NCBI RefSeq assembly: GCF_004135675.1
Contig: NZ_QHLX01000002.1
Coordinates: 62,001-126,000 of the forward strand
Source: Marinitoga lauensis
GTDB lineage: Bacteria > Thermotogota > Thermotogae > Petrotogales > Petrotogaceae
Length of the DNA stretch: 64,000 nt
Direction: 5' to 3'
Part shown: positions 1-64,000 of the stretch, piece after piece
How positions within the stretch are numbered: position 1 is the stretch's first letter
Layout: every line of letters begins with the position of its first letter
Made by a program: the position numbers and the translations under genes
Notes under the pieces: model-generated
Told to the model about the DNA's origin: nothing
Seen by the model: the letters and a program-made list of their open reading frames with translations, nothing else
The model's database searches: none

Positions 1-295
1 TGTCAACTTTTATTTTTGCAAAATTTTTTCTAAAATCTTTTTCTATATTTTCAGCAATGAGGGGATAGATGTTTTCTTCTTTTATATCTTCATTAGCTGC
101 TTTTACTTTATTATAATAAATTGTAAAAGCCATTTCATCTCTAAGAATTTTTTTAGAAAATATTTCCAACAATTCTTTAAAACTTGGTGCTCCTAAATAT
201 CTTCTTGTTATCCCTGAACCAATAAATAAAAATGGAGCTGCCGGAATTTTCTTTAATTTATTTTCTAAATAATTTTTTATATCCTCGTTATTCAT
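1..295 (-). CDS. SIR2-like domain protein, N-terminal part only
   Basis: This gene starts at 295 and runs off the left edge, so only about 98 codons are visible. GAGGTG lies 5 bases before the ATG. After a short charged helix comes PFLFIGSGITRRYLGAPSF and then a helix of the KELLEIFS type. That is the glycine-rich nucleotide-binding start of SIR2-like proteins, in which FxGSGxS/T contacts NAD. SIR2 domains of this free-standing type are known as NAD-consuming effectors in several anti-phage systems, but most of the protein, including any catalytic His and any partner domain, is outside the window. Assignment to the SIR2-like superfamily is fairly firm. A defence role is inference. The gene downstream on this strand is the unrelated sugar permease. 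Confidence 0.7.
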   Translation of the reverse strand, partial: MNNEDIKNYLENKLKKIPAAPFLFIGSGITRRYLGAPSFKELLEIFSKKILRDEMAFTIYYNKVKAANEDIKEENIYPLIAENIEKDFRKNFAKIKVD

Positions 296-322
296 AATTC
301 ACCTCGTAATTATACTTACTCT

Positions 323-2281
323 TTAAAATCTGTCTTTTAAAACTCCATTCATTAATGGTCTTCTTATCATTATAAAAATAAGTCCAAGAAAAATAATATT
401 TAATATTGAAGATGCTGAAAATAAGTCCCATCTTGGGTAAGATGTTCCTGGTTCTCCTATAAGAGAATATAATTTCACCGAAAGTGGATATAATGAATCT
501 TTATTTAAAAGCATCAAGGAAGGAATAAATCCATTCCATCCTTTCATAAATCCTATTAGCATAGAAACTAATAACGCTGGTATAGATAATGGAAAAAGAA
601 TATAAAAATACGATTTAAATTTTGTCGTATCTAACAAAGCTGTTTCTTCTATTTCTTTTGGTATCTTATCTAAATAACCTTTTATTAAAAACGTTGCCAT
701 AGGCAATGTGTGTGTAGCATATACAAGGGAAACTCCAAATAGTGAATTTAGCAAATGAAGTTTTCTAAATACTATAAACAACGCAATAATGGAATGTACC
801 CCTCCTAAAAAATCTATAAATATCAATAAAGGCAATACCCAACCAAGATTATTTTTAGAAACAAATAAAGCAAGTGGATAGGATATTAGAGGAACAATAA
901 TAGCTGTTAAAAAAGATATTATAATTGTATTCTTTAAATTTTTATCTATATGTATTTCTGAAAATATTCTGCTATAATTTTCTAACGTGAAATGCTCAGG
1001 CAAAAACATTGTAGCTATATTATTTGTTCCAGATAAAGAGATATTGATTATATTATATAGCGGAAGAAAAATCACCAATATTAAAATAGATAACAATATA
1101 TATTTTATTCCAATTTTTAACACCTTAAACTCTTTTCCAAAAAAATCTTTCTGGGGAATCACAGGTGTTTTTTCCTTAAATATTAACCAAATTAATGATA
1201 TTATAGGAATAAAATCAAAACCATTCCAGAATCCTTTTATGTTTATATTTAAAATCATCATTGAAAAATCAGCGAAAACAACTAGACCAAATAATTCCCT
1301 TTTTTTCAATAAAATAAAATAAAGAAATGTTGATAAAAGTAGTACAATACCAGAATTAAATACATAAGATAATATTTTTATAGCTATGACAAATATTATG
1401 AATTTTTTTAAAGATATTGTCCTTCGCGTTAGGAAAATAAAGGCTATTAACATGACGAATATAGCAGATATTACACTATATGCAGAAATAATCCCAAAAT
1501 CATATTGTGTATTAGAAATAAAATAATTAAAAACTCCCATTGTTGTCGTAATTCCAACAATACTATGCGAAGTAAACCCATCAAAAATCGGTGGTCCTCC
1601 TGCAGTCAAAAGGAAAGGAACGGTAAAATCCTTAAAATGATTAGCAAATGTAATTAAAAACCATGTTATAATAGTAGGTTTTATATATGGGATTGTGATA
1701 TTTATAAGCGTGTTGAGAGAATTTGCCCCATCTATCTTTGCAGCAAAATATAATTCTGTTGGAACTTCCTGATATGCTGATATTAATACCATCACAACTA
1801 TAGGTAATTCAAGCCATATACTAACAAAAACACCCCAACCAAACCCTGCAAAAATATCTGTAAATATGCTTGTATTTAAATGAAAAAATGTTTTTATTAT
1901 TGAATCTGTTCCATAACCATATATTAAGGACCTCCAGATTAATACACCCATATATGATGGAATTATCCACGGAAGCATTATAATAAAAAATAATAGTTTT
2001 TTGTTTTTGGTTTTATACTCAATTAAATACGCTATTATAATCCCAAGAATTATTACTATTGATGAAATTAATGATGCCCATATAAAACTAATTTTTACAG
2101 CAATTCCCATTCCGCTATCTTCTAATACTTTTATATAATTTCGTATCCCCACGAAAAACATATTTTCTCCAAATGGAGAATTATAAAACGATGTTTTTAA
2201 CATTGAAAGCATCGGAATTACTAAAACAAACACCAATAATATTAAAGCAGGTACCACTAACAAATACTTTTTATTTAGCAT
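323..2281 (-). CDS. Fused MalF-MalG-type ABC sugar permease
   Basis: At 652 residues this is about twice the usual size of a carbohydrate permease. Two complete binding-protein-dependent permease halves are joined in one chain. Half one (about residues 1-290) carries the ATPase-docking EAA loop as ELYFAAKIDGANSLNTLINI, and half two (about 390-652) as EIEETALLDTTKFKSYFYIL. Several extra hydrophobic segments lie between them. Half two has DTT where DGA is usual. The start overlaps the 3' end of the upstream binding-protein gene by 11 bases, so the two are translationally coupled. No ATPase gene is adjacent, so a shared MalK/MsmK-type ATPase encoded elsewhere is implied. Known family function: transport of a sugar or oligosaccharide across the inner membrane; the substrate cannot be told. 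Confidence 0.88.
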   Translation of the reverse strand: MLNKKYLLVVPALILLVFVLVIPMLSMLKTSFYNSPFGENMFFVGIRNYIKVLEDSGMGIAVKISFIWASLISSIVIILGIIIAYLIEYKTKNKKLLFFIIMLPWIIPSYMGVLIWRSLIYGYGTDSIIKTFFHLNTSIFTDIFAGFGWGVFVSIWLELPIVVMVLISAYQEVPTELYFAAKIDGANSLNTLINITIPYIKPTIITWFLITFANHFKDFTVPFLLTAGGPPIFDGFTSHSIVGITTTMGVFNYFISNTQYDFGIISAYSVISAIFVMLIAFIFLTRRTISLKKFIIFVIAIKILSYVFNSGIVLLLSTFLYFILLKKRELFGLVVFADFSMMILNINIKGFWNGFDFIPIISLIWLIFKEKTPVIPQKDFFGKEFKVLKIGIKYILLSILILVIFLPLYNIINISLSGTNNIATMFLPEHFTLENYSRIFSEIHIDKNLKNTIIISFLTAIIVPLISYPLALFVSKNNLGWVLPLLIFIDFLGGVHSIIALFIVFRKLHLLNSLFGVSLVYATHTLPMATFLIKGYLDKIPKEIEETALLDTTKFKSYFYILFPLSIPALLVSMLIGFMKGWNGFIPSLMLLNKDSLYPLSVKLYSLIGEPGTSYPRWDLFSASSILNIIFLGLIFIMIRRPLMNGVLKDRF

Positions 2282-3491
2282 CCATAAACTCCTGTGCCTT
2301 TTCTACTATCTCACCATCAAATTCATCTTTTCTATTTAAAATTAATGTCATCATTGTTCTTATTCCCTGCCAATATTTTGATTTAAAATATGCAGATGTT
2401 GGCATAACCTTACCTATTCTTGCAGATTCATAAGCAACTTTAAAATATTCATCACTATCTTTTAATTGTTCAAATGCTTTTTTATTTACCGGAAATTTAT
2501 ATAAATCTTTACAGAAATCTATTTGATTATCTTTTTGAAGTATAAATTTAATAAATTTCTCAACATCTTTTGTTTTCTTTCCCTTTAAAATACTAAATCC
2601 TTTATAATCAAGTATAGGTGTCATATAATTACCTGCTTCTTTTATATATGGTAATGGCATAATTTTAAAATCTATTCCAGATTTTATGAAATCAGGAATC
2701 ATAAATGTGCCAAAAAACATAGAAGCAATTTTTCCACTTTTAAAACCAGAAATTAACCCCTGCCTTTCTACTAAATGTGCGCTCCCACCGTTGATTGTCT
2801 TAAATATAAAATCTATTGCATTATATGTCTCATCATCATTTATTATTATTCTTCCGTTTTCTATTAACTCTTTTTTACCAAAAGCCCATTGGAATGGCGG
2901 GAACCAATATGGAGAATTTGCACCCCATGCAAGCCCCATAACTCTTCCTTTTGTATATTCTTCAACAGCATATGCATTAAATAATAAATCTTCAAATGTC
3001 TGTCCATATTCTAAAGAAAATCCAGAATTATAAAATATCTTATCGTGATAATACAAAACCTGTGTATCAAAATAAAACGGTACTCCAAAATAATGAACTT
3101 CTTTCTTAAATTTATTTGAATGACCATCGATTATATTTTTTTCAACTTTAAATGCATCAAAAGATTTATCAATTAAGGTATTAGCAATTTCATTTTTAAA
3201 ATTATCCACATTCTCAATTAGATTTGCATCGGCAAGCATGCCTATTTCATCATTTTTAATTAATATAATATCAGGTAATTCTCCACCGCCACGATAAATA
3301 TTAAAAATCTTATTAACGATCTTTTTTTGCTGAATCACCTGAACAGTAATATCTGGATTTTCTTTTTCAAATGTTTGGATAATTTTTTTCATTTGGTCTA
3401 TGCCCTCATAATCAAACCAGATAACCAATTTCTCAGAAAAACCTATTAAAGAAATTAATATTAAAAGAAATATAAAAACTTTTTTCAACAA
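2271..3491 (-). CDS. Extracellular sugar-binding protein of ABC importer (family 1)
   Basis: This is a 406-residue lipid-free secreted protein. The N-terminus has Lys-Lys followed by a hydrophobic stretch (about residues 5-18), then KLVIWFDYEGIDQMKKIIQT, typical of family 1 solute-binding proteins where the first beta strand precedes a helix with conserved lysines. The mid-region aromatic-rich segment (AWGANSPYWFPPFQWAFGKK) fits carbohydrate stacking. The start is a TTG preceded by AAGGGG; a second TTG follows directly. It is the first gene of a two-gene unit with the fused permease. The promoter region is shared with the divergent nucleotidyltransferase gene, with an ATTATA (TATAAT on this strand) at 3535-3540. 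Substrate unknown. Confidence 0.88.
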   Translation of the reverse strand: MLKKVFIFLLILISLIGFSEKLVIWFDYEGIDQMKKIIQTFEKENPDITVQVIQQKKIVNKIFNIYRGGGELPDIILIKNDEIGMLADANLIENVDNFKNEIANTLIDKSFDAFKVEKNIIDGHSNKFKKEVHYFGVPFYFDTQVLYYHDKIFYNSGFSLEYGQTFEDLLFNAYAVEEYTKGRVMGLAWGANSPYWFPPFQWAFGKKELIENGRIIINDDETYNAIDFIFKTINGGSAHLVERQGLISGFKSGKIASMFFGTFMIPDFIKSGIDFKIMPLPYIKEAGNYMTPILDYKGFSILKGKKTKDVEKFIKFILQKDNQIDFCKDLYKFPVNKKAFEQLKDSDEYFKVAYESARIGKVMPTSAYFKSKYWQGIRTMMTLILNRKDEFDGEIVEKAQEFMDAK

Positions 3492-3515
3492 AACAACCCC
3501 TTTTAAAATTTTTTG

Positions 3516-3524
3516 TGATATAAT
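3516..3524 (+). promoter_or_regulatory. Extended -10 promoter of the MobA-like gene
   Basis: TGATATAAT fits an extended -10 (TGnTATAAT) about 40 bases before the start codon. No good -35 is visible. Initiation near 3531 would give a short leader. A TATAAT on the opposite strand at 3535-3540 could serve the divergent binding-protein gene. Confidence 0.5.
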
Positions 3525-3563
3525 CTTAACATATATTATACATCATATGGAGTGATTAAAAAA

Positions 3564-4133
3564 ATGAAAATATTGGGAGTTATTTTAGCTGCGGGGCTAT
3601 CTAGTAGATTTAAAGGTAATAAAATGCTTTTTAGTTATAATGGAAAACCTCTTTTACAATGGACAATTGATTTAGTAAATATCTTTGAACTAGATAAAAT
3701 ATTGATCGTAAACACTAAATGGGATAATTACAAAAATAATTTCAACCTATATAACTTTAAAATAATTGAAAATAAAAACTATAAAAAAGGGATTTCTTCT
3801 TCTGTTAAGTTAGCTATAAAATACGCTTTAACAAAACGTTATGATAGTGTGTTAATATTCCTTGGAGATATGCCTTTAATCCCAGAAGAGGTCATAAACA
3901 CTGTAATAAATTTTGAAACAGAAAAATTAATTGTAGCACCATATTATAATGGGAAAAAAGGATTTCCTACACTTATAAAAAAAGAGCTCTTTAATGATAT
4001 TTTAAAATTGGAAGGTGACGCTGGTATAAAACAAATTATTAAAAAACATCCTGAATATGTAGAGAAAATTGAGGTTGATGTTCCAGAAATTACTGTTGAT
4101 TTTGACGTTAATCCGGAAAAACAAATTACTTAA
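3564..4133 (+). CDS. MobA-like NTP transferase
   Basis: This 189-residue protein has the nucleotidyltransferase signature LAAGLSSRFKGNKML at residues 7-21, where the loop binds the nucleotide phosphates. LGDMP at about 104-108 supplies the metal-binding Asp. Length and both motifs match the MobA/MocA family (CTP or GTP transfer to molybdenum cofactor or another small acceptor). No molybdenum-cofactor genes are nearby, so the acceptor is open; it could also be a sugar-phosphate or xanthine-dehydrogenase-associated nucleotidyltransferase. A GTG at 3552 is in frame, but GGAGTGAT at 3549-3556 is better placed for the ATG at 3564. The next gene starts 27 bases downstream, probably in the same transcript. 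Confidence 0.8.
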   Translation: MKILGVILAAGLSSRFKGNKMLFSYNGKPLLQWTIDLVNIFELDKILIVNTKWDNYKNNFNLYNFKIIENKNYKKGISSSVKLAIKYALTKRYDSVLIFLGDMPLIPEEVINTVINFETEKLIVAPYYNGKKGFPTLIKKELFNDILKLEGDAGIKQIIKKHPEYVEKIEVDVPEITVDFDVNPEKQIT

Positions 4134-4159
4134 CTAAAATGAGGAAAAGAGGTGTAAGC

Positions 4160-5026
4160 ATGAACGATGAAAAAATAAAAAATCAATTAGTAGAATTTCA
4201 AAAGAATGAAATTACAGAATACCATGTTTATAAAAAATTGGCAAAAAGGATTAAAGGAACAAATGGAAAAATATTAGAGGAGATTTCAAAAGATGAGTTC
4301 AAGCATTATAATATTATGAAAAAATATACAAAAGAAGATGTACAACCAAATAGTTTTTTTGTATTCTGGTATGTATTATTGTCTTATATCTTTGGTTTAA
4401 CATTCGCATTAAATGCTATGGAAAAAGGAGAAGAAAGTGCTCAAATAAGTTATGAAGAGGTTAAAGAAGTAATACCTGAATTTAATGAAATTATTGCAGA
4501 TGAAAACGAACATGAAAAAAAATTATTAGGTTTAATTGATGAAGAAAAAATAAATTATATCAGTTCCATGGTATTGGGATTAAATGATGCACTTGTTGAA
4601 TTAACAGGCACATTAGCCGGTTTAACCTTTGCATTTCAAAATTCTCGACTCGTTGCATTATCAGGATTAATTACCGGTATTGCTGCTTCGTTTTCAATGG
4701 CTGCCTCTGAGTATCTATCGCAACGCGCTGAAAAAAATTCAACGAATCCATTAAAGGCTTCTATTTACACAGGAATTGCATATATTATAACCGTTATTTT
4801 ACTGGTATTCCCATATTTCATTTTCCATAATCCACTTATTTCATTATCTTTCACAATATTTAATGCAATAATTGTAATTGTTTTCTTTTCATACTTTGTT
4901 TCTGTTGTCCAGGAAAAAACATTTAAACACTATTTCTTCGAAATGCTCACTATTAGTTTTGGCGTTATGATTATATCCTTTATCATAGGTCTCATTGCCA
5001 GACAATTTTTCCATATTGACATATAA
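4160..5026 (+). CDS. Ferritin-like/rubrerythrin domain fused to VIT1/CCC1 transporter
   Basis: Residues 1-130 resemble a rubrerythrin-like four-helix bundle. Glu/His pairs are spaced as in di-iron proteins: EITEYHVYKKLAK, ISKDEFKHYNIMKKY and IIADENEHEKKLL. From about residue 135 the chain becomes a VIT1/CCC1 membrane domain: LGLNDALVELTGTLAGLTFA, then GLITGIAASFSMAASEYLSQ, then three further membrane helices. VIT1/CCC1 proteins move Fe2+ or Mn2+. The cytosolic ferritin-like domain probably captures or oxidises iron for export or storage. The ATG at 4160 has GAGGTG 5 bases upstream and is preferred to the ATG at 4139. A strong terminator follows. Confidence 0.85.
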   Translation: MNDEKIKNQLVEFQKNEITEYHVYKKLAKRIKGTNGKILEEISKDEFKHYNIMKKYTKEDVQPNSFFVFWYVLLSYIFGLTFALNAMEKGEESAQISYEEVKEVIPEFNEIIADENEHEKKLLGLIDEEKINYISSMVLGLNDALVELTGTLAGLTFAFQNSRLVALSGLITGIAASFSMAASEYLSQRAEKNSTNPLKASIYTGIAYIITVILLVFPYFIFHNPLISLSFTIFNAIIVIVFFSYFVSVVQEKTFKHYFFEMLTISFGVMIISFIIGLIARQFFHIDI

Positions 5027-5028
5027 CA

Positions 5029-5193
5029 TTTCGCTTCGCGAGGAAAATATCCGCTATGTGGAATGTTTAGTTTGTCTATAATCTATGAAGAGTTCTTGCT
5101 TCGCAAGAACTCTTCTGTTTTTATTTTTTATTTAATTATAATATTCTTCAATCTTTCGCTCTGCAAAGATCCTAAACACCCGCGAAGCGGAGG
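5029..5193. repeat. Cluster of short GC-rich hairpins in AT-rich spacer
   Basis: Within this spacer the only GC-rich stretches are small inverted repeats sharing the core CTTCGC/GCGAAG: TCGCTTCGCGA at 5034-5044, the 13-bp terminator hairpin at 5087-5115, CTTTCGCTCTGCAAAG at 5153-5168, and CCGCGAAGCGG at 5180-5190. A fifth copy lies beyond hpf at 5823-5851. A degenerate hairpin repeat family is one reading; stacked terminators are another. Confidence 0.5.
5087..5125 (+). terminator. Rho-independent terminator after the VIT1 gene
   Basis: GAAGAGTTCTTGC (5087-5099), loop TTC, and a perfect 13-bp complement end at 5115, followed by TGTTTTTATTTTTT. Confidence 0.85.
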
Positions 5194-5199
5194 TTTATG

Positions 5200-5742
5200 T
5201 CAACCCACTAATTCTATTAATCCAACACTTCCGTCTTTTCTCTTATAAACTACATTAACCTCTTCAGAATCGGAATTTCTAAATACAAAGAACTCATGCC
5301 CTAAAAGTTCTAACTGCAATATTGCTTCTTCTAAAGAATACATATTCAAATCATATCGTTTTCTTTTGGCTATTTTGTTTAAAACATCGTCTTCTTCAAT
5401 AACTTCAGTATTAATTTCCTTTAATGGATTCGGCGAAACATGATTTTGTAATTTTTCTTTAAATTTCTTTAATTTTCTTTCATAGGCATCAGAAACTTTA
5501 TCTATAACCTCATAAAGATCCGTACCTCTTTCTTCTACTTTTAAAATAGTACCTTTTACCTTCAAATGCGATGTAGCCTCAACCTTAAAAGTTTCTCTTT
5601 CTTTTGTGATTCTAATGTCCGTGCTCATTAATAAATCATCATGCTTTTTAAAAACTCTATCAATTTTTTCCATCCTTTTAGCAAGATAATCTTCTAATGC
5701 TGCTGTTAGTTCAATGTTTTTTGTGTATAAATTGTAATCCAT
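5200..5742 (-). CDS. hpf: Ribosome hibernation promoting factor, long form
   Basis: The 180-residue length and two-domain layout match long HPF. Residues 1-95 are the S30AE fold, with a Y-N-x-Y-T-K-N-I-E-L-T start and a beta-alpha-beta pattern. An acidic linker follows. The C-terminal dimerisation domain (about 125-180) has the typical MYSLEEAILQLELLGHEFFV and ends KDGSVGLIELVG. Long HPF occupies the mRNA/tRNA channel of idle 30S subunits and pairs 70S ribosomes into 100S dimers. AGGAGGTG lies just before the ATG at 5742. It is a single gene with its own promoter (TTGACT, 17 bases, TATTAT). Confidence 0.93.
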   Translation of the reverse strand: MDYNLYTKNIELTAALEDYLAKRMEKIDRVFKKHDDLLMSTDIRITKERETFKVEATSHLKVKGTILKVEERGTDLYEVIDKVSDAYERKLKKFKEKLQNHVSPNPLKEINTEVIEEDDVLNKIAKRKRYDLNMYSLEEAILQLELLGHEFFVFRNSDSEEVNVVYKRKDGSVGLIELVG

Positions 5743-5774
5743 AAGAACACCTCCTTTGGTTGATCCCTATTATA

Positions 5775-5803
5775 ATAATATCACTTTTTTTTAAAAAAGT
5801 CAA
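5775..5803 (-). promoter_or_regulatory. Sigma70-type promoter of hpf
   Basis: Reading the minus strand, TTGACT (5803-5798), a 17-base spacer with two A/T tracts, then TATTAT (5780-5775). The start codon is 33 bases downstream. Confidence 0.6.
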
Positions 5804-5822
5804 TTTTTCTTAATACTATGAT

Positions 5823-5851
5823 AATATCTCTTCGCTCCGCGAAGGGATATT
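5823..5851. repeat. 13-bp hairpin upstream of hpf
   Basis: A near-perfect inverted repeat (one G-U pair, loop TCC) with core CTTCGC/GCGAAG. It has no T-run on either side, so it is not an obvious terminator. It belongs to the same core family as the hairpins at 5034-5190. Confidence 0.55.
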
Positions 5852-6096
5852 AATGTAAACTGGAAAATTTTTATTTCCATTTTATATTTTCTATAAAATA
5901 CAAATAAATTAAATATTTAATTATTATTAATTAAAAAATATTATTATTGTATTAATAATATTTAATTACTTATATTTTTATAAATTTTATTATTTACTTA
6001 TTTTTAATAGTTTCTTTTTTTTTTTTTTTACTTATTAAAGGTATAATAATATCGTATTCATCCGGATGATACAAAAAAATCAAGGGAGGGTTTTTC
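5852..6096. other. Very AT-rich leader region of the peptide cassette
   Basis: About 245 bases with almost no GC, including a long T-run at 6015-6029. A TATAAT at 6042-6047 is the probable -10 of the cassette, with GGGAGGG at 6084-6090. No gene of its own is visible. Confidence 0.5.
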
Positions 6097-6315
6097 GTGG
6101 ATGCTTTATATTTAACTTCAGGTGTTAGCGGTTCTTCATCTTCCACTACTTATAATAAAATTTATGGAAATGGAAACAATCAAACAACTGTTGATGCAGG
6201 TCAAAATTATTCAGAACAACTAAATAGCGCCATTGGTATTTATGGTGCATCAACCATGTCCGGGACTGGTGGCGGAGCTGCTATTTCTGCAGAACTGATT
6301 GATTTTACAAAATAA
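6097..6315 (+). CDS. 72-residue Gly/Ser-rich small protein, candidate secreted or matured peptide
   Basis: Starts at GTG 6097, 6 bases after GGGAGGG; no ATG fits. The chain has no Cys and no long hydrophobic segment. It is rich in Ser, Thr, Gly and Asn, with SGVSGSSSSTTYNK near the N-terminus, YGNGNNQTT in the middle and SGTGGGAA about 15 residues from the end, then a short acidic/hydrophobic tail ISAELIDFTK. I recognise no family. Its stop codon shares a base with the ATG of the next gene, and a membrane CPBP protease follows two genes later. That arrangement is seen in loci that make and process small peptides such as bacteriocins. The peptide role is inference; a small structural protein is possible. 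Confidence 0.6.
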   Translation: MDALYLTSGVSGSSSSTTYNKIYGNGNNQTTVDAGQNYSEQLNSAIGIYGASTMSGTGGGAAISAELIDFTK

Positions 6316-6947
6316 TGAAACATATTTTTGAATCCAAATTTAAAAATGCTTTTTCATTCATAACAATAGATAACGAAATATTTGATATAAATAACCTTAA
6401 AAATATTAAGAAACCATTTAGGATTAAATTTCTGGATAAGGAATTTTTGATTCCTTATCCAGGTTTTGATTTATATTTTTTTGAAAATAAATTTTGGAAT
6501 AATCCATCGAAAAAAATTTTTTATACTCATAATTTTGAAGTATATAATATAAAGTATAATTTCCTATTTTTAAATTCTTTAGGGAATATAAAAAATAAAA
6601 GAATCTATTATTTAAATAAAAATTTTTATTTGAAATTCATATTTAAGTTAAATGATTTATCTATATTCTATTCTATTTTTGTTTTAATTTTTTTGAAAGG
6701 TAATAAAGATACTTTCCATTATTTTTTTGTAGAAAAAACGCCTGAAACGTATTCTATATTTAAAAAGTTCGGATTATTCCCATCATTTATTACTTTAAAT
6801 GTTCATAATATTAATAAAATAAACATAATATTATATCTCAATGGTTTTGAAGTTTATAATGAAAATTTTACTTTATTTCCATTAGTATATTATAAACATT
6901 TAAAACAATATTCTCCAACACATTATATTGCAAATTACTACTTTTAA
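6315..6947 (+). CDS. Unknown protein of the small-peptide cassette
   Basis: A 210-residue basic, aromatic-rich protein (many Phe, Tyr, Asn, Lys) that I cannot assign. It lacks a signal peptide. One hydrophobic stretch occurs at about residues 107-127 (KLNDLSIFYSIFVLIFLKG). The N-terminal third has short beta-type segments around PFRIKFLDKEFLIPYPGFD, with PYP and YFF motifs. Its ATG overlaps the stop of the 72-residue gene (TAATG), so translation of the two is linked. A partner or modification role for the small protein is suggested only by that coupling. Confidence 0.6.
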   Translation: MKHIFESKFKNAFSFITIDNEIFDINNLKNIKKPFRIKFLDKEFLIPYPGFDLYFFENKFWNNPSKKIFYTHNFEVYNIKYNFLFLNSLGNIKNKRIYYLNKNFYLKFIFKLNDLSIFYSIFVLIFLKGNKDTFHYFFVEKTPETYSIFKKFGLFPSFITLNVHNINKINIILYLNGFEVYNENFTLFPLVYYKHLKQYSPTHYIANYYF

Positions 6948-6957
6948 GGTGATTAAA

Positions 6958-7551
6958 ATGAAAGATCTTTTTGATTTTCTTATGCTAATTATTTATCTAT
7001 TTACTTTTATATTTTTTAAAAATTTATTTTTAACATTTGAACCATCCACATATAGATATATGTTTTCCTGTATATATCTAACTTTTGTATTTGCACTTTT
7101 TCTTTCTACTTTTCTTTTTAAAAGAATATATGTAATAGAAAAATTGAAAAAAAGCTTTAAAATTAAAAAATATTTTATTCCTTTCTATATTTTAATTCTC
7201 ATAATTATTATATTTTTCCATTTAAAATATTATTCCCAAAAAGAAGAAATATTTTTTAATCTTTTAGTAGCTAGCTTTAGTGAAGAATTTATTTTTAAAG
7301 GATATTTTTATAATGCATTCAAAGAAAATAAATATAATACATTATTAATATATATAGTTATTTCAATCATATTTACTTTAAGTCATTATTCAATAGAAAC
7401 TCTTCAAACCCCATACTTATTAAAAAGTTTTACTTTTAGATTTTTTTATCAAATATGTTCTCTTATTATATATAATATTTCAAAAGATATATATTTACTA
7501 TCCGGAATCCACTCAATAATTAATTTTTTTGTATTCAAGGAGGGCTTTTAA
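6958..7551 (+). CDS. CPBP family intramembrane metalloprotease
   Basis: This 197-residue integral membrane protein with about six hydrophobic segments carries the three CPBP (CAAX protease/Abi) signatures in order: SEEFIFKGYF (EExxxR-type, with Lys in place of Arg), FTLSH (FxxxH), and GIHSIINF (HxxxN). Family members cleave prenylated or small peptides, or protect producers of bacteriocins. The ATG at 6958 follows AAGGTGAT and is preferred over an in-frame start at 6928. The gene sits 10 bases after the unknown 210-residue gene and overlaps the next gene by one base, so the four genes form one operon. The Lys replacement in motif 1 is a point to check. Confidence 0.78.
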   Translation: MKDLFDFLMLIIYLFTFIFFKNLFLTFEPSTYRYMFSCIYLTFVFALFLSTFLFKRIYVIEKLKKSFKIKKYFIPFYILILIIIIFFHLKYYSQKEEIFFNLLVASFSEEFIFKGYFYNAFKENKYNTLLIYIVISIIFTLSHYSIETLQTPYLLKSFTFRFFYQICSLIIYNISKDIYLLSGIHSIINFFVFKEGF

Positions 7552-8675
7552 TGAGGAAAAAGAATTTGATTTTACTAACATTTATAATTATATTATTAAT
7601 TCCTACTGTGTATATAATAAAAAAATCTTCCGTTAAAAATTTTTATAAATTCAAAAATTTTGTTAATTCTTCTTATATGTTTAAAGATAAAAATGGAAAT
7701 ATTTATGTTGGATTTCAAAATAACAAACTATTCTCATTTTCTAAAAATCTTAAAAAAAATTGGGAAAAAACTTTTAATTCCAACATTTTAAGTTTTTTTG
7801 CTTTAGAGGATAAACTTGTTCTTACTACTAATGATTCTAATTTATATATTCTAGATTTTAATGGGAATATATTAAAAAAGAAAAATTTTAATTATCCAGT
7901 TTTAATTTTAAAAGGGAAAATAAGTAACAATAAATTTCTTATAATATATAAAGAAGGAAGATTTTTCAGGACAGGTGAACTAAATATCAATGAAACTAAT
8001 AATATGTATGTAAATGAAATTTCTTTATATATGGAAAATACAGTTAATGGTTATGAACATTTAAAAATATATCCTATAAATAAAAATAATTTTTTCTATT
8101 TCAAAAAAGAAGATAAAAAAATTTCACAAGTTTTTGTTACTTATGACGAAGACAATATGCCATATATAAAAAAAATTGTCCCTATAAAAACTTTTTATAT
8201 AAAGGATAAGAAATATGAAAAATATGGATTTCCGATATATAATAATCAAAAAATTTTTTTCAGTATTAATGAATACTATTATATGCTTGATACAAAAAAT
8301 AGTTCAGAAAATATTATTGACCTAAAAAATTTTTATACATTTAAAGATTATATTCCAAAAGTTAATTCAAATATTGTTGCAATAAACAATAAAACTTATT
8401 TTACATCAAATTTTGGAGATTTGTTTGAAATCTCTAATAATCCACTCGACATAAAAAAATATAAAATAAAAGCCTTTGGAGATCATAGTGCAATAAAAAC
8501 TTTTAATAATAAGTTATATATATTATCTGATGACAATTTCATAATTTTTGATACAATATCAAAAAAAATTAAATTTAAAAAATTTGGAGAAAAATATAAT
8601 AATTTTGTTATTATTGATGAAAGCAATGTTATACTATTAAATAACAGCAAAATTTCAAAACTTCTTTTATTCTAA
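7551..8675 (+). CDS. Membrane-anchored beta-propeller-like (PQQ/WD-like) protein
   Basis: 374 residues. An N-terminal anchor (NLILLTFIIILLIPTVYII, residues 5-23) is followed by a secreted domain made of repeated beta units of the form 'KNGNIYVGFQNNKLFSFS', 'NDSNLYILDFNGNILKKK' and 'NKLYILSDDNFIIFD'. These resemble blades of PQQ-like or WD-like propellers. No catalytic motif is visible. AAGGAGGG precedes the ATG, which overlaps the protease stop (TAATG). It closes the peptide cassette and is followed by a strong terminator. It could bind or display the small protein outside the membrane, but this is only inferred. Confidence 0.6.
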   Translation: MRKKNLILLTFIIILLIPTVYIIKKSSVKNFYKFKNFVNSSYMFKDKNGNIYVGFQNNKLFSFSKNLKKNWEKTFNSNILSFFALEDKLVLTTNDSNLYILDFNGNILKKKNFNYPVLILKGKISNNKFLIIYKEGRFFRTGELNINETNNMYVNEISLYMENTVNGYEHLKIYPINKNNFFYFKKEDKKISQVFVTYDEDNMPYIKKIVPIKTFYIKDKKYEKYGFPIYNNQKIFFSINEYYYMLDTKNSSENIIDLKNFYTFKDYIPKVNSNIVAINNKTYFTSNFGDLFEISNNPLDIKKYKIKAFGDHSAIKTFNNKLYILSDDNFIIFDTISKKIKFKKFGEKYNNFVIIDESNVILLNNSKISKLLLF

Positions 8676-8709
8676 ATTTAAAAAATTTAAACATCAATGA
8701 ATAAAAAAT

Positions 8710-8744
8710 AATAAGAGGTGGCTTCATAGAAGCCACCTCTTATT
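8710..8744. terminator. Bidirectional terminator between convergent operons
   Basis: A perfect 16-bp hairpin, AATAAGAGGTGGCTTC with loop ATA, sits between the convergent propeller gene and oppC. A/T tracts flank both sides. Confidence 0.85.
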
Positions 8745-8747
8745 AGA

Positions 8748-10424
8748 TTAATGTCCTAATGCTCTTGGATCCAATGCATCCCTTATAGCATCACCAAATA
8801 AGTTAAATGCAAGAACTGTTATAAATATAAATAAACCAGGTAATAATAACCATGGATAATTTGTTAATGCTGTAATATTTTGAGCTTGTGATAGCATTAA
8901 TCCCCAACTTGCAGAAGGTTCTCTGATTCCTAAACCAAGGAAACTCAAACCAGCTTCACCAAGAATATAACTTGGAATTGACAATGTCGCTGAAACTATA
9001 ACATAAGTTGCAGTATTTGGCAATAAATGTTTCCATATAATCCTTCTTGAAGGATATCCTAAAGCAACTGCTGCCTGAATAAATTCTGTTTCTTTTAAAC
9101 CTAATGTCATACCTCTGATAACCCTTGTCATACCTGGCCAACCAATAAATGAAAGGATTACAATAATCAAAATATACTTTACAGATGGTGACATACCTGA
9201 TGGCAAAATAGCACTCAAAGAAACAAGTAAATAGAAACTTGGGATTGACATCAATATTTCTGTAAACCTCATTAATATTTCATCAATCCAGCCACCAAAA
9301 TAACCAGCGGTACCACCTAACATTAAACCTATAGAGAAGGTTATTGCAATACCTAATAATCCTATCGTTAAAGAAACTCTACTTCCAAATACCAATCGGC
9401 TAATCATATCTCTACCAAATTTATCAGCACCCCATAAATATATAATTCCATCTTTAGAGGAATAATCTTCTGCTAAAAATGGTAACTTACTCTTTTCAAC
9501 ACCAAATAAATGTAAATTTCCTGGAATAAACCCTAACCATTTATATTCCCAACCTTTTGTGAAGAACTTTATATTGAATTTTTTGAAGTTTACACCCTCT
9601 AAATTTTCAGGGTAATATTCATAAAAATCTTCTTCTGTTTCAACTTCAATAGAATCAAGAGATACATATTCCCTGAACTCTTTTACATCCTCTGGCTTCA
9701 AATTTAACCTTGACAAACTACTTTTTGTTTTATAATTTTCTTCAAAATAATATGTTTTTGAAATACCTCTATCTTCAACACTTAAAAGAACATCTTTACC
9801 TTTTAATAAAGGTATTTGATCAACAGATAAAAATCCTTCTTCACTTCTTTTTAATATCTTATTTTTTATTCCAAGCTCTTCAAAAGTTACTAATGGTTCT
9901 GTCCTTGTTTCGGATAATATTTTATATTCTTTTCCATCCTTTGTTACTACAATTGTCTTATAATTCAACACAAATTGATAATTTGTTATAGTAGATTCGA
10001 AATCAGGATTATACTCCCCTAATTTTAAAACCGTTTCCTTTTCTGTATCAAAATTTAAATCATCATATACTTTAAAGTTTTCAAAGTATGTTGCAGGTTT
10101 AAATGTACTTTGAAAAGTTACCGGATCTTTTACCCTTTTATATAAATAAACATGTGGTCCTATATTCTTTCCTGTTTCGTCTTTCCAAAATACCTTCATT
10201 GGTGGTGCAAATTTATATTTTATATGTTGAACTTTATAATCCATAGGAGATAGAAAATCAGCAAACAATGCAAATAAATATAATATTATCAAAATCCACA
10301 TTGATATTAAACCAAATTTATGTCTTTTTAAAGCTCTCCAGACAAGTTGAGGGGTGGATAAAAATTGTTTCTCAAAAACATCTTGATTTTCCTGTTTCTT
10401 AACTTCTTTATTCTCAGCCATCAT
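8748..10424 (-). CDS. oppC: Oligopeptide ABC transporter permease, OppC type with large insert
   Basis: At 558 residues this is far longer than the usual 300 or so. TM1 (about residues 37-57) is followed by an extra segment of about 260 residues, probably outside the membrane and beta-rich, before the conserved 'YLWGADKFGRDMISRLVFG' that normally follows TM1 closely. The permease core then has five more helices and the EAA loop ETEFIQAAVALGYPSRRIIW. It is the last gene of oppDFABC, 10 bases after oppB, and ends at the bidirectional terminator. Two adjacent ATGs (10424 and 10421) follow GGAGGG; either may be used. The function of the insert is not known from sequence; it may contact the large binding protein. 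Confidence 0.9.
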   Translation of the reverse strand: MMAENKEVKKQENQDVFEKQFLSTPQLVWRALKRHKFGLISMWILIILYLFALFADFLSPMDYKVQHIKYKFAPPMKVFWKDETGKNIGPHVYLYKRVKDPVTFQSTFKPATYFENFKVYDDLNFDTEKETVLKLGEYNPDFESTITNYQFVLNYKTIVVTKDGKEYKILSETRTEPLVTFEELGIKNKILKRSEEGFLSVDQIPLLKGKDVLLSVEDRGISKTYYFEENYKTKSSLSRLNLKPEDVKEFREYVSLDSIEVETEEDFYEYYPENLEGVNFKKFNIKFFTKGWEYKWLGFIPGNLHLFGVEKSKLPFLAEDYSSKDGIIYLWGADKFGRDMISRLVFGSRVSLTIGLLGIAITFSIGLMLGGTAGYFGGWIDEILMRFTEILMSIPSFYLLVSLSAILPSGMSPSVKYILIIVILSFIGWPGMTRVIRGMTLGLKETEFIQAAVALGYPSRRIIWKHLLPNTATYVIVSATLSIPSYILGEAGLSFLGLGIREPSASWGLMLSQAQNITALTNYPWLLLPGLFIFITVLAFNLFGDAIRDALDPRALGH

Positions 10425-10434
10425 TTTCCCTCCA

Positions 10435-11412
10435 TTATCCTAATCTCAAGCGAACTCTTGGATCAACAGCTGCAAGTAATATATCAGCAATCAAATTACC
10501 TAATACAAGCAGTACAGAAGCTAACATAATATCTGCCATTATTACAAATATATCCTGTTGCAACAACGCTTCAATAATCAATTGACCCATTCCTGGCCAT
10601 CCAAATACATTTTCTGTTAAAACCGCTCCACCCAAAAGTCCTGAAATTGAAAAACCCAAGGCTGTAATAATAGGATTAATTGCATTTCTTAAAGCATGTT
10701 TATAAATAACAACATTTTCCGGCATACCTTTAGCTCTCGCAAATTCTACATAATCCTGTTTCAACTCATCAAGCAATTGTCCTCTCATAACCCTCATAGT
10801 TCCTGCAAGTCCGGAAGTACCAAGAGTAATCATAGGACCAAGAACATGCCATAATATATCCAAAAACTTTTTCCATGCAGGAAATGAATCATATCCTAAT
10901 GATATATAACCTCCAACTGGAAAAATCTTTCCGCCAGTTTTGGCAGCAAAGAATAGAAATAACAATGCAAAAAAGAAATTAGGTATTGATAGACCTATAA
11001 ATCCTATAACTCCAACAATTTGATCTCCTAAACTATATTGATGCAATGCCGCATATATACCCAGCGGGATACCTATCCCCCAGGTAAAAATGAATGTAGT
11101 TATACTCAATAATAAAGTTGCTCCAACTCTTCTCCATATTAAATCCCACACGGGAATCTGATATGTGAATGAATCTCCCCAGTCGCCTTTCAATATATTT
11201 TTTAACCATATAAAATATTGAACAACTGGTGATTTATCCAAACCAAACCTTTTTTCCAAATTCTTAACCTGATCAGCACTTACTGCTGGATTAAGCCTAT
11301 AAGAATCCAAAAAATCACCTGGTGCTAATGATATTATCATAAATGATACTATCGAAACACCAAGTAATACAGGTATGGCTAAAATAATTCTTCTAAGGAT
11401 ATACTTTAGCAT
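10435..11412 (-). CDS. oppB: Oligopeptide ABC transporter permease, OppB type
   Basis: 325 residues with six membrane helices. The N-terminal pattern (LKYILRRIILAIPVLLGVSI, then SLAPGDF) and the EAA loop near QDYVEFARAKGMPENVVIYK are standard for DppB/OppB permeases. Start: an ATG at 11412 with GGAGG 7 bases before it; a TTG immediately upstream is also in frame but less likely. It pairs with OppC to form the membrane channel of the peptide (or, in Thermotogota, often oligosaccharide) importer. A hairpin in the spacer to oppA may lower its expression relative to the binding protein. Confidence 0.92.
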   Translation of the reverse strand: MLKYILRRIILAIPVLLGVSIVSFMIISLAPGDFLDSYRLNPAVSADQVKNLEKRFGLDKSPVVQYFIWLKNILKGDWGDSFTYQIPVWDLIWRRVGATLLLSITTFIFTWGIGIPLGIYAALHQYSLGDQIVGVIGFIGLSIPNFFFALLFLFFAAKTGGKIFPVGGYISLGYDSFPAWKKFLDILWHVLGPMITLGTSGLAGTMRVMRGQLLDELKQDYVEFARAKGMPENVVIYKHALRNAINPIITALGFSISGLLGGAVLTENVFGWPGMGQLIIEALLQQDIFVIMADIMLASVLLVLGNLIADILLAAVDPRVRLRLG

Positions 11413-11440
11413 CAAAAGACCTCCTCACATTAATTTGAAA

Positions 11441-11475
11441 GGGAGTGGAGAAAAATCTCCATTTCCCCCACTCCC
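11441..11475 (-). promoter_or_regulatory. Intercistronic hairpin between oppA and oppB
   Basis: GGGAGTGG (11441-11448) pairs with CCACTCCC (11468-11475), with an inner GGAG/CTCC helix. No strong U-tract follows on the minus strand, so partial termination or protection of the oppA mRNA end is likely. Confidence 0.6.
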
Positions 11476-11496
11476 AATAAAAATAAGAATAATAAA

Positions 11497-13238
11497 TTAT
11501 TGATCTTTCCAGATATTCCATCCTGCCCAAAGTACGCCTGCTGCTGGGTTAGGATCTGGATTGTAAATATGAACTGATTTTTTGTAAGCAATTAAGTAAT
11601 TTTGTGCAACTGTATATACTAATACTTGATGTTCTGCTACTAACATCTGGAATTCATCAAATAATTTGCGTAATTCATCTTTATCAACTGCAGATACTTG
11701 CAATCTCATAATTTCATCAATTCTCTTTTCATAATCTGGAACAACATAATCTGCTTTTAATTCATCATCAAACATTTTTGGTTTTACTTCTGGAGAATAA
11801 TTCCAGAAATGTAATCCACCATCTAATCTCCATACATTCCATCCTGATGCAGGATCAACAGAACCTGTTAAACCAATAATAACAGCTTCCCAATCACCTG
11901 TAGCTACTAATTTTCCAACTAATGCATTGAATTGCATTGGAGCAAAGTTAACATCAATACCTAATTTGGATAAGTTTTCTTTTAAGATATTACCGATTTC
12001 TTCCCTAACGTTATTACCAGCATTTGTTGTCAATTCAAATTTTACAGGATTTCCATCAGCATCGTAAAGTTTTCCACCTTTAAATACAAATCCACCTTTT
12101 TTAAGTTCCCTCTTAGCTCTTGCCAATGAGTATCTAAATCCTAAATCTTCAACTGCTGGATTATAGAATCCTGATGATGGTGATACAGGACCATATAATG
12201 CTGCACCTAAACCATTATATAATACATCAATTAATGTTTGTTTATCAATTGCATAAGCTATAGCTCTTCTGAAATGATCATTTCTGAACCATTTTCTCTT
12301 AACAGGATCTTTTGCATTAAAGTTGAATGTTACAAAGTTTGATCCTAAGTTTGGACCACCCTGTCTTACTACCCAACCTTTTTCTTCTGCCATTGCTCTA
12401 ATTTCTGGGAATTCTTCAGCTGTTGGTGAATAAATATCTGTTTCGCCAGCTTCGAACTTTAATCTTTCTGTGTTTAAATCTTTAACAATAACATAAACTA
12501 TTTGATCTAAGTATGGTAATTGAACGCCATTTTTATCTTTTCTGTAGTAATATGGATTCTTTTCTAATACAACTCTAACGCCTTCTTTATATGTCTTTAA
12601 AACAAATGGTCCTGAAGCAACTACTGATTTTAAATCTGCTAATGACCATGCTTCTTTGAATTTACCTTCTTTATAATATGGTTCTAAAACGTGTTTTGGT
12701 AATATTTCTGTCCATCCGATTGATTCATGACCTCTTCTGAATTTTGAATTATAAATAAATTGTACTGTGTAATCATCAACTTTTTTAATTGTTGGTAATG
12801 CATCATTTGAATCCATATAACCAGCATTTCCATTTGCTGTCATATCATTATCAAACCAGATTTTTTCGAATGACCAGATAACATCGTCAATTGTCAATGG
12901 TTGACCGTCTGACCATTTTAACCCTTTTCTTAATACATAAGTATAAACTGTTTTTCCATCTTCTGTAACTTTAGCAGAAAATTCCTTTGCTAAACCTGGC
13001 AATTCTGCCAAACCCTTATTGGATGAATGTACTAATGTGTCTAATACCCATCCAATGATGTCTGTTGATGATGTTTCCTGTGCCCATGCTGGATTCATTG
13101 TTTTTGGTCCAGATGTTGTACTCAAAAACAATGTACCCCTGGTTTTCCAGCAACGTCTTCAATTGCCCAATCTACTGTTTCAGCAAACACAGCTAGGGCT
13201 GTAACTAAAACGAACAATAAAACTAAAAACTTCTTCAT
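11497..13238 (-). CDS. oppA: Oligopeptide-binding protein, OppA type (frame interrupted once)
   Basis: A family 5 solute-binding protein of about 580 residues. The signal peptide begins at the ATG at 13238 (MKKFLVLLFVLVTALAVFA) after GGGAGGGAG. The mature chain opens ETVDWAIEDVAGKPG and continues GGTLFLSTTSGPKTMNPAWA, the standard strand in which cargo docks. These two parts are in different frames: the run of four C at 13136-13139 needs one more base. From 13131 to 11497 the frame is open and has family landmarks (QPLTIDDVIWSFEKIW and FRRAIAYAIDKQTLIDVLYN). I read it as one intact gene with a homopolymer error. A genuine knock-out seems unlikely because no other decay is visible. Confidence 0.88.
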
Positions 13239-13257
13239 GCTACTCCCTCCCTTGATT

Positions 13258-14421
13258 TCAAGATTTTGGTTCATATTTATAACAACCTACAAAATGATTA
13301 TTCCCCACTTCATAATATGGCGGATATTTTTTTGAACATGGTTCGAATGCATATTTACATCTTGGCGAAAAGAAACATCCTTTTGGTCTGTTAATTGGAG
13401 AAGGAACTTGTCCTTTAATAATAAATTGTTTTCTATCTCTTCTTTTTCTCGGATCTGGAACTGGTGCTGCGTTTAAAAGTGCTTCTGTATAAGGATGTTT
13501 AAAATTATCAAAAATCTCATCTGAATCACCATATTCAACCATTCTACCAAGATACATAATACCGACATAATTTGAAATAAATCTTACAACACCTAAATCA
13601 TGTGAAATAAAGAGATACCCTGCATTTAACTCTGACTGTAAATCTTTTAATAACTTGATAATTTGTGCTTGAACAGAAACATCAAGTGCTGAAGTCGGTT
13701 CATCAAGAATAATTAAATCTGGTTTTAATATTGCAGCCCTTGCAACAGCAATTCTCTGTCTTTGACCACCTGAAAATTGGTGAGGATATCTGTCAACATG
13801 ATATTTTTTCAATCCAACATTTACAAGAATTTCTTTAACTATATCAAATGCTTCATTTTTATTTTTAGCAATACCATGGAATAATAGTGGTTCTGATAAA
13901 ATTGACCCTACAGTCATTCTTGGATTTAATGATGAGGTTGGATCCTGAAAAACAATCTGCACTTTTCTTCTGAAATGCATTCTCTTACCTTTCAAATCCG
14001 AAAGCATAAAATCTATAAATTTATTTTCACCATTTTTAATAAGAAATTCAAAATACGTCTTTTTATATTCTGGCAAATCCCTTAAAAATTCCGATTCCGA
14101 CTTTTTCTTTGTCTCTTTATTTAATATATCAATATAATGTTTTCTTAAATATTCTTTTGCTTCGCTTCTTTTCATGAAAAAATAACTGGTATCTTTATCA
14201 TCAATAAATATTTCTCCATCTGTTTGGTTATAAAGCCTCAATATTGTTTTACCAATTGTAGTTTTACCACAACCAGATTCACCAACAAGACCATAAGTTT
14301 CTCCTTTATCAAGTGAAAAACTTACCCCATCAACAGCTTTAACATATCCTACTGTTTTCTCAACTATAAATCCATGTTTTATAGGAAAATATTTTTTTAG
14401 ATTATTCACTCTCAAAAGCAT
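13258..14421 (-). CDS. oppF: Oligopeptide ABC transporter ATPase, OppF type
   Basis: 387 residues. Walker A GESGCGKTT, Q-loop VFQDPTSSLNP, signature FSGGQRQR, Walker B LIILDEPTSALD, switch His in ISHDLGVV, and the C-terminal oligopeptide cluster with cysteines (GCFFSPRCKYAFEPCSKKYP) that in this family can hold an Fe-S cluster. Between Walker A and the Q-loop there is an insert of about 70 residues (roughly 85-150, lysine/glutamate-rich), which accounts for the extra length. ATG 14421 follows GGAGGGAGATAAATA and overlaps the oppD stop by one base. It forms a heterodimer with OppD. Confidence 0.93.
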   Translation of the reverse strand: MLLRVNNLKKYFPIKHGFIVEKTVGYVKAVDGVSFSLDKGETYGLVGESGCGKTTIGKTILRLYNQTDGEIFIDDKDTSYFFMKRSEAKEYLRKHYIDILNKETKKKSESEFLRDLPEYKKTYFEFLIKNGENKFIDFMLSDLKGKRMHFRRKVQIVFQDPTSSLNPRMTVGSILSEPLLFHGIAKNKNEAFDIVKEILVNVGLKKYHVDRYPHQFSGGQRQRIAVARAAILKPDLIILDEPTSALDVSVQAQIIKLLKDLQSELNAGYLFISHDLGVVRFISNYVGIMYLGRMVEYGDSDEIFDNFKHPYTEALLNAAPVPDPRKRRDRKQFIIKGQVPSPINRPKGCFFSPRCKYAFEPCSKKYPPYYEVGNNHFVGCYKYEPKS

Positions 14422-15446
14422 TATTTATCTCCCTCCATTCTTGTGTCCGCAACTGGATTCCAGCATCTAACAAAATGCTCTGGTTCAACTTCTTTGAACT
14501 CTGCTAATTCTTTTCTACATCTATCTGTTGCCCTTGGACATCTTGGTAAAAATGGACACAAATTAGGAGGATCAAGCATAATAGGTGGTTGTCCTGGTAT
14601 AGGTTCTAAGTCTTCTTTTTTTGCATCATGTCTTGGAATACAGTTAAGAAGCATATTCGTATATGGATGCGTTGGTTTTTCAAAAATTGTATTAACATCA
14701 GCCATTTCCATTTGCATTCCGCCATACATAACCATAACCTTATCCGCAATTTCTGCTACAACGGATAAGTCGTGTGTAATATATATCATTGCTGTATTGA
14801 ATTCATTCTGCAAATCCTTCATTAATTCCAAAATTTGGGCTTGAATAGTAACATCTAAAGCTGTTGTTGGTTCATCTGCTATTAATAACTCTGGATTACA
14901 TGAAAGTCCTATAGCAATAACTATCCTCTGTCTTTGACCACCAGAAAATTGGAATGGATAATCATCTATTCTTTTATCCGCATTAGGAATTCCAACTTTT
15001 CTTAAAAGTTCAATGGCTCTTTTTCTGGCTTCTAATTCTGAAACATTTTGATGATACATTATCGTTTCAATCATTTGATCAGCAACTGTATACATCGGAT
15101 TTAAAGAAGTCATTGGATCCTGAAAGATCATAGCTATATGTCGTCCTCTAATTCTGGTAAATTGATGTGGCGGTAACTTGGTTAGATCTATGTATTCTTT
15201 TTTGCCATCCTTACTAAATTCATCAGTATGAAATAATATCTTACCTTCTGGTATATAACCGGGTTTTTTTATCAACCCCATAATTGTCTTCATTGTTACA
15301 CTTTTACCTGAACCCGTTTCACCAACAACACCGAGAGATTCATTTTTATTCAGGGTAAAAGATACTCCATTTACTGCTTTTACCGTTCCTTCAGCTATAT
15401 CGAAGTACGTTTTCAAATTTTCTACTATAAGAACTGGCTCGGACAA
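14421..15446 (-). CDS. oppD: Oligopeptide ABC transporter ATPase, OppD type
   Basis: Walker A GETGSGKSV, Q-loop IFQDPMTSLNP, signature FSGGQRQRIVIA, Walker B LLIADEPTTALD, switch YITHDLSVV, and the cysteine motif NLCPFLPRCPRATDRC near the C-terminus. Start: TTG at 15446, 6 bases after GAGGTG; the in-frame GTG at 15455 is inside that ribosome binding site. It is the first gene of oppDFABC and is read from a consensus promoter 60 bases upstream. Confidence 0.93.
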   Translation of the reverse strand: MSEPVLIVENLKTYFDIAEGTVKAVNGVSFTLNKNESLGVVGETGSGKSVTMKTIMGLIKKPGYIPEGKILFHTDEFSKDGKKEYIDLTKLPPHQFTRIRGRHIAMIFQDPMTSLNPMYTVADQMIETIMYHQNVSELEARKRAIELLRKVGIPNADKRIDDYPFQFSGGQRQRIVIAIGLSCNPELLIADEPTTALDVTIQAQILELMKDLQNEFNTAMIYITHDLSVVAEIADKVMVMYGGMQMEMADVNTIFEKPTHPYTNMLLNCIPRHDAKKEDLEPIPGQPPIMLDPPNLCPFLPRCPRATDRCRKELAEFKEVEPEHFVRCWNPVADTRMEGDK

Positions 15447-15484
15447 CTCTATCACCTCATAATTTATAATTAAATTTATTGTAA

Positions 15485-15513
15485 TTGATTATTTCCGCTA
15501 AATATATTATAAT
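15485..15513 (+). promoter_or_regulatory. Promoter of the S4-domain gene
   Basis: TTGATT (15485-15490), 17 bases, TATAAT (15508-15513). Transcription would begin near 15520, leaving a leader of about 75 bases. The -10 shares four bases with that of the opp promoter on the other strand. Confidence 0.7.
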
Positions 15514-15534
15514 TGTTTTAAGGTAGTATGTCAA
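15506..15534 (-). promoter_or_regulatory. Consensus promoter of the opp operon
   Basis: On the minus strand, TTGACA (15534-15529), exactly 17 bases, TATAAT (15511-15506). The -10 overlaps the -10 of the divergent S4-domain gene promoter. Confidence 0.8.
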
Positions 15535-15596
15535 GTATTAAGATTTCTTTTTATTTCACATTATTGAAAAATTTTTCATGGAGGTGCCTTAATTTA

Positions 15597-15833
15597 ATGA
15601 GATTGGATAAATTTTTAAAAGCAAATAGAATAATAAAAAGAAGAACTGTTGCAAATGAATTAGCAAAATCTGGAAAAATATTGAAAAACAATAAACCATT
15701 AAAACCATCGTATGATGTCAAAATCGGAGATGTTATTAACATCCTATTATACAATAAAAAAATTATTTTCAAAGTACTGCAAGACTATAAAATCGAGATA
15801 TTACAGGAAATAATTGAGAATAAAAACACCTAA
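15597..15833 (+). CDS. S4 RNA-binding domain protein, RqcP/Hsp15 type
   Basis: 78 residues, almost entirely one S4 domain: RLDKFLKANRIIKRRTVANE, then LAKSGKILKNNKPLKPSYDVKIGDVI in two parts, and a short lysine-rich tail. That is the arrangement of RqcP (YabO) and Hsp15, which bind 50S subunits carrying stalled nascent chains. GGAGGTG at 15580-15586 fixes the ATG at 15597; the open frame extends upstream without a ribosome binding site. It converges on rarA with a 4-base tail overlap. Confidence 0.85.
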   Translation: MRLDKFLKANRIIKRRTVANELAKSGKILKNNKPLKPSYDVKIGDVINILLYNKKIIFKVLQDYKIEILQEIIENKNT

Positions 15834-17083
15834 TAATTCTTAAAACCATCCCATAACTTCTTTAACCTCTGCTTTATTTTGCTTTCAAAACCTATATTTT
15901 TAGGTGTATAAAATTGCTTTTCTTTTAATTTATCAGGCAAATACATATCTATAACAAAACCACCGAAATCATGCGGATATTTATAGTTTTTTCCATAACC
16001 TTTACCTTTCATCCATTTAGTAACTGGATTTCTTAATTTAAGAGGGATTTCGAACTTTTCGTTTATATGTTTTTTTGCTGTCATATACGCATTCAATATT
16101 GAATTAGATTTTGGTGCTGATGAAAGATATATAGTGGCTTCACCCAATGGATATAAACATTCGGGATAACCTATTTCTTTTGTTGCCTGAAATGCAGAAA
16201 CTGCAATATTCATTGCCATTGGATCTGCAAGTCCTATATCCTCAGATGCTAAAATCATTAATCTCCTTGCTATATATAACGGATCTTCACCATTTTCAAG
16301 CATATATGCAAGATAAAATATTGCTGCATCAGGATCACTTCCTCTAATACTTTTAATAAAAGCAGAAATAGCGTCATATTTATCCTCTTTTGAGTAACCA
16401 AAAGAGGGAACAAGTTCTTTAAATGTTTCAATTGTTATTTCATTTATGCCCATATCGATTAATGCCTCAATTGTATTAACAATCCTTCTTATATCATAAT
16501 CGAAAAAATTCTTCAAACTCAAATTTAAATTTTCTGCAAAAATTATATCATCAGGATATATATCTTTTATACGTTTTAATAAAACACTTATATCTTCAGC
16601 ATTTAATGGTATTATTTCAAACATTAATATTCTCGATAATAAAGCTGGATTAATAGAAAATGATGGGTTCTCCGTAGTCGAACCCACCAATATTAAATCT
16701 CCTTTTTCCACATGAAGTAATAAAACATCCTGTTCGGATTTATTTAACCTATGTATTTCATCTACAAATAAGACTGTTTGTTTTTTAAACAATGGTGTTT
16801 CTGAAGTAGCTATAATACTTTTTAATGTCTTTGCTCCTTCTAACGCACCTGAAATCTTATGTATTTCATATTTTTTATTATCCAGCTCATTTAAAAATGC
16901 CGAAATAATAGTTGTTTTTCCAGAACCGGGAGGACCATAAACAACAAAAGATTTTATTTTGCTTTTTAAAATCCAGTTTCTTAAAATACTTTTCAATTTT
17001 TCATTGCCTAAAACATCATCTAATCTTTTTGGCCTCAATTTTTCATATAAAGGGACATTATTCACCTTCATTCCTCTCTTCAC
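15830..17083 (-). CDS. rarA: Replication-associated recombination protein A (AAA ATPase)
   Basis: The 417-residue length and domain order fit RarA/MgsA. Walker A is GPPGSGKTT, Walker B VLFVDEIHRLNK, sensor 1 GSTTENPSFSINPALLSR, and the C-terminal helical tetramerisation region contains YLAYMLENGEDPLYIARRLM and ASEDIGLADP. The protein acts at stalled replication forks. A GTG at 17083 overlaps the upstream degV stop (GTGA); an ATG at 17071 and a GTG at 17065 are alternative starts, so the first 4-6 residues are uncertain. It is the last gene of the degV-degV-rarA run. Confidence 0.92.
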   Translation of the reverse strand: MKRGMKVNNVPLYEKLRPKRLDDVLGNEKLKSILRNWILKSKIKSFVVYGPPGSGKTTIISAFLNELDNKKYEIHKISGALEGAKTLKSIIATSETPLFKKQTVLFVDEIHRLNKSEQDVLLLHVEKGDLILVGSTTENPSFSINPALLSRILMFEIIPLNAEDISVLLKRIKDIYPDDIIFAENLNLSLKNFFDYDIRRIVNTIEALIDMGINEITIETFKELVPSFGYSKEDKYDAISAFIKSIRGSDPDAAIFYLAYMLENGEDPLYIARRLMILASEDIGLADPMAMNIAVSAFQATKEIGYPECLYPLGEATIYLSSAPKSNSILNAYMTAKKHINEKFEIPLKLRNPVTKWMKGKGYGKNYKYPHDFGGFVIDMYLPDKLKEKQFYTPKNIGFESKIKQRLKKLWDGFKNY

Positions 17084-17946
17084 TCTATAATTAATGTTCC
17101 TATTCCAAACATATCTGGACCTGAATGAACAAGTAAGGTACTGGATACTTTCCCTGTTATTACTTCAATAGAATGTTCTAAATCTGAAACCTTTTTATAA
17201 AAATCTTTTTGTAATTTTTCAAATTCCTTAGAGGTTCCACTAATATAAATTGCGGCCATATGCTTTTTTTCATCAACAAACTTTAAAAATTCTTCATAAA
17301 CCTTTATAAATGATCTTTTAAATCCTCTTGTTTTTGAAATTGTATAATATATACCTTCATCATTAATTGAGATTATTGGCTTTATGTTCAATAATTCCCC
17401 TATTTTAGCTGAAACCTTTCCTATTCTTCCACCTTTTGCAAGATATTTCAAAGAAGGTATTACAAAAAATACCTTTGATTTATTCTTATTTTCATTACAC
17501 CATTTAACTGTTTCTTCAAAACTTTTTCCTTCTTCAATCATCTTAGCTGCTCTATAAGCGATTATGCCTGCTCCTATAGAAATATTTAATGTATCTATAT
17601 TTTCTATTTCAACATCAGGATACTTTTCCTTTAAACTATTAGATGTTAATCTAAATAAATTATATGTTCCGCTCATATTACTTGAAATATTGAATGTCAT
17701 AATCTTTTTTGCGCCTTCATTTATACAGCTTTCAATAGCATTAACTATTGAATCTGGGTTCGGTAAAGAAGTTTTTACTTCACTATCATCAAGTCTTTCA
17801 AGTAAAAATTCCTCACTAATGCTTCCTTCTTCATACTCCTTACCATTTATAACAATTCTTAAAGGTACTACCTTTATATTATATTTTTCTATTATATGTT
17901 TTGGAATATCTGTTCCAGAATCCACAATAATACCTATTTTCTCCAC
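17080..17946 (-). CDS. DegV family fatty-acid-binding protein (second copy)
   Basis: A DegV/FakB-type protein of 288 residues: VEKIGIIVDSGTDIPKHII at the start, KTSLPNP (the lipid head-group contact region), MTFNISSNMSGTYN, and GGRIGKVSAKIGELLNIKPI. FakB proteins present fatty acids to the kinase FakA. The GTG at 17946 lies 7 bases after GGAGG and aligns exactly with the start of the neighbouring paralogue; the ATG at 17961 is inside the upstream gene. About half of the residues match the neighbour, suggesting a local duplication. No FakA-like kinase is in the window. Confidence 0.88.
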   Translation of the reverse strand: MEKIGIIVDSGTDIPKHIIEKYNIKVVPLRIVINGKEYEEGSISEEFLLERLDDSEVKTSLPNPDSIVNAIESCINEGAKKIMTFNISSNMSGTYNLFRLTSNSLKEKYPDVEIENIDTLNISIGAGIIAYRAAKMIEEGKSFEETVKWCNENKNKSKVFFVIPSLKYLAKGGRIGKVSAKIGELLNIKPIISINDEGIYYTISKTRGFKRSFIKVYEEFLKFVDEKKHMAAIYISGTSKEFEKLQKDFYKKVSDLEHSIEVITGKVSSTLLVHSGPDMFGIGTLIIE

Positions 17947-17950
17947 AATA

Positions 17951-18826
17951 TCATCCTCCATTGCTTAGTTTTAATACACCTATACCTATTAGATCCGGGC
18001 CAGTATGAACAGACAAAGTGCTTGAAACTTTTCCCTTAAAAACGTCTATCGAATTACTAAAGGATTTTAATTTGGAAATTAATATTTCCTGCATTTTTTT
18101 TACCTTTTCTCCATTTCCACTAATAACAACACCAGCTATAAATTTATTATTTCCAATATATTTTAGAACTTCATTATACAATGCTTCAACAGATTTATTA
18201 AAACCTCGTATTTTTGAAACAGTATAATATATTCCTTCATCGTTAACAGAAATAATAGGCTTTATATTCATAATTTGGCCTAACATCGCCGAAACTTTAC
18301 CAATTCTACCTCCACGAGCAAGATATTTTAATGTTGGAACCACATAAAAAACTGTAGCATTTTCTATATCTCTTTGTATTAAATTAATAATTTCATTAAA
18401 ACTTTTTCCTTCTTCAACATATTGCGCGGTTTTATGCACTATCAAGGCAGAACCAATTGAGATATTTAACGTATCTATATTTGCAATTTCAATCTCCTCA
18501 TTTTCCTTCATAATTCCTTCTGAAATCATTTTAAAAAGATTATATGTTCCGCTCAAATTTTTTGAAATATTTAAAGTAATAATTTTATTATATCCTTTTT
18601 CAATCATATTTTCAATTGCTAATTTTACATTTTCCGGTTTCGGTAAAGATGTTGTAATTTTTTCATCAAGATGTTCAAAAAGAAACTCTTCAGAAAATGT
18701 TCCTTCATCATATTCTTTGTTGTTAATTATAGTTCTTAAAGGAACAACTTCAATATTGTTATATTTTTTTATAATATCCTGAGGAACATCACAGCCGGAG
18801 TCTACAATAATACCTATTTTTTCCAC
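17951..18826 (-). CDS. DegV family fatty-acid-binding protein (first copy)
   Basis: 291 residues with the same motif order as the downstream paralogue: MEKIGIIVDSGCDVPQDII, TTSLPKPENV, ITLNISKNLSGTYN, GGRIGKVSAMLGQIMNIKPI, and the ending HTGPDLIGIGVL. GTG start after GGGGGAT. The ribosome binding site of the second copy is within the last codons of this one, so the two are co-translated. Different members of the pair probably bind different fatty acids, as known for FakB1 and FakB2; this is inference. Confidence 0.88.
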   Translation of the reverse strand: MEKIGIIVDSGCDVPQDIIKKYNNIEVVPLRTIINNKEYDEGTFSEEFLFEHLDEKITTSLPKPENVKLAIENMIEKGYNKIITLNISKNLSGTYNLFKMISEGIMKENEEIEIANIDTLNISIGSALIVHKTAQYVEEGKSFNEIINLIQRDIENATVFYVVPTLKYLARGGRIGKVSAMLGQIMNIKPIISVNDEGIYYTVSKIRGFNKSVEALYNEVLKYIGNNKFIAGVVISGNGEKVKKMQEILISKLKSFSNSIDVFKGKVSSTLSVHTGPDLIGIGVLKLSNGG

Positions 18827-18895
18827 TACTATCCCCCAAAAATTGAAATTTTTTTTGATATCTTAATTATAGCACAATTTTTACCCATTTTGGTG

Positions 18896-18901
18896 TATAA
18901 T
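18896..18901 (+). promoter_or_regulatory. Probable -10 of the CBS-ACT gene
   Basis: TATAAT, with TG directly in front, 28 bases before the ATG at 18930. No recognisable -35. Confidence 0.4.
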
Positions 18902-18929
18902 ATAATAAAAGAAAAAGGGAGGATTTTTA

Positions 18930-19538
18930 ATGTATGTTAAATTATGGATGAGAAATAAATTTGAAACCTTGCGAATAACCAATACAGTAGATGACGCAAT
19001 AAAATTATTTTTTGAAAAAGATATTGAAATCATTTTAATAACCAGAAAAAATGGAACTCTTCTTTCATCCATACGTCGAGAGGATATTGCAATATTAAGG
19101 GAGTATAATAGTGATGATTATTTAATAGATGTTTTTGAACCTATAGAAGATTTCTTATATGAGGATGATCTGGTTGAAGATGTTCTTCTTACAATGCTAG
19201 AAACAAATTATAAAATATTACCTGTTGTTGACTATGATATGAAACCTGTTGGCTTATTTGGATTTCATGAATTAATTCAGGCAATGGTGAGTATAACAGC
19301 ACTTGATGAACCCGGAACAAAGGTTATCCTTACTTTAAACGATAAACCTGGAGAATTACGAAAAATTGTTGAAACAATAAGTAATAATGAATTAAATATA
19401 CTTTCAATGACCACATGCAAAATAAACGAAAATAGAAGAATGTTATCTATTAAACTATCCTTAAGGGATGTTAATACCGTTTCTATTATACTCGACAAAA
19501 ATAATATTGAATATGATGGCATATATGAAGAAGCATAA
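18930..19538 (+). CDS. CBS-pair and ACT domain protein (AcuB-like)
   Basis: 202 residues. Two CBS motifs span about 1-120; the first gives TVDDAIKLFFEKDIEIILIT and the second VEDVLLTMLETNYKILPVVD, followed by 'MKPVGLFGFHELIQAM'. A C-terminal ACT domain covers about 130-200, starting GTKVILTLNDKPGELRKIVE and continuing NILSMTTCKINENRR. CBS pairs sense adenylates and ACT domains sense small metabolites, so this is a cytosolic regulator with no enzyme domain. GGGAGG precedes the ATG. The next gene begins 12 bases downstream, followed by glycogen synthase. Confidence 0.82.
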   Translation: MYVKLWMRNKFETLRITNTVDDAIKLFFEKDIEIILITRKNGTLLSSIRREDIAILREYNSDDYLIDVFEPIEDFLYEDDLVEDVLLTMLETNYKILPVVDYDMKPVGLFGFHELIQAMVSITALDEPGTKVILTLNDKPGELRKIVETISNNELNILSMTTCKINENRRMLSIKLSLRDVNTVSIILDKNNIEYDGIYEEA

Positions 19539-19550
19539 GGAGGTATTAAT

Positions 19551-20171
19551 GTGAATTTTAAAGTTATTCTGGATGGAGGTTTATTGACTATAACTGGTAG
19601 AGTTCATGGAACTTTTTCTTCAGTTTTTTTATTAGAAAACAATGAAAGAAAAATATTAATTGATCCAAGTCATATTCATGTAATTCAAGATATTGAGGCC
19701 AATCTTGATATTGCTCCAGAAGATATTACAGATATTGTATTAACTCATGTACATCTTGACCATGCTTATAATTCTATCTTTTTCCCTAATGCAACTATTA
19801 GAATTCATGAAAATTATAAAGGTAAAAATTATAGAAAATTTGGTCCTTTAATTGGTCAGGCATATCAACAAATGATTGACTCATGGGAGGGACGTGTTGA
19901 AACATTTAAAGACGGTGAAGAATTATTTGATTCAATAAAGATTATTTATACTCCTTACCATTCAAAAGAACATGTTTCTTTATTTATTAAATCTGAAAAT
20001 ATGGGAAATCTTTTTTTACCAGGTGATATTTGTATGACGAAAATAGACTTTTACGATATAATGAGAAATTTAAGAACAGACAAGGTTGCTGAAATTGTAA
20101 AAAAATGGACGGAAAAATCAGACTATATAATTTTTACTCATGATACACCGTACAAAATGAAAAGAGGATGA
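19551..20171 (+). CDS. Metallo-beta-lactamase fold hydrolase
   Basis: 206 residues. The metal-binding motif THVHLDHAYN (HxHxDH) is at about residues 64-73, with further ligands at the His in 'TPYHSKEHVSLFI', the Asp of LFLPGDICM and the His of FTHDTPY. This makes a complete two-metal site of the MBL superfamily. Substrate unknown; glyoxalase II-like and lactonase-like members look similar. GTG start, 9 bases after AAGGAGG; the overlapping ATG is followed at once by a stop. It lies between the CBS-ACT gene and glgA, in one transcript. Confidence 0.85.
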   Translation: MNFKVILDGGLLTITGRVHGTFSSVFLLENNERKILIDPSHIHVIQDIEANLDIAPEDITDIVLTHVHLDHAYNSIFFPNATIRIHENYKGKNYRKFGPLIGQAYQQMIDSWEGRVETFKDGEELFDSIKIIYTPYHSKEHVSLFIKSENMGNLFLPGDICMTKIDFYDIMRNLRTDKVAEIVKKWTEKSDYIIFTHDTPYKMKRG

Positions 20172-20195
20172 AAAAATAAGAGGGTGGTGAGAAAA

Positions 20196-21638
20196 GTGAA
20201 TATTGTATTTGTTTCTTATGAAGTTGATCCGTTTGCTAAAGTCGGTGGATTGGCAGATGTTGCTGGTACATTGCCTAAATATTTAAAAAATAAGGTAGAT
20301 AAAATAAGTGTTATAATGCCTTTTCATAAAGTAGTTGAAGAAAATATCCAGAAATATGCATTACCCCTGGAAAAAGTTGTTGATGAATTATATCCTTTTA
20401 GCCATTCTTTTAAATATCCTTTTTCTGTTTTTAAATCTCATCTGCCAGAGACCGATATACCCATATATTTAATTAAAAATGAAAATTTATTTTCAACCAA
20501 AGATGTTTATGAATATCCTAATAAAGAACACCAAACATCTTATTTCTCAGATTGTGTTCTTACATTCGTAAAAAATAATTTAACAGATACTGAAATAATT
20601 CACATTAATGATTGGCAAACATCATTAATACCGGTATATTTAAAAAACAATTATAGAGATGATGAAATTCTTTCCAGAATTTCATCTGTTTTAACAATAC
20701 ATAACCTCGGTTATCAGGGAATATTTTCTCCAGAAATTTTAAGTATTGCTGGTTTACCAGGATATTTATACAATATAGATGCATTGGAATTTTTTGGACA
20801 GATTAATTTCCTAAAGGGTGGCATACTTTTCAGCGATATAATTAATACAGTAAGTAAAACATATGCGGAAGAAATTCAAACAGATGAATATGGATATAAG
20901 CTTGATGGGGTGTTAAAAGTAAGAAATGATGATTTATATGGAATTTTAAATGGCATTGATTATAATCAATTTAACCCTGAAACAGACAAAACTATTCCAT
21001 ACAACTTCAATAAAGAAAACTTAGAAAATAAAATAAAAAACAAATTGGCTCTTCAAGAAAAATCTAATCTCCCCAAAAATGAACAAATTCCTGTAATAAG
21101 TTTTATAGGGAGAATTGTTGAACAAAAAGGTATAGATTTAATTGCTGAAATACTTGATTATTTAACATTGCTTGATATTCAAATTGTGATTCTCGGAACT
21201 GGTGAAAAGCGTTATGAAGAGCTATTAATAAAATATCGTGATAAATATCCAGAAAAACTTTCCATAAACATTATGTTCGATAAAAATTTTGCCCAATTAA
21301 TATACGCAGGAAGTGATATGTTCATAATGCCTTCAAAATATGAACCCTGCGGATTAGGTCAGATGTATGCAATGAGATATGGCACAATTCCAATAGTTAG
21401 ATATACTGGTGGATTGGCAGATACAGTCAAAGAATTTTCATGTGATAATGGATTGGGAACTGGTTTTGGATTTTATGAGTATTCATCTTCTAATCTATTA
21501 ATAGAAATATTAAAAGCTCTTCATGTTTATAAACGAAATAATAATTGTTGGAAAAAACTCATTATTAATGCAATGAATGAAGATTTTTCATGGACAAATC
21601 GGCTGATGAATATCTACATATTTACAAAAGAGCATTAG
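20196..21638 (+). CDS. glgA: Glycogen synthase (ADP-glucose type)
   Basis: 480 residues, a GT5 glucosyltransferase that extends alpha-1,4-glucan from ADP-glucose. The N-terminal VSYEVDPFAKVGGLADV contains the KxGGL loop that binds the nucleotide sugar. IHINDWQTSLIPVYL and ISSVLTIHNLGYQGIF are typical, and the C-terminal Rossmann half has FIGRIVEQKGIDL and PSKYEPCGLGQMYAMRYG (the E-x7-E catalytic region). The GTG at 20196 gives the normal MNIVFVSYEVDPF start; an upstream in-frame GTG at 20184 lies within the ribosome binding site. Followed 26 bases later by galT. Confidence 0.92.
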   Translation: MNIVFVSYEVDPFAKVGGLADVAGTLPKYLKNKVDKISVIMPFHKVVEENIQKYALPLEKVVDELYPFSHSFKYPFSVFKSHLPETDIPIYLIKNENLFSTKDVYEYPNKEHQTSYFSDCVLTFVKNNLTDTEIIHINDWQTSLIPVYLKNNYRDDEILSRISSVLTIHNLGYQGIFSPEILSIAGLPGYLYNIDALEFFGQINFLKGGILFSDIINTVSKTYAEEIQTDEYGYKLDGVLKVRNDDLYGILNGIDYNQFNPETDKTIPYNFNKENLENKIKNKLALQEKSNLPKNEQIPVISFIGRIVEQKGIDLIAEILDYLTLLDIQIVILGTGEKRYEELLIKYRDKYPEKLSINIMFDKNFAQLIYAGSDMFIMPSKYEPCGLGQMYAMRYGTIPIVRYTGGLADTVKEFSCDNGLGTGFGFYEYSSSNLLIEILKALHVYKRNNNCWKKLIINAMNEDFSWTNRLMNIYIFTKEH

Positions 21639-21664
21639 TAAAAAAAAGATTTTAGGAGGCAATT

Positions 21665-22664
21665 ATGCCTGAATATAGAAAAGATCCCATTACAAATAGA
21701 TGGGTAATTATTGCAGCCGAAAGATCAAATAGACCAATAGATAAAATGATATCCTCTGTCTCCAAAAATGCATTTTGCCCTTTTGACAAAGGAAATGAGC
21801 ACTTAACTCCACCAGAAATCCTCGCATTTAAACCTGAAAATTCCAAGCCAAATGACGAAAATTGGTGGTTACGGGTTGTTCCAAACAAATTTCCCGCTGT
21901 TACCCAGGATATTCCACCAATATTAACAAAAAATGGTATGTATTTTTCAATTGAAGGTTATGGATATCATGAAGTTATTATAGAAACTCCAAACCATGAT
22001 TCCAAAATTGCTTATATGTCTGATTTTGAGGTTGAAGAAATCATATGGGCATATTTACAAAGGTTTAATGAAATAAAAAAGATAAAAAAATTAAATATAT
22101 TCAAATTTTCAAAAATTATGGTAGAAGTGCCGGTGCTTCTTTATCGCATCCTCATTCTCAATTAATTGCAACTCCTATTATCCCAATATTTATAGAGGAA
22201 GAACTAAAAGGAGCTAAAACTTATTATAATATAAAAAAAGATGTATCTTTTGCGATATTATTCAGCAAGAAAAAGAAAGAAAAATTAGAATTATTGAAGA
22301 AAATGATAGTTTTATATCTTTTGAGCCTTTTGCACCACGTTTTCCATATGAAACGTGGATAATTCAAAAAATCATAATTCAAATTTTGGTAATCTGAATA
22401 CTAAATTAGTAAAGGATTTCGCTAAAATTCTAAAAACTACATTATTACGATTAAATATTCTATTGGGCGACATACCTTACAACTATATGATACATACATC
22501 TCCATTCGATAATATTGAAAATAATTATTATCATTGGCATATGGAAATCATTCCACGCCTTACAAATGCAGCTGGTTTCGAATGGGATCGGGTTTTTTAT
22601 TAACTCAGTATCACCAGAAAATGCTGCACAAAATCTAAAATCATTAGAGGAGGGATTATTATGA
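21665..22664 (+). CDS. galT: Galactose-1-phosphate uridylyltransferase (frame interrupted four times)
   Basis: Exchanges UMP between UDP-glucose and galactose-1-phosphate in the Leloir pathway. The first 150 residues are in frame from the ATG at 21665 (MPEYRKDPITNRWVIIAAER, WWLRVVPNKFPAV, EVIIETPNH). Later segments appear in other frames: NYGRSAGASLSHPHSQLIAT (HPHSQ), RCIFCDII, SFEPFAPRFPYETWII, HTSPF, YYHWHMEIIPRLTNAAGFEW, ending FFINSVSPENAAQNLKSLEE. The breaks, near 22095, 22230, 22365 and 22585, all lie at homopolymers and each is repaired by adding single bases. The complete set of motifs argues for a working gene with sequencing errors. Its end overlaps the next ATG. Confidence 0.85.
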
Positions 22665-23860
22665 AAAAAACATTGATGTTACTATTAGTAGTTGCATTTG
22701 CTATTTCAGCTTTTTCATCATTTTATGTAAGACCTTATTTTAATACCATTAAAGAAAATGGACAGGATTATTTAACTTATTCTATAACTGGCGTATTTGA
22801 AAATCAAAACTTTGGAATTGGTTTGGGATTAAATGCATATCAAACAGAAATTGGTGGTTCTTTATATTATGGAAAACCTGGAATGGAACAATCAACAGAT
22901 GTATTAAACGGATTAACAATCAACCTTTTAAAATTAAGAGTTGGTCCTTTATATTTTAGATATGGTATGTCTTTCCCAAAAACCATGGGACTTGGTATGT
23001 TAATGTATAATTATACAAACAATTATCAAAATGCGTTAGATTTAGGTATTATTACACCAGTTGCAAATGTAGAAGTTCATGCCCCATATTCTTTAGACTC
23101 AATAATGCCATTTTCCTATAGTCAAACTGCTTATTTATATTATGGAATATTGAGAACAAAATTAGGTTTTATAAATATTGAAACTTTTGCTGGAAAAACC
23201 TTGCCAAAAAATGAAGTTAAACCGTTAAGAGAGGATTTATTAGGTAGTGTATCAGCATATATTGGCGGAAAAGCTTTAAGACTTGGTGGTGAAGTTGGAT
23301 ATATAAATTCTTCATTTGACTCTACGTCATTAACAGGTTATGGAGCTGGTGTTGGTGGAATTTTAAATCTTGGTATTATCACACTTAAAGCATTGCCAGT
23401 TGTATATCAAATGCCATATTATAAGCTTGGTTTTGTAAATGCTAATTATGAAAAGAATTTGGAAGATGCTGAAACTTACAATGAACTATTATCTTATGAT
23501 ACAACAAGACTTGGTGGAATAGGTGAATTACAAATAAACCTTGGTAGTTTGTTATCTGCTAATGCAAGATTAAACTATGATTTGACTACAGAATTTGAAG
23601 TTGTAAATCCAGAATTAAACGGATCATTATATGCAAGAATTCCTTCAAAACAGTTCCCATTAATCATTGTAGGAAAATATTATAAACCTATGACAACATT
23701 ATCAGAATTAAAAAATCTCTTAGACAAAAATACATCCGCAGAAGTTTCTGTTGGATATCCAATATCAAATGGTTTATTTATGCTATATACAAAATACTAT
23801 GACAACGCCAATGATGAATTCAAAGATAAAATAGAATTTAGTGTTATTGCTGAATTTTGA
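22661..23860 (+). CDS. Secreted beta-barrel-like envelope protein
   Basis: 399 residues. A signal peptide (MKKTLMLLLVVAFAISAFSS) is followed by alternating hydrophobic/polar strands throughout, many with paired Gly or aromatic ends (FGIGLGLNAYQTEIGGSLYY, LRVGPLYFRYGMSF, LGGEVGYINSSFD). It ends with a terminal Phe after FSVIAEF, as in outer-membrane barrels. I infer a porin-like protein of the outer sheath (toga). No specific family is recognised. The ATG lies 7 bases after GAGGAGGG, and it shares a transcript with galT. A terminator follows. Confidence 0.65.
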   Translation: MKKTLMLLLVVAFAISAFSSFYVRPYFNTIKENGQDYLTYSITGVFENQNFGIGLGLNAYQTEIGGSLYYGKPGMEQSTDVLNGLTINLLKLRVGPLYFRYGMSFPKTMGLGMLMYNYTNNYQNALDLGIITPVANVEVHAPYSLDSIMPFSYSQTAYLYYGILRTKLGFINIETFAGKTLPKNEVKPLREDLLGSVSAYIGGKALRLGGEVGYINSSFDSTSLTGYGAGVGGILNLGIITLKALPVVYQMPYYKLGFVNANYEKNLEDAETYNELLSYDTTRLGGIGELQINLGSLLSANARLNYDLTTEFEVVNPELNGSLYARIPSKQFPLIIVGKYYKPMTTLSELKNLLDKNTSAEVSVGYPISNGLFMLYTKYYDNANDEFKDKIEFSVIAEF

Positions 23861-23917
23861 TAATTAAATGAAATTAACTTAAATTAAGTCGTTTTTTCTT
23901 AAATTTATTGTGATTTT

Positions 23918-23947
23918 CCCTATAAACTTTTATAGGGGAATTTTTTT
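23918..23947 (+). terminator. Terminator after the beta-barrel gene
   Basis: CCCTATAA, loop ACTT, TTATAGGG, then GAA and seven T. Confidence 0.8.
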
Positions 23948-23960
23948 ATTTTAAAATTTG

Positions 23961-24014
23961 TGTTATAATTGAAAAGAAGTTGTTTTTAGAAATTAACGAA
24001 AACGGTTGCGCAAA
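23961..24014 (+). promoter_or_regulatory. Promoter and LacI-type operator of the sugar importer
   Basis: Extended -10 TGTTATAAT at 23961-23969. About 30 bases downstream is AACGAAAACGGTTGCGCAAA (23995-24014), containing the palindrome TTGCGCAA and the central CGGTT typical of LacI/GalR-family sites. A repressor bound there would block elongation. The regulator gene is not in the window. Confidence 0.45.
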
Positions 24015-24034
24015 ATGAAAGGGAGGGTGTTAGC

Positions 24035-25284
24035 ATGAAGAAGCTATTGGTATTATCCTTGGTTATTTTAATGGCTATTATGGGATGAGTGTAAAAATCA
24101 CTATGGCAGCTGGTGCTGTTGGTAAAGAACTTGAAGTTTTAATGAATCAAATCAAGATGTTCAACAAGATTTATCCTGATATTGAAGTTCAATTGTTACC
24201 TATGCCAAATAGTTCAACTGCAAGACATGACTTATATGTTACATATTTGGGTGCTATGACATCAGATCCAGATATTTTAATGATTGATGTTATATGGCCT
24301 GCAGAATTTGCTCCATTTGTAGAAGATTTAACAAATGACTATGATTACTTTGAATTAGACAAATTCTTACCTGGAACAGTAAAATCTGGAACAGTTCAAG
24401 GAAGAATAGTTGCTATTCCTTGGTTTACAGATGCTGGTTTATTATATTACAGAAAAGACTTATTGAAAAAATATGGTTATGATGTTCCACAAACATGGGA
24501 AGAATTAAAGAAAGTTGCTGCAGATATTGCATCAAAAGAAAAAATAAACGGTATGTTATTCCAATTAAATCAATACGAAGGTTTAGTTTGTGACGTTGCA
24601 GAATTTGTACATTCATACGGTGCAGACTTCTTAGATGCAAATGGAAAAGTTATTATAGGCGACCCTGACAACCATGCAAGATTGGTAAAAGCTTTAACAA
24701 TGTTAAAGAGCTTTATTGATGATGGTGTTGCTCCAAAAGGTGTTTTAACTTACATGGAAGAAGAAACAAGAAGACCTTTCCAAAATGGTGAATCAGTATT
24801 CTTAAGAAACTGGCCATATGTTTGGTCATTAGCTAATGATCCAAAACAATCAAAAATTGCTGGTAAAATCGGTGTCGCTCCATTACCAAAAGGCGACATT
24901 GAAGGCGGAAGACATTCAGCTACATTGGGTGGTTGGATGTTAGCAATTAACAGATACTCTTCAGCTGCAGAAAAAGATGCTGCAAAGAAATTTATAAAAT
25001 TCTTAACATCATATGATCAACAATTATACAAAGCAATAAATGCTGGTCAAAATCCAACAAGAAAAGCTGTTTATTCAGATCCAAAATTAAAAGAAGCTGC
25101 TCCTTTCATGGTTGAACTTTATAATGTATTTATCAACGCAGAACCAAGACCTATTACACCATTATATACAGAAGTTTCAGATTCTATTCAAAGACATATT
25201 CATGACTTCTTATTGGGCAAAGTTGATATAGAAAAGGCTTTAAAAGACTTGGAATCTGAATTAAAAATGATTACAGGTCAATAA
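24035..25284 (+). CDS. Sugar-binding protein of ABC importer (trehalose/maltose type; one frame break)
   Basis: About 416 residues. The signal peptide starts at ATG 24035 after GGGAGGG (MKKLLVLSLVILMAIMG) and then the frame breaks at GGG (24082-24084). Adding one G joins it to the open frame MSVKITMAAGAVGKELEVLM at 24085. Family 1 features: DPDILMIDVIWPAEFAPF, VAIPWFTDAGLLYYRKDLL, a ligand-stacking WPYVWSLAND, and LGGWMLAINRYS. The motif pattern resembles trehalose/maltose-binding proteins of Thermotogota (TreE/AglE). It is the first gene of an importer with two permeases, without an ATPase nearby. Confidence 0.87.
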
Positions 25285-25298
25285 TTTTTCCTAAAATA

Positions 25299-25321
25299 AA
25301 AGCCGGGGCAACCCCGGCTTT
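25299..25321 (+). promoter_or_regulatory. Intercistronic hairpin after the sugar-binding protein gene
   Basis: AAAGCCGGGG, loop CAA, CCCCGGCTTT: a perfect 10-bp stem with no following U-tract, only 22 bases before the TTG start of the permease. It most likely protects the abundant binding-protein mRNA or terminates partially. Confidence 0.65.
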
Positions 25322-25342
25322 AAAAATAGGAGGTTGGAAATC

Positions 25343-26239
25343 TTGAGCACTAAAATAAAAATAAAATACAAAAAGAAAGAAATATGGTTAGGCTTCTGGT
25401 TAGTTTTGCCTGCCATGTTGGCTATCTTCATCACAGCATTCTTCCCATTATTAAAAACATTCTGGGATAGTTTCTTTTCATTTGGCTTAAGGCCTGGAAT
25501 TCTAAAAAGATTCATAGGATTTGATAATTATGTAAGATTATTCCATGACGCAAGATTTATGACAAGTTTATGGAATACCTTGATATTTACACTTATTTCT
25601 GTTACTTTAGAATTTATTCTTGGATTGGCTACTGCTTTGATCTTAAATGCTAAATTTGCATTAAGGGGCCTCGTTAGGGCTGCTATATTAATTCCCTGGG
25701 CTGTTCCTACTTCTGTTTCCTCACAGATGTGGAAATGGATGTATAACGATCAATATGGAATTGTAGCCCAGATATTATATAAATTAGGCTGGTTAGCACC
25801 AGGAACACCTATATTAAGTGAAAAATGGTCTTCCATGATGGCAATAATTGCTGTAGACGTATGGAAAACAGCTCCTTTTATGGCTTTGCTATTGCTTGCG
25901 GGATTGCAAACAATACCTTCTGAATTATATGAAGCAGCCAGAATAGATGGAGCATCAGGCTGGAAACAATTTACAAAAATAACTTTACCTATTTTAAGCC
26001 CTACAATAGCTGTCGCACTAATTTTTAGAACATTAGACGCTTTAAGAGTATTTGATATTTTCTATATTATGAATAAATCCGTTGAAACATTAGCTGTTTA
26101 TAACAGACATATTTTAATGGATAGAGCATTTACTGGGGCATGGTTCGGTTATGGTTCTGCCATTTCTGTTGTTATATTCCTTATAATCAGCATTTTCGCA
26201 ATAATATACATGAGATCATTAAACTTAAAGTTTGAATGA
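25343..26239 (+). CDS. ABC sugar permease, MalF type
   Basis: 298 residues, six membrane helices, short cytosolic N-terminus. The EAA loop is ELYEAARIDGASGWKQFTKI, close to the MalF consensus. Start: TTG 25343 lies 9 bases after AGGAGG; an earlier in-frame TTG abuts the ribosome binding site and is unlikely. It forms the first half of the inner-membrane channel with the downstream permease. Confidence 0.9.
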   Translation: MSTKIKIKYKKKEIWLGFWLVLPAMLAIFITAFFPLLKTFWDSFFSFGLRPGILKRFIGFDNYVRLFHDARFMTSLWNTLIFTLISVTLEFILGLATALILNAKFALRGLVRAAILIPWAVPTSVSSQMWKWMYNDQYGIVAQILYKLGWLAPGTPILSEKWSSMMAIIAVDVWKTAPFMALLLLAGLQTIPSELYEAARIDGASGWKQFTKITLPILSPTIAVALIFRTLDALRVFDIFYIMNKSVETLAVYNRHILMDRAFTGAWFGYGSAISVVIFLIISIFAIIYMRSLNLKFE

Positions 26240-26257
26240 TCAGAGGGAGGCTTAAAT

Positions 26258-27114
26258 ATGACTTTTATTAAATCATATAAAACCAAAAAAGAATCGGAGC
26301 TACCTTATTATATATATTAGTTATCATAATGCTTATATTTTATATATTTCCATTCTATTACGCTATTAGTTCTTCAATAACACCTAATTCAGAGCTATTT
26401 TCAAAAAGTATAAAATTATTTCCCAAACACCCAACATTTAAAAATTATATACTGGTATTTACTGAAAGACCATTTTATAAAAACATACTTAATTCCATCA
26501 TCGTAGCCGGTGCAACAACGATATTATCACTAATATTTGGTTCTTTTGCAGGATATGCTGTTGCACGATTAAAAATGCCTGGAAAGGTTGCAATAATGTC
26601 TTTAATATTAGCTGTAAGTATGTTTCCGCAAGTATCTATTCTGGGTGCTTTATTCCAGATATTGAGAAGTATGCGACTAATAAATACTTATCAAGGTTTA
26701 ATTCTTCCATATATAGCTTTAAATTTACCGTTAACAACATGGATATTACATAATTTCTTTAAAGATATTCCTGTATCCATCGAAGAATCTGCCGCTATAG
26801 ATGGTTGTTCTAAATTTATGACATTATGGAGAATAATTATTCCATTATCTGCTCCTGGGCTTGTAACAACAGGTCTTTTGACCTTTATAGCTGCATGGAA
26901 TGAATTTTTATTTGCATTAACCTTTATGCAATTACCAGAAAAATATACAGTTCCTGTAGCAATAGCCATGTTCTCTGGTAAAACGTTCTATGAGCTACCC
27001 TGGGGACAATTAATGGCTGCCGCTGTTATTGTTACATTACCACTTGTTATTCTTGTCTTAATATTCCAGAAGAAAATAGTTGCTGGTTTAACCGCTGGCG
27101 CAGTAAAGGGCTGA
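26258..27114 (+). CDS. ABC sugar permease, MalG type (one frame break)
   Basis: About 285 residues. The ATG at 26258 follows GAGGGAGG. The first 13 codons (MTFIKSYKTKK) read into a stop unless one A is added to the A-run at about 26283-26288, after which the frame continues IGATLLYILVIIMLIFYIFP. The EAA loop is SIEESAAIDGCSKFMTLWRI, and FIAAWNEFLFALTFM is the MalG-type helix. It ends 6 bases before a terminator, completing the binding protein-MalF-MalG unit. Confidence 0.88.
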
Positions 27115-27120
27115 TAAAAG

Positions 27121-27138
27121 ATCCCCTTGGATGGGGAT
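27121..27138. terminator. Terminator between convergent importer and chemosensory operon
   Basis: ATCCCC, loop TTGGAT, GGGGAT, then TTTAT on the plus strand; A-rich on the other side (AAAAG), so usable on both strands. Confidence 0.7.
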
Positions 27139-27139
27139 T

Positions 27140-27730
27140 TTATAATTCAGAAATAGAACCCATTTTTCTAATAGATGACTGTCTTCTAAAAATTATCCTG
27201 TATATTGCAGACTGCAATCTCTCTGGTAATTCAAAAAATTTCGCTTCATATTCGTTATGATATAAAAGTTTTTTCTTTGAAACCAATGATGCTGGAATAA
27301 ATAATTTTTCACCAAACTCTTCTATGAATATCATAACTACATCATCCTGCTTAAATACATCATCTTCTTGAAGTATAGAAAAAATTATCCCTTCCGCTCC
27401 AAAAACTTTACATCTTGCAGATTTCATTTTTGATTTTAAAACATTCCACATAACAGGAGTTAATTTTTCCTTTAATAGCGGAGTAATTTCATTTTTATGA
27501 CCTATTAAAAATTCAAAATTCCAGAAAACCTTTAATTTGGATTTTTTTGTTTCTTTCTTTTCAATAATTTTTATAACGTAGCCATAGGGATTTTTTAATA
27601 TCACCTGAGCTTTTGCTATCAGCGGAAAATCCTTTGTTGTTATTTTTATTTTTAACACTGATCCTATATTAATTTGATCTATTGTTCTTACATTAACATA
27701 TAATATATCTCCAATAACTTTTTCTACCAT
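27140..27730 (-). CDS. PilZ-like (YcgR-type) domain protein
   Basis: 196 residues. The N-terminal half looks like a YcgR-N beta domain (INIGSVLKIKITTKDFPLIA). The C-terminal half ends with ...AKFFELPERLQSAIYRIIFR RQ, the helix that closes PilZ domains in flagellar-brake proteins. The usual c-di-GMP ligands RxxxR and D/NxSxxG are not clearly present; KSARCKVFGAEGIIFSI lies at their expected place. It may therefore be degenerate. It is the last gene of the chemosensory operon, downstream of HD proteins, which fits an output role in c-di-GMP signalling. Start context is poor, so the first residues are uncertain. Confidence 0.6.
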   Translation of the reverse strand: MVEKVIGDILYVNVRTIDQINIGSVLKIKITTKDFPLIAKAQVILKNPYGYVIKIIEKKETKKSKLKVFWNFEFLIGHKNEITPLLKEKLTPVMWNVLKSKMKSARCKVFGAEGIIFSILQEDDVFKQDDVVMIFIEEFGEKLFIPASLVSKKKLLYHNEYEAKFFELPERLQSAIYRIIFRRQSSIRKMGSISEL

Positions 27731-27743
27731 CCCGTCATTTCAA

Positions 27744-28834
27744 TTAATTCTTCCCTAATCCTTCATATCTTAGATTAATTGTTTTTGATTTCAAGGCTAA
27801 TCCTGAAAATTTCCCATTATCAAATTCTGTATAATATATCTTTAATGCCTCAATAGCAGCATTAACAACATTTTTATCATATAATTTCCCGGCATTTTTT
27901 TCCAGATATTCAATTATATTTTCGGTTTCCTGTTTTCCTGAAAGAACTATATTTTCATCTATATAATTGGATATTATTAAGATATTATCTTCTAAAGTCA
28001 GAACCTTTTTCTTAAAATGTCCCGTCCCTGCTATATTTTCATGATGATTTAATGCTAAATCCACATAAGGCTTCATTAAAACATTTCCAAAAAACATTTC
28101 TTCAAGTCTTTTTAAATGAATGCTTATTAATGGATCTTTTTCTTTTTCATTTAATGATTCCATATGCTCTGCAAGAGCTTTTTCAGAAAACCATATATAT
28201 CCAATATCATGAATAAATGAAGCTATCTGTAATCTATATAAAATATCTTCATCTAATCCCAATAAACTACCTATAATATTTGATAAATCTGCTACTCTTA
28301 AAGAATGCTCATATAAAACTTCAGAATGATTTTTAAGAAGTGTTAGGTAATTTTTCACAAAAGCGTTTATAGAATATTTTGAATATTTGTTAAAATAAAC
28401 TGCATCTATATTCTTTTCAAATATAGATATAAATCTTGAGAATACATCTCTATTATCAAATAATATCTCATCTTTAGAAATTAAATAAAAAAAACCATAA
28501 TTTTTTCCTTTTCTGGTAATAATATTGTTTTTATAATAAAATTATCAAAACGATTATTAATCAAAAATGAAAATTCATTGGAAAAAGTAACCCTGAAATT
28601 AGATTCTCTTTTTTCCTCAAATACATCATACATTTTTTTTGGAACTTCAAAAACAACATCTTCTGAATATTCGAAATATTCTTTATTTAAATTATCAAAA
28701 GTAAATATATTTAGAAAGCTTGTGCCTTCTAAATTCACTGCAAGTCCTATAAACACTTCACGATTTTGAAATAATGTCCTTGAAAATATATTAATAGCTC
28801 TTTTTATAATTTCAAGATTAAATATTTTAATCAC
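27744..28834 (-). CDS. HD domain protein with novel N-terminal domain (one frame break)
   Basis: About 363 residues when joined. Residues 1-117 (from ATG 28834) form an unrecognised alpha/beta sensor-like region ending NFIIKTILLPEKEKIMVFF. After adding one base in the eight-A run at 28487-28494, the frame continues with a linker and then an HD domain (HSEVLYEHSLRVADLSNIIG, ASFIHDIGYIWFSE, LALNHHENIAGTGH). The HD pair and HHE are present, but the GYP motif of c-di-GMP phosphodiesterases is replaced, so it is an HDOD/HD-GYP-like relative of uncertain activity. It sits between the GAF/kinase-like protein and the PilZ-like protein. Confidence 0.7.
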
Positions 28835-28853
28835 CTCTTTGAAATATTATGGA

Positions 28854-30225
28854 TTACTCCGACTTTGCTGGTATTTTTAATTTAAAAGTAATATTTCCAT
28901 CATTTTCACAATAATAATCAAAAACAATATGATAATTTTCCAGCATAGTTTTAGAAATTTTAATAGATCTTTCAAAATCATCCGAATTTATCTGGCACGA
29001 ACGTAAACTACAGAATATTTCAAGAATATAATACTTCTCCTTCAAATAAAGGTGAATATCAAATTCATTTTTTTTGTTAAAGCTCAAATGTTTTAATGTC
29101 ATTACAATAACATTCAATAATGCATTTAAAAAAATTTTTCTTGATCCATATATGAGGGCTTCTGCTTCAAAACTTATTTTAAATTGAATATTGGGTTCTA
29201 AAAATACTATCTTTTTTTCTATTTCCTTAAGCACATCTTTTAAGTCAATTACTTCTATGCTATCATCATTATAAAATCTTAACTTATATTTTAACACTGC
29301 ATTTTTTATTCTTTCAATTGATTTTTTTATTTCATTTGCCATATCCGGATGCTGTTCTTCAAAAAAGAAGGTTATAAGATTCAAAGAGGTTAATGCACTA
29401 TTTATTTCCTGAATTAAATCCCATGAGACGAAGTTCATTAATAACGTTTCCTTTGCAAGGTCGGAATAATTTTCTAAAACCTTATTCAATTCCTCAGCAT
29501 GCTTGATCAATAATATTTTTTCAAAAAACACTTTTATTTTTTCTACAATATCTTCATCATATTCATAATCATATTTAATTTCAAAATATCTATCTCCAAC
29601 CTTTATCAATCCTTTTTTTGTGGGAACTGTATGTTCAATAAAACTTATGGTAATACCAAACTTTTTCTTCATTTTTTGAACAATCTCATTCATAAACTCC
29701 ACAACAGTTGTTGTTTTTGAATAGGCTTCTACAATCAATTCCATAACATAAACATAATTTTTAAACCTTTCCTTTTCTTTATGTATTTCTTCAAGTAATA
29801 TTATATTATATATGGGTGGTAATAGGTATATTTTTTCACTTAATAAATACTTTAAATCTTCTTCTACGAATCTTTCCTTTTTCTATTTAAGTTTATTATT
29901 CCAATTAATTTATCTTTGAAATAGAGAGGAAAAATTATGGAAGATATTATATCTTTCTTTTTTTCATTAATATTCAATTTTAATAAATCCTCAGTATTTA
30001 TTATCACCGGTTTTTTGTTTTCTAAAACCAGCTTATCAATATTTCCAATAGAAATATTTTTTATATCTATTTTTAAATTTTTTCAATTTTAAATATTATG
30101 TCTTCATTTAAATTTAGTACAAGTAATGAACCTGAGTCAACGTCTAATTTATCAATTATTCTATTAAATATATGTTTTATATATTCATCAAACTCCTTAT
30201 ATGTGAGATTTGATATAAAATTCAT
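28854..30225 (-). CDS. GAF domain protein with degenerate histidine-kinase-like C-terminus (two frame breaks)
   Basis: About 457 residues over the joined frames. It starts at ATG 30225 after GAGGTGGAAAA. Residues 1-130 look like a GAF domain (GSLLVLNLNEDIIFKIEK... IIFPLYFKDKLIGIINLNRK). The frame must be repaired at the T-runs at 30078-30083 and about 29874-29882. The C-terminal 250 residues keep the outline of a two-helix dimerisation domain (ETLLMNFVSWDLIQEINSAL) and an ATPase fold (NALLNVIVMTLKHLSF), but phospho-His and the DxGxG motif are missing. It could be a pseudokinase that binds a response regulator, perhaps the neighbouring one. Confidence 0.6.
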
Positions 30226-30234
30226 TTTTCCACC

Positions 30235-30626
30235 TCACAACAGGCCTAACGATGTTTTCCATCTTTTTACCCTTTCTACATTTTCTTTAACTATACCAAG
30301 CATCTTTTCTGGTTCAAACGGTTTTTCAATAAAATCTGTAGCCCAAGAGTAAGCGCATGTAAAACATAATCAGGACTTGAATATGCCGTCATCATCACAA
30401 CTGTTGTTAAAGGAGATATTTTTTTTGCCTTTCTTAATACCTCTATACCATCTAAATCTTCCATTATTATATCAAGCAAAATGACATCATATTCTGTATT
30501 CTTTATCATTTCTATTGCTTTATTACCACCTTCAGCTAAGTCAACATCATACTTTGCCTTTTCCAAAACCTTTTTTAATACATTTCTGATAACCATATCA
30601 TCATCAACAACCAATATTTTTCCCAT
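30235..30626 (-). CDS. Single-domain response regulator (one frame break)
   Basis: 130 residues as reconstructed, a CheY-like receiver: KILVVDDDMVIRNVLKKVLE supplies the acidic pair, VILLDIIMEDLDG the phospho-acceptor Asp, MMTAYS the switch Thr/Ser, and after adding one base at CCC 30342-30344 ALTLGATDFIEKPFEPEKML supplies the conserved Lys. It ends KRWKTSLGLL at 30235. No output domain. RBS GGAGG at 30635-30639. It lies between the HD-GYP gene and the GAF/kinase-like gene. Confidence 0.85.
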
Positions 30627-30646
30627 AATTATACCTCCTCAAAAAT

Positions 30647-31768
30647 CTATTTATCTTCAAAAATTTTATAAATTCATCTGTTAAATGTGGATCAAATTGT
30701 TTTCTTCTATTAACTTTCAATTCATTTATAGCATAATTAATTGAAAATGCTTGTCTATAAGGTCTGGCTGTAACCATTGCATCAAATGAATCCGCTATAG
30801 TTATTATTCTCGATTCAAATGGAATTTCTTCACCCTTTAATCCATCAGGATATCCATTTCCATCATATCTTTCGTGATGATGTCTGATAATTTTTCCAAT
30901 CTTTTCAAATCCTTCAAATGAACTCACCAATTCCTCGCCTTTTACTGGATGTTCTTTTATTTTATTATATTCTTCTTCAGTTAAGTTTTTATTTTTTAAT
31001 AAAATACTCTGAGGTATAGAAAGTTTTCCTATATCGTGAAGAGCACTTGCGAGAAAAAGATCATTTATTATTTCTTCTTTTCCTATTATTTTAGCTAATG
31101 ATGTTGCATAATACGATACTCTTTCAGAATGCCCCTTTGTATACGGATCATAAAAATCCACGGCTTTTAAAAATGCAAATGCAGTGTTTTTTAAAAACTT
31201 TTTTGATTATTATATAATTCTTTTGACATTAAGAATGTAGTTGCTATATTACTTATTGTTTTTATTAATTCAAGTTCATATGGTTTAAAATCGCTTTCTA
31301 ACAAATCCAATATTATATATCCATGTAAAGCAAAGGTTTTCATTGGAATAATCAAACTCTTATTTACTTTTATTATTTTTTCCTTAAAAATATTTATATT
31401 TTTTATATATCTTTCATAGAAATTATTTACCAACTCTATATTTTCAAATTCTTTATTTAATATAGCCGCATTATAATGCAATTTTTTACTATGTCCTAAG
31501 ATAGAAATAAACCTAAAAACTTTATCTTCTTTTTCAATACACAACCGTATTTTATTTCTGGCAATAGTTCTATAAAAGCTGATAATATCTTATTAAAATA
31601 ATTTTCCATAGATATATCTAAAGATATATTAGAAATTAAATCAACCACTCTAATAAATCTATTATTTATTTCTTCAAGTTCTTTATATGAGTATTCAAGT
31701 TGTTCATAAGCTGCTTCAAGCTCTTCTTCAAGCATCCTTAATTCTTCATATTTTTTATCCTCTTTCAT
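30647..31768 (-). CDS. GAF-HD-GYP cyclic-di-GMP phosphodiesterase (three frame breaks)
   Basis: About 373 residues. An N-terminal coiled coil (LEEELEAAYEQLEYSYKELE) leads into a GAF-like domain (FIELLPEIKYG, then KVFRFISILGHSKKL in another frame) and a full HD-GYP domain: HSERVSYYATSLAKII, ALHDIGKLSIP, HHHERYDGNGYPDGLKGEEI, IITIADSFDAM, DEFIKIFEDK. All metal ligands and the GYP motif are intact, so it should hydrolyse c-di-GMP. Single-base losses near 31548, 31198 and 30672 split it. With the last repaired, it ends in TAG just before the ribosome binding site of the response regulator. The ATG at 31768 overlaps the cheB tail. Confidence 0.85.
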
Positions 31769-32823
31769 TCCTTAAACCAACCTTTTTTATGATCTCATCA
31801 GCTATTTTATATGATGGGAGTATTTTATGTGCTCCTCCTAATTTAATAGCTTCCGCAGGCATTCCAAAAACCACAGCAGTTTCTTCAGATTCTGCTATTG
31901 TGTAACCACCAGATTTTTTATTTTAACCATAGATTTAGCTCCATCATTTCCCATACCAGTCATTAACACTCCAATTGTTTTATTACCAAAAGCAGATAAT
32001 ACAGAATCCATCATTATATTCACAGAAGGCATAAATAGATGTTGTGGAGTTTTTGAAAGATGTATATTTGCACTTTTTAATCCCTTTCTTACTTTTAAAT
32101 GATAACCACCACGTCCTACATATACATATCCAGGTTTTATTTCCATATCGTCCTGCGCTTCTACTACCTTTAACTCACAATTTGCATCCAATCTTTCTGC
32201 ATAAGTTTTTGTAAATTGCGGTGGAATATGCTGAACTAAAAATATAGCGGCATTTAATTCGGCAGGTAGTTTTGGTAATACATCATATATAGTTCTTGGG
32301 CCTCCAGTAGAAATACCTATAGCTATCGCAAAATAATCCAAGCTTACCGATGTTGTTATTTCTTTTTCTTTTTTGGTTCAAGAGAAATTTCTTTTTCAGA
32401 AAAAAATTCTTTTTTTGCACTTTCAGAAATAGAAAACAAATAAGCGGCATAGATTTTTTTTATTAATTCATCCTTCAAATAATATAAATCATCTGGTTTT
32501 GGAATATAATCAAATGCTCCTAATTCCAAAGCTTCATAAGCTATAATAGATGTTCTTTCACCAAGCGAGGATACAACAATAATAGGAATATTTTTTTCTT
32601 CAAGAATATATTGTAATGCTGTTAATCCATCCATATTTGGCATTTTTATATCCATCAATATTACATCAGGATTTAATTCATTTGCTTTTTCCACTGCTTC
32701 AATTCCATCTCTTGCTATATCAATTACTTTAAATCTTTTATCTGATTCGATAAGTGTTTTTAAAATTTTTCTTGTAAAAGGCGAATCATCTGCAATTAAA
32801 ATATTAATAGAAATAATGATCAC
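31755..32823 (-). CDS. cheB: Chemotaxis protein-glutamate methylesterase (two frame breaks)
   Basis: About 355 residues. Receiver domain: INILIADDSPFTRKILKTLI, DVILMDIKMPNMDGL (phospho-Asp), VVSSLGER, FDYIPKPDD. After a lysine-rich linker, broken at the T-run 32369-32374, comes the catalytic domain: AIGISTGGPRTIYDVLPKLP with the Ser nucleophile, FLVQHIPPQFTKTYAERLD with the His, VLMTGMGNDGAKSM with the Asp, then IKKSGGYTIAESEETAVVFG after adding a base at T 31914-31919. It removes methyl groups from receptor glutamates. The start is unclear: GTG 32823 is part of GAGGTG itself, and the best-spaced codon is ATT. Confidence 0.88.
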
Positions 32824-34192
32824 CTCGATTTTTTATTTTTGATTTATTGCTAATATTCTTATTTATATTAATTAATTCAATTTTATTCAATACCTTTTTC
32901 AAATCAAGAATTAATATTGATTCTCCATTATATTCTCCAGCACCTTTAACAAATTCATTTTCAGATTTAAATTCTACAAAGTTCATTTGAATAATTTCAG
33001 TAACGGAATCAACAAGGAATCCAATCTTTTTCCCTTCAATTGATACAACTATCATTCTTGAAATTTCTGTTATTTTTATTTCTTTATTTATTCCAAATCT
33101 TTTTTTTAAATCTATAAGCGGTATTATTTCTCCTCTTAAATTCATAAATCCTCTGATATAATCAGGGACTTCTGGAATTCTTGTAATATCCTTTATTCTA
33201 TTAATTTCAACAATAGAATTTATTTCTATTGCATATTTTTCATTTTCCACATCAAATAACACATACTTTTCTCTTTTTTCTTTTATTCTTATATCAGATT
33301 TTATCTTTTTGCTTTTTTTATTTAATTTCTTTATATCATCACTTATCATAAAACCTGGATTCAAGATCATTATAGACATATCCTTATATCTTAAAAAGCC
33401 TTGAAATTTTTTATTTTCTCTTAGAATAGATGGTATTTTTTTTATTTCAGGAAAACTCAATAAATAATATACATTATCAACAATAAAACCTGCTTTTATT
33501 CCATTAACATTCATTATAATTATTTTGGTAAAGTCAGTAATAATTGTTTCTTTACCATATAAACATTCATTTAAATCAATTACAGGCATGAACTCATTTT
33601 TAATTGAAATAATTCCTTTAACACATTGTGGCATTTTTGGAATTTTATTTGGAGTAATGTATTTTATTATCTCCTGTATTTCATTTATTATAAATCCATA
33701 TTTTTCATTATTTATTCCAAAGATAATAACTTTTTTATTTGCCTTCTTTGATAATTTTTTTATTATTCTTCTATCTTTGCTTATATTGATTGTGTTTGTG
33801 TTTGTTTTTTTTATATCAATCAATTTTTCTATATCCAATAATATATAATCTTTATTTTTTTTCTTTAATATAGAATTTATATATGTGGATTTAGATTCAA
33901 TTTTTTCTTCAATCTCATTTAATATTCCTTTTGTTTTATCAACGATTATTCCAAAAGGTTTTTCTTCATTAATAATAATTATTTTAGAAAATTGTCTAAT
34001 TTCACCATTATAACCAAAACGTTTCCCGAGATTAATTACAGGTATTATTTCTCCTTTTATATTTATTAAGCCCTGTATATATTCAGGGAAAAGAGGTATT
34101 CTGGTTATTTTTTTCATATTGATAATTTCCTTAACTTTAAACATAGAAACACAATAATCCTGATTATATATTTCAAAAACCAAATAATTCAT
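32804..34192 (-). CDS. Triple CheW-domain coupling protein
   Basis: 462 residues made of three consecutive CheW domains: about 1-125 (LVFEIYNQDYCVSMFKVKEI; GLINIKGEIIPVINLGKRFG), 152-285 (IFGINNEKYGFIINEIQEII; GIISIKNEFMPVIDLNECLY), and 304-435 (VLFDVENEKYAIEINSIVEI; GFMNLRGEIIPLIDLKKRFG). The first and third are closest to consensus; the middle is more diverged. CheW links receptors to CheA; three in tandem would allow multivalent bridging. ATG 34192 follows GAGGTG 6 bases upstream; an earlier ATG at 34222 overlaps the receptor gene. No single-domain CheW is in the operon, so this is probably the only coupler here. Confidence 0.85.
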   Translation of the reverse strand: MNYLVFEIYNQDYCVSMFKVKEIINMKKITRIPLFPEYIQGLINIKGEIIPVINLGKRFGYNGEIRQFSKIIIINEEKPFGIIVDKTKGILNEIEEKIESKSTYINSILKKKNKDYILLDIEKLIDIKKTNTNTINISKDRRIIKKLSKKANKKVIIFGINNEKYGFIINEIQEIIKYITPNKIPKMPQCVKGIISIKNEFMPVIDLNECLYGKETIITDFTKIIIMNVNGIKAGFIVDNVYYLLSFPEIKKIPSILRENKKFQGFLRYKDMSIMILNPGFMISDDIKKLNKKSKKIKSDIRIKEKREKYVLFDVENEKYAIEINSIVEINRIKDITRIPEVPDYIRGFMNLRGEIIPLIDLKKRFGINKEIKITEISRMIVVSIEGKKIGFLVDSVTEIIQMNFVEFKSENEFVKGAGEYNGESILILDLKKVLNKIELININKNISNKSKIKNRGDHYFY

Positions 34193-34205
34193 AAAAAACA
34201 CCTCA

Positions 34206-36140
34206 TTAAAACTGTAATTCATTAGATTGAGTCATAATCTCCTTTATCACATTTAACATTTCATTTATACCCTTTTCATGTTCAATAGATGCTCTCGATG
34301 CTTCTTCAATAGATGCAAAAGATTCTTCAACAGCACTTTGAGCCTGTTCGACTGCACTCTTTGATTGTTCAATTGCACTTGCAATTTCAGAAATTGAATG
34401 CATATTAGAACTATATTTATTCAATAATTCATTTAAAGCTTTTTCCAATTCTTTTAAAACATATATCGTTGTTTTGGCTTCTAAAGCTTCTGAATAGGCG
34501 CGTTTTTGGTTTTCATAAGTATTCTCTTCCGATTTTTTTATATTTTCATCTATTTCATCAAGTACATTCTTTATTGATTCAAGATTTTCTTCAGATGTAA
34601 TGGATAAATTTCTTATATCGGTTGACACCGTCTTAAATCCATCACCATAATCTCCTGATCTTGCAGCTTCAATAAAACCATTTACAGCAAGCATATTTAT
34701 TTGAAGCGCCATTTTTTCCATTTTCGATATCGTTTTATCCATTTGCCTGAAATTAGAAGATATTTTTTTTATATTTTCATAAACATTTGAGAATTTTGAA
34801 CCAGTTATTCCAATATTATCAATTAATCTATTTACTTTTTCCTGATTTTCTTTTATATCTTCAAATATCTTCTTTAAAAATTCTTCATCTTCATTATTCA
34901 TTGATTGTAATTTATGGGATAATTCTGCAAAATCGAAAACAATATTATTCATATTATCCATTTCTTCAGAAAAAACCGATGAAATCTTTTCCAATTGTGA
35001 TAAATGAACTTTAATACTTTCTGTTCCATTATATGTCTCTTCGATAATCCCAAATAGTTCATCAATTGATGTTGCTAATAATTCCAATGTTGATTTATCC
35101 TCTGTTGAATTTAATATTTTTTCCGATACATCAACTAAATTTTGTGCAGATATACTGATATCTGCAAAAGCTCTTTCTTCTTCCTGAAGAGAAATCGATA
35201 TCTCTTCAGATTCTCTTGAAACCTGTTCTGAAAGAGCTACAACATTTTCTGCAGAAGCTAAATACTTTTCTGATAAGTCCGCAAAAGTATTTATTATCTT
35301 TATTTCCTCTAAGATATTTTCCTTTATCTTATCAAAATTATTCTTTAAAAATTCAAAGGCTTTACTTATTTCCTTTCCAAGATTTTCCTGATTTTCAAAA
35401 AAGTTATTGAGATTATCAACGCTTTTCATCACATAATCCATATTTTCTTTTAATTCGTTTATATATACTCCTATATTTTTTGCATGGGTCTCTGATATTT
35501 CTGCCAGATTCCTTATTTCTTCTGCAACAACCGCAAAACCAATTCCATATTCCTCTGCCCTTGCTGCTTCTATTGCTGCATTCAAAGATAATAAATTTGT
35601 TTGATCGGCAATTAATACAACAGAATTTATTATTTCAATTATTTTTTCTGATTTTATTTTTAATCCTTGAATATTATTATTGGTTTCTTTATTAAACTCT
35701 ATTGTATTGTTGATGGAATTAATAAGTCCTTCCACACTATTAATTGATTGTAATATCTGAACTTGAGATTTATCAGTTTCATATAGAATATCGTTGGCAG
35801 ATTCTTTTATGCCCTCTGAATTTTTGTTTATCTGATATATTGCTGCTCTTATTTCATGTATGGAATTGGATATTTGTTCGGTTCCTGAAGTAATTTGCAT
35901 CATCGCCTTCGAAAGCTCTTCCACACTTGACCCTAACTCTTCTACTGCAGCTAATAACTCTTCAGAAGAAGATGTCAGATTTTCCGCTATTGCCTGTCTT
36001 TTTAAATATGTTTGCTTCCTGGCTCTTTCCATGGCTTTCTTTCTTGCTTCCTCACGTTTCTTTTTTAATTCTTCTTCATTTATCTGTTTTAAGGTTGATT
36101 TTTTTTGTGAATCAGGAATTAACAATCTTTTATCATTCAT
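34206..36140 (-). CDS. Soluble chemoreceptor with two MCP signalling tips
   Basis: 644 residues, no membrane segment and no recognised sensor domain. A basic N-terminal coiled coil (about 20-50) is followed by long helical coiled coil. A first MCP hairpin tip lies at about 177-212 ([20 protein letters not shown] then [14 protein letters not shown]), fully canonical. A second lies at about 476-512 ([20 protein letters not shown] then [13 protein letters not shown]), more diverged. Glu/Gln-Ser pairs near both ends ([34 protein letters not shown]) look like CheR/CheB methylation sites. It is cytoplasmic, like FrzCD. Two tips in one chain imply either a tandem receptor or a chain folding back twice. 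ATG 36140 after GGGAGG. Intact frame. Confidence 0.85.
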
Positions 36141-36170
36141 ATTATTTCCTCCCTGTTCTTATAAATACGA

Positions 36171-38080
36171 TTATAATACCAATCCAGACGGTTTAAATAT
36201 TAAAACTATTTCACCATTTCCTAAAATAGTAGATCCAAAAATGTATTCATGTTTTAAATAGTCTGGCAATGGTTTTACCAAAAACTCATTTTCTTCAACA
36301 AACTTATCTAACAATATAGATATATCATCACCATATTTATTTATAACGACCATAGGCATTAAATCAAATTCATATTTTCTTTGAACAATATCTTCAAAAT
36401 CATATTTTTTGTTTTCTAAAATGCTTTTTAAATCATATACCGGTATTAAATCATCATTATATTCAACAAATAGCATATTGGAAAAATTATGTAATTTTTT
36501 CTTATTTATTTTTACTACCTGTTTTATTTCCTCAAAGGGAAATATATATTTTTCCTTTCCAACAAAAAATAGTATTCCATTGATAACTGAAACAGTATTA
36601 GGTATCTTTAAAACAAACTTTGTTCCTTTTCCTCGTTCTGTCTTTAAAGAAACTGAACCGTTTAATGCCTCTATATTATTTTTTACAACATCCATACCTA
36701 TACCACGCCCTGATATTTCCGTTACATTCCCTTTTGTACTGAATCCTGGTTCAAAAATATAATATATTATCTCTTCATCTGGTAAATCTATATTTAATCC
36801 TTTTTCTTTTGCTATTTCTCTTATTTTAGTAGGATCAATACCTTTCCCATCATCAATTATCTCAATAAATACATATCCACTTTCATAATATGCATTTATT
36901 TTTATTAATCCTTTTTCTGGTTTCCCTGTTTTAATACGTTCACTAACTGTTTCTATACCATGATCTATTGCATTTCTAATTAAATGTGTTAAGGGATCCG
37001 ACAAACGCTCTAATATAAATCTGTCAACTTCAATATCGCCACCTGATATTTCAAAATCTATTTCTTTATTTTGTACTTTTGATAATTCTCTTATCAGTCT
37101 TTTATATTTATAAAACAATTCTTTTATTGGGATCATCTTTAATGTTCTCATTTGATTTTGCAAATCCGTAGTAACTTTTTCGAGATTTTGAAAAATCTTT
37201 TTGTATTCATGGTGCAACTCGGTAGAAATATTCGATAATTTTTTTAATAAAAATGATGTTGTCGTTTTTAAGGTTATTAATTCTCCTACCAGATTCATAA
37301 TATTATTAAGCTTTTCTATATCAATTCTTATAGTATCTGAAAATTCAGGTTTATACTGTATCTCCATTTGATTCTCTTTTGAAAGGTCTTTTTCTTTTTA
37401 TCAAATACAAGATCATTAAATTCTTCTATGCTTTTTTCAACAGAATTTCTATCCTGTATTAATGCAAAATCCATTATTTTTTTTAACTGCTGTATCAAAT
37501 CTTCTCTTTTCAATCGTTTTAAGGCATTCATTACGGAAAGATACATTCTTTCAAGTTGTGAGTTATTGTATTCTTCCATTTTTTCCAGATACTCGAAAAA
37601 TTGAGATAATATGTTTAAAAAAACCTTTAATGCTGGGTCAATATCCAATTTTTTATTAATAGTATTATTTTTATTTTTTATTTTATCTAAAAATTCAGAT
37701 ATATCTGGTGATTCTTTCATTTCACTAAATGCTTTTGATAAACTTCTCAATATATCTATTCCATCGTAGATAATTTCTGTATACGTTTTATTTTGAATAT
37801 TGTTTCCAAATTCAACAACATAATCTTCCAGTGCATGAGATACTTTTTCTATTTTTTGAGCATTTTCAATATATTTTTCTGGAATATCCATGGATAACAA
37901 TAATCTTGACACTCCTTTAATACTATGGAATGATCTCATTAAAGTATTTATTGTACTGGTATCTGAATTTTCTTCAAGATCTATCATTATATTTTCTGCG
38001 AGATTTATATTTTCATTCAACTCTTCTTTAAAATCTTTTATCACATCATCAATAAATTTCCTGTCAAAATGCATTTTCAT
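36171..38080 (-). CDS. cheA: Chemotaxis histidine kinase CheA (one frame break)
   Basis: About 636 residues. P1 Hpt domain with phospho-His in MRSFHSIKGVSRLLL (about residue 54), a second helical region (about 130-240), the P3 dimerisation helix pair (IEKLNNIMNLVGELITLKTT), the P4 ATPase with HLIRNAIDHGIE (N box), IIDDGKGIDP (G1), GRGIGMDVVKNNIEALNGSV (G2), and a C-terminal CheW-like P5. A P2 CheY-binding domain is not evident. The frame breaks at the A-run near 37395, where the chain reads DKKKK and must gain a base to continue DLSKENQMEIQYKPEFSDTI. ATG 38080 lies 8 bases after GGAG inside the cheY tail. Confidence 0.9.
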
Positions 38081-38081
38081 A

Positions 38082-38453
38082 TTATTCATCTCCAAGGGCA
38101 ATTTTTACGCTTTCTATAAGTGATTCAGGATCAGATGGTTTTACAATATAAAAGTTTGCCCCAACTTCAAATCCTTTCATTTTGTCCGTTGATCTATCCA
38201 GTGTTGTAATAATTATTATAGGAATATCCTTATAATTTTCATCTTCTCGTATTCTCTTTATTAAAGTAAAACCATCTAAATTTGGCATATTTAAATCCGT
38301 AAGAACAATATCAATATCACTTTCTCTATACAAAATATCCAGAGCTTTCGCTCCATCTTCAGCCTCATATATTTCGTAACCAGCTGACTTTAAAATGCTA
38401 GCATGATAACTTCTGGTCATTTTAGAATCATCTATTATTAAAATTTTATGCAT
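38082..38453 (-). CDS. cheY: CheY-like response regulator
   Basis: 123-residue single receiver domain: ILIIDDSKMTRSYHASIL, DIDIVLTDLNMPNLDGFTLI (phospho-Asp), IPIIIITTLDRSTDK, FYIVKPSDPESLIE (Lys). The motif details (SKMTR, NMPNLDG, ITT) match chemotaxis-type CheY receivers. ATG 38453 follows GAGGGGG by 7 bases. It sits between cheR and cheA and is the likely phosphorylation output of this CheA. No frame break. Confidence 0.88.
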   Translation of the reverse strand: MHKILIIDDSKMTRSYHASILKSAGYEIYEAEDGAKALDILYRESDIDIVLTDLNMPNLDGFTLIKRIREDENYKDIPIIIITTLDRSTDKMKGFEVGANFYIVKPSDPESLIESVKIALGDE

Positions 38454-38464
38454 TATCTTCCCCC

Positions 38465-39285
38465 TCAAAGCGGTTTTCTATATAATATAAAATCGTTTGC
38501 TTTAACAATTTGAAAAGCGCTTGTTATTCTGTTTATTGACTCAGAATGCCCTAAAAATATATATCCACCTTCGTTTAGCATTATATAAAATCGTTCAATA
38601 AGTTTTCTTTTTATATCATCAGAAAAATAAATCAGCACATTTCTGCAAAATATAAAGTCATAATCTTCATCAAGAATTTCATATGTTCTATCTTCTATTA
38701 GATTCAAATTATATAAATTAACATTTTTTCTGACAACTTCTTTTATTCTATATCTTTCATCATCAATTTTATCAAAATATCTTTCCAGATACTCTCCCGG
38801 AATATCTTTAATTGCGTATTGACCATAAATCCCTTCTTTTGCTATTTCAATCATTTTATAATCAATATCTATTGCATCTATTTTAAAGGAATACTGAAAA
38901 TCAAGCATCTCATTTAAAATTATAGATATTGTATATGGTTCTTCACCTGAGGCACATCCAGCAGAAAGAACCTTTATAACTTTGTTATTCTTTCTACTTA
39001 AAACTTCTTTTAATGCATATTCCGCAAACGTTTGCAACTGCAAAAATTCTCTAAAAAAATATGTTTCATTTACTGTTATTTCACTTATTAATTTTGCTAA
39101 TTCTATATCAGCATATTCACTTTTTTTAAAAAATTAAAATATATTTCCGTATCTTCCAAGGCAACTTTTTTCATCCTTCTTAAAATTTTATTTTTAAAAT
39201 AATACATTCTTTTATCTTCAATATATATACCTGTTTTTTTATAAACATAATCCCTCAATTGACTAAAATCTATAATATCTATCAT
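38465..39285 (-). CDS. cheR: Chemotaxis methyltransferase CheR (one frame break)
   Basis: About 274 residues. N-terminal helical domain from ATG 39285 (IIDFSQLRDYVYKKTGIYIE). After one A is added to the run at about 39121-39127, the chain continues YADIELAKLISEITVNETYF and FREF, then the SAM-binding core (KVLSAGCASGEEPYTISIIL), FKIDAIDIDYKMIEIAKEGI, YDFIFCRNVLIYF, and GGYIFLGHSESI. It adds methyl groups to receptor glutamates. The start overlaps the stop of the HEAT gene (ATGA). Confidence 0.9.
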
Positions 39286-40329
39286 TCTCCCAACCCCAGC
39301 TCTTTAATCTCATCTTTAAACATATTCCTTAAATTTTCCGGAAGATCATTTATTTTTTTAATATCTCATTTTTTAAGGATTCTAAATTTTTTTGTTTTAT
39401 AATTTCTATTGCCGCAATTAATCCTTCATTATTTAAATAATCAATATTTTCCTTTAATATGTCGGAAATTTCTCTATCCAATAAATCGTTTAAAATAATT
39501 AATATATTATATTTATATTCATTCAATATATCTTTTTTCATTAAACCACATAAAATATTTACAACTTCTTTTTTTAATTTATTTTGAGAGCGCACATTTG
39601 GGATATATCTGGTAAGACACTCGAGGAATTCTTTTAAAATCAATTCTTTTTTTTCTGATTGTTTGAAGAAATTTATACATTCATATATATTCTCTCTTTT
39701 AAAAATATATCTGGCGTAGGGAAGATATAGATAGGGGTTAAAATGATTTTTTAACTTTTCTTTTATTATTTTATCTGTATTATCATTTCCAATAATTGCA
39801 AGAGTCTCTATTACTGTTGAAATCAAAAATGAATTTTCTGCATTAGTCAGTTTTTCAGCAATCTTTTCTGCATATTCATTTGCTTCGAGCAATCCAAGAT
39901 ATTCTATTGCAGCTATTTGATTATTAATATCAGTATCTTCCAATCCTTTTGCAATATAGTGTTTTGCTTCTTTTAAACCTGTTCTATATAAACCATCAAG
40001 GGCATATTTTCTAAAGTCTTTATTCTCTGATTTCTGCAATTTTGCCAGAACTTTTATTTTTTTGAAGAACTCAATAAAGAAAGCATAAACTCCTTACGTA
40101 ACAAATTTTCTTCTTTGAAAAATTCAAAAAAAAGATCATCATCTATATTATCAAGATTTAAATGCTTTAAGGTATGTATAATGGATTCCTGGATAAAGAT
40201 ATCGTTTTCATTTTTTAATAATTTAAATAGATCCAGAGTATATTCCTCTTTATTCTCATTGAGAATAATTTCCAATGCTTTTAGAATTTGTTTTTTGTTT
40301 GATGAAAAAAGCATTTTTTTGATTTTCAT
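39282..40329 (-). CDS. HEAT-repeat protein of the chemosensory operon (two frame breaks)
   Basis: About 349 residues, entirely alpha-helical with repeating helix pairs of about 30 residues: 'KQILKALEIILNENKEEY', 'DIFIQESIIHTLKHLNLD', 'DFRKYALDGLYRTGLKEA', 'DINNQIAAIEYLGLLEAN', 'SFLISTVIETLAIIGNDN'. These are HEAT-type scaffold repeats with no catalytic signature. Breaks occur near 40050 and in the seven-T run at 39353-39359. With the latter repaired, the chain ends INDLPENLRNMFKDEI..., its TGA overlapping the cheR ATG. First gene of the operon; a regulator or adaptor for CheR or the receptor is plausible but not shown. Confidence 0.65.
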
Positions 40330-40352
40330 AATTCACCTCGAAAATTATATAT

Positions 40353-40381
40353 TTTACTTTCTATTAAAAAAATAGTATAAT
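40353..40381 (+). promoter_or_regulatory. Promoter of the CheX-kinase gene in the divergent spacer
   Basis: TTTACT (40353-40358), 17 bases, TATAAT (40376-40381), about 59 bases before the ATG at 40440. An opposing TATAAT on the minus strand at 40349-40344 probably belongs to the large chemosensory operon. Confidence 0.5.
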
Positions 40382-40439
40382 ATATTTATATATTAAAATT
40401 ATATCATAATTTTTGTTATATTAATAAAGGGTGTTAATT

Positions 40440-42222
40440 ATGAAAAGAAAAAAAATATTTATTGGCATAAAAAAAGCTGAATCTATATTAAAAGATTTAA
40501 CGGGAATAGAAATTGTTATGAACTTAGATGAATTCATACAAGTCGATTTAAAAAAAGTTATTAATCAGAAATCATATACATTATACCTGGCAGCTGCAAC
40601 AAAGGAAAAAAAATGGGACTTTTATTTTTCTATGCTTTCAGATGAATTCTTAAAATTTCTTGCTCTGGCTGAAAATTATTCAAAAATTGATATTATTGAA
40701 CCGGAAGATGTTCTTGATACATTTTTAGAAATTGGAAATATAATCTTTGGAAACATTATAACCTCCCTTGCTCTTAACACAAATATTAAATTTTCCATCC
40801 CCGTATTATTTAATTCTGCAAAAATCAACCAATCAATAATAAATGGCTTTAAAATTAGATTCGAGGTAAAAGATACAAATATTACCGGGTATCTATTATT
40901 TGCATTTAATGAGGGGATATCAATGAATATTAATATAGAACATCTTTTACTGCCTATTGCTATTATCAATAAAAATGGAGATATACTGGATAGTAATTTT
41001 TCTTTTAGAATTTTCTTTAATAAAAAAAACTTTTTGAGTTGATAAATAAAAACTCCATTAATATAATTAAAAATACCATAAAAGAACAGGGTGTATTTTT
41101 TTATATAGAAAGAAAAAACAAAAAAATACTGAAATCCGATTATTATTTTTCTATAAATTTACATCCAATAGATGATCTTTACATCATTGAATTATCGCCA
41201 AAAATAAAGAACTAATTACAGAAAATGCTTTAAATAAAAAATTATCAATATTATATTCTCTTGTTGGATTTTTTATAAAAATTCCTTCTCTTTATTATTC
41301 ACTAAAATCACTTAATGAAAATGAAGTTATTAAAAATTTTATCGAACTTTTACTTGAATACTCGCTAATTTCCAGTTACTCAACCGATGAAATTTATAAA
41401 AATAAATTTGAACTTTTTGATAATTCTATTTTTTATGATTTAAATGATGATATACCTATTAATATAAAAAATTATATTATAAAAGCCATTGAAATACATT
41501 CAAATGCCATCGAAATTGTTTATAAAAGCGTTACCTCACCTCAACGAAATTTCGATTATTTAAATATTGCAAATAATTTGATTGTTGGTATGTTTCATGA
41601 AATAAACAACCCTTTATCTATAGTTTTAATGAAAGCAGAAATGCTTTCTGCGCAATTAGATGAAAAATATCAAAAAGACATAAAAGTAATATCAGATAAC
41701 CTATATAGAATTATTGAAATAACAGGATTATTTAAAAGTCTTGTTAAAGGTGACGAGATAAAAACAAAATTAGATCTTGTCGATATATTAAATGATGTTG
41801 TTAAATTCATGAGATATAAAGCAAGTCCTAATACACAGATTAATTTGCTTATAGACTCATGGAAACCCTATTACATTATTGGGAATCGTCAGGAATTAAT
41901 GATCGTATTTTCAAATTTAATAGAAAACGCTATAGAAGCTATAGAAGAAGCAAACAGAAAAGGTATCATAGATATCTCCATTGATGAATTTTCAACATTT
42001 TATAATCTTATTATAAAAGATAATGGTATTGGAATATCCGATGAAAATAAAAACAAGATCTTTGAACCATTTTTTACTACAAAATCAAAAAGAGGTATGG
42101 GATATGGATTGTTTTTTGTATACAATATTTGTTTAAAACATAATATAGAAATAAATGTGGAAAGTAAATTTGGAAAAGGCACAAAATTTATTTTAAAAAT
42201 TCCTAAGATAAAGGAGGATTAA
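40440..42222 (+). CDS. CheX/CheC-like domain fused to histidine kinase (two frame breaks)
   Basis: About 595 residues. Residues 1-165 resemble CheX/CheC phosphatases, including VLDTFLEIGNIIFGNIITSL, where E-x2-GN and a Pro 21 residues later (KFSIPVL) match the family's ExxN...P active-site pattern. Then comes a PAS-like segment (LLPIAIINKNGDILDSNFSF), broken at TTTTT 41031-41035 and AAAAA 41200-41204, a helical linker, a HisKA domain (GMFHEINNPLSIVLMKAEML) with the phospho-His, and HATPase (NLIENAIEAIEE, IIKDNGIGIS, FEPFFTTKSKRGMGYGLFFV). No membrane segment. The next gene, its receiver partner, starts 3 bases after its end. A phosphatase-like and a kinase module in one chain is unusual. Confidence 0.7.
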
Positions 42223-42224
42223 GT

Positions 42225-42629
42225 ATGGCCTGGAAAGTATTAATCGTTGATGATGAACCCGGTATAAGAGAAGTTTTAAAAGATTATATCGAAATGAATT
42301 TCGAACATACAAAAATCGAAACAGCAGAAAATGCTGATATTGCTTTAAAAAAAATAAACGAAGACCAATATCATGTTATTTTATTGGATATTGTAATGCC
42401 AGGACTTGATGCTTTTGAATTTTTAAAACGGGTTAAAGACTTAAACTCATTAATACACATAATAATGATCACCGGTAACTCAACAATGGAAAGAGTTCTT
42501 GAAGCTATTGAATCTGGAGCTGACGATTATCTTCTAAAACCATTCTCAACAAAAGAAATAGAAGAAATTCTAAAATGTTCTTTTTCAAAAATTGAACGCT
42601 GGAGACATGCATTTAGAAATTCATTCTAA
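42225..42629 (+). CDS. Response regulator partner of the CheX-kinase
   Basis: 134 residues: KVLIVDDEPGIREVLKDYIE (acidic pair), YHVILLDIVMPGLDAFEFLK (phospho-Asp), IIMITGNSTMERV (switch Thr), DDYLLKPFSTKEI (Lys), and a basic C-terminal tail SKIERWRHAFRNSF without output domain. AAGGAGG precedes the ATG, 3 bases after the kinase stop. All but its first 26 bases lie inside a 433-bp sequence that is repeated exactly on the other side of the adjacent insertion element; this copy is the complete one. Confidence 0.9.
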   Translation: MAWKVLIVDDEPGIREVLKDYIEMNFEHTKIETAENADIALKKINEDQYHVILLDIVMPGLDAFEFLKRVKDLNSLIHIIMITGNSTMERVLEAIESGADDYLLKPFSTKEIEEILKCSFSKIERWRHAFRNSF

Positions 42630-42683
42630 AAGAAAACCCTTAAATAAGGGTTTTCTTTTTACTCAATATGAATATTTTTTATT
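42251..42683. repeat. 433-bp direct repeat, left copy (target-site duplication)
   Basis: From TGATGAACCCGG to AATATTTTTTATT. It holds response-regulator codons 9 to stop, the terminator and the last 25 bases of the convergent nadE gene. By reading, it matches 44615-45047 without a difference and ends exactly at the first base of the insertion element. Confidence 0.93.
42632..42660 (+). terminator. Terminator after the response regulator (copy 1)
   Basis: GAAAACCCTT, loop AAAT, AAGGGTTTTC, then TTTTT. An identical copy sits at 44996-45024, where it also faces the nadE 3' end. Confidence 0.8.
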
Positions 42684-44614
42684 CCTGAGTTTGACACTAT
42701 TATTATCAACAAAATTCTAAAAAGTAGAATTATTCAAAAAAATAGCTATTGTTAACTTTTTATAAAAAGAGAAATTAGCCACACACATCCTCCTTTTTGG
42801 CTTTTCATGCGTGTTTTAGGAGATTATTTTTTTAAATTCATCTAATTCCATCATTTTTTTCGGTTTTTCTATTTTTAATGTTTTTAATATGGCTTTTTGA
42901 AAATCGTTTAAATTGGCTCTTAATGCAAATAATTTGTCTTTTAATCTTATTTCAGAGTATTCCATTTTTTTTATAGCTTCTCTTATTTTTTCATGAGAGT
43001 ATTCAATATTATTTTTTTCCAGTTCTAATTCTAATGTTCTTTGAATTATGTAAGATATGAAACTCATTACAATATGTCCTTTTATTCTTTTCGGTGTCCA
43101 ATGAAATACCGGTCTTGTTTCAAGATAATTTTTTAATGTTCTGAATGTTTCTTCTACTTTCCATAATGTATGATATTGTTCTAATATTTCTTTTGGCGAT
43201 AGTTTTGTGTTTGTTATTATTCCATAGTATCCATCGTATTTTTCATCATTTTCTATTTTTTCTATGTCCAATATATAATTTTGTTTGTTCTGTTCTTTTA
43301 AATATTTTTTCGCTCCTCTTTTACTTTTGGAATCTATATTTCCTTCTTCTAACATTTTTTTCGCTTTTTCTATTAATCGTAGTCTATCTGCTCTGTCTTT
43401 TTTAGCTCTTTCTTCTGAATATATTATGAGTAATCTTTTATTTTCATATTCTACTTCTCTATATTTTATTCCTTTTGCTATTTCTATGAATTCTCCTTCA
43501 AATATATTTACTTTTTTTAACTGTTTTATTGATTTTCCTACTATGAATTCATAATTAGAATTTTCTACTACTTCTATATTTTTTTTACTCATCATTCCTC
43601 TATCTGCTACTACTATTACTTTTCCTAATTGATATTCTTTTTTCATTTTTTCTATTGAATCTTTAAATGTATGCCCTTCAAATGTATTTCCTGCATATAT
43701 ATCAAAACTAACTGGCATTCTATCCTGATCTATTGACATCCCTAATACTACTTGCGACTCATTAAATTTCTTATCCTTTGAATATCCCATTTGTAATATT
43801 TCATTTGTTTGTTGTGTTTCAAACGCTAATGTTGTTACATCGTAAAATACTAAATCTACCGTTGTATTAAACAAACTTATCCTTTGATTATACATATGTT
43901 TTTCTATCGACTCTTTATTATCTGCTAATATATCCAATGTTCTGTATAACCAGTGCAACATTACATCTTTTTCTTCCAGGTCTTTTTCTTTTTTAACTTC
44001 CACTTTGTTATATCCAAAATACTCTAAATTATTAAATATTCCCAATTTACTCTTCGGTTCTACTATTCTATTCATCACCATTATTTTTAACATTTCTTCT
44101 GCATTGTATTTTATTTCTTTATCCAGTCTTTCAAAATATCTTTTCATCTCATATCTTTCAAATATCTTATTTACTATTACTTTGGCTCCGTAATTTCTTC
44201 TTGCTATTTCTTCCATTAAATCATCTTCTATTTTTTCATATTCATCTATTTCAAATATTTTAAAAAGACTATCTACAAGTTTTGTTATATCTTTTTTACT
44301 ATACTTATCTATATTTCCAAAATTTATTACTGTATGCTGTTTCACTTTTCCATTTTCTCTTTTGCTTTCCATTATCCTTAAATATCTTTTTCCTTTCACT
44401 TTTGATATTTTAGGATACATTTTAAAACATCTCCTTTCAGTGGTTGTCATATATATTATACCACCAAAAGGACTAATATATTACTAATTATAGTTAATTC
44501 TCTGTAACAAAAGTTAGCCACACAATTTTTCGACTTCCTGAAAAATACACGCCTCAAACCCGCATTCTACCGTTCCATTTCCCTTAAAATCGCCAAATTG
44601 CTGTCAAAGGCAGG
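42684..44614 (-). mobile_element. IS1634-family insertion sequence, 1931 bp
   Basis: The element is bounded by imperfect terminal inverted repeats: CCTGAGTTTGACA at 42684-42696, and TGTCAAAGGCAGG at 44602-44614, which read outward gives CCTGCCTTTGACA (11 of 13 match). One intact transposase fills most of it. It is flanked by a 433-bp direct repeat. IS1634 and relatives (IS1549) are known for creating unusually long, variable-length target duplications, so the transposase family and the repeat agree. The element landed in the 3' region of nadE, but because the target was duplicated both neighbouring genes stay whole. Confidence 0.92.
42816..44420 (-). CDS. IS1634-family transposase (IS4-type DDE)
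   Basis: 534 residues. DDE residues: Asp in VDLVFYDVTTLAFET (about 195), Asp in KVIVVADRGMMSKKNIE (about 270), and Glu in WKVEETFRTLKNYLETRPVF, the IS4-type Y-(2)-R-(3)-E-(6)-K region modified as in IS1634. VFHWTPKRIKGHIVMSFISY follows. ATG 44420 lies 9 bases after AAAGGAGATG; an in-frame start at 44450 lacks a site. No frame break, so the protein is probably active. It copies the element by cut-and-paste with repair of long staggered gaps. Confidence 0.93.
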   Translation of the reverse strand: MYPKISKVKGKRYLRIMESKRENGKVKQHTVINFGNIDKYSKKDITKLVDSLFKIFEIDEYEKIEDDLMEEIARRNYGAKVIVNKIFERYEMKRYFERLDKEIKYNAEEMLKIMVMNRIVEPKSKLGIFNNLEYFGYNKVEVKKEKDLEEKDVMLHWLYRTLDILADNKESIEKHMYNQRISLFNTTVDLVFYDVTTLAFETQQTNEILQMGYSKDKKFNESQVVLGMSIDQDRMPVSFDIYAGNTFEGHTFKDSIEKMKKEYQLGKVIVVADRGMMSKKNIEVVENSNYEFIVGKSIKQLKKVNIFEGEFIEIAKGIKYREVEYENKRLLIIYSEERAKKDRADRLRLIEKAKKMLEEGNIDSKSKRGAKKYLKEQNKQNYILDIEKIENDEKYDGYYGIITNTKLSPKEILEQYHTLWKVEETFRTLKNYLETRPVFHWTPKRIKGHIVMSFISYIIQRTLELELEKNNIEYSHEKIREAIKKMEYSEIRLKDKLFALRANLNDFQKAILKTLKIEKPKKMMELDEFKKIIS

Positions 44615-44993
44615 TGATGAACCCGGTATAAGAGAAGTTTTAAAAGATTATATCGAAATGAATTTCGAACATACAAAAATCGAAACAGCAGAAAATGCTG
44701 ATATTGCTTTAAAAAAAATAAACGAAGACCAATATCATGTTATTTTATTGGATATTGTAATGCCAGGACTTGATGCTTTTGAATTTTTAAAACGGGTTAA
44801 AGACTTAAACTCATTAATACACATAATAATGATCACCGGTAACTCAACAATGGAAAGAGTTCTTGAAGCTATTGAATCTGGAGCTGACGATTATCTTCTA
44901 AAACCATTCTCAACAAAAGAAATAGAAGAAATTCTAAAATGTTCTTTTTCAAAAATTGAACGCTGGAGACATGCATTTAGAAATTCATTCTAA
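44598..44993 (+). pseudogene. 5'-truncated response regulator joined to the IS end
   Basis: The right repeat lacks the first 26 bases of the response regulator, so strand beta-1 and the first residues of the acidic pocket (VLIVD) are gone. By chance the IS end is open in the same frame: a TTG at 44598 encodes LLSKAG then joins DEPGIREVLKDYIE, giving a 131-residue open frame. No ribosome binding site precedes it. It is most likely an inactive by-product of the insertion. Confidence 0.8.
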
Positions 44994-45047
44994 AAGAAAA
45001 CCCTTAAATAAGGGTTTTCTTTTTACTCAATATGAATATTTTTTATT
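44615..45047. repeat. 433-bp direct repeat, right copy (target-site duplication)
   Basis: Exact match to 42251-42683 by reading. It starts at the base following the right inverted repeat and supplies the last codons of nadE. Lack of differences means the insertion is recent or the copies are kept equal. Confidence 0.93.
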
Positions 45048-45850
45048 TCTCTATATTTTGCTGCTTTTGTTATTTCCATTACCATATCAACTAAATCCTG
45101 TTTTTCATAGGACAAATCTTCATTATTTTCTATTTTTATTAAAATTCTATCTAAATCTTTATATGTTATACCCATTGCGTATTCATCTGTAATTCCAGGG
45201 ATTAAATCTGGCGATGGTGATTTGTTTATTATTTTTTCCGGAATGCCTAATTTTTCTGCCAGTTCAAAAACCTGTGTTTTGTATAAATGCATTATTGGTT
45301 CTATATCAACAGAATCATCTCCATATTTTACATAAAAACCTGTGTTTAATTCTGTTTTATTAGTAGTTCCAACAACAGCGTAATTTAGTTGTTCAGCATG
45401 AAAATAAAGCAATACCATTCTAATTCTATGTTTTGACCTGTAATATGCAAGACCTTTTAAAAACTCTTTATCTCCTTTATTCATTAAATCATTAATATAA
45501 CTTCTTTTTTCAAACTCTTTTTTTACATAATTTTCCTGAATTCTTCTTGGAACAAACCATGTTGGTGGTTCTAATTTATATACTCCCATTTTTTTTAATA
45601 TTGGAGAAATTTTGATAATATTGTATTTTATCCCTAAAAAGTCACATACCAATTTTGCATCACCTATAGTATCTGGTGAAGAATCCCTTTCTGGTAATAT
45701 TAATCCTTTAACCTTTTCTTTTCCCAATGCTTCAACACATAACTTACCCACTACAGCAGAATCAATACCTCCGCTAATACCAATCATAGCTCCATTATAT
45801 CCATATTCTTTTATTTTCTCTTTTATAAACGATTCTATTTTTTTAATCAT
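45023..45850 (-). CDS. nadE: NH3-dependent NAD synthetase
   Basis: 275 residues. The PP-loop of the N-type ATP pyrophosphatases, GISGGIDSAVVGKLC, binds ATP for adenylation of nicotinate adenine dinucleotide. LAYYRSKHRIRMVLLYFHAE, VGTTNKTELNTGFYVKYGDD and DIEPIMHLYKTQVFELAEKL are NadE signatures. No glutaminase domain, so ammonia-dependent. ATG 45850 lies 8 bases after GAGG; an earlier ATG at 45868 is upstream of the site. Its last seven codons and stop lie inside the right copy of the insertion's target duplication. Confidence 0.93.
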   Translation of the reverse strand: MIKKIESFIKEKIKEYGYNGAMIGISGGIDSAVVGKLCVEALGKEKVKGLILPERDSSPDTIGDAKLVCDFLGIKYNIIKISPILKKMGVYKLEPPTWFVPRRIQENYVKKEFEKRSYINDLMNKGDKEFLKGLAYYRSKHRIRMVLLYFHAEQLNYAVVGTTNKTELNTGFYVKYGDDSVDIEPIMHLYKTQVFELAEKLGIPEKIINKSPSPDLIPGITDEYAMGITYKDLDRILIKIENNEDLSYEKQDLVDMVMEITKAAKYREIKNIHIE

Positions 45851-45947
45851 ATAAATCGCCTCATTCATATATTCTTAATTTTATTATAACTCATTTTTAT
45901 ATAAAAATACAAATAATAATTTTGATGTACTGCATAAATAATTAGTA

Positions 45948-45956
45948 TGTTATAAT
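45948..45956 (+). promoter_or_regulatory. Extended -10 promoter of the serine dehydratase genes
   Basis: TGTTATAAT (TGnTATAAT) about 42 bases before the sdaAB ATG; no clear -35. Confidence 0.5.
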
Positions 45957-45997
45957 AATATTATATCAAGATAAAATTATTATAAGAAGGTGAACTT

Positions 45998-46647
45998 ATG
46001 GGTATGCTTGATGTTGTGGGACCGGTCATGGTCGGCCCTTCCAGTTCTCATACACTTGGGCTTTAAAAATTGCGAGATTTGCATATAAACTCATTGAAGG
46101 AAAACCAGATGAAGTTGATTTTTATTTACATGGCTCATTTGCACAAACATATCTGGGTCATGGAACTGATAGAGCTTTAATCGCCGGCATTTTGGGATTG
46201 AGAGAATATGATTATGATATTAAGAATGCGTATGAACTGGCAAAAAAGAATAATCTTAAATTTAATTTTATAAAATCTGACCTTGGTGACGTTCATCCAA
46301 ATACCGTACTTATAAGATTAAAAAAAGATAATAAAATAAACGAAATACAGGGTGCATCAGTTGGCGGAGGTGCGATAAAAATCACCAAAATCAATGGTGT
46401 TGATTGTGATTTATCTGGAGATTATAATACTTTAATTATAGTTAATAAAGATATAAAAGGCGCATTAGAAAATATTTTAAGTGTTATTCATGTTAATGTT
46501 GCAAATCTTTATTTAAAGAGAACCAACATATTGGAAGGAAGAGCCTTAACAATTTTAGAACTGGATGATAAACCATCTAATTTAAGTGAATTAGAAAAAT
46601 TAGAATGTGTGATTAAATATTTTTATGTTGGAAGTGATAATCAATGA
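45998..46647 (+). CDS. sdaAB: L-serine dehydratase beta subunit (one frame break)
   Basis: About 217 residues. From ATG 45998 (AAGGTGA upstream) the chain reads MLDVVGPVMVGPSSSHT, the substrate-binding motif of iron-sulfur serine dehydratases. It then stops at TAA unless one G is added to GGG 46058-46060, after which LKIARFAYKLIEGKPDEVDF, FAQTYLGHGTDRALIAGILG and SVGGGAIKI follow. A C-terminal ACT-like region (TLIIVNKDIKGALENILSVI) is present. Its TGA overlaps the ATG of the alpha subunit gene. Together they deaminate serine to pyruvate and ammonia. Confidence 0.9.
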
Positions 46648-47507
46648 TTTTCAAACATCTTTTGGACATGTGGAAAGAAACGAATATTCCTTTTGAAGAA
46701 ATTATATTAACAGAAGAAATGGTCGAAACTGGTATGGATCCAACGATTATCAAAAATAATATGAAAAAACTGGTTGAAGTAATGCTTACAGAAGCTGAGA
46801 AGAATTATGGTAAAAAACACGAGAGCTTAACAGGTTTAACTGGAAATAATGCACCAAAATTACTCAATCATAAGCCAAAATTATTAAGTGATTTTAATTA
46901 TGTTGCCACTATTACTGCAATATCTACAGCAGAAAATAATGCAGCAATGGGTAGAATTGTGGCATGTCCTACCGCCGGTGCATGCGGAGTTGTTCCAGCA
47001 ATATTATATGCCTTAAAAAAAGTTTACAATGCCTCTTTCGAAGATTTAGTTTCTTCATTTATAATTGCTGGTGCAATTGGAAATGTTGTTGCAAAAAAAG
47101 CTACTATCTCTGGGGCAGCAGGAGGATGTCAGGCTGAAATTGGAACCGCTGCTGCAATGGCCTCTGCAGCGTTAACATATTATTTTTCAAAAGATGCTGA
47201 AAAATGCGGAAATGCAGCTTCTTTAGCACTAAAATCATTAATGGGTCTTGTCTGTGATCCTGTTGGTGGATTTGTGGAAGTTCCATGTGTAAAAAGAAAC
47301 GCTTCTGCTGCAAATGTTGCAATTACTACGGCAGAAATGGCACTGGCTGGTATTGAAAGTGTAATTCCATTTGATGAAGTTGTAGATGCAATGTATAGAG
47401 TTGGGAAAATGATGCATGAAGATTTGAGAGAAACTGGTAATGGAGGTATTGCAGCAACACCCACTGCCAGAAAATTGGTGGAAGATATTAAAAAAAGCTG
47501 GAAATAA
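46644..47507 (+). CDS. sdaAA: L-serine dehydratase alpha subunit (4Fe-4S)
   Basis: 287 residues: VACPTAGACGVVPAILYALK, ATISGAAGGCQAEIGTAAAM, GLVCDPVGGFVEVPCVKRNA. The cysteines in ACP, GGCQAE, LVCDP and VPCVKR include the three ligands of the catalytic 4Fe-4S cluster. It has no PLP site. Forms the enzyme with the upstream beta subunit. Complete frame. Confidence 0.93.
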   Translation: MIFKHLLDMWKETNIPFEEIILTEEMVETGMDPTIIKNNMKKLVEVMLTEAEKNYGKKHESLTGLTGNNAPKLLNHKPKLLSDFNYVATITAISTAENNAAMGRIVACPTAGACGVVPAILYALKKVYNASFEDLVSSFIIAGAIGNVVAKKATISGAAGGCQAEIGTAAAMASAALTYYFSKDAEKCGNAASLALKSLMGLVCDPVGGFVEVPCVKRNASAANVAITTAEMALAGIESVIPFDEVVDAMYRVGKMMHEDLRETGNGGIAATPTARKLVEDIKKSWK

Positions 47508-47552
47508 TTTTTATTTTGTAATTAATTTGATATATATTTTTATAAAATATCA

Positions 47553-47561
47553 TGCTATAAT
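47553..47561 (+). promoter_or_regulatory. Extended -10 promoter of the riboswitch-eno unit
   Basis: TGCTATAAT (TGnTATAAT). Transcription would begin near 47568, 18 bases before the aptamer. Confidence 0.6.
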
Positions 47562-47585
47562 TTTATTAACAATAAAAAGTTAATA

Positions 47586-47632
47586 GGTGATGGAGCCCAC
47601 CATAATTTCTCGTCAGAGATGATAGCCCTATA
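47586..47632 (+). promoter_or_regulatory. Fluoride riboswitch aptamer (crcB motif)
   Basis: GGTGATGGAGCCCACC followed by ATAA, a small stem TCTC/GAGA with loop GTCA, then TGATAGCCCTA. This order (GGNGATGG, a short P1 closing CACC, a P3 hairpin, then TGATNGCC) fits the fluoride riboswitch consensus. Its pseudoknot would use GGAGCCC and the 3' strand near TAGCCCTA. It precedes enolase, which fluoride inhibits and whose genes are known to be linked to this motif. The 3' strand overlaps the terminator stem, giving a simple anti-terminator switch that would turn on when fluoride binds. Confidence 0.8.
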
Positions 47633-47672
47633 ATGATAGTAATAAATTACTATCATTATAGGGTTATCTTCA
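47626..47672 (+). terminator. Riboswitch-controlled terminator upstream of eno
   Basis: A 17-bp perfect stem from CCCTATAATGATAGTAA (47626-47642) to its complement ending GGG at 47663, loop TAAA, then TTATCTTCATTTT. The left arm begins inside the aptamer 3' strand (GCCC), so aptamer folding and terminator compete. Confidence 0.8.
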
Positions 47673-47694
47673 TTTTATAAAGGAGGTAGAAAAA

Positions 47695-48983
<1,289 letters not shown>

Positions 48984-49001
48984 AATTTAAAGGGGGATTT
49001 T

Positions 49002-50531
49002 ATGGATTTTAATAGTATTTTATTTAAAATATGAATAGTAAAAGTAGAAAAAAAATAAATGAAAATGATGAATTCCTTAAAGATTTGAATATTGATAGAA
49101 TTATAAATTCAATATTATATGGTTGGGAGGAATACTATTTAAAATCCTTTTACTTAACCCCCTTTCAAATATAGTTGATATTAATTACAGACAGGAAATT
49201 ATCAAAGAACTTGAGTGTAATAACTCTTTACTTAAAAAAATTAAACTTTTTTCTAAAATAATGTATAATATAAAATTAAATCTTGCATTGATAAAAAATC
49301 TTGAATACAAAATAAATAAGGAAGGTTGGTTCTTGGAAACTGTTCTTCTATACTGTAATGCTATTGAAATGCTGGTAAATACATTTAATTCGGAAAAAAT
49401 TCAATCAGAAGGATTATCTATATTTAAAAATTTTATATTAAAATATTCAAAATCAAATTATTTCATTTCTTTAAAAACGTATCAAATGACTTAAAAAATC
49501 AACTATCAAAAATCACATATTGCCTGAATATTAACGGTTCTAAGGTTACTGTATATAAATGTGATAAAAAAACTAATTATGCTGTTAATGTAATAAAAAC
49601 CTTTAAAAGATTTAAAGAAAAATGCGCAAAAGATTATACTGCTAAAATTTCATTTAGTCCAAATATGAATCATGTTGAGAATAAAATAATAAATTATGTT
49701 GCAAAATTTTATCCTGAGGTTTTTAAAAATCTCGATAATTTTTACCAAAAAATAAGGATTTTTTAAATGAGAAAATTAGAAATTTTAATAGAGAAATACA
49801 GTTTTATATTGCTTATTTAGAGTATATTGAAAAATTTAAAAAAAATAATCTTTATTTTTGCTATCCAAAAATTTCTTTTGAAAAAGAGATTTATGCATAT
49901 AATAGTTTTGATATGGCATTAGCTCATCAATTAATTTATAAAAACTCTAAAATTATTACAAATGATTTTTATGTGGAAAATAATGAAAGGATTATTATAA
50001 TCACTGGCCCAATCAAGGGGTAAAACAACTTTTGCACGAATGATTGGACAATTACACTATTTTGCATTACTTGGTCTTCCAGTTCCTGGAACAAATGCTA
50101 AATTACTACTTTGGGATAATATATTCACACACTTTGAAAAGGAAGAAAATAACAAAAATATTAGAGGAAAACTTGAAGACGATTTAATTAAAATAAAACA
50201 CATTATGGATAATTCAACCTCTAATAGCCTTATCATAATGAATGAAATATTTTCTTCTACAACAATTGAAGATGCTATTTATCTGGCAAAAAATATTATA
50301 GAAAAAATATTAAATTTAGATGCTTTGGGAATTTATGTAACATTTTTGGACGAATTAACTCATATGGATCCACGAATTGTAAGTATGGTAGCATTAGTAT
50401 CTTCTGATGATCCTTCTATTAGAACATTTAAAATTTCAAGAAAAAATGCTGATGGATATGCATACGCTCTATCTATAGCAAAGAAATATTGCTTAACTTA
50501 TAATTGCTTAAAGGAGCGAATCAAAATATGA
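49002..50531 (+). CDS. MutS-related ATPase, first of a pair (about six frame breaks)
   Basis: About 510 residues when joined from ATG 49002 (GGGGG upstream). Segments in changing frames: INENDEFLKDLNIDRIINSI, FYLTP then LSNIVDINYRQEIIKELE (the MutS core-domain start), a helical clamp-like region, then the ATPase: IIIITGP, NQGGKTTFARMIGQL (Walker A), LIIMNEIFSSTTIEDAIYLA (Walker B and signature), YVTFLDELTHMDPRIVSMVA. Mismatch-recognition domain absent. Breaks near 49030, 49160, 49490, 49755 and two near 50017. All are homopolymer losses, but the density is high, so true decay cannot be excluded. Overlaps the second MutS-like gene by 4 bases. Confidence 0.65.
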
Positions 50532-52045
50532 AAGTTTATCTTTTATACAAAAATATGAATTTTAATGTGGATACAAAGCTACCTGAAAATTATGATGAAT
50601 TAATCGTGGATTTTAGATTGGAACCTATATTTAAAGCAATGTCACTCAACGATGATTTAGTAGAAAAAGTTTCAAAAAAAGTTATTTTATCTTATGAAAA
50701 GGATATAGATACTATATTATATAGACAAAACATTATTAAAGACTGCTTAAAAAATCCGCAAATAATTAAAGATCTATATAATTTGGCAACATCAGCAATT
50801 GAGAATAGGCAGAAATATCGTTTAGGTATTTTTATAAGCACACCTTCTTCAATATTAAACGAGTCTATAAATCTACTAAAAATGTTTTTAATCATGTTAA
50901 AAACATTAAAGAATATCGCTGATAAAAATTCAACCAAATTTGAATCTGATGGATTTAAAAATTTCTTCCAAAATATAAAAAGTCACTTAAACAACGAATT
51001 CTTTATACTGGCAGAAAAGCAATTAAAAGATTTAACATTTGAAAATGGAATATTTATTCAGGCAAAATTAGGAAAAGGCAACAAAGGAACGGATTATGTA
51101 CTTATAAAACGCAAAAAAAGAAAATTTTTAGAAAAATTTCTTTCCAAAAATATTCTGTCTAAAAATTCGTATACTTTTTTCATACATCCACGTGATGATA
51201 GCGGATTTGAAACATTATCAGATATTAAAAATTATGCGCTTAATCATGTATCAAACGCATTAGCTCAATCTTCAGATCATATACTGGATTTTTTTAAACA
51301 ATTACAACTGGAATTGGCTTTTTATATCGGAGTTATAAATTTATATTACAATATAAAAAACAAGGGAATACCAATATCTTTCCCTATTCCAGCAAAACAG
51401 GAAAAAAGAACATATATTTTTAAAGAATTATATGAACTTTCTTTACTTTTATCAACAAATAAAACAGTCATAAGTAATGATTTAAATGCAGATAATAAAG
51501 ATATTATAGTAATTACAGGTGCAAATCAGGGAGGCAAAACAACATTTTTAAGAAGCCTTGGAATAGTTCAACTGTTAATGCAGAGCGGTATTTTTGTTCC
51601 CGCAAAATATTTTACAGCTAATATATCAAACAAAATTTTTTCACATTTTACCCGTGGAGAAGATAAGAAAATGGAAAGTGGAAAATTAGAAGAAGAACTT
51701 ATACGATTAAATAAGATAATTAATAATATCGAACCTAATTCAATTATATTTTTCAATGAAACTTTTTCTTCCACAAACGAAAAAGAAGGTTCGGAACTTG
51801 CTAAAGGAATAATAAAAGCTCTTATAGAGAAAAAAATGAAAATAATTTTTGTTACACATCTATATGAATTTTCAAATTATTTTTTTAATAAAAAACTCAA
51901 TAATTTTATTTTTTTAAGAGCTGAAAGAGGTAATAATGGAATAAGAACATTTAAGATTTTGGAAGGCAAACCTTTACCTACAAGTTATGGCAAAGATTTA
52001 TATATTGAAATATTTAAAAAGAATGAAGAGAAAATTCTCTTTTAG
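50528..52045 (+). CDS. MutS-related ATPase, second of a pair
   Basis: 505 residues, intact. From the N-terminus: a core domain beginning LEPIFKAMSLNDDLVEKVSK with 'ILYRQNIIKDCLKNPQIIKD', a helical lever/clamp region (about 100-310), and an ATPase with VITGANQGGKTTFLRSLG (Walker A), IEPNSIIFFNETFSSTNEKE (Walker B, with the MutS ST-x signature), and KIIFVTHLYEFSNYF. It lacks the N-terminal mismatch-binding domain, so it belongs to the MutS-like ATPases outside MutS1. It is translationally coupled to the first gene (ATGA), suggesting a heterodimer. Its 3' end overlaps the convergent lipase gene by 32 bases. Confidence 0.8.
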   Translation: MKVYLLYKNMNFNVDTKLPENYDELIVDFRLEPIFKAMSLNDDLVEKVSKKVILSYEKDIDTILYRQNIIKDCLKNPQIIKDLYNLATSAIENRQKYRLGIFISTPSSILNESINLLKMFLIMLKTLKNIADKNSTKFESDGFKNFFQNIKSHLNNEFFILAEKQLKDLTFENGIFIQAKLGKGNKGTDYVLIKRKKRKFLEKFLSKNILSKNSYTFFIHPRDDSGFETLSDIKNYALNHVSNALAQSSDHILDFFKQLQLELAFYIGVINLYYNIKNKGIPISFPIPAKQEKRTYIFKELYELSLLLSTNKTVISNDLNADNKDIIVITGANQGGKTTFLRSLGIVQLLMQSGIFVPAKYFTANISNKIFSHFTRGEDKKMESGKLEEELIRLNKIINNIEPNSIIFFNETFSSTNEKEGSELAKGIIKALIEKKMKIIFVTHLYEFSNYFFNKKLNNFIFLRAERGNNGIRTFKILEGKPLPTSYGKDLYIEIFKKNEEKILF

Positions 52046-52802
52046 CATCTTTATAACCCATATTTATTAATATTTTTGAATAATCTGGAGAAAATTCAAG
52101 AGGAAATGGAACAGAATCTGATGGTCTTATAATTATAATATTCTTTTTCGTTTTTAAAATCGTATATAATATCCAGTCTGCAGGATTATCTATTACTGGA
52201 AAAACACCTATGACATTATTATAGCCATATTTTTCTGCCAATAATGCTGGATATACATTTGAAAAAACACCTCCATCTGTATATTTTTTCCCATCTATTT
52301 CAATTGCTCCAAATAAAGGGTAACTGGCGCTTGCAAATATGTAATCCAGCATTTTTCCTTCCATTTCATTTTTTCTGAGAAAAACTGGTTTAAAATCTGT
52401 AATATTAAATGTCAGTATACCATAATCATATTTTGAATTCAGTATAGCATCTTCTGAAATTATTTTTTTTAAAAAAGTGTATAAAGGTGAAGGATCAAAT
52501 ATAAATGGTCTTATATTTGGATTATGATCAACTATATTTAAATCAAAAATATCCTTTTCATCAATATTTTTCCATAATCTTTCGACTTCATTTAATTTTC
52601 CCATAACAAAACCTGCTCCATTTAATGCCCCAGCTGACACACCATATACTCCATGAATTTCTATATTATTTTCTACAATATATTTTAAAACACCTATTTC
52701 ATATGCACCTGCAGCTCCACCACCACCAAGGACAAGTAATGTTTTTGAAAACACTTTTAGAGTTAGTATTACAAACATAACAATTACAAATAATTTTTTC
52801 AT
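52014..52802 (-). CDS. Patatin-like phospholipase, secreted
   Basis: 262 residues. Signal peptide (MKKLFVIVMFVILTLKVFS), then LLVLGGGGAAGAYEIGVLKY (oxyanion loop), GVYGVSAGALNGAGFV (GxSxG nucleophile Ser), and KKYTDGGVFSNVYPALLAEK (catalytic Asp in DGG). A complete Ser-Asp dyad of the RssA/patatin family, acting outside the inner membrane on lipids. ATG 52802 follows GAGGTG; an open frame extends upstream without a site. It is 21 bases downstream of the AAA/nuclease gene. Confidence 0.88.
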   Translation of the reverse strand: MKKLFVIVMFVILTLKVFSKTLLVLGGGGAAGAYEIGVLKYIVENNIEIHGVYGVSAGALNGAGFVMGKLNEVERLWKNIDEKDIFDLNIVDHNPNIRPFIFDPSPLYTFLKKIISEDAILNSKYDYGILTFNITDFKPVFLRKNEMEGKMLDYIFASASYPLFGAIEIDGKKYTDGGVFSNVYPALLAEKYGYNNVIGVFPVIDNPADWILYTILKTKKNIIIIRPSDSVPFPLEFSPDYSKILINMGYKDAKREFSLHSF

Positions 52803-52822
52803 CAGTTCCACCTCGTAGTTTA

Positions 52823-54346
52823 TCAAACTTTCGATGGAGTTTCAAAATTTGTTTTTATAAACCATATATGTAATTTTACTCCATCTTTTTCTTCTGTTAT
52901 ATACTCAAAATCTTCTATTGTGTTTGAGTATATTATTAACCATCCTTCGCGTTGTCCTTTTCTTGTTATATATTCCAATAATTGTTTTTTCGCTTTTTCA
53001 TATTCATTTCCTGTTATATTTGCTTTTACTTCTATTAAGTATTCTTTGTTATTCAGGTTTATTAATAAATCTATCCTTCCTCCACCCACTTCTGTTTCTG
53101 GATATACCTTCCCTTCTGCTGCTTCTACATATAAACTTAGAAATTGATCCAGATTATATTGATATACTCCTTCATAATAATTCCTTCCTTTAAACATTAT
53201 CGCTCCTCTTTGTTTTATATATTTTATATATCTTTTTAGCAGTTTGTTTAAATCAAGACTACCATCTTCTCTTATATATGGCTTTATTGTATCTTTTATT
53301 GTCGCCATATAAGTTTTTTCTCCATTTATTTGTGGTTTGAAATGATTGTATAATTTTTTGTAATATAATGGCACCTTCACACAACAATATCCATTACATT
53401 CATCTATTACTCCATTTAAATATAAATATTTTATTCTTTCATCACTTATATCAAATTCTATTTTATCCGGTTCAAATAAAATCTGCATTATTAAATCTTT
53501 TTCATTTTTTGCTTTTGATATTACATTTTCTATGTTTTTATTTATATACTTTTTCAAAAAATCATATAATGTCTTTTCAAAATGTTTTTCTGTTATTATC
53601 TTTTCTCCTTTTGCTTTTTTCATTACTAAATCATATGCTAATGCATTGGTTAATCCAGGTTGCCCTCCTGCATTATGCCATATTAGTTCTTTTACTTTCT
53701 CATCAAATATCTGCCCTGTTTCTTTTTCGTGTTGATTTAATAAATCATATACCTGTTCTTTTGTAAAGTATGGCACTTCCATATGTTCTGATATATTAAA
53801 CGGACTTGCATTATCTTCTAATACTCCACTTAAATATCCTACACTGATCAATATTACAGTTCTGAGATTATATACTTGTCTTTTATGATACATATTCCTT
53901 ATCACATGCAAAAACTGATTCATTAACTCTCCATTGTTAAATTGTTCAAACTCGTCTATCATAAATATTATTTCTTTTCTTACTTTTTCAGATATTTCTT
54001 TTAAAATAGTTCTTATTTCATCTATTTCATCTGGTATTTTCAATTCTATTTTTATGTTATTTCTATATTCTATATCCTCTATGATATCATTTATCAATGT
54101 TTTTAAAAATTGACTTTGTGTTTTATTTGAATAACTCTCAAATGAAATAAATATAGGTAAATATTTTTCTTTTGTTTTTTCAACTATTTCATTTAAAAAC
54201 GTAGTTTTTCCCGTTTGTCTCGGTGCTGATACTGTAAAGTATCTCCAATTTTTTATATGATCAAGTGCTTCTTTCATTAATTCTTCTCTTTCTACATAAT
54301 AACATGTTTTTTTATCAACAGGTCCGCTTGTACAGAATCTTCTCAT
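52823..54346 (-). CDS. AAA-like ATPase with C-terminal PD-(D/E)xK nuclease domain
   Basis: 507 residues. The start MRRFCTSGPVDKKTCYYVER is typical of AAA-like (PF14516-type) proteins. Walker A FTVSAPRQTGKTTFLNEIVE, Walker B EIIFMIDEFEQFNNGELMNQ, a winged-helix linker (about 270-370), and a C-terminal nuclease core with ETEVGGGRIDLLINLNNKEY and LIEVKANITGNEYEKAKKQL (D...ExK). This family occurs in many copies in Thermotogota and Bacteroidota; its role is unclear, with mobile or defence-linked functions proposed. ATGs at 54349 and 54346 follow GGGGTGAG. A palindromic hairpin 40 bases upstream ends the preceding operon. Confidence 0.82.
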   Translation of the reverse strand: MRRFCTSGPVDKKTCYYVEREELMKEALDHIKNWRYFTVSAPRQTGKTTFLNEIVEKTKEKYLPIFISFESYSNKTQSQFLKTLINDIIEDIEYRNNIKIELKIPDEIDEIRTILKEISEKVRKEIIFMIDEFEQFNNGELMNQFLHVIRNMYHKRQVYNLRTVILISVGYLSGVLEDNASPFNISEHMEVPYFTKEQVYDLLNQHEKETGQIFDEKVKELIWHNAGGQPGLTNALAYDLVMKKAKGEKIITEKHFEKTLYDFLKKYINKNIENVISKAKNEKDLIMQILFEPDKIEFDISDERIKYLYLNGVIDECNGYCCVKVPLYYKKLYNHFKPQINGEKTYMATIKDTIKPYIREDGSLDLNKLLKRYIKYIKQRGAIMFKGRNYYEGVYQYNLDQFLSLYVEAAEGKVYPETEVGGGRIDLLINLNNKEYLIEVKANITGNEYEKAKKQLLEYITRKGQREGWLIIYSNTIEDFEYITEEKDGVKLHIWFIKTNFETPSKV

Positions 54347-54385
54347 CATCTCACCCCGCATTTGAATTATATCACATTTAATTAC

Positions 54386-54409
54386 AAAAACCGGGATATC
54401 CCGGTTTAG
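54386..54409 (-). terminator. Terminator after the RND exporter gene
   Basis: Self-complementary AAACCGGGATATCCCGGTTT (54388-54407), followed on the minus strand by TTTGT. Confidence 0.7.
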
Positions 54410-54436
54410 TTCTATTTTTTCCAATTTTTCATTAAT

Positions 54437-56566
54437 TTATTTTTTCAGAAAATTAGGCAACAATATTAATGTAAACATCGAGGCACTTATCATTCCCACC
54501 CACATAATTATTGACAAATATGTATGGAATGTAAATGGTGAGAAATTTAAGATAGACAATCCAAAGGCTAAACCTAACGCATTTGCCATTATTGGTTTTT
54601 GAACAACATTAAATGTTTCTTCTATCGGATTTTCACTTCTTGTTTTGTAATATCTATATGTTCCTATCATATGAATTGCATAATCAACACCTACACCTAT
54701 TGTAATGTTTGCCATCAATGCACTTTGTATATTTAGTGGTATTTTAAACAAAGCCATTACTCCAAATTCAACAATTAATGCGCCTAATAAGGGTAATATT
54801 CCATAAAAGGAAATCTTTAAGCTTCTAATCATTATAAAAATAGATATGAATACTAATACCAAACTAACTAAAATACTCTTTATTTGACTGTTTAAAACAG
54901 TTGTATTCATCTCATTAAAAACATATGGCATTCCAGTAATATTTATATTTTTAAATGTATCCTTATTTTTTAAATTTTCAATTGTATTTTTAACAAATTC
55001 AAGAGTTTTTTGTGAATTATCAATCGTTGTTAATATACCCAAATAGCTTTTCCCTGCAATTAAATCAAACAATGGCACAGAAGGATTATCCTTCAATGCA
55101 TTTTTTATTATTAATACCTGAATAGGATTAGGATAAAATTTAAAATTAAAAAACTCTTTTCCCATAACATTCAAAAAGTCTTGAGGATAATTAAATGTAA
55201 TTATTTTATCCTTCAGTTCTTTCTCCAGTTCCTTCATTTCATTATAATAAATCTTATCTAAAGGTTCTTTTTTAGTTTCAAAATCTACCATTACCGGTAT
55301 ATTAAATTGAAATACTGAATTTAATATATTATAATCTTTTCTTACTTTAGTATATTTTTTAAACATTGAAATTTGATCAAATTTTATCGTAATAGATGGT
55401 ATTAACAATATAAATATCAAAACTATAGTTAAATATATAAATATCCCTTTCTTATTCCATAATTTTTTTGTAAATGATACATCAAACATATGCGTGCGTT
55501 TTCTTTTTAACTCTACGTTTCCAGATATTATGACAGGTAAAATATATAGTGTTGCAATTCCCGCAAAACATATACCAAATGATGTCCATAATCCCATTTC
55601 TTTCATCATATTAGAATTTATAAACATCATGGAAATAAAACCTATTATTGTTGTTATTGTTGTCATTATCATTGCAATTCCTGTACTTTTAAGCGTTTCT
55701 GTAACTGCACTCTTTTTATCTAAACCTCTTTCAATATATTCTATATAATGGGTTAAAAAATGCATTCCATCCGCACTTCCCATAATTATTGTAAATATCG
55801 GTACCAGAACACTTGCTATGCTTAACTCTCTACCTGACCAACCCATTAGTCCCAATGTCCATAATGCGCCTAATCCCGCTGGAATAACAGAGAATAATGC
55901 AACTTTTTTAGACCCTAACTGTAATGTAAAAATAATAAACATTATTATAAATGCAAATGGTGGTAAAAATATAACTATACTTAATAAATAATCATATAGT
56001 TTTTTGGTAAAAAATAATGTTCCTGCACCATAATGAGTTATACCGTTTAATTTTTTTTCAATTTCATCTACAACGTTTAAATTATCTGTTTTCAACGGAA
56101 TAATAAATAAAGTATAATATTTCCCGTCTTTTTCTTTAAAAAATCTATCTTTAAATAATGTTATTTGACTTAATCTTTTTATAAAATTTTCTGATATATC
56201 TTCAGGAGATTTAATATTATATCCTGGTAATGTTTGTGGAAATAAACTGGAAATAAAATTTATGCCATTAATTTTTTCTAATTCCCTTTGTAAAGACCAC
56301 AATTTTTTATATGTGTCAATATCATTTAGTGGATTTTTATCTGTCTCCAGCATTACTATTAATTGATCTGAAAGATTATATTTTTTTTCTATTATATTAT
56401 AACTTTTCAAGTATTTTGAATCTGCTGGTAAAAATGTTTTCATATCTACATTAAATTTTATCTGGATTAATCCTATCAATGCAACAATGTTTATTAATAC
56501 AAGCAATACTAAAAGTTTTTTTCTATTTTTAAATATAAATTCCACATATCTTTCCACAAAAATCAT
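54437..56566 (-). CDS. RND/MMPL superfamily exporter
   Basis: 709 residues in two similar halves. Each has one N-terminal helix, a large external loop, and five more helices: TM1 about residues 18-36, the next block about 195-360; the second half starts at about 372 with its own block at 570-700. Conserved features: GSADGMHFLTHYIEYIERGL, and in half two VGVDYAIHMIGTYRYYKTR, the Asp-containing helix 4 motif that couples to proton movement. It most resembles MMPL-type lipid or hydrophobic-compound exporters. It starts 5 bases after the TetR gene and is probably repressed by it. Confidence 0.87.
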   Translation of the reverse strand: MIFVERYVEFIFKNRKKLLVLLVLINIVALIGLIQIKFNVDMKTFLPADSKYLKSYNIIEKKYNLSDQLIVMLETDKNPLNDIDTYKKLWSLQRELEKINGINFISSLFPQTLPGYNIKSPEDISENFIKRLSQITLFKDRFFKEKDGKYYTLFIIPLKTDNLNVVDEIEKKLNGITHYGAGTLFFTKKLYDYLLSIVIFLPPFAFIIMFIIFTLQLGSKKVALFSVIPAGLGALWTLGLMGWSGRELSIASVLVPIFTIIMGSADGMHFLTHYIEYIERGLDKKSAVTETLKSTGIAMIMTTITTIIGFISMMFINSNMMKEMGLWTSFGICFAGIATLYILPVIISGNVELKRKRTHMFDVSFTKKLWNKKGIFIYLTIVLIFILLIPSITIKFDQISMFKKYTKVRKDYNILNSVFQFNIPVMVDFETKKEPLDKIYYNEMKELEKELKDKIITFNYPQDFLNVMGKEFFNFKFYPNPIQVLIIKNALKDNPSVPLFDLIAGKSYLGILTTIDNSQKTLEFVKNTIENLKNKDTFKNINITGMPYVFNEMNTTVLNSQIKSILVSLVLVFISIFIMIRSLKISFYGILPLLGALIVEFGVMALFKIPLNIQSALMANITIGVGVDYAIHMIGTYRYYKTRSENPIEETFNVVQKPIMANALGLAFGLSILNFSPFTFHTYLSIIMWVGMISASMFTLILLPNFLKK

Positions 56567-56570
56567 CTCC

Positions 56571-57152
56571 CTATATCAATTTCTTTAATGCTCCATATAA
56601 GTAAATATCAGCTATATAATCTGGATAAATCTCATAAAAGTTATCATCAAATGTTGCTCCTGTTATTTGAGGAATTAGATCTTTTAATAAAAAATGTGAA
56701 AAAATCATTCCACTTAACGCTGGCCCTATAATGTCATATCTAATATCACTATCAAAACCTTTAAATTCATTCATAAATACTTTTTTAAATATAATCTTTT
56801 TTAAATTCTCCACTCTTAAATTAACTAATTCCTTATCATCTTCAGGTATCTGGATCATAATTATTTTAAACATTTTCTCATTTTTTCTTAAAGCAAATAC
56901 AAGGGATTTTATCGCCGCCCTTAATCTATGTTCCAAATCTTTTTCTTCAATATGCTCATTATCCAGAAATTCATTCATTTGAGAAAAAAATATTTCCATT
57001 ATCTCCTTTAATATGCCTTTTTTAGAACCAAAATGATAATTAATCATAGAAGTACTAACATTTGCTTTTTTGGCAATTTCTCTAACCCCTGTTGCTTCAA
57101 AACCTTTTTTATAAAAAAGTTCAACTGCAGAATTTAAAATTCTTTCTTTCAA
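56571..57152 (-). CDS. TetR family transcriptional regulator
   Basis: About 194 residues. HTH at 1-50: ERILNSAVELFYKKGFEATG, VREIAKKANVSTSMINYHFG, SKKGILKEIMEIFF; a variable all-helical ligand domain follows. Known function: repressor released by a small molecule. It lies upstream of, and in one operon with, the RND exporter. A perfect CGAACGTTCG palindrome overlaps the likely transcription start, fitting autoregulation. The start is uncertain: TTG 57152 is 15 bases from GGAGGTG, whereas an ATT at 57161 is at ideal spacing. TTG at 57182 lies before the site and is unlikely. Confidence 0.88.
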   Translation of the reverse strand: MKERILNSAVELFYKKGFEATGVREIAKKANVSTSMINYHFGSKKGILKEIMEIFFSQMNEFLDNEHIEEKDLEHRLRAAIKSLVFALRKNEKMFKIIMIQIPEDDKELVNLRVENLKKIIFKKVFMNEFKGFDSDIRYDIIGPALSGMIFSHFLLKDLIPQITGATFDDNFYEIYPDYIADIYLYGALKKLI

Positions 57153-57183
57153 TGTTGTAATATTACCACCTCCTTTTTTCAAA

Positions 57184-57227
57184 CGAACGTTCGATTTAAT
57201 TATAACTCATATTTCTCTTAAAGTCAA
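57184..57227 (-). promoter_or_regulatory. Promoter and TetR operator of the exporter operon
   Basis: Minus strand: TTGACT (57227-57222), exactly 17 bases, TATAAT (57204-57199), then the palindrome CGAACGTTCG (57193-57184) over the expected start site. Strong promoter with repressor site downstream. Confidence 0.75.
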
Positions 57228-57231
57228 ATAA

Positions 57232-57261
57232 AAAAGTTCCCTGATAAAACAGGGAACTTTT
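57232..57261 (-). terminator. Terminator of the pyruvate dehydrogenase operon
   Basis: AAAAGTTCCCTG, loop of 6, CAGGGAACTTTT, followed on the minus strand by TTATTTG after TTTTTT. It overlaps the last bases of lpdA. Confidence 0.8.
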
Positions 57262-58638
57262 AAATGTGAATCGCCCAACCTTCTATTCCTCTAAAGGCTT
57301 CCATAATCCCTTCAGAAAGTGTGGGATGTGTATGTATCATTTTCGAAATATCTTCTGGTAATAATTCTGCATTTTTAGCCAGTAACATTTCATGAATTAA
57401 TTCTGTTGCCTCTGCACCAACAATATGTGCCCCAAGAATTTCATCTGTATTTTTATCAGTTAATATTTTTACAAATCCTTCTGACTTTTCAATTGCAACA
57501 GATTTTCCAATTCCTCTGTATGGAAATATAAATTTCTTATAATCTATTTTCTTTTCTTTCAACTTTTCTTCTGTATAACCAAAACTTGCAATTTGAGGTT
57601 CAGAATAGATAGCAGATGGTATTTTATTAATATCAATAAACTTTTCTGTTTTATGTCCTACCATATTTTCTACAGCAATTTCTCCTTCTTTAGAAGCAAC
57701 ATGTGCAAGTTGAGGAGTATTAATTATATCTCCTATTGCATAAATATTTTCTACATTAGTCTTATAATATTCTCTAACCTTAACAAATCCTTTTTCCAAC
57801 TCTATACCTATATTTCCTAATCCAATATTCTTTGTATTTGGTTCTCTACCAACAGCAACTAATATTTTTTCAACCTCTATTCTTGATTTTTTTCATTATT
57901 ATCTAATTCCAATATAATACTATTTTCATTCTTTTTTATAATTTTTGATTTTGTCGATTTATATATATTAATCTTCCTTTTTCTGTACATCTTTTCTAAA
58001 AACTCAGCTATTTCTAAATCTTCTGTTGGTAGTATTCTGTCTAATATTTCAATAATATGTACATTCACTCCAAAAGCATTCATTATATATCCAAACTCAA
58101 TACCTATAACTCCACTACCAATTATAGCTATAGACTCTGGCAATTTTTCAAGCATTAAAGCTCCATTCGAACTTAAAATCTGTTCTTCATCAATTTCAAA
58201 ACCCGGTATTGATTTTGGTTTTGATCCTGTAGCTAATAGTATATATTTTGCAGAATATATATCTTTGTCATTAACAATTACTTCATTTTTGCTTTTTAAC
58301 TTACCTTCACCGATAATTAAATCAATACTGTTCTTTTTCAATAAATACTGAACTCCTCTTGATAATGTATCTGCAGCTTTTCTGGATTTTTCAAATACTT
58401 TTTTATAATTAAATCCACTTCTATCTACTTTTAATCCCATATATTCTAATTCATTTATTCTCGAAAAGGTTTCTGCCTGATGAATCAAAGCTTTTGAGGG
58501 AATACAACCTATATTTAAACAAACCCCTCCAACTTTTCCTTTTTCAATTACTGCAGTTTTTAAACCTAACTGTGATGCTCTTATTGCAGCAACATATCCA
58601 CCAGGTCCAGAACCTATAACTATTAAATCATATTTCAT
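57260..58638 (-). CDS. lpdA: Dihydrolipoamide dehydrogenase, E3 (one frame break)
   Basis: About 459 residues. FAD site VIGSGPGGYVAAIRASQLGL, redox disulfide GGVCLNIGCIPSK, NAD site IAIIGSGVIGIEFGYIMNAF, second FAD motif VENIYAIGDI, and the interface His-Glu in MIHTHPTLSEGIMEAFRG. The frame changes near 57890 at a T-run, where NNEK must gain a base to continue KSRIEVEKILVAVGREPNTK. The four-part set of motifs is complete. It reoxidises the lipoyl arm of E2 with NAD+. Last gene of the operon, 13 bases after pdhC. Confidence 0.92.
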
Positions 58639-58650
58639 ACTCTCACCTCT

Positions 58651-59867
58651 TCAAAGTATTGCCAATATTGGATTTTCTAATGTTTCTTTTAAATCTTTCA
58701 TAAATGCAGCTCCTACTGCGCCATCTATTATTCTATGATCAGAAGATAATGTGATTTTCATTATAGGTTTTATAACTATTTCATCATTTACTACTATAGG
58801 AGTCTTTTTTATCATTCCAATAGCTAATATTGCAGAGCCTGGGGATTTATAATTGCTGTAAATTCATCTATTCCAAAAGATCCAAGATTGCTAATGGTAA
58901 ATGTTGAATTTGTATATTCTTCTGGTTCCAATTTATTATTTTTTGCCCTGTCAATTAATTCTCTTAAATCATTTTCTACCTGTAAAATACCTTTTTTATC
59001 CGCATTTCTAACAACTGGGGTAATTAATCCATCATCTTGAGCTACAGCAATAGCAATATCCACTCTTCCAAATTCTATAATATTTTCACCGTTTAAAGTG
59101 GAGTTCACCCTCTTATGTTTCTTTAATGTATTTGCAATTAATTTTATTAAAAATGCGTTTAATGAAATTTTCTCATTTAGCATATTATTTATTTTCTTTC
59201 TGTTTTCCATAATATTTTCCATATTAACACTTACTGTTAAATAGAAATGTGGAGATGTGTATTTTGATTCAGAAAGTCTTTCTCCAATAATTTTTCTTTT
59301 ATCTGATAATGGTATAATAATATCCTCATCAGTGGTTTCAACAACAGTAGAATTAGATGTATATGAAATTCCTTTTTCTACTTTGTAATTTTCTATATCT
59401 CTTTTAATAATTCTTCCACCAGGTCCAGAACCTTTTATTTTTGAAATATTGATATTTTTCATCAATGCTATCTTTTTAGCTAATGGTGAAATTTTTATTC
59501 TGTTTATATCAAAATTATTTATTTTATTATCTTTATTATTTTCCACATTTTTTTCTTTATCTTTATTATCAGCTTTGTTTTCATCATTATTATTTTCTAT
59601 TTCATTGATTAAATCTGAGTAATCTTCACCCTCTTCACCGTAGATGGCAATAGCATCTCCAACAGCTGCCTTTCCACCCTCGGGTACAATGATTTTTAAT
59701 ATAGTTCCTTCTTCCATTAATTCATATTCCATGGTAGTTTTATCCGTTTCAACTTCACATAAAATATCTCCTTCTTTAAAAGAATCTCCTTCTTTAACAT
59801 TCCACTTTACTATAGTTCCTTTTTCCATGGTAGGAGATAATGCAATCATTAATAATTTATTAGCCAT
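58651..59867 (-). CDS. pdhC: Pyruvate dehydrogenase E2, dihydrolipoamide acetyltransferase (one frame break)
   Basis: About 405 residues. Lipoyl domain 1-80 (SPTMEKGTIVKWNVKEGDSF; lipoyl Lys in EVETDKTTMEYELM), an Asp/Asn/Lys-rich linker (about 85-120), the peripheral subunit-binding domain (KISPLAKKIALMKNINISKI then GSGPGGRIIKRDIE), and a catalytic domain from about 190. After adding one C at 58841-58844, the chain ends PGSAILAIGMIKKTPIV and LSSDHRIIDGAVGAAFMKDL, with the DHRxxDG active site. A single lipoyl domain. It moves acetyl to CoA. Confidence 0.92.
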
Positions 59868-59879
59868 AATATCTTCCTC

Positions 59880-60856
59880 CTAAATATACAATACTTTTTT
59901 TACTGCATTAATTATTTTTTCAACCGATGGTTGAGCTGCAAGTTCTAATTTGTGATTATATGGCAGCGGCACATCTTCTGAGGTAACTAATTCTACTGGT
60001 GCATCTAAATAATCAAATGCTTTGTTAGATATCAACCATCCAACATGAGATGCCACACTAACAAAAGGCCATGATTCATCAACAATAACACATCTATTTG
60101 TTTTCATAACTGATTTAATTATAGTTTCTTCGTCTAAAGGCCTTATACTTCTTAAATCAACAACCTCAGCATTTATACCTTCTTTTTCAAGTAAAGTAAC
60201 ACTCTCCATAACAACCTTTAAAGGTTTTGAATAGGTAATTATAGTAACGTCGTTTCCTTCATTTTTAATATCTGCTTTTCCAAATTCTATAATATATTCT
60301 TCTTCAGGTACTTCGCCTTCCCAGGAATACATCATTTCACCTTCTAAAAAAATAACAGGATTATCATCTCTAATTGCGGTTTTTAATAGTCCCTTTGCAT
60401 CATAAGGTGTTGCTGGTGTAATAACCTTTAAACCTGGAACATGTGCAAAAAATGTTTGTGTTGCTTGTGAATGCTGGGAGCTTAAATACTCAGCAGGTCC
60501 ATTTGGTCCTCTGAAAACTATCGGCATTTTGAATTGCCCACCTGACATATATCTCATCTTTGCTGCATTATTAACTATTTGATCAAAAGCCTGTAATGCA
60601 AAATTGAAAGTCATAAATTCTACTATAGGTCTTAATCCTGCCATTGCTGCACCAATCCCAACTCCTGCAAATCCTCCTTCTGTAATTGGAGTATCTTTTA
60701 CTCTTTCTTCACCATATTTATCAAATAATCCCTGACTTACTTTATATGCACCATTATATTGAGCAACTTCTTCTCCATTAATATAACATTTTTATCTCTT
60801 GCCATTTCTTCATCCATTGCTTCTCTAATAGCTTCTCTCATAGTAATTTTTCTCAT
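59880..60856 (-). CDS. pdhB: Pyruvate dehydrogenase E1 beta (one frame break)
   Basis: About 325 residues. From ATG 60856 (AGGAGTG upstream): MRKITMREAIREAMDEEMAR, then a break after VILM near 60771, where one G restores GEEVAQYNGAYKVSQGLFDK and the rest. TPITEGGFAGVGIGAAMAGL and RPIVEFMTFNFALQAFDQIV, MSGGQFKMPIVFRGPNG, HSQATQTFFAHVPGLKV are close to the mitochondrial and alphaproteobacterial type of PDH E1 beta. Its start overlaps the pdhA stop. Confidence 0.92.
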
Positions 60857-61833
60857 ATTTTCACTCCTACATATACATCTGTATATAATTCGCTTAAATC
60901 CGGTTCCGGACTTTTTTCTGCAAAATCTATCGCATCTTTAGCCATTTTTTTACATTTTTTATCCATTGCTATATATTCTTCTTCATTAATCACATTCATT
61001 TCTTTTAATTTTTCTTTAAAAGAATATATTGGATCTCTTTTTTTATATTCTTCAAGTTCTTCTTTTGTTCTATATTTTGCAGGATCACTCATAGAATGTC
61101 CTTTATATCTATATGTTTTGGCTTCTATCAAATATGGAGTTCCTGATTTAGCTGATTTTATAGCTTCCTTTGTCACATCATACATTTCTATAACATCCAT
61201 TCCATTTGCCTGTTTTCCTTTCATTCCATACGATTGAGCCATAATAGAAAAATCATCTACAGAAGAAACCCTTCTGAAATCAGTTCCCATACCATATTGA
61301 TTGTTTTCACAAATATATACTACTGGTAGATTCCATATTTTCGCTATATTTAAACTTTCATGAAAAGAACCCTGGTGAATAGCTCCATCACCAAAATAGC
61401 ATAATACAACTCCATCTTCTTTTTTATATTTTATTTTTAAACCTACTCCAGTTGCAACAGGTATTTGGGCCCCTACTATTCCATTTCCACCAAAGAAATG
61501 TTTTTCATAATCAAAAAAATGCATAGAACCGCCCTTGCCTTTAGAACAACCTGTGATTTTCCCATATAATTCAGCCATTAATGAATTTGGATCCATTCCA
61601 GCAGCTAAAGCATGTCCATGGTCTCTATACGCTGCAACAACATAATCATTTTTCATATTTAAATTTGATATTGAACCAACTGCAACAGCCTCTTCTCCAA
61701 TGTATAAATGTAAAAAACCACCAATTTTTTTTAATCCGTATGATTGTGCTGCCTTTTCTTCAAATCTTCTAATTAAAATCATTTTATATAACATATCTTT
61801 TAATTTGTTTTTTTCAATATTTTCAATAGGCAT
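60853..61833 (-). CDS. pdhA: Pyruvate dehydrogenase E1 alpha
   Basis: 326 residues, intact. The thiamine-diphosphate motif GDGAIHQGSFHESLNIAKIW...NN is complete. IRRFEEKAAQSYGLKKIGGF then LHLYIGEEAVAVG, and the phosphorylation-loop region YRYKGHSMSDPAKYRTKEEL, match pyruvate-type E1 alpha more than acetoin or branched-chain enzymes. With E1 beta it decarboxylates pyruvate and acetylates the E2 lipoyl group. GGAGG precedes the ATG. Confidence 0.92.
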   Translation of the reverse strand: MPIENIEKNKLKDMLYKMILIRRFEEKAAQSYGLKKIGGFLHLYIGEEAVAVGSISNLNMKNDYVVAAYRDHGHALAAGMDPNSLMAELYGKITGCSKGKGGSMHFFDYEKHFFGGNGIVGAQIPVATGVGLKIKYKKEDGVVLCYFGDGAIHQGSFHESLNIAKIWNLPVVYICENNQYGMGTDFRRVSSVDDFSIMAQSYGMKGKQANGMDVIEMYDVTKEAIKSAKSGTPYLIEAKTYRYKGHSMSDPAKYRTKEELEEYKKRDPIYSFKEKLKEMNVINEEEYIAMDKKCKKMAKDAIDFAEKSPEPDLSELYTDVYVGVKI

Positions 61834-61835
61834 GT

Positions 61836-62269
61836 TTATTCCTCCTCAAACTTTACTAATGTTTTTATTCCATTCATAGTGTCATAATATACAGCTTTTT
61901 CTATTATTGTTTCTAAAACTACAAAATCTCCGTCTTCCTTTAATTTCCATATGGCAACTAAATTTTTTGATAATTTTTCTAAAATTTCAGATTTATATCC
62001 TGCATCTTCAATAATTTGAACTTTACCATATACATTTACTATTTCAGTAAGCTCTGGATTTTGAAACATCCATTGAACTGCATTGTTTTTTTCTAAATCT
62101 ATAACCTTTGGAAAATCCTCCATAGTTATTGCCACAACTGCATCATTATTTATACCAGGTGACATCCATCGAGTTTCAGGAAATCCATCCTTTCCTACCC
62201 AGGCTAATATTCCAGTTTTACTCTTTTCCAATAATTCTAAAATTTTTTTAAAATTTCCTTTGAATTCAT
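61836..62269 (-). CDS. Pyridoxamine-5'-phosphate-oxidase-like flavin-binding protein (one frame break)
   Basis: About 144 residues. From ATG 62269 (GGGGGATATT upstream): MNSKEILKK, then a loss in the T-run at 62243-62249 separates it from ILELLEKSKTGILAWVGKDG. FPETRWMSPG and the beta-rich core, ending DFVVLETIIEKAVYYDTMNG, match the split-barrel flavin-binding fold of general stress-type proteins. Substrate unknown. It lies between lplA and pdhA in the same transcript, with 2- and 10-base spacing, suggesting a link to PDH or redox state, but none is proven. Confidence 0.7.
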
Positions 62270-62279
62270 AATATCCCCC

Positions 62280-63086
62280 TCATATCATTTGATATAGTTC
62301 ATTTAAATTAAATTTACATTCGTTGTTTATATACCCATTTTCTACTAAAACCTTTTTATTACCTATATTTAAGGTAAATCGTGGTGTTTTTCCATATATC
62401 CATTCCCAGGATTTATGCTTTTCAATTAATTCCTCATTCCTAAAATATTTTGTTTGAATATATTCATATTTCATGTTTAAAAATCTGGAAAAATTCAATA
62501 TAATATTATTTTTAATCATTTCTTCATCTATACAAAAGTTGATTTCTCTCAGATTAATAATTTTTGATGGTTTGGATATAGTAGCATGTGTTTCAAATAT
62601 AGGATTAATATTTAAAACATCCTTTATTTTTTGAATATCAGAATTTATTAATAACGTACCATGATGCAGAAACATATTCTTTTTTATACAAAAAGCACTT
62701 CCAGAAAACTTATAATCTTTATACATTAAATCGTTCTTATAATTTTTATATGCATTTATTCCTATGCTTTTTAAAGCTTTTAGGATAATCTCAAAAATAA
62801 TTTCACTCGTTAATAAATTTTTTGAAGCTATAACTGAATAATTGAGATTTCCTAAATCATGATATACCGTTCCTCCACCTGAAACTCTTCTGGCAATATT
62901 AATATCTTCTATCTTTTCAAAATTAATCTCTCTCCATGGATTTTGATGTTTTCCTATTACTATAGAATTTTTTGATTTCCAAAAAAATAGGAAAATTTCT
63001 TTATTAAAATTATTTAGTAAATTTTCTTCTATAGCAAGATTATAATAAACGTTTGTATTTTTGCTTTCAATTACTTTTAATTTCAT
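62280..63086 (-). CDS. lplA: Lipoate-protein ligase A
   Basis: 268 residues. NTNVYYNLAIEENLL, IVIGKHQNPWREI, the lipoyl-adenylate motif RRVSGGGTVYHDLGNLNYSV, KDYKFSGSAFCIKKNMFLHH then GTLL are standard. It attaches free lipoate to the Lys of the E2 lipoyl domain. First gene of the PDH operon, so the complex and its modifying enzyme are made together. It lacks the longer accessory domain of E. coli LplA except for a short C-terminal tail that probably serves the same purpose. Confidence 0.92.
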   Translation of the reverse strand: MKLKVIESKNTNVYYNLAIEENLLNNFNKEIFLFFWKSKNSIVIGKHQNPWREINFEKIEDINIARRVSGGGTVYHDLGNLNYSVIASKNLLTSEIIFEIILKALKSIGINAYKNYKNDLMYKDYKFSGSAFCIKKNMFLHHGTLLINSDIQKIKDVLNINPIFETHATISKPSKIINLREINFCIDEEMIKNNIILNFSRFLNMKYEYIQTKYFRNEELIEKHKSWEWIYGKTPRFTLNIGNKKVLVENGYINNECKFNLNELYQMI

Positions 63087-63412
63087 ACTTATTCCTTCTT
63101 TATAATAATTTTAATTTTATTTACATTTAAATTCTACCATTTTTATCGGAATTAAATGTTAAAAAAATATTAAAATATGTAGTCAAATGTTTTAATGGGA
63201 TAAAAAATCAAAGACTCTTGTGATTGTGCTTTGTAATTTATATATAATAATTTTTTAACTTAATTAATATATCATACGATAAAATAATTAAGTAAATTTA
63301 TCGAATTTTGGAAATATAAAATTAATAGCAAATTTACCACGATTTTGTTTACTTTTTGTTTTTTTTTGATAAAATGATATGTAAATTGTAGAATATGTAA
63401 AATTAGATGGAG
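63087..63412. other. AT-rich intergenic region
   Basis: The spacer between the divergent lplA operon and the partial gene to the right is almost free of G and C. No gene, hairpin or consensus promoter stands out. GATGGAG near 63406-63412 is a probable ribosome binding site for the next gene. Confidence 0.4.
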
Positions 63413-64000
63413 TTATAAAAATATTTTTTATTATTGTGATAATATTATCAATATTCTTTTTTAACTCTTTAACTACTTTATATATTCCAAAATCAAATAA
63501 TAATATTAATCAACAATAGCGCGCTATTTGTTGCAAAAAGGAAATAAAAAAATGATGGGAGTATGGAGAATGAAAAAGGAGATAGTATATTTTTTATATC
63601 ATGTACTAATGTTGAAAAATTAGGAAAAAATGTTGAAAATAGTAATGATTTAGAAAGTTATCTATATGATAATAATGTTATTAAAACATCCGAGTATTAT
63701 ACTAAAGATGGTTTTTTGGTTTTCAAAAATTATTTTGAAGGTGGAAAGTTGGTAAAGCAAGAGATATTTGATAAAGAAGGTAATATAGAGTATATATTTG
63801 AAATAAAAAATGAAAAAATTTTCTCTATTAAAAATTCAAGGGACAAAAAATATTCGCTAATAAAATATATTATTACAATAATATTAGTAACTCTAAAGAA
63901 TTATTTTTACCGAATAAAATATTTACTTTTGAAGATTATCTTAATACTGTAAAAAATAAAGGTGCTTATGAATCTCTGTACGATGAATTAGATCCTGGCC
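63413..64000 (+). CDS. Membrane-anchored protein of unknown function, partial (several frame breaks)
   Basis: Runs off the right edge. An N-terminal hydrophobic segment (IKIFFIIVIILSIFFFNSLT) is followed by a polar domain. In changing frames: NQQYSALFVAKR, then from ATG 63563 ENEKGDSIFFISCTNVEKLG, a region with MORN/YwqK-like repeats (EYYTKDGFLVFKNYFEGGKL, VKQEIFDKEGNIEYIFEIKN), and finally FLPNKIFTFEDYLNTVKNKG, AYESLYDELDPG. Breaks lie near 63523, 63547 and 63848. The start codon is not resolved; the ATG at 63407 is followed at once by a stop. Function not recognised. Confidence 0.45.

What the first reader, a model, noticed from the sequence alone, without database searches (positions are those of the whole stretch)
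42251..45047. IS1634-type insertion with an exact 433-bp target duplication that keeps both neighbours intact
Two copies of a 433-bp sequence flank a 1931-bp element bounded by 13-bp imperfect inverted repeats. The first copy ends and the second begins at the element's outermost bases. IS1634 and IS1549 are known for long, variable duplications, far longer than the usual 2-14 bp. Here the duplicated block spans the 3' end of a response regulator and the last codons of convergent nadE, so the insertion cost the host nothing. It is a clean natural record of a long staggered cut or replication-type mechanism.
Basis: partly seen in the sequence, partly recalled or inferred. Interest (0 to 1): 0.85.

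Follow-up and report, generated by a model that had tools for sequence, protein, structure and literature searches.

The report
Jumping gene with long target duplications
A small bacterial jumping gene copied 433 letters of its landing site when it inserted, leaving both neighbouring genes whole; sister copies in the same genome duplicated 28 to about 1,300 letters, and one of their two ends often sits right behind a transcription stop signal, which makes an old unexplained oddity testable.

Summary
Window 42251-42683 and 44615-45047 are identical 433-bp copies that abut a 1931-bp element (42684-44614) whose 13-bp terminal repeats match at 11 of 13 positions. The element encodes an IS1634-family DDE transposase. 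A congener, G004, has the empty site with one copy of the block, so the duplication arose on insertion.

The locus is not a one-off. In the same genome 35 distinct sites of this element and its sibling carry anchored direct repeats of 28-1301 bp, median 207. Two of 26 full-length copies lack one; none has a short repeat. Long repeats also occur in relatives from four named phyla, while other IS1634-family elements read here have 4-7 bp or none detected. Long and short fall on opposite sides of one branch of the transposase tree (93/95).

At both junctions the first outward base is usually A (31 and 28 of 35), so the transposase probably joined both ends. A terminator lies within 15 nt of the end on the transposase 3' side at 8 of 35 sites, of the other end at 1 of 35.

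Long variable repeats are known for IS1634/IS1549 (8-514 bp), with no model as of 2008 (PMC2266710). The mechanism proposed here is inferred.

The parts
42251..42683 (.). left copy of the 433-bp target duplication
   Evidence: exact match to 44615-45047, abutting the element; single copy in congener G004
44615..45047 (.). right copy of the 433-bp target duplication
   Evidence: exact match to 42251-42683
42684..44614 (-). IS1634-family insertion sequence, 1931 bp, transposase on the minus strand
   Evidence: borders from the repeats and from 26 full-length copies at 99% or more in the same genome
42684..42696 (+). IRL, the terminal repeat on the transposase 3' side (CCTGAGTTTGACA)
   Evidence: same outer bases in all 26 full-length copies
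44602..44614 (-). IRR, the terminal repeat on the transposase 5' side (CCTGCCTTTGACA read inward), 11 of 13 identical to IRL
42816..44450 (-). transposase, 544 aa; invariant D204, D283, E433
   Evidence: NF033559 377.7 bits; PF01609 44.5 bits; invariant columns among 11 sequences; low-to-moderate confidence model closest to Tn5 transposase
42225..42629 (+). response regulator (receiver domain only, 134 aa), whole in the left copy
   Evidence: PF00072 98.2 bits
45023..45868 (-). nadE (NAD synthase), whole; its last 25 nt lie in the right copy
   Evidence: PF02540 219.7 bits; coordinates
42628..42659 (+). intrinsic-terminator hairpin with T run, ending 24 nt before IRL
   Evidence: inverted repeat I21, 15-nt arms, 100%; scored within 30 nt but not within 15 nt of IRL
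44992..45023 (.). second copy of the same terminator hairpin
   Evidence: I22
44598..44993 (+). 5'-truncated duplicate of the response regulator; an ORF opens at a TTG inside IRR. Expression not known

Best explanation
This is an IS1634-family insertion sequence that duplicates tens to hundreds of bases of its target when it inserts. SHOWN: the duplication arose on insertion, it is the rule for this element and its sibling in this genome, and long and short repeats separate on the transposase tree. SUPPORTED: both junctions were made by the transposase, because both show the same first-base preference (A outward). SUPPORTED MORE WEAKLY: the IRL junction is biased towards the T run behind intrinsic terminators, the IRR junction much less so. 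INFERRED: IRL is joined first, to the template strand at or near a T run. The freed 3' end then primes strand-displacement synthesis back into the upstream gene. IRR is joined to the other strand later, wherever the displacement fork has reached, and fill-in completes the second copy. Repeat length would then be the distance synthesised between the two strand transfers, which explains why it varies, why a duplication is nearly always left, and why one junction looks more anchored than the other.
For: Exact anchored 433-bp repeat. Single-copy empty site in G004. The 1301-bp block of another copy (C8:22592) matches one listed place each in G003 and G004, with both flanks in the expected order (list cut). 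24 of 26 full-length A copies have an anchored repeat; 35 distinct A and B sites span 28-1301 bp, 21 of them exact. One B copy sits inside an A copy with a duplication of about 551 bp, so the intact A sequence is a built-in empty site. First outward base A at IRL 31 of 35 and at IRR 28 of 35 (one-sided binomial p 2e-10 and 1.5e-7). Terminator within 15 nt of IRL 8 of 35, of IRR 1 of 35, discordant pairs 7 to 0, p 0.016; random window positions 15 of 4000. Of T-tract IRL junctions 7 of 20 have a terminator, against 36 of 569 intergenic T tracts of the window, p 2.6e-4.
Against: Nothing here observes the order of the two joinings or any DNA synthesis. The IRL/IRR difference weakens when the distance is relaxed to 30 nt (10 against 3 of 35, p 0.065), and the difference in A richness is not significant on the corrected set (p 0.07). 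Among 14 long-repeat copies in other genomes only 1 has a terminator within 15 nt of IRL and 3 within 30 nt (0 at IRR); 10 of 14 have the IRL base and 7 of 14 the IRR base preferred here, and the three actinobacterial ones have neither. Two of 26 full-length A copies have no repeat. Near relatives without a detected repeat exist: both G003 copies, and L114 and L125 with perfect 14-bp ends.
Confidence: 0.5

Rival explanations
1. One concerted strand transfer into a target already unwound over hundreds of bases (R-loop behind a terminating polymerase, or single-stranded DNA at a fork), so the two ends attack opposite strands far apart and fill-in makes the long repeat.
For: Terminators lie at one junction; at 6 of the 8 sites with a terminator within 15 nt of IRL the nearest upstream open frame is read towards IRL. 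The geometry is that of an ordinary stagger, only longer.
Against: Lengths up to 1301 bp need a very long bubble. Local GC skew shows no preferred orientation (14 positive, 19 negative of 33 sites), though it is a noisy proxy for fork direction.
Confidence: 0.25
2. The two ends join two sister chromatids behind a fork, so the product carries a duplication when the sites are offset one way and a deletion when offset the other way.
For: Could give very long repeats. One copy without a repeat (C2:35527) lies in a variable region that is about 0.9 kb shorter than in G001 and G006, though longer than in G004, so a deletion there is possible but not shown.
Against: Deletions should be about as common as duplications, yet 35 sites are duplications and at most one or two could be deletions.
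Confidence: 0.1
3. The terminator association is selection, not targeting: insertions beside a terminator survive because they spare genes and because a bidirectional terminator stops transposase read-through into the neighbour.
For: Many surviving insertions lie at gene ends; by a rough reading of open frames 12 of 33 sites lie between convergent genes (no background was computed). The transposase is transcribed out through IRL, so a terminator there would insulate the neighbour.
Against: Enrichment remains against intergenic T tracts only (7 of 20 against 36 of 569), and the junctions sit within a few bases of the T run. Selection is not excluded.
Confidence: 0.35
4. Pre-existing tandem duplication, later recombination, or an assembly artefact.
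For: The draft has probable indel errors (enolase frameshift; completeness 87.9%), and some copies form arrays on short contigs C6 and C15.
Against: Single-copy empty site; 35 sites anchored at, or within 3 bases of, the outermost bases; the same trait in plasmid records of other species.
Confidence: 0.02

Closest known systems
IS1634 (Mycoplasma mycoides) and IS1549 (Mycobacterium smegmatis)
   Same: IS1634-family transposase; long, variable direct repeats, reported as 8-514 bp (PMC2266710, section 14 read; the original IS1634 paper was not held)
   Different: Repeats here reach 1301 bp; one genome gives 35 sites for two related elements; a terminator bias at one end is shown here. The IS1634 and IS1549 sequences themselves were not compared.
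Other IS1634-family elements (ISGka5 and those read here)
   Same: Same NCBIfam family name; similar element length; terminal repeats starting with C
   Different: 6-bp repeat for ISGka5 (PMC8024623, passages); 4-7 bp in 17 copies scored here
Group II introns with bacterial-C-type proteins
   Same: Insert immediately after rho-independent terminators, with limited effect on host genes (PMC8919778, passages)
   Different: RNA-based retroelements that do not duplicate the target (recalled); here a DDE transposase with only one of two junctions biased
IS1272
   Same: DDE element that targets inverted repeats (PMC5678879, passages)
   Different: IS1272 removes the stem-loop and lacks flanking duplications; here the stem-loop is kept and often duplicated

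Membership tests
IS1634 family | Transposase over the curated cut-off of NF033559 | tested here: met
   377.7 bits, cut-off 100
IS1634 family | DDE triad, long spacer between second D and E | tested here: met
   D204, D283, E433 invariant in 11 sequences
IS1634 family | Complete YREK motif absent, arginine rarely kept (PMC2266710) | tested here: met
   Y426, L429, E433, K440 in the window protein (read)
IS1634 family | Length 1500-2000 bp, ends C-----YT (PMC2266710 table) | tested here: met
   1931 bp; both ends begin CCTG and have TT at positions 7-8
IS1634 family | Target duplication of 5-6 bp, AT-rich (PMC2266710) | tested here: not met
   433 bp here, 28-1301 bp at 35 sites. The same paper lists IS1634 and IS1549 as exceptions, so family membership stands
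Long-repeat group (IS1634/IS1549 type) | Long, variable direct repeats | tested here: met
Long-repeat group (IS1634/IS1549 type) | Transposase groups with IS1634 and IS1549 themselves | not tested
   Their sequences were not retrieved. 11 long-repeat proteins, from this genome's lineage and four named phyla, fall on one side of a branch, 93/95
Group II introns, bacterial-C type (works-like only) | Intron RNA and reverse transcriptase | tested here: not met
   The element's one long gene is a DDE transposase; intron RNA was not searched for

The most novel reading that the evidence does not exclude
A group of IS1634-family transposases inserts by two separated, ordered strand transfers: the end at the transposase 3' side is fixed first behind a transcription terminator, and the other end is joined after polymerase has displaced a strand back into the gene. 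Target duplications of up to more than a kilobase would be a heritable property of this transposase group and would spare host genes by design.
Probability: 0.3. Interest if true: 0.75.

Novelty: new member of a known kind. Interest (0 to 1): 0.6.

Why it matters
DDE transposons as a rule leave a short duplication of near-fixed length, set by the geometry of the transposase (general knowledge). The long variable repeats of IS1634 and IS1549 have been an unexplained exception; PMC2266710 stated in 2008 that no model had been proposed. This genome supplies 35 natural insertions of two related elements, a few empty sites, and relatives with short repeats as controls. That makes ordered, testable predictions possible: which end goes first, what sets the length, and which residues separate the two groups. 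Long repeats also matter for genome evolution, since they let insertions spare genes and offer homology for clean loss or amplification of the element.

Tried and rejected
Replication polarity: local GC skew around 33 sites gave no orientation bias, so fork direction is neither supported nor excluded.

Stronger asymmetry claims: an earlier 33-site table was superseded. One B copy (C7:317478) had been given a wrong right end, because a 78-bp remnant of an A copy lies beside it; its repeat is about 415 bp, not 337. Two further B copies were added. On the corrected 35 sites the A-richness difference lost significance. The GC-skew and open-frame counts were not rerun on the corrected set.

Rows dropped: two C6 copies that share one 117-bp site with C15:3074; the trivial 1330-bp match between two neighbouring copies on C7; partial copies without both ends. 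C11:342737 (nested in another copy) and C2:35527 (no repeat) count among the 26 but not among the 35.

Clade test: treekit's test of the 11 long-repeat proteins alone rejected them as a clade (p 8.3e-5). That run forced near-identical unscored relatives outside the group; a test with those included was not run. An earlier 26-row tree gave 95/96. The root is a midpoint, so 'clade' is not shown.

Naming the host: no call names it. The genome-contig scan found one distant locus only.

Literature: the listings of searches showed no paper that I could recognise as reporting terminator targeting by IS1634-family elements. Several listings were capped (20 of 192, 25 of 113, 20 of 31, 15 of 43 shown), I opened only a few papers, and most subscription papers are not held, the IS1634 paper included.

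Structure: the model has mean pLDDT 67.3, so the Tn5 match is weak support only.

Full report
WHAT IS THERE. The two 433-bp blocks at 42251-42683 and 44615-45047 are identical and abut the outermost bases of a 1931-bp element, 42684-44614. Its ends read CCTGAGTTTGACA and, inward from the right, CCTGCCTTTGACA: 11 of 13 match. Inside, on the minus strand, is a 544-aa transposase (42816-44450) that passes NCBIfam's IS1634 model at 377.7 bits against a cut-off of 100. D204, D283 and E433 are invariant in an alignment of 11 relatives. A model of low to moderate confidence (mean pLDDT 67.3) is closest to Tn5 transposase (E 9.1e-6, TM 0.34-0.41).

BOTH NEIGHBOURS ARE WHOLE. The response regulator (42225-42629) starts 26 bases before the left block and is complete there. 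nadE (45023-45868, minus) takes its last 25 nt, stop included, from the right block. The right block also leaves a 5'-truncated regulator that could be read from a TTG inside the element; its expression is unknown.

THE REPEAT WAS MADE BY THE INSERTION. In congener G004 the sequence runs through regulator and on into nadE without a break and with one copy of the block. A second proof lies within the genome itself: a B element sits inside an A element, and the A sequence on its two sides overlaps by about 551 bp.

IT IS THE RULE IN THIS GENOME. The genome (2.6 Mb, 18 contigs) holds 26 full-length copies at 99% or more (A) and a sibling of about 1915 bp with perfect 13-bp ends (B). Of the 26 A copies, 24 have a direct repeat anchored at the outermost bases; C2:35527 and C11:342737 do not, the latter being nested in another copy. 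Counting each site once and adding B gives 35 sites (22 A, 13 B) with repeats of 28 to 1301 bp, median 207. Twenty-one are exact; the rest are 98.2-99.8% alike or differ by one edge base. None of the 26 A copies has a short repeat of the usual 4-14 bp kind. The 1301-bp block matches one listed place each in G003 and G004, with its flanks in the expected order (the list was cut); it exceeds the 514 bp given as upper limit for IS1549/IS1634 in PMC2266710.

BOTH JUNCTIONS BEAR THE SAME MARK. Reading outward, the first base is A at 31 of 35 IRL junctions and 28 of 35 IRR junctions (one-sided p 2e-10 and 1.5e-7 against a mean A/T frequency of 0.362). If a host repair enzyme had closed the far end, no such preference would be expected there. 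I take this as evidence that the transposase made both joints.

ONE JUNCTION FAVOURS TERMINATORS. Within 15 nt of IRL (the transposase 3' side) an intrinsic terminator pointing at the element is found at 8 of 35 sites, at IRR at 1 of 35; that one is a 43-bp repeat that spans its own terminator. Discordant pairs are 7 to 0 (p 0.016). Random positions of the window give 15 of 4000. Within 30 nt it is 10 against 3 (p 0.065), the window site included; random positions give 28 of 4000. A preference for T runs in noncoding DNA does not explain it fully: among IRL sites with a T tract 7 of 20 have a terminator, against 36 of 569 intergenic T tracts in the window (p 2.6e-4). By a rough reading of open frames 12 of 33 sites lie between convergent genes (no background computed), so selection for harmless landing probably contributes.

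BEYOND THIS GENOME. I read 62 further IS1634-family copies for repeats. Long anchored repeats were found in 14: same-family genomes G018 (105 bp) and G008 (154 bp, 97% alike), Aliarcobacter (682), Persicobacter (33 and 415), Mycoplasmopsis gallopavonis (44 to 400 at six of nine copies examined), Actinomyces oris (54-58) and two Rhodococcus plasmids (21-24 and about 100). One Persicobacter copy has IRL directly behind a terminator. Over these 14 sites a terminator lies within 15 nt at 1 IRL and 0 IRR, within 30 nt at 3 and 0; the preferred first base occurs at 10 IRL and 7 IRR junctions, and the three actinobacterial sites show neither it nor a T run. Short repeats were scored in 17: nine copies of G057 (4-7 bp), three of G024/G025 (6 bp), and Alicyclobacillus (two), Cupriavidus, Geobacillus and Streptomyces (5-6 bp). 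Two more matched at 4 and 5 bp (L106, L210), which may be chance, and were left unscored. In the other 29 no repeat was found or the ends were not resolved: L105, L107-L112, L114, L115, L119-L125, L164, L177, L178, L182-L185, L187, L188, L191, L211, L212, L214. Some of these have clear terminal repeats (L105, L114, L125, L184, L191, L212), so absence of a long repeat is real for at least part of the family, and L114, L125 and the two G003 copies (L111, L112) are near relatives of the window element. The nine G057 copies show no terminator at either end.

A GROUP TRAIT. On a tree of 31 transposases the 11 long-repeat and 8 short-repeat proteins fall on opposite sides of one branch (support 93/95; 94% of 200 bootstrap trees; 0 of 500 label shuffles as low). 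Twelve proteins were unscored; four of them lie on the long side. The root is a midpoint, so which side is a clade is not shown, and treekit's test of the 11 alone, with unscored near-twins forced out, rejected them (p 8.3e-5).

HOW IT MAY WORK. In an ordinary insertion the two transposon 3' ends attack opposite strands a few bases apart. Here the attacks are tens to hundreds of bases apart, yet the outcome is nearly always a duplication and the far end still bears the transposase's base preference. The account I favour is sequential: IRL is joined first, near a T run; the freed 3' end primes displacement synthesis upstream; IRR is joined when the complex acts again. An already unwound target (R-loop or fork) is the main rival. 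Sister-chromatid joining predicts deletions as often as duplications, which is not seen. None of these steps was observed.

WHAT IS NEW. Long variable repeats in this family are known, and PMC2266710 (sections 8 and 14 read) says no model had been proposed. The listings of searches showed no report of a terminator bias or of the split on the tree that I could recognise, but several were capped and the library lacks most subscription papers and the original IS1634 paper. The element is a new member of a known kind; the size of the sample, the split on the tree and the one-sided terminator bias are what make it worth attention.

Noticed in passing
window 47695-48921: The enolase ORF ends in an unrelated tail while enolase-like sequence continues in another frame, so the draft probably has an indel error here; small length differences among IS copies may have the same cause.
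   Followed up: partly
G000 C6:6545-14441 and C15:1052-5003 (L037, L027): Arrays of element copies separated by the same 117-bp repeat, in tandem on C15 and in mirrored orientation on C6; either amplification by recombination between long repeats or an assembly fault.
   Followed up: partly
G000 C7:316636-321230 (L031): Two insertions in succession: an A copy with a 103-bp repeat, then a B copy whose repeat of about 415 bp covers 337 bp of flank plus the first 78 bp of the A copy.
   Followed up: yes
G000 C2:35527-37447 (L041): Full-length A copy with a terminator-like hairpin at IRL but no repeat within 5 kb; its region is about 0.9 kb shorter than in G001 and G006 and longer than in G004, so a deletion is possible but unproven.
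   Followed up: partly
L112 (G003): A complete-genome congener has a copy with IRL at a hairpin and no repeat detected on the other side.
   Followed up: partly
L021 about 2400-2600: A sequence of about 150 bp matches many places in the genomes of the genus searched, apparently a dispersed repeat or a common domain.
   Followed up: no
L214 (Lactobacillus johnsonii plasmid): An identical 153-bp direct repeat flanks an IS1634-family transposase gene, but more than 1 kb from its 3' end and not tied to any terminal repeat I could find.
   Followed up: no
window 39350-40329: Two adjacent minus-strand ORFs that look like pieces of one repeat protein, perhaps another frameshift.
   Followed up: no
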